Under the pieces are notes generated by a model, which saw nothing but the letters and a program-made list of their open reading frames with translations, was not told the origin of the DNA and did not search any database. Of a stretch of DNA of 10,503 nt, positions 1-10,503 are shown piece by piece. The position numbers and the translations under genes are program-made. Position 1 is the first letter of the stretch. Each line of letters begins with the position of its first letter. The stretch is from assembly GCA_947374105.1 (NCBI GenBank), contig CANCAO010000029.1:1-10503 (forward strand), given 5' to 3'. Origin of the DNA: Comamonadaceae bacterium. GTDB taxonomy: Bacteria; Pseudomonadota; Gammaproteobacteria; Burkholderiales; Burkholderiaceae_C.

Positions 1-667
1 AGGCATCGCGGGTGCGCTGCACGTCTTGCATCACCTGTGCCAGTGTGGCGCGGCGCTCAGCCACCGTGCGTTGGTGCTGTGCGCGACCATGGTAGGCCTG
101 CAAACCGGCGAAGTGCAGGCGCGGGTGGCAGGCGATCTCGCGCGCCAGCGTCAATGCGGCATCGCCAGGGGCAACACCGCAGCGCGCCTGGCCAACGTCG
201 ATCTCAATGAAAACGTGAATTCGGGCGCTGCCCTGCGCGTCCACGTTCTGCAAAACTTGGGCCAGGTTACGAATACCTAGGAGCGAGTCCACGGCAATAG
301 AAAGTTTGCCATTTTGTGCCTGCAACCCAATGAATATGTACGCAAGAAGCTCTAATTTTGATAGCAAAACAACTTCATTGCTGATGTAAATATCACGCAC
401 GCCCCCCGCCAACATGGCGTGCGCCTCGGAGACTTTTTGCACGCACACGCCCACCGCCCCGGCAGCGATCTGCTGGCGCGCCAGCGCCGCACTTTTGTGC
501 ATCTTGGCGTGCGGGCGCAGCTTGACATTGTGCTGGTCGGCAAAGCGCTGCATCAGTCTGAGATTACGCTCCATCGCGTCCAGATCAATCACCAGTGCAG
601 GTGTATCGATGTCGTTGACGCTTAGCCCAGGAGACGCGTTGATGGGGTGAAACGGTGGTTGATCCAT
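1..667 (-). CDS. DSD1-family PLP enzyme (D-threonine aldolase / 3-hydroxy-D-aspartate aldolase-like), 3' end cut by window edge
   Basis: This is the N-terminal 222 codons of a fold-type III (alanine-racemase-like) pyridoxal-phosphate enzyme; the reading frame stays open to base 1. Residues 22-29 read TPALVIDL and residues 51-58 read RPHAKMHK. In this family the lysine of that second motif (here K55) forms the Schiff base with PLP. VCVQKVSEAHAM and DIYISNEVV follow, both typical of the family. Known members cleave D-threonine or D-3-hydroxyaspartate to glycine plus an aldehyde, or dehydrate D-serine-type substrates. The C-terminal half, which carries the metal site, is outside the window, so the substrate is open. 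ATG 667 is chosen because GGAG precedes it by 9 nt and the TPALV motif sits at the usual distance. Codons around 308-365 are AT-rich and look repeat-derived (see findings). The gene is divergent from gcvH. Confidence 0.85.
   Translation of the reverse strand, partial: MDQPPFHPINASPGLSVNDIDTPALVIDLDAMERNLRLMQRFADQHNVKLRPHAKMHKSAALARQQIAAGAVGVCVQKVSEAHAMLAGGVRDIYISNEVVLLSKLELLAYIFIGLQAQNGKLSIAVDSLLGIRNLAQVLQNVDAQGSARIHVFIEIDVGQARCGVAPGDAALTLAREIACHPRLHFAGLQAYHGRAQHQRTVAERRATLAQVMQDVQRTRDA
308..365 (-). repeat. Possible Comamonadaceae-type dispersed repeat embedded in frame in the aldolase gene
   Basis: Read on the minus strand, this stretch begins GCTATCAAAATTAGAGCTTC and ends CACAAAATGGC. It is clearly more AT-rich than the surrounding codons. 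It resembles, from memory, a short repeat scattered through Acidovorax, Polaromonas and Rhodoferax genomes, usually between genes, with a GCTATCAAAAT... start and a ...CAAAATGGC end. The frame stays open through it and encodes a hydrophobic peptide (LELLAYIFIGLQAQNGK). The spacing between flanking family motifs (SNEVV and IAVDS) looks normal. It may therefore be replacement or chance resemblance rather than a simple insertion. No second copy was seen in the window. Confidence 0.35.
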
Positions 668-762
668 GATGCTTGGCTCCAGGAAGAAGATGCTGAGCGA
701 TAGCCCTCGCCACAACTCAGGCAGAATTTAGCTTAATCGAACCCCCTGATTTTGGAGTACCC
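668..762. promoter_or_regulatory. Divergent promoter region between the aldolase gene and gcvH
   Basis: This 95-nt gap must hold the start signals for both divergent genes. A GGAG at 754-757 lies 5 nt before the gcvH ATG. On the minus strand a GGAG lies 9 nt before the aldolase ATG. No convincing -35/-10 pair stands out, and there is no room for, or trace of, a tandem glycine riboswitch. Confidence 0.5.
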
Positions 763-1131
763 ATGCGCAAGTACAGCGAAGAACACGTTTGGCTCAAAGT
801 AAAAGGCCAAAGCGCCACCGTCGGCATCACGCACCATGCGCAAGACACCTTGGGCGATATCGTGTTTGTCGAGCTACCCCCCATCGGCAGCACCCACGCG
901 CAAGGCGCGGTGGCGGGTGTGGTGGAGTCGGTCAAGGCAGCGGCCGATGTGTTCATGCCGGTGACGGGCCAGATCACCGAGGTGAATGAGGCCCTGCGTG
1001 ACGATCCTTCGCTGGCCAACAGCGACCCGCTGGGTGCGGGCTGGTTCTTCAAGGTCAAGCTGACGTCACCTGACCAAATTTCGGCATTACTGGATGAAAC
1101 GGCCTATGCCGCGCTGCTGGCCAACACCTGA
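763..1131 (+). CDS. gcvH: Glycine cleavage system H protein (lipoyl carrier)
   Basis: H protein carries the aminomethyl group on a lipoyl arm between the P, T and L proteins of the cytoplasmic glycine cleavage complex. At 122 residues it is close to the usual length (about 125-130). It opens with KYSEEHVWL and has [20 protein letters not shown] at 20-39, then [19 protein letters not shown]58 in ESVKAA is the lipoylation site. The end ([13 protein letters not shown]) is also typical. A GGAG 5 nt upstream supports ATG 763. No gcvT or gcvP lies beside it, unlike the usual T-H-P operon. It is therefore either the sole H gene placed apart or a second copy; the window cannot decide. Its TGA abuts the stop codon of the convergent nitroreductase gene with no base between. 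Confidence 0.95.
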
Positions 1132-1749
1132 CTAGGTTTGATAACTAGCGAATGGGCCTCTCACCGCAATTTCACTCAAGGGTTTGCGGCTATTGGGGGC
1201 TTCACGCTCACGAAAACCATCGGGCAGGCTGGCGGGGTCGCCGCGCTTACCTACCGCCACAAGACAGTGCAGCACATGATGGGGCGGCAGAAGAACCGCT
1301 TGGGCGGCGGGTTCGGGGTTGAAGCCGCCCATAGCGTGCACATGCCAGCCCGAGAGCGTAGCTTGCAAAGCCAAATGCGCCCAAGCCGCGCCGGTGTCGA
1401 AGGCGTGGGAGGGGTTGGGCACCAGAGTGTCGCCGCCCTTGGGAAGGGCCATGGCGCAGGAGGCAACGGCCAGCAAGGCGCTCGCGGTTTTTGCCCAAGT
1501 TTGGTTCTTGGCGTTCAGACTTTCAAACAAAGGCTGCCACAGCGCGTCCCCACGCAAGGCATAGGCAAAGCGCCACTCCTGCGCGTTCTGGGCCGAAGGG
1601 GCCCAGCGGGCGGCTTCAAGCAGGGTCAACAGCTCGGGCTCTGACATGGGCGCGTCGGCAAAGGCGCGGGGCGACCAGCGGGTGGTGAACAGCGGGTCAA
1701 TCGGGTGGTCGGGTTTTCGCGTGTTGGGGACGGGGAAGGCATCAGACAT
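1132..1749 (-). CDS. Nitroreductase-family FMN oxidoreductase
   Basis: This 205-residue protein belongs to the nitroreductase fold family, flavoenzymes that usually bind FMN, work as dimers and use NAD(P)H to reduce nitro groups, quinones or enones. The N-terminal FMN phosphate-binding segment RWSPRAF is at 24-30 and APSAQNAQEWRF at 50-61. A middle helix region (FDTGAAWAHLALQATLSGWH) and a closing LVAVGKRGD strand are also seen. ATG 1749 is preferred because AGGA lies a few bases upstream. A TTG at 1770 would add seven residues and overlap the preceding stop codon, but it has no comparable Shine-Dalgarno. It is the last gene of the four-gene minus-strand unit, 17 nt after the amidohydrolase stop. 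Substrate unknown; with its neighbours it may act on an aromatic or enone intermediate (inference). Confidence 0.87.
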   Translation of the reverse strand: MSDAFPVPNTRKPDHPIDPLFTTRWSPRAFADAPMSEPELLTLLEAARWAPSAQNAQEWRFAYALRGDALWQPLFESLNAKNQTWAKTASALLAVASCAMALPKGGDTLVPNPSHAFDTGAAWAHLALQATLSGWHVHAMGGFNPEPAAQAVLLPPHHVLHCLVAVGKRGDPASLPDGFREREAPNSRKPLSEIAVRGPFASYQT

Positions 1750-1766
1750 GGGGATTCCTAAAAAGT

Positions 1767-2855
1767 TCAAGAGCGGGTGGGTGACAAGTGTGCCAACTGC
1801 GGCATCAAACGCAACGCATTGCCGCGATCAATGGCTTGGCGCTCAGGCGCGGTGAAGCTTCTATCGGCCAAGCCTTGACGCACCTCCTCACCGGGGCGAT
1901 AGGGGTAGTCGGTACCAAACAAAATTTGAGACGGTGGCACCAGCACGCGCAAGGCGGCCATGGCACCCTCGTGGTGTCCTTGGGCGGTGTCGTAATAAAA
2001 CTTCTGCACTTCGCTGAGAACGCCCAGGGGTAAGACCAGCTTGGCTTTTTCTTTCATGTCGGTTTCTTGGCGCGTGAAGCGGCTCCACAAAAACGGCATG
2101 GTGCCGCCGCTGTGTGACCAAATCCAACGGATGTCGGGGAAGCGATTCGCCGCACCGCTGAACAGCAAGCTGGCAATGGTGCGCGAGGTGTCGGCGGCAA
2201 ACTCCAGTGATGAGTTGGGCAGGCCCTCCACCAAGTTGCGGCAGCACGCCGCCATCAAGGGATGGGTGTAGATGACGGCTTTACGCCGATTCAGTTCTTC
2301 CCATATGGGCCAGAAATGTTTGTCGCCCAGGTACTTGTCGCCGTAGCTGGTCATCAGTCCAATGCCATCGGCTTTCAAGGTGTCAAATGCGTAGGCAATT
2401 TCACGCAGACTGCCCGGCACGTCCATCAGCGGCAAGGTTGCAAATGAGCCAAAACGGCCAGGGTAGTCACGCGCCATTTGCGCCGCGTATTCGTTGGACT
2501 CGCGTGCCAGGCGCTGGTCGGTGGGTACGTCGCTCAAAAAAGCACCGGGCTGCATCAAGGCCACGACCGAGGTTGCAATGCCGTTTTTGTCCATGTCTTC
2601 AATCGACATTTGTGGCGACCATTTCGGTGCGCCGCCACCGCCCAGCCGCTTGAGATCAGCTGCATAAGAAGGTGGAACGATGTGGTGGTGGATGTCGATG
2701 CGGTGTGGCTGGGCCGTAGCGTTGCCAGGGCTACCCATGCCTGTTTGACAACCCGCCAAGGCCGATGCGGCCCCTGCGGCCAGCAGGCCTGAGAGAAAGC
2801 CACGGCGGGGTGGGTTGGCGACTTCACAGTGGCAGTCATTCAAGTGGGTGAGCAT
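1767..2855 (-). CDS. ACMSD-type (amidohydrolase 2) metal-dependent hydrolase/decarboxylase, exported by Tat with lipobox
   Basis: This 362-residue TIM-barrel protein belongs to the amidohydrolase-2 (ACMSD-like) family, which decarboxylates or hydrolyses aromatic and related acids with a divalent metal. Expected ligands are present: IDIHHH at 53-58 (H56 and H58), H198 in YTHP, H248 in SHSGG and D316 in GTDYPY. The N-terminus has a twin-arginine motif (RRGFLSG, 17-23), a hydrophobic stretch and LAGC with C36. This suggests Tat export of a folded metalloenzyme and possible lipidation at C36. ATG 2855 is chosen because AAGGA lies about 9 nt upstream; an in-frame ATG at 2912 would overlap the preceding gene and displace the signal. 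Close family members include 6-methylsalicylate decarboxylase-like proteins, but the substrate is not determinable. It lies between the NTF2-like and nitroreductase genes. Confidence 0.87.
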   Translation of the reverse strand: MLTHLNDCHCEVANPPRRGFLSGLLAAGAASALAGCQTGMGSPGNATAQPHRIDIHHHIVPPSYAADLKRLGGGGAPKWSPQMSIEDMDKNGIATSVVALMQPGAFLSDVPTDQRLARESNEYAAQMARDYPGRFGSFATLPLMDVPGSLREIAYAFDTLKADGIGLMTSYGDKYLGDKHFWPIWEELNRRKAVIYTHPLMAACCRNLVEGLPNSSLEFAADTSRTIASLLFSGAANRFPDIRWIWSHSGGTMPFLWSRFTRQETDMKEKAKLVLPLGVLSEVQKFYYDTAQGHHEGAMAALRVLVPPSQILFGTDYPYRPGEEVRQGLADRSFTAPERQAIDRGNALRLMPQLAHLSPTRS

Positions 2856-2877
2856 GGTGGTGTGTCCTTTGTCTGTT

Positions 2878-3468
2878 TCAAGAGGCATGAAGCCAAGTGT
2901 GAGATTGGGCAATCAGTTGATCTAAAGCGGGGCCGCTGGCGGTTGGTAGATTCGGGTTGACCACGCCCCCGGCCTGGGTTTGCAGGTAGGCCAAGTGTCG
3001 GTAGCCTTCGGGGAATTTCTCCAGCATTTCAGGGTCTAGCTGGATAGCGGCTTGCGGGTTCACCGGGTCAAGGCGGTCTTTTTCATAGACGACGCAGCGC
3101 TTGGCGATTCGCCATGTGTTTTGGCGCTTTTCAACGCAATCAAAGAAGCGCCCCACGCTAGTGACGTCAACGGCTTGATCATCGATCATGCCGCGCACCA
3201 GGATCGACATGCGCGTTTGGGCCACGGCCCGTGATCCTTGAATCTCCAGCACGGTGGAGCCGACAAAATGCTGAGAGCGAGAGCCCTTGCGCCAAGACGC
3301 TTGCAGGGCGTCGATGAAGCCGTCAAAACTGCCGTGGTACCAGGTGGCCGTCATGGTGGCGTCATCGTGCACGGTGCTGCGAAGTCGCTCCCAGTCGCCG
3401 ATGTCGCGATACATCGCCCAGCTTTGCACCAGCTCGGTGATGGTGAGTCTTTCAATCAGATCTTGCAT
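2878..3468 (-). CDS. SnoaL-like / NTF2-fold protein (nuclear transport factor 2 family)
   Basis: This 196-residue protein has the alpha+beta cone architecture of SnoaL_4/NTF2-like proteins in residues 1 to about 135. An N-terminal helix (LIERLTITELVQSWAMYRD) leads to the DxGDWERLRSTVHDDATM segment. SRSQHFVGST and a closing strand pair (NTWRIAKRCVVYEKD) follow. The family includes isomerases, dehydratases and dioxygenase small subunits with different active sites, so no reaction is assigned. A C-terminal extension of about 60 residues, ending HTWLHAS, continues beyond the fold. It has no signal peptide, so it is probably cytoplasmic, unlike its exported neighbours. It starts 21 nt after the TTT receptor stop and ends 22 nt before the amidohydrolase start. 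The region ahead of ATG 3468 has no strong Shine-Dalgarno, so translational coupling is possible. Confidence 0.83.
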   Translation of the reverse strand: MQDLIERLTITELVQSWAMYRDIGDWERLRSTVHDDATMTATWYHGSFDGFIDALQASWRKGSRSQHFVGSTVLEIQGSRAVAQTRMSILVRGMIDDQAVDVTSVGRFFDCVEKRQNTWRIAKRCVVYEKDRLDPVNPQAAIQLDPEMLEKFPEGYRHLAYLQTQAGGVVNPNLPTASGPALDQLIAQSHTWLHAS

Positions 3469-3489
3469 GCTGGGTAGGTGCTTGCAGCG

Positions 3490-4512
3490 CTACTCTTGCG
3501 CAATGCCCACACTGCGCAACAAACGCGGCCATTTGTTCAGCTCGGACTTGAGCATGGCATCGGTCTGTACCGTGTTCAGCTCCAAAATTCGACCACTGCC
3601 CTGTTGCAATTTTTTGCGCACCTCGGGGGACTGCATGGCGATGTCAATTTCTTTGCGCAGGCGCTCCACAATCGCGGCCGGTGTTTTGGCGGGCACAAAC
3701 AGGCCGAACCAGGTTTCCATCTCCAGGTCGATGGCTCCGGTCTCGATCAAGGTGGGAATTTGCGGCGCATCGGGCGCACGCTGGCGGCTGGACACGGCGA
3801 AGGGTTTCAACTGACCTGACTCAATGAAGCTGCGGGTCGTGGTGGAGTTGTCAAAAAACAAATCTACACGCCCACCCAGCAAGTCCAGGTACACGGGTTG
3901 CGCGCCTTTGTAGGGCACCAGTTGCAGATCGACCTTACCCAGGCCACGCATTAAAGCGGCCAGGATGTACTGACCCGTGCCCGGCCCACTGGTGCCAAAG
4001 TTGAGCTTGCCGGGGTTGGCGCGCGCATAGGTCATCAGCTCTTTGACGGTGTTGAAGGGCAAGTCATTGCGCCCGACCAGGGTGTAGGAGTGCGAGACCA
4101 CCAAGCGCAAGGGGATGAAGTCGGTCAGCGGATCATAGCCCGGCTGTTTGTACAGCCCCATATTGAGCGCCATATTGGACAAGCCACCCACCACGATGTG
4201 ATGGCCATCGGCGGGCGCACGGGCAATGGTTTGCGTGCCCAGCAAGGTGCCACCACCGGAGCGGTTTTCAATAAAGAACTGCTGGCCCATTTGCTCCGAC
4301 AACTTGGCACCCAACACCCGCGCGACCAAGTCAAAACCGCCACCTGACGCCGAGGGTGCAATGATGCGAATGGGTTTGCTAGGGTAGTCTTGGGCATGCG
4401 CGAGGGCGGATGAGAGCAAGACAAGCAAAGCAAGGCAGCGTTGACCTAGCGCATACCAGCGAGACGGTGTGGTTTTGATAGGTCGCTTTGGGTTGAAGTC
4501 ATTGAGCATCAT
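3490..4512 (-). CDS. Tripartite tricarboxylate transporter (TTT) substrate-binding protein, Bug/TctC family
   Basis: This 340-residue protein is a periplasmic solute receptor of the Bug family. These receptors pass organic acids to a TctA/TctB membrane pair. The signal peptide is clear: a basic stretch, LALLVLLSSALAHA, and probable cleavage after A40 before QDYPSKPIRIIAP. Family hallmarks follow: SASGGGFDLVARVL, FFIENRSGGGTLLGTQ, NFGTSGPGTGQYI, VPYKGAQPVYLDLLGGRVDLFFD and the late FGLFVPAKTPA. ATG 4512 (or the adjacent ATG 4509) places the signal peptide 14-15 residues in; an upstream ATG at 4572 would add 20 unlikely residues and cover the palindrome at 4533-4553. No tctA or tctB gene is in the window. 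Orphan receptors of this kind are abundant in Burkholderiales. It is the first gene of the minus-strand unit, so the three enzymes downstream may act on its ligand (inference). Confidence 0.93.
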   Translation of the reverse strand: MMLNDFNPKRPIKTTPSRWYALGQRCLALLVLLSSALAHAQDYPSKPIRIIAPSASGGGFDLVARVLGAKLSEQMGQQFFIENRSGGGTLLGTQTIARAPADGHHIVVGGLSNMALNMGLYKQPGYDPLTDFIPLRLVVSHSYTLVGRNDLPFNTVKELMTYARANPGKLNFGTSGPGTGQYILAALMRGLGKVDLQLVPYKGAQPVYLDLLGGRVDLFFDNSTTTRSFIESGQLKPFAVSSRQRAPDAPQIPTLIETGAIDLEMETWFGLFVPAKTPAAIVERLRKEIDIAMQSPEVRKKLQQGSGRILELNTVQTDAMLKSELNKWPRLLRSVGIAQE

Positions 4513-4532
4513 GACCCGGATTATTGTGCGAA

Positions 4533-4553
4533 CCGAGCCGTTTAAGCGCTCGG
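4533..4553. promoter_or_regulatory. Palindromic site upstream of the Bug receptor gene (candidate operator)
   Basis: CCGAGC and GCTCGG form a perfect 6-bp inverted repeat with a 9-nt centre, ending about 20 nt ahead of the receptor ATG. Position and symmetry would suit a regulator of the four-gene unit. There is no direct evidence of binding. Confidence 0.3.
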
Positions 4554-4594
4554 GCTTACCCGCACCTCCCATCAGTCGAACTGAATTTCTGAAG

Positions 4595-4606
4595 CAAGCG
4601 CGCTTG
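4595..4606. repeat. Perfect 12-bp palindrome in the Anbu / Bug receptor intergenic region
   Basis: CAAGCGCGCTTG is fully self-complementary. It lies in the 117-nt gap between the Anbu stop and the Bug receptor start. On the minus strand no T-run follows it (TTTTT precedes it instead), so it is not a canonical terminator. It may be a protein-binding site for the receptor operon. Confidence 0.3.
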
Positions 4607-4629
4607 AAAAATCAGTGCAGCAACGAGAC

Positions 4630-5361
4630 CTAAGCCCAATAAGCCGGATCCGGCAGTTCATTAAACACCTTGCGCAATTGTTCTGCCCAGCTCTCTCGAA
4701 TAGAAGCAAAGTAAGGGTCTTTGTTGTCTATCAGCTTGCGTCTGCTGATTCGCAGTGCATCGCGCTCGTAACACATCAGATCCAGTGGCAAACCGACGGA
4801 AAGATTAGATTTGATGGTTGAGTCCATTGAAATCAGGCAGCATTTGGCCACTTCGTCCAAGGTCAAACCACCACCAATCACGCGATCAAGAATCGGCTTT
4901 CCGTACTTGGATTCACCGATCTGGAAGAAAGGTGTTTCTTCAGTCGCTTCAATGAAGTTACCAGCCGAGTAGATATTAAACAAACGAGGCGGCTCCCCCT
5001 TGATCTGGCCACCGAAAATCATATTGGCATTGAATTCGATATTGAACGACTTGAGCGATTCGGCATCTCTTTCATACACTTTCCGTACAGCGTCTCCCAC
5101 TATTTTTGCTGCTGAAAACATGTTGGGGGCTGATGCAAGACTCTTTTCGCCATCATTTCCCATTTGCACGCGCAAACCGCTCGCGACCGATTGGCTGACA
5201 GAAAGGTTGCCAGCCGTCAAAAGTACCATGACACGCTCGCCTGGCACCTCGAAGGTGTGCATCTTGCGAAAGGTGCTGATCTGATCCAAACCAGCGTTGG
5301 TACGGGAATCAGAGAGAAAAACCAGGCCGGACTCGCTCTGGACTGCAACGCAATAGGTCAT
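4630..5361 (-). CDS. Anbu: bacterial proteasome-type peptidase (ancestral beta subunit family)
   Basis: This 243-residue Ntn-hydrolase belongs to the Anbu family, a bacterial relative of HslV and the 20S proteasome beta subunit. After Met removal Thr2 (MTYCVAV) would be the N-terminal nucleophile. The companion residues are D18 and R20 in LSDSRTNAG and K33 in TFRKMH, matching the Thr1/Asp17/Lys33-type centre. The next parts, VMVLLTAGNLSVSQ and NANMIFGGQIKGEPPRLFNIYSAGNF, are also family-typical. It probably assembles into rings or helical open structures and hydrolyses peptides in the cytoplasm; the native substrate is not known. It sits 72 nt after the alpha-E gene, in the Anbu cluster context. 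There is no clear Shine-Dalgarno before ATG 5361. Its base composition is visibly lower in GC (sampled lines 40-50%) than the receptor gene beyond it. Confidence 0.93.
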   Translation of the reverse strand: MTYCVAVQSESGLVFLSDSRTNAGLDQISTFRKMHTFEVPGERVMVLLTAGNLSVSQSVASGLRVQMGNDGEKSLASAPNMFSAAKIVGDAVRKVYERDAESLKSFNIEFNANMIFGGQIKGEPPRLFNIYSAGNFIEATEETPFFQIGESKYGKPILDRVIGGGLTLDEVAKCCLISMDSTIKSNLSVGLPLDLMCYERDALRISRRKLIDNKDPYFASIRESWAEQLRKVFNELPDPAYWA

Positions 5362-5380
5362 TCAGAAACAATGTAGTTGT

Positions 5381-5411
5381 AAAAAAGGAGGCATCATATC
5401 CGGCATGATGC
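5381..5411 (-). terminator. Hairpin plus T-run between alpha-E and Anbu (weak intrinsic terminator or attenuator)
   Basis: On the minus strand GCATCAT (5411-5405) and ATGATGC (5397-5391) make a perfect 7-bp stem with a 7-nt loop. CTCC and then six T residues (5386-5381) follow. The order stem then T-run matches an intrinsic terminator for transcripts coming from alpha-E. The stem has only three G-C pairs and is separated from the T-run by four bases, so read-through into Anbu is likely. Confidence 0.4.
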
Positions 5412-5433
5412 TAGCCATCCAAGATTAGCCAGC

Positions 5434-6393
5434 TCAGGCTGTAGCAGGCATCAGAAAGTCGCGACTAATGCGGGCACCCAAGTCGTTGACCCGGTCCAGA
5501 AACTGACTCAGATAGGCGTGCAGTCCTGTGGCAAGAATTTCGTCAATACTTCCAAACTGGAGTTCAGCACACAGTTTTCCTGCATGCCGATGGGTCTCGC
5601 CAGATTGATCATTGGAGACCATGGCCAGATTGCTAACAACCTCATTGAGACTGGCATGCAATGACCGGGGCATGTCCTGTCGCAAGATCAACAGTTCAGC
5701 AACACGCTCAGGTTTGATCACATCGCGGTACACCTTGCGGTAAATTTCGAAGCCTGAAACGCTACGCAAAATGGCACTCCAATGGTAGAAGTCGTACTCC
5801 TGATCTTTCTCGCTGGCCGCACCAAAGAAGTCACTTTGCAAAGCATGGAACTTGACATCCAGCAAGCGGGCTGTATTGTCAGCCCGCTCCAAAAACGTGC
5901 CTAGGCGCATGAAATACAGCGCCTCGTCGGTCAGCATAGTGCCCAACGTCACCCCACGCGACAAGTGTGAGCGGAATTTGACCCAATCTAAAAATTGACC
6001 TGGATCACGCTCGAACTCATCGTCGCTGATCATACGAAGCACTTCAAGCCAAGTCTGGTTCTGGGTCTCCCAAACCTCGGTCGTCAAGGTTCCCCGAACC
6101 GCACGTGCGTTCTCGCGAGCGGCACGCAAGCAAGACAGAATGGAAGACGGGTTGGATTCGTCCTTGACCATGAAATTCATCACATCCTTGGCATTAACCT
6201 CGCCGTGCAGGGCGGTGTATGCAGGCAGCAGTTCGCTGATGCTCAACAGGCCTTGCCATCCCAACAAGGCCACAGCCTCGGACTGAGGCAACAGCGCAGT
6301 CTGATAATTCACATCCAGCATGCGAGCGGTATTTTCGGCCCGCTCGGTATAGCGGGACATCCAGAACAAGTGATCGGCAGTACGTGACAGCAT
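5434..6393 (-). CDS. Alpha-E domain protein (DUF403)
   Basis: This 319-residue, mostly helical protein belongs to the alpha-E family, a regular partner of circularly permuted ATP-grasp proteins, transglutaminase-like proteins and Anbu. It begins MLSRTADHLFWMSRYTERAE. The glutamate/arginine-rich motif occurs twice: ERAENTARMLDV at 17-28 and ERADNTARLLDV at 169-180. This shows the internal duplication typical of the family. The conserved W, R and E residues suggest a binding surface, but no catalytic activity is established. There is no signal or membrane segment, so it is cytoplasmic. AAGGAA lies about 8 nt before ATG 6393. The gap to the ATP-grasp stop is only 17 nt, so the two are surely cotranscribed. 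By genomic association it is thought to help the ATP-grasp enzyme in peptide-bond formation (inference from the literature on this neighbourhood). Confidence 0.92.
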   Translation of the reverse strand: MLSRTADHLFWMSRYTERAENTARMLDVNYQTALLPQSEAVALLGWQGLLSISELLPAYTALHGEVNAKDVMNFMVKDESNPSSILSCLRAARENARAVRGTLTTEVWETQNQTWLEVLRMISDDEFERDPGQFLDWVKFRSHLSRGVTLGTMLTDEALYFMRLGTFLERADNTARLLDVKFHALQSDFFGAASEKDQEYDFYHWSAILRSVSGFEIYRKVYRDVIKPERVAELLILRQDMPRSLHASLNEVVSNLAMVSNDQSGETHRHAGKLCAELQFGSIDEILATGLHAYLSQFLDRVNDLGARISRDFLMPATA

Positions 6394-6410
6394 GGTCTGA
6401 TTCCTTGTGC

Positions 6411-7913
6411 TTAATTCGACTGTGATTGAGACTGCGATGGCTTCGGTGAGGTAACGTCACTCTCCAAAATCCACGTATCCTTGGTGCCACCACCCTGTGA
6501 TGAATTGACAACCAGCGACCCCTCCTTCAGCGCCACACGCGTCAAGCCACCCGGCACCATTTGCACCGTCTTGCCGCTAAGGACATAGGGACGCAAATCA
6601 ATATGTCGCGGTGCTATACCACTTTCCACAAACGTGGGGCAACTCGATAGGCTCAAAGTGGGTTGGGCGATATAGCCACTCGGGTTAGCCAAAACCGCCT
6701 TGCGGAAGTCCTCAATCTCGGCAGAGGTAGCCGCCGGCCCCACCAACATGCCATAGCCACCAGCACCATGCACCTCTTTAACCACAAGATCCTTAAGGTT
6801 AGCCAGCGTGTAGGCCAGATCATCCTTATTTCGGCACATATAGGTGGGCACATTTTTAAGGATGGGCTTCTCACCCAGATAGAACTCAATCATCTTGGGC
6901 ACATAAGGGTAGATAGACTTGTCATCTGCCACGCCTGTTCCCACTGCGTTGCAGATCGTCACGTGGCCCGCGCGATACGCCTCCAGCAAGCCTGCGCAAC
7001 CCAGAGTTGAATCGGCCCGAAATACTTTTGGATCGAGGAAATCATCGTCCACTCGACGGTAAATCACGTCCACCCGACGCGGGCCACGCGTGGTGCGCAT
7101 ATAAACGAAGTTGTCTTTCACGAATAGATCCTGGCCTTCAACCAGCTCTATACCCATCTGTTGGGCCAGAAAGGCGTGTTCGAAATAGGCACTGTTGTAC
7201 ATGCCTGGGGTCAACAAAACCACGGTGGGTTCAGCAGTCGTAGCAGGGCTGGAGTCGCGCAGCGTCTCCAGCAACAGATCGGGGTAATGAGCGATGGGGG
7301 CAACGCGATGGGCGTTGAAGAGCTCGGGAAACAATCGCATCATCATCTTGCGGTTTTCAAGCATGTAGCTCACGCCGCTGGGCACCCGCAGGTTATCTTC
7401 CAGAACATAGTACTCGCCCTCGCCCTGGGCATTGGGAGCACGGACGATATCAACGCCGGAAATATGGGAGTAAATATTGCCTGGCACATTGACGCCGACC
7501 ATCTCCGGCCTGAACTGCGCGTTGTGCGTGATCTGCTCCGCTGGAACCAAGCCGGCTTTGATGATCTCCTGCCCGTGGTACACATCGTGGATGAATCGGT
7601 TCAAAGCCGTGACGCGCTGCACCAGTCCACGCTCCATGCTGGCCCACTCATGGGCCGGGATGATCCGTGGAATCAGGTCAAACGGAATCAGGCGTTCAGT
7701 CCCCGAGCCGTCTTCGTCTTTAGCGCCGTACACCGCAAAGGTGATTCCCACGCGCCTAAAAATCAGCTCGGCTTCCTCACGACGCTTGGCCATCATGTCG
7801 CCCGGCTGTCGCGCTAACCACTCATCGTAGATCTTGTAATGGTTCCGGATCTGTTTACCCTTCGAGAAAAACTCGTAGGGCATGGCGGTATACATTTCGT
7901 CAAATCTTTGCAT
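6411..7913 (-). CDS. Circularly permuted ATP-grasp protein (type 2; former DUF404/DUF407)
   Basis: This 500-residue protein belongs to the circularly permuted ATP-grasp family. Relatives couple ATP hydrolysis to carboxylate-amine ligation, and this group has been predicted to make amide or peptide bonds. Visible motifs are YVLEDNLRVPSGVSYMLENR at 169-188, VVLLTPGMYNSAYFEHAFLA (231-250), KEVHGAGGYGMLVGP at 379-393, RHIDLRPYVLSG (436-447) and SSQGGGTKDTWIL at 471-483. After the last motif comes a 17-residue tail ending in SQSQSQSN, which looks disordered and is an addition to the fold. A strong GGAGGA lies 9 nt before ATG 7913. It is the first gene of the minus-strand Anbu unit, followed at 17 nt by alpha-E. 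It is divergent from the transglutaminase/amidoligase gene across a 158-nt region. The biochemical substrate is unknown. Confidence 0.93.
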   Translation of the reverse strand: MQRFDEMYTAMPYEFFSKGKQIRNHYKIYDEWLARQPGDMMAKRREEAELIFRRVGITFAVYGAKDEDGSGTERLIPFDLIPRIIPAHEWASMERGLVQRVTALNRFIHDVYHGQEIIKAGLVPAEQITHNAQFRPEMVGVNVPGNIYSHISGVDIVRAPNAQGEGEYYVLEDNLRVPSGVSYMLENRKMMMRLFPELFNAHRVAPIAHYPDLLLETLRDSSPATTAEPTVVLLTPGMYNSAYFEHAFLAQQMGIELVEGQDLFVKDNFVYMRTTRGPRRVDVIYRRVDDDFLDPKVFRADSTLGCAGLLEAYRAGHVTICNAVGTGVADDKSIYPYVPKMIEFYLGEKPILKNVPTYMCRNKDDLAYTLANLKDLVVKEVHGAGGYGMLVGPAATSAEIEDFRKAVLANPSGYIAQPTLSLSSCPTFVESGIAPRHIDLRPYVLSGKTVQMVPGGLTRVALKEGSLVVNSSQGGGTKDTWILESDVTSPKPSQSQSQSN

Positions 7914-8071
7914 AACAACTTATCCTCCGGCATTAGCTTAGCTTAAATGACATGAAGCAAGGATCGGGCCATGTAGAGAATCTGATCGTGGCGTGATCCT
8001 TGCTTAACATCATCAGGCTAGTATGTGTACATAACGCGTTCTATTTTCTTCAACCTGCTACGAGACACCCC
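7914..8071. promoter_or_regulatory. Divergent promoter region of the Anbu cluster
   Basis: This 158-nt region separates the start codons of the ATP-grasp (minus) and transglutaminase/DUF2126 (plus) genes, so it must hold both promoters. It contains the long inverted repeat at 7955-8005. A smaller 12-bp dyad, TATGT-GT-ACATA, lies at 8022-8033. A tandem GCTTA repeat lies near 7936. Each outward end of the long repeat reads TTGCTT, a possible -35 for either direction. On the minus strand GCTAAT lies 17 nt further on, but this would put the transcript start almost at the ribosome site, so the promoter assignment is weak. Confidence 0.55.
7955..8005. repeat. Perfect 11-bp inverted repeat (candidate shared operator)
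   Basis: AAGCAAGGATC at 7955-7965 and its exact complement GATCCTTGCTT at 7995-8005 are separated by 29 nt. Such a match is unlikely by chance in a 158-nt gap. Its central position between divergent promoters suits a dimeric regulator with two sites, or DNA looping. The arms could also fold as an RNA stem. No T-run follows, so it is not a terminator. Confidence 0.6.
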
Positions 8072-10503
8072 ATGTCCATTCACGCCGCGCTGAACCATGT
8101 AACCCATTACACGTATGACCGTTTGGTTAACTTGGGGCCGCAAATCATTCGCTTGCGCCCAGCGCCGCATTGCCGCAGCAAGATCATTTCGTACTCGCTC
8201 AAGCTTGAACCCGCCAATCATTACATCAACTGGCAACAAGATCCATTCGCCAACTACCAGGGGCGACTGGTGTTTCCCGAGAAGACGAAGGAGTTCAAGA
8301 TCACTGTCGATATGGTGGTCGAGATGGCTGTGTATAACCCCTTCGATTTTTTCCTGGAACCCAGTGCTGAGAAATACCCATTTAAGTACGAAACCCTTCT
8401 TGCACAGGAGCTTGCCCCTTATCTGGCAGCCGATCACCTGACCAAGCGGTTACGAGCCTGCTTGGCGCGTATTGACCGTCGAAAACGCCGAACGATCGAT
8501 TTTCTGGTAGCCGTCAATCAAATGGTCCATGAAGACATTAGTTATTTAATTCGCATGGAACCGGGCGTGCAGACGCCCGATGAAACACTCAAATTGGGCT
8601 CCGGCTCCTGCCGGGACTCCGCCTGGTTGCTGGTGCAATTGCTGCGCCACTGCGGTCTGGCCGCACGTTTTGTCTCAGGCTATCTGATTCAGCTCAAGTC
8701 GGACGTTAAGGCGCTGGATGGGCCGAGTGGCACAGAAGTCGATTTCACTGACCTGCACGCTTGGTGCGAGGTGTACCTGCCCGGTGCTGGCTGGGTCGGA
8801 CTCGACGCCACCTCGGGACTGCTGGCCGGTGAAGGGCATATCCCACTGGCTTGCACACCGCAGCCTTCAGGGGCAGCCCCGATTGAAGGTGGTATGGACA
8901 AGTGTGAGGTAACGTTCTCCCATCACATGGCCGTCACCCGCATTTACGAGTCACCGCGTGTCACCAAGCCCTACACCGAGGACCAATGGCAAGACATCAT
9001 GGCGCTCGGTCACGTTGTGGACAAAGAGTTGGACGCCGGTGACGTGCGTCTGACCATGGGCGGCGAGCCCACCTTTGTGGCCGTGAACGATCGGGATGCA
9101 CCAGAATGGAACACCGATGCACTGGGGCCGACCAAACGCGGTTTCGCCACCGAGTTGGTGCAAAAACTGCGCGCCGAATACGGCGAGGGCGGCTTTTTGC
9201 ACTTCGGCCAAGGCAAGTGGTACCCCGGCGAGCAGTTGCCGCGCTGGGCGCTCAACATTTATTGGCGGGCCGATGGTCAACCCGTATGGGCCGACCCCAG
9301 CCTGTTTACCGACGAGCGTGTACCGACCCACTACAGCAGCGAGGATGCCGAGCGTTTCACGCGAACCCTGGCGTCCAAGCTGGGCGTGACCGACCAGTTC
9401 ATCCAAAGCGCCTATGAAGACACTTGGTACTACCTGTGGCGCGAGCGCCGCCTGCCCGTCAACGTGGATCCCTTTGACTCCAAGCTGGACGACGAAATGG
9501 AGCGCGCCCGGCTACGCCGCGTGTTTGAGCAAAAACTGGACACCGTGGTCGGCTATGTACTGCCCGTCAAAGCCGGTGAAGTGACCGGCAAGGTGGGGAC
9601 GGTGTGGAGCACCGGTGCCTGGTTTTTGCGTGATGAGCGCATGTACCTGATGCCTGGTGACTCGCCCATGGGACTGCGCCTGCCGCTGGACTCATTGCCC
9701 TGGGTCAGCGAAGCCGATTACCCTTACCTGATTGAGCAAGACCCATCGACACCGCGTGACCCCTTGCCCACGCATGGCCATCTGGCAACGCGCTATGCGT
9801 CCAACCTGTCTGGCCCTGCCCGGAACGAGACAAGCTGGACTCAGAAAGAACCGGTTCCATCCCATCAACCCACGCTTCAGACCGCCAGCGCCTCGACCAC
9901 CAGCCCTGCGTCAACCAGCGCCCAAAGCACCACGCAGACTGAGCCAGCCAACTTTGCGCGTGTCCCGACGCGCAAGGAATCAGCCCACTGGCTCACCCGA
10001 ACCGCCTTGTGCGTGGAAGTGCGTGACCCGCGTAGGGCCAGCGGCCCCAAGGCTGAAGCCGTAGGGGAAAAATCAGGCGTGTTGTATATCTTCATGCCGC
10101 CACTCGAAAAACTGGAAGACTACCTCGACCTGCTGGTCGCCATAGAGGCCACGGCACAAACCCTGGGCGTAACAATCGTCCTAGAGGGCTACCCACCACC
10201 GCGCGACCCGCGACTCAAACTATTGCAAGTCACACCCGACCCCGGTGTGATCGAGGTCAACATACACCCGGTCAACAACTGGGGCGAACTGGTTAAGAAC
10301 ACCGAGTTTTTGTACAACGCAGCCTTCGAGTCGCGTCTGTCGGCCGAGAAGTTCATGAAAGATGGCCGTCACACCGGCACCGGTGGAGGCAACCATTTCG
10401 TCATGGGGGGTGCCACGCCCGCAGACAGCCCATTCCTGCGAAAACCAGAGTTATTGGCCAGCCTGCTGCTGTACTGGCATAACCATCCATCCCTGAGTTA
10501 TCT
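8072..10503 (+). CDS. Transglutaminase-like protein fused to DUF2126 putative amidoligase, 3' end cut by window edge
   Basis: The open frame gives 810 residues before the right edge; family members are usually around 1,100. The N-terminus (MSIHAALNHVTHYTYDR) is the bacterial transglutaminase-like N domain. The core follows with a complete Cys-His-Asp triad: C180 in GSGSCRDSAW, H229 in TDLHAWCEVY and D245 in WVGLDATSG. From about residue 300 the DUF2126 region starts (LTMGGEPTFV). Motifs include EGYPPPRDPRL (705 on), EVNIHP (728-733), GRHTGTGGGNHF (765-776) and WHNHPSLSY at the edge. DUF2126 is classed as a putative amidoligase of glutamine-synthetase-like fold. A Ser/Thr/Pro-rich linker spans about 578-632. 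ATG 8072 fits the family start; the ribosome site is weak. No signal peptide is seen. It may make or break amide bonds in the same peptide cycle as Anbu (inference). Confidence 0.93.
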   Translation, partial: MSIHAALNHVTHYTYDRLVNLGPQIIRLRPAPHCRSKIISYSLKLEPANHYINWQQDPFANYQGRLVFPEKTKEFKITVDMVVEMAVYNPFDFFLEPSAEKYPFKYETLLAQELAPYLAADHLTKRLRACLARIDRRKRRTIDFLVAVNQMVHEDISYLIRMEPGVQTPDETLKLGSGSCRDSAWLLVQLLRHCGLAARFVSGYLIQLKSDVKALDGPSGTEVDFTDLHAWCEVYLPGAGWVGLDATSGLLAGEGHIPLACTPQPSGAAPIEGGMDKCEVTFSHHMAVTRIYESPRVTKPYTEDQWQDIMALGHVVDKELDAGDVRLTMGGEPTFVAVNDRDAPEWNTDALGPTKRGFATELVQKLRAEYGEGGFLHFGQGKWYPGEQLPRWALNIYWRADGQPVWADPSLFTDERVPTHYSSEDAERFTRTLASKLGVTDQFIQSAYEDTWYYLWRERRLPVNVDPFDSKLDDEMERARLRRVFEQKLDTVVGYVLPVKAGEVTGKVGTVWSTGAWFLRDERMYLMPGDSPMGLRLPLDSLPWVSEADYPYLIEQDPSTPRDPLPTHGHLATRYASNLSGPARNETSWTQKEPVPSHQPTLQTASASTTSPASTSAQSTTQTEPANFARVPTRKESAHWLTRTALCVEVRDPRRASGPKAEAVGEKSGVLYIFMPPLEKLEDYLDLLVAIEATAQTLGVTIVLEGYPPPRDPRLKLLQVTPDPGVIEVNIHPVNNWGELVKNTEFLYNAAFESRLSAEKFMKDGRHTGTGGGNHFVMGGATPADSPFLRKPELLASLLLYWHNHPSLSY

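Follow-up and report, generated by a model that had tools for sequence, protein, structure and literature searches.

The window (the whole stretch of DNA analysed, which is the entire contig C29 of 10,503 bases) carries two divergent gene arms that are best read as a variant of the known Anbu operon. We give an even chance to the proposal that they constitute a cytosolic system, induced by nitrogen limitation, that makes and breaks amide bonds through two parallel ligase arms under a shared, divergent control region of the sigma-54 type. Arm A, on the reverse strand, encodes Anbu, a proteasome-like Ntn hydrolase with Thr2, Asp18 and Lys33 (4630..5361; open reading frame, profile and PDB homology), an alpha-E protein (5434..6393; PF04168, 332 bits) and a circularly permuted ATP-grasp ligase with intact key residues (6411..7913; PF14403, 554 bits). 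Arm B begins on the forward strand with a transglutaminase-DUF2126 fusion (8072..10503; open reading frame and profiles) that starts with the ATG at 8072, ends at the contig end, and contains a Bact_transglu_N domain (residues 7-84; 8090..8323), a Transglut_core domain with Cys180, His229 and Asp245 (8465..8809) and a DUF2126 domain that matches profile positions 1-481 of 826 (8897..10501), all identified by profile. Because the window is a whole contig, it is the assembly that truncates this gene. The intergenic gaps are 72 bp between Anbu and alpha-E, 17 bp between alpha-E and ATP-grasp, and 158 bp between ATP-grasp and transglutaminase-DUF2126; the arms have a single neighbouring gene in the window, which encodes a TctC-type solute receptor and is not obviously biosynthetic. 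All four linked genes named in a preliminary description of this DNA were recovered as open reading frames and in profile searches of the window.

Between the arms, two sigma-54-like -24/-12 boxes, unnoticed in the preliminary description, lie back to back: TGGCCCGATCCTTGC (7957..7971, reverse strand) faces the ATP-grasp, alpha-E and Anbu genes, and TGGCGTGATCCTTGC (7989..8003, forward strand) faces transglutaminase-DUF2126, both found by pattern scan and comparison with relatives. In the window alone a loose sigma-54 pattern is not enriched (23 matches versus 18.4 expected), so the case for the boxes rests on the relatives, in which a box precedes ATP-grasp in 83 of 92 sequences and transglutaminase-DUF2126 in 40 of 44, against a control of 32 of 291 other upstream regions with at most two mismatches and 6 of 291 with one mismatch. 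The counts cover 92 of 96 ATP-grasp genes scoring above 80 bits (all but L053, L119, L120 and L133) and 44 of 48 transglutaminase-DUF2126 genes (all but L078, L119, L127 and L132), leaving out those with a start that could not be placed or with less than 120 bp upstream. Outside the order, in sets that include the window's own genome, boxes are rarer, preceding ATP-grasp in 15 of 31 sequences, transglutaminase-DUF2126 in 6 of 31 and Anbu in 0 of 33. The back-to-back geometry is not fixed: in the genome G004 some 200 bp separate the two boxes. Unlinked Anbu genes have a box with at most two mismatches at 6 of 22 loci, four of these with one mismatch, and none at the other 16; a box of their own was rejected for them as a candidate feature, this frequency being above the control, far below both arms and nil phylum-wide.

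Upstream of ATP-grasp, 36 of 90 regions contain an NtrC-like palindrome with at most three mismatches, as against 1 of 90 after shuffling; upstream of transglutaminase-DUF2126 the corresponding counts are 4 of 44 and 2 of 44. In the window, no such palindrome with at most four mismatches lies within 450 bp before ATP-grasp, and those before transglutaminase-DUF2126, at -442 (four mismatches) and -454 (three), are both inside the ATP-grasp gene; an NtrC enhancer in the window was set aside as a candidate because only such weak matches, all within that gene, were available. RpoN was found in three relatives only and not in the window's own genome, which is 59% complete.

Taken with what has been published for related bacteria, the promoter-like sites suggest induction of the cluster at nitrogen shortage. 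Related clusters are described as being under nitrogen control (PMC5491218, PMC8050072, PMC7801951). In P. putida, Anbu mRNA is reported to be higher on nitrate than on ammonium (PMC8050072); Table 2 of PMC7801951 gives an induction of only 1.12-fold for PP_2685 (Anbu) in the wild type, and PP_2686-2688 are listed there as still induced 14-20-fold in an rpoN mutant. No link to this cluster was found in PMC5748707 or PMC8829014. Nitrogen control, which is partly in the literature, was absent from the interpretation given in the preliminary description.

Past the end of the contig, arm B can be followed in a highly similar genome (G002, locus L114), which has a full-length transglutaminase-DUF2126 of 1164 aa, then an ATP-grasp/alpha-E fusion of 895 aa, then a transglutaminase of 330 aa. 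Contig C250 of the window's own genome holds the DUF2126 C-terminus (profile positions 753-826), the fusion gene and most of the second transglutaminase; judged by the DUF2126 profile, the gap between C29 and C250 amounts to about 0.8 kb. The inventory of two predicted amide-forming and two predicted amide-breaking or transferring enzymes in the preliminary description is incomplete, having missed in arm B a second, catalytically dead-looking ATP-grasp and a second transglutaminase.

The two ATP-grasp copies differ in their residues. The stand-alone protein, a homolog of PDB 3n6x (deposited as a putative glutathionylspermidine synthase), keeps Asp155, Glu172, Asn174, Lys379, Asp439 and Arg441 in all 105 genes, a count that, like those of the Anbu and transglutaminase triads below, leaves out the query row as a repeat of one gene; in the phylum set the key residues are present in 31 of 31 and Lys478 in 29 of 31. 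By the roles assigned in GshB-type enzymes, we take Glu172, Asn174, Lys379 and Asp439 to be metal/ATP residues. In the fused copy, Glu172, Asn174 and Asp439 are absent from all 33 family genes and from all 20 phylum-wide genes that were hand-picked from 36 fusions among the matches listed (one has Asp at 172), and Lys379 is mostly retained in the family set only. The fused ATP-grasp, its predicted metal-binding residues gone, looks catalytically dead; no prior publication of this degenerate copy was recognized in a literature search that did not include Iyer et al. 2009 and Hervas et al. 2009. Phosphate release by an ATP-grasp of this family has been shown by others in a related locus. A search by sequence for a solved relative of alpha-E found none.

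The transglutaminase triad Cys180/His229/Asp245 is conserved in 34 of 34 transglutaminase-DUF2126 genes. A model of the DUF2126 domain of a relative's protein has a glutamine-synthetase fold, as membership in the glutamine-synthetase superfamily would require, and in structure comparison it matches glutamine synthetase, GmaS and YbdK, with Foldseek E-values that are not significant (best 0.17). A whole-length model (pLDDT 57) was rejected: it matched the transglutaminase structure 3isr and a C-terminal beta-sandwich, and glutamine synthetase was absent from its best 50 matches. With hhalign, DUF2126 gave no match to GCS2 profiles in an alignment that was shallow (Neff 2.3) and had imperfectly cut rows. 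The candidate active-site residues of DUF2126 (the Glu of GGEPT, ExN, NH and ExR), chosen by eye, are invariant in 104 rows. The fused ATP-grasp without metal-binding residues and the fold of the DUF2126 model together point to DUF2126 as the domain through which ligation in arm B probably proceeds.

Anbu matches five PDB Anbu sequences over its whole length at 244-333 bits, the highest being to the designed Anbu 5loy, and its triad Thr2/Asp18/Lys33 (numbered with Met1), in agreement with the expected pattern of an N-terminal Thr with Asp17 and Lys32/33, is found in 43 of 43 genes. The preliminary description had called the module Anbu-centred, a term that the comparison does not support: of the 31 family genomes with Anbu, 21 have it apart from ATP-grasp, and no Anbu reading frame above 80 bits was found in 80 named loci around ATP-grasp, some of them short. 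Anbu is not the fixed centre of the system. Among 200 Pseudomonadota genomes, uncorrected for kinship, the ATP-grasp family PF14403 is present in 68 of 69 with Anbu and in 63 of 63 with DUF2126, and Anbu without ATP-grasp occurs in one of the 69 and in 1 of 42 among the relatives. On this co-occurrence chance adjacency was rejected, and it supports the co-conservation of the genes; catalytic residues are likewise intact in Anbu, the stand-alone ATP-grasp and the transglutaminases, so that neither outcome named beforehand as counting against a joint pathway, genes not conserved together or degenerate residues in most orthologs, was observed. Anbu features in debates on the origin of the proteasome, and the literature examined reports neither activity nor substrate. 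Homologs form an open-ring dodecamer (PMC5666114), and the Yersinia bercovieri protein is described as having cleaved none of three tested peptide substrates and as having no specific partner within its operon among the binding partners sought (PMC6376114).

In the proposed mechanism, presumably in the cytosol, the ATP-grasp of arm A would activate a carboxylate with ATP and couple it to an amine with the assistance of alpha-E, and Anbu would hydrolyse an amide or peptide bond, either in the product itself or in the protein that carries it. In arm B, DUF2126 would perform the ligation as a glutamine-synthetase-type enzyme, the fused ATP-grasp/alpha-E, its ATP-grasp chemistry lost, would act as a scaffold or substrate-binding partner, and the two transglutaminase domains would transfer or hydrolyse (iso)amide bonds. 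The genes of the window stand too close together to leave much space for a tag gene, so that the probable substrate is a metabolite, a generic peptide or a protein whose gene lies elsewhere. More tentatively, arm B may have arisen by duplication of an Anbu-type module, its chemistry passing to DUF2126 while the dead fusion was kept phylum-wide as a scaffold or sensor presenting one substrate to both ligase and transglutaminase; both arms would share a nitrogen-starvation substrate, which Anbu, replaceable by horizontal transfer, would reset.

It is rather doubtful that the ligases make a glutathione-like or gamma-glutamyl-like metabolite or a nitrogen store that Anbu and the transglutaminases recycle: the homology of ATP-grasp to 3n6x, the enzymes matched by the DUF2126 model and the reported nitrogen control of related clusters (PMC5491218, PMC8050072) would fit such a pathway, but transglutaminase domains and a proteasome-like peptidase point to peptide or protein substrates, and the adjoining solute receptor is not obviously biosynthetic. 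The published hypothesis for the Anbu operon (PMC5666114, PMC6376114), in which ligases would tag proteins with a small peptide or an amino acid and Anbu would degrade or de-tag them, as in Pup/proteasome or ubiquitin/DUB systems, draws on the kinship of Anbu to the proteasome and its intact triad; it appears unlikely here, given gaps of 72, 17 and 158 bp with little room for a tag gene (among listed reading frames of at least 80 aa, a tag encoded elsewhere being possible), a scan of ten proteins of the window that returned no AAA+ unfoldase, and the open ring and undetected peptidase activity described in the same two papers. That Anbu simply degrades peptides in nitrogen starvation, the ligase and transglutaminase genes being merely co-regulated neighbours, we consider very improbable: it would accord with the nitrate response of Anbu mRNA in P. 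putida (PMC8050072) and with the 21 of 31 family genomes in which Anbu is unlinked, but Anbu rarely occurs without ATP-grasp (1 of 69 and 1 of 42), and 16 of 22 unlinked Anbu genes have no box.

For the two-armed amide-bond system, the boxes on both arms and the published nitrogen control indicate that the arms belong together and should be looked at under nitrogen depletion. The degenerate ATP-grasp beside DUF2126 makes DUF2126 the arm B ligase to examine first and leads one to expect a pseudoenzyme scaffold, and the long-open function of Anbu becomes testable.

Several known systems resemble parts of this cluster. Rlo and Rim combine an ATP-grasp protein with a peptidase, and Rlo also has an inactive transglutaminase-like protein; they differ in that the peptidases are aspartic (retropepsin-like), secreted in Rlo, and alpha-E is unmentioned in that text (PMC12239564). 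B. cenocepacia H111 I35_5080-83, compared here by published description, encode DUF404/407 (ATP-grasp), DUF403 (alpha-E), a transglutaminase and a large transglutaminase and are reported as NtrC/sigma-54 dependent, with Anbu not among the genes named there (PMC5491218). In a B. cenocepacia record, a scan to one mismatch found no box upstream of the ATP-grasp, alpha-E, transglutaminase and Anbu genes, and no DUF2126 was found within 9 kb, so the H111 result is not simply transferable to Anbu. The Rv2566-type transglutaminase-carboxylate-amine ligases and PF09899 (DUF2126) share an N-terminal transglutaminase-like domain fused to a predicted ligase of the GS/GCS2 superfamily (PMC2588565); the passage on them gives domain architecture and neighbourhoods only, whereas in this cluster a model supports the fold and the neighbouring ATP-grasp is degenerate. 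With the canonical Anbu operon the window shares the same ATP-grasp, alpha-E and Anbu families in one direction, the intact triad (PMC6376114, PMC5666114) and, as reported for P. putida, a nitrogen response (PMC8050072, PMC7801951). The canonical order of ATP-grasp, alpha-E, transglutaminase and Anbu is not followed, the 72 bp between alpha-E and Anbu holding no stand-alone transglutaminase; unlike the canonical operon, the cluster has a divergent arm of transglutaminase-DUF2126, a degenerate ATP-grasp/alpha-E fusion and a second transglutaminase, which shares the intergenic region.

The window carries two divergent sets of genes, each located as open reading frames and by family profile. On the minus strand a circularly permuted ATP-grasp gene (6411-7913) is followed by alpha-E (5434-6393) and by Anbu, a proteasome-like Ntn hydrolase (4630-5361); on the plus strand a fusion of transglutaminase with DUF2126 (8072 to the window end) is transcribed divergently from these three. 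Judged by score, these family assignments are beyond doubt, the window Anbu matching solved Anbu proteins with 244-333 bits, and the same calls in the preliminary description are borne out by the family scores. The named loci closest to the window ATP-grasp belong mostly to Rhodoferax, Variovorax, Polaromonas and other Comamonadaceae. Two contigs, L023 (CALPVM020000008.1, labelled Akkermansia muciniphila) and L040 (CALPYQ020000115.1, labelled Singulisphaera), carry ATP-grasp genes that share 88% and 86% identity with the window gene; in all likelihood these are metagenome bins that were wrongly binned or labelled.

The window is a single contig (C29, 10,503 bases) of a genome that is 59% complete in 378 contigs. 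The entire locus is visible in G002, a closely similar genome whose ATP-grasp and Anbu are 100% and 98% identical to those of the window; there, at locus L114, the transglutaminase-DUF2126 gene is followed by genes for an 895-aa ATP-grasp/alpha-E fusion and a 330-aa transglutaminase, their families confirmed; another contig of the window's own genome, C250, holds the end of DUF2126, the ATP-grasp/alpha-E fusion and most of the following transglutaminase. Within DUF2126, a low-complexity segment rich in Ser, Thr, Pro and Gln (about 9830-10030) has a counterpart of low confidence in a relative's model. Elsewhere in the window, a TctC-type solute receptor gene (3490-4572, minus strand) lies 57 bp beyond Anbu in the same orientation and may be cotranscribed with it. 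A GcvH-like gene (763-1131, plus strand) lies beside a partial alanine-racemase-like gene (2-715) that scores under the BhcC cut-off, and no other glycine cleavage genes were found among the window proteins scanned. An amidohydrolase (1767-2912, minus strand), in which a twin-arginine-like leader and the lipobox-like sequence LAGC were recognised by eye, adjoins a SnoaL-like gene.

In a set of 200 Pseudomonadota genomes, the window's own among them and with kinship uncorrected, 116 matched PF14403, the ATP-grasp family (113 of these above the curated cut-off). Anbu was matched in 69, weakly or partially in G075 and G207, and DUF2126 in 63. PF14403 is present in 68 of the 69 Anbu genomes and all 63 DUF2126 genomes, and also in 48 of the 131 that lack Anbu. 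The 60 near relatives (own included), counted without kinship correction and accepting either kind of circularly permuted ATP-grasp, comprise 41 with ATP-grasp and Anbu, one with Anbu only, three with ATP-grasp only and 15 with neither. By the coordinates of the matches listed, 58 of the 69 Anbu genomes have an ATP-grasp within 6 kb of Anbu, and 15 have DUF2126 within that distance. Because the families co-occur to this extent, the joint pathway proposed for the linked genes, which had been made to depend on their co-conservation, survives and is likely; the reaction scheme of the locus is one that we infer.

Of the two kinds of ATP-grasp, the stand-alone copy has its residues intact, whereas the fused copy of the DUF2126-bearing arm is degenerate. 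Glu172, Asn174, Lys379 and Asp439 are all kept in 31/31 stand-alone copies of the phylum set. In the fusions of the window's family (33 genes, the query row not counted), Glu172 and Asn174, which we take to be the ExN metal motif, are missing from every gene, as is Asp439; the glycine-rich loop, Asp330-Lys332 and Asn470 are mostly lost, and Asp155 (33/33), Lys379 (31/33) and Arg441 (33/33) are kept. Twenty further fusions, hand-chosen across the phylum, all lack Glu172 (one has Asp), Asn174 and Asp439, and Lys379 too is gone from most of them. In most cases the degenerate ATP-grasp accompanies DUF2126, since 31 of the 36 fusions among the matches listed lie within 3 kb of it; G083, G251 and G254 have a listed fusion and no DUF2126 match.

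The 158 bp separating the two arms contain two outward-facing sigma-54-like boxes (-24/-12 promoter-like patterns) 17 bp apart, a pair that, seen in the window alone, is weak evidence. Boxes were counted within 250 bp before the gene, with at most two mismatches and GG and GC kept, in the window, 80 named ATP-grasp loci and loci L114-L133. They precede ATP-grasp in 83 of 92 sequences (shuffle mean 5.0) and transglutaminase-DUF2126 in 40 of 44 (shuffle mean 2.1), a few at unusual distances (such as L004 at -151), as against 32/291 other upstream regions of the 80 named loci; with at most one mismatch the figures are 58/92, 34/44 and 6/291. After removal of near-copies, 150 bp upstream, boxes remained before 71/81 ATP-grasp and 29/33 transglutaminase-DUF2126 genes (dinucleotide-shuffle maxima 11 and 5). 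A ComEC-like gene (by eye), absent from this position in the window, separates the arms in L004, L012, L015 and L059 (four of nine loci listed), and each arm there nevertheless keeps its own box. Across the phylum sample boxes precede ATP-grasp in 15/31, transglutaminase-DUF2126 in 6/31 and Anbu in 0/33 (shuffle maximum 4 for each), and among unlinked Anbu genes of relatives in 6/22. NtrC-like palindromes with at most three mismatches are enriched before ATP-grasp (36/90 versus 1/90 shuffled) and not before transglutaminase-DUF2126 (4/44 versus 2/44); in the window, at up to four mismatches, they occur only within the ATP-grasp gene, at -442 and -454 relative to transglutaminase-DUF2126. All four genomes checked encode a protein over the ntrC cut-off and three encode RpoN, which was not found in the incomplete own genome. 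Nitrogen control of the joint pathway is fairly likely.

The locus had been described as Anbu-centred, but Anbu is not its fixed centre. The relatives include 36 genomes from the family of the window; 31 of them have Anbu, each as a single match, and in 21 of these 31 it lies away from ATP-grasp; no Anbu reading frame (at least 120 aa) above 80 bits was found in the 80 named loci, some of which are short. At the 22 unlinked loci examined (L146-L167; 21 of the family and one of the order), the same protein of about 900 aa, which reads by eye as MutS, is encoded upstream of Anbu in 15 and directly adjoins it in 12; a second conserved gene was found in nine. In the Anbu tree the window gene groups with those of G001, G002, G004, G016 and G037 (support 100/100), apart from 22 unlinked genes of the family (99/99), and the ATP-grasp tree rejects a clade of the same six genomes (p-AU 0.0009). 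This is most simply read as an exchange, in the window's lineage, of its Anbu for a putative horizontally acquired copy placed behind alpha-E. An Anbu gene also occurs on an Azospirillum sp. TSH58 plasmid (L286, 9001-9735), where neither ATP-grasp nor alpha-E was recognised up to about 9 kb away.

Published data on related clusters bear on nitrogen control from both sides. The account in PMC5491218 places a Burkholderia cenocepacia H111 cluster of DUF404/407, DUF403, transglutaminase and large transglutaminase genes, whose expression under nitrogen limitation is 6- to 9-fold lower when ntrC is mutated, among common sigma-54 and NtrC targets. Another B. cenocepacia record has ATP-grasp, alpha-E, transglutaminase and Anbu in canonical order; DUF2126 was not found within 9 kb, nor was a box of at most one mismatch before these genes, so the H111 result is not transferable to B. 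cenocepacia Anbu without proof. For Pseudomonas putida, PMC8050072 gives a 3.7-fold response of the PP_2688 (ATP-grasp) promoter to nitrogen depletion, no response of the PP_2685 (Anbu) promoter, and an increase of both mRNAs on nitrate. In the table of PMC7801951, PP_2686-2688 (transglutaminase, presumably alpha-E, and ATP-grasp) show 11- to 15-fold induction in the wild type and 14- to 20-fold in the rpoN mutant too, with PP_2685 at 1.12 in the wild type, which speaks against sigma-54 control of that cluster; the urt genes of the same table are likewise induced in the mutant. For Yersinia bercovieri, the text of PMC6376114 reports phosphate release from ATP by the ATP-grasp, and for Anbu neither detected peptidase activity nor a specific pull-down partner. 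We judge the observation to be genuine and of a known kind, the Anbu operon and the peptide-synthesis hypothesis being already in print (PMC5666114 and PMC6376114); to these the present locus adds its two-arm layout, promoter-like boxes conserved before each arm, an ATP-grasp that has lost residues in the DUF2126-bearing arm, the putative Anbu exchange, and a structural argument for a glutamine synthetase fold of DUF2126.
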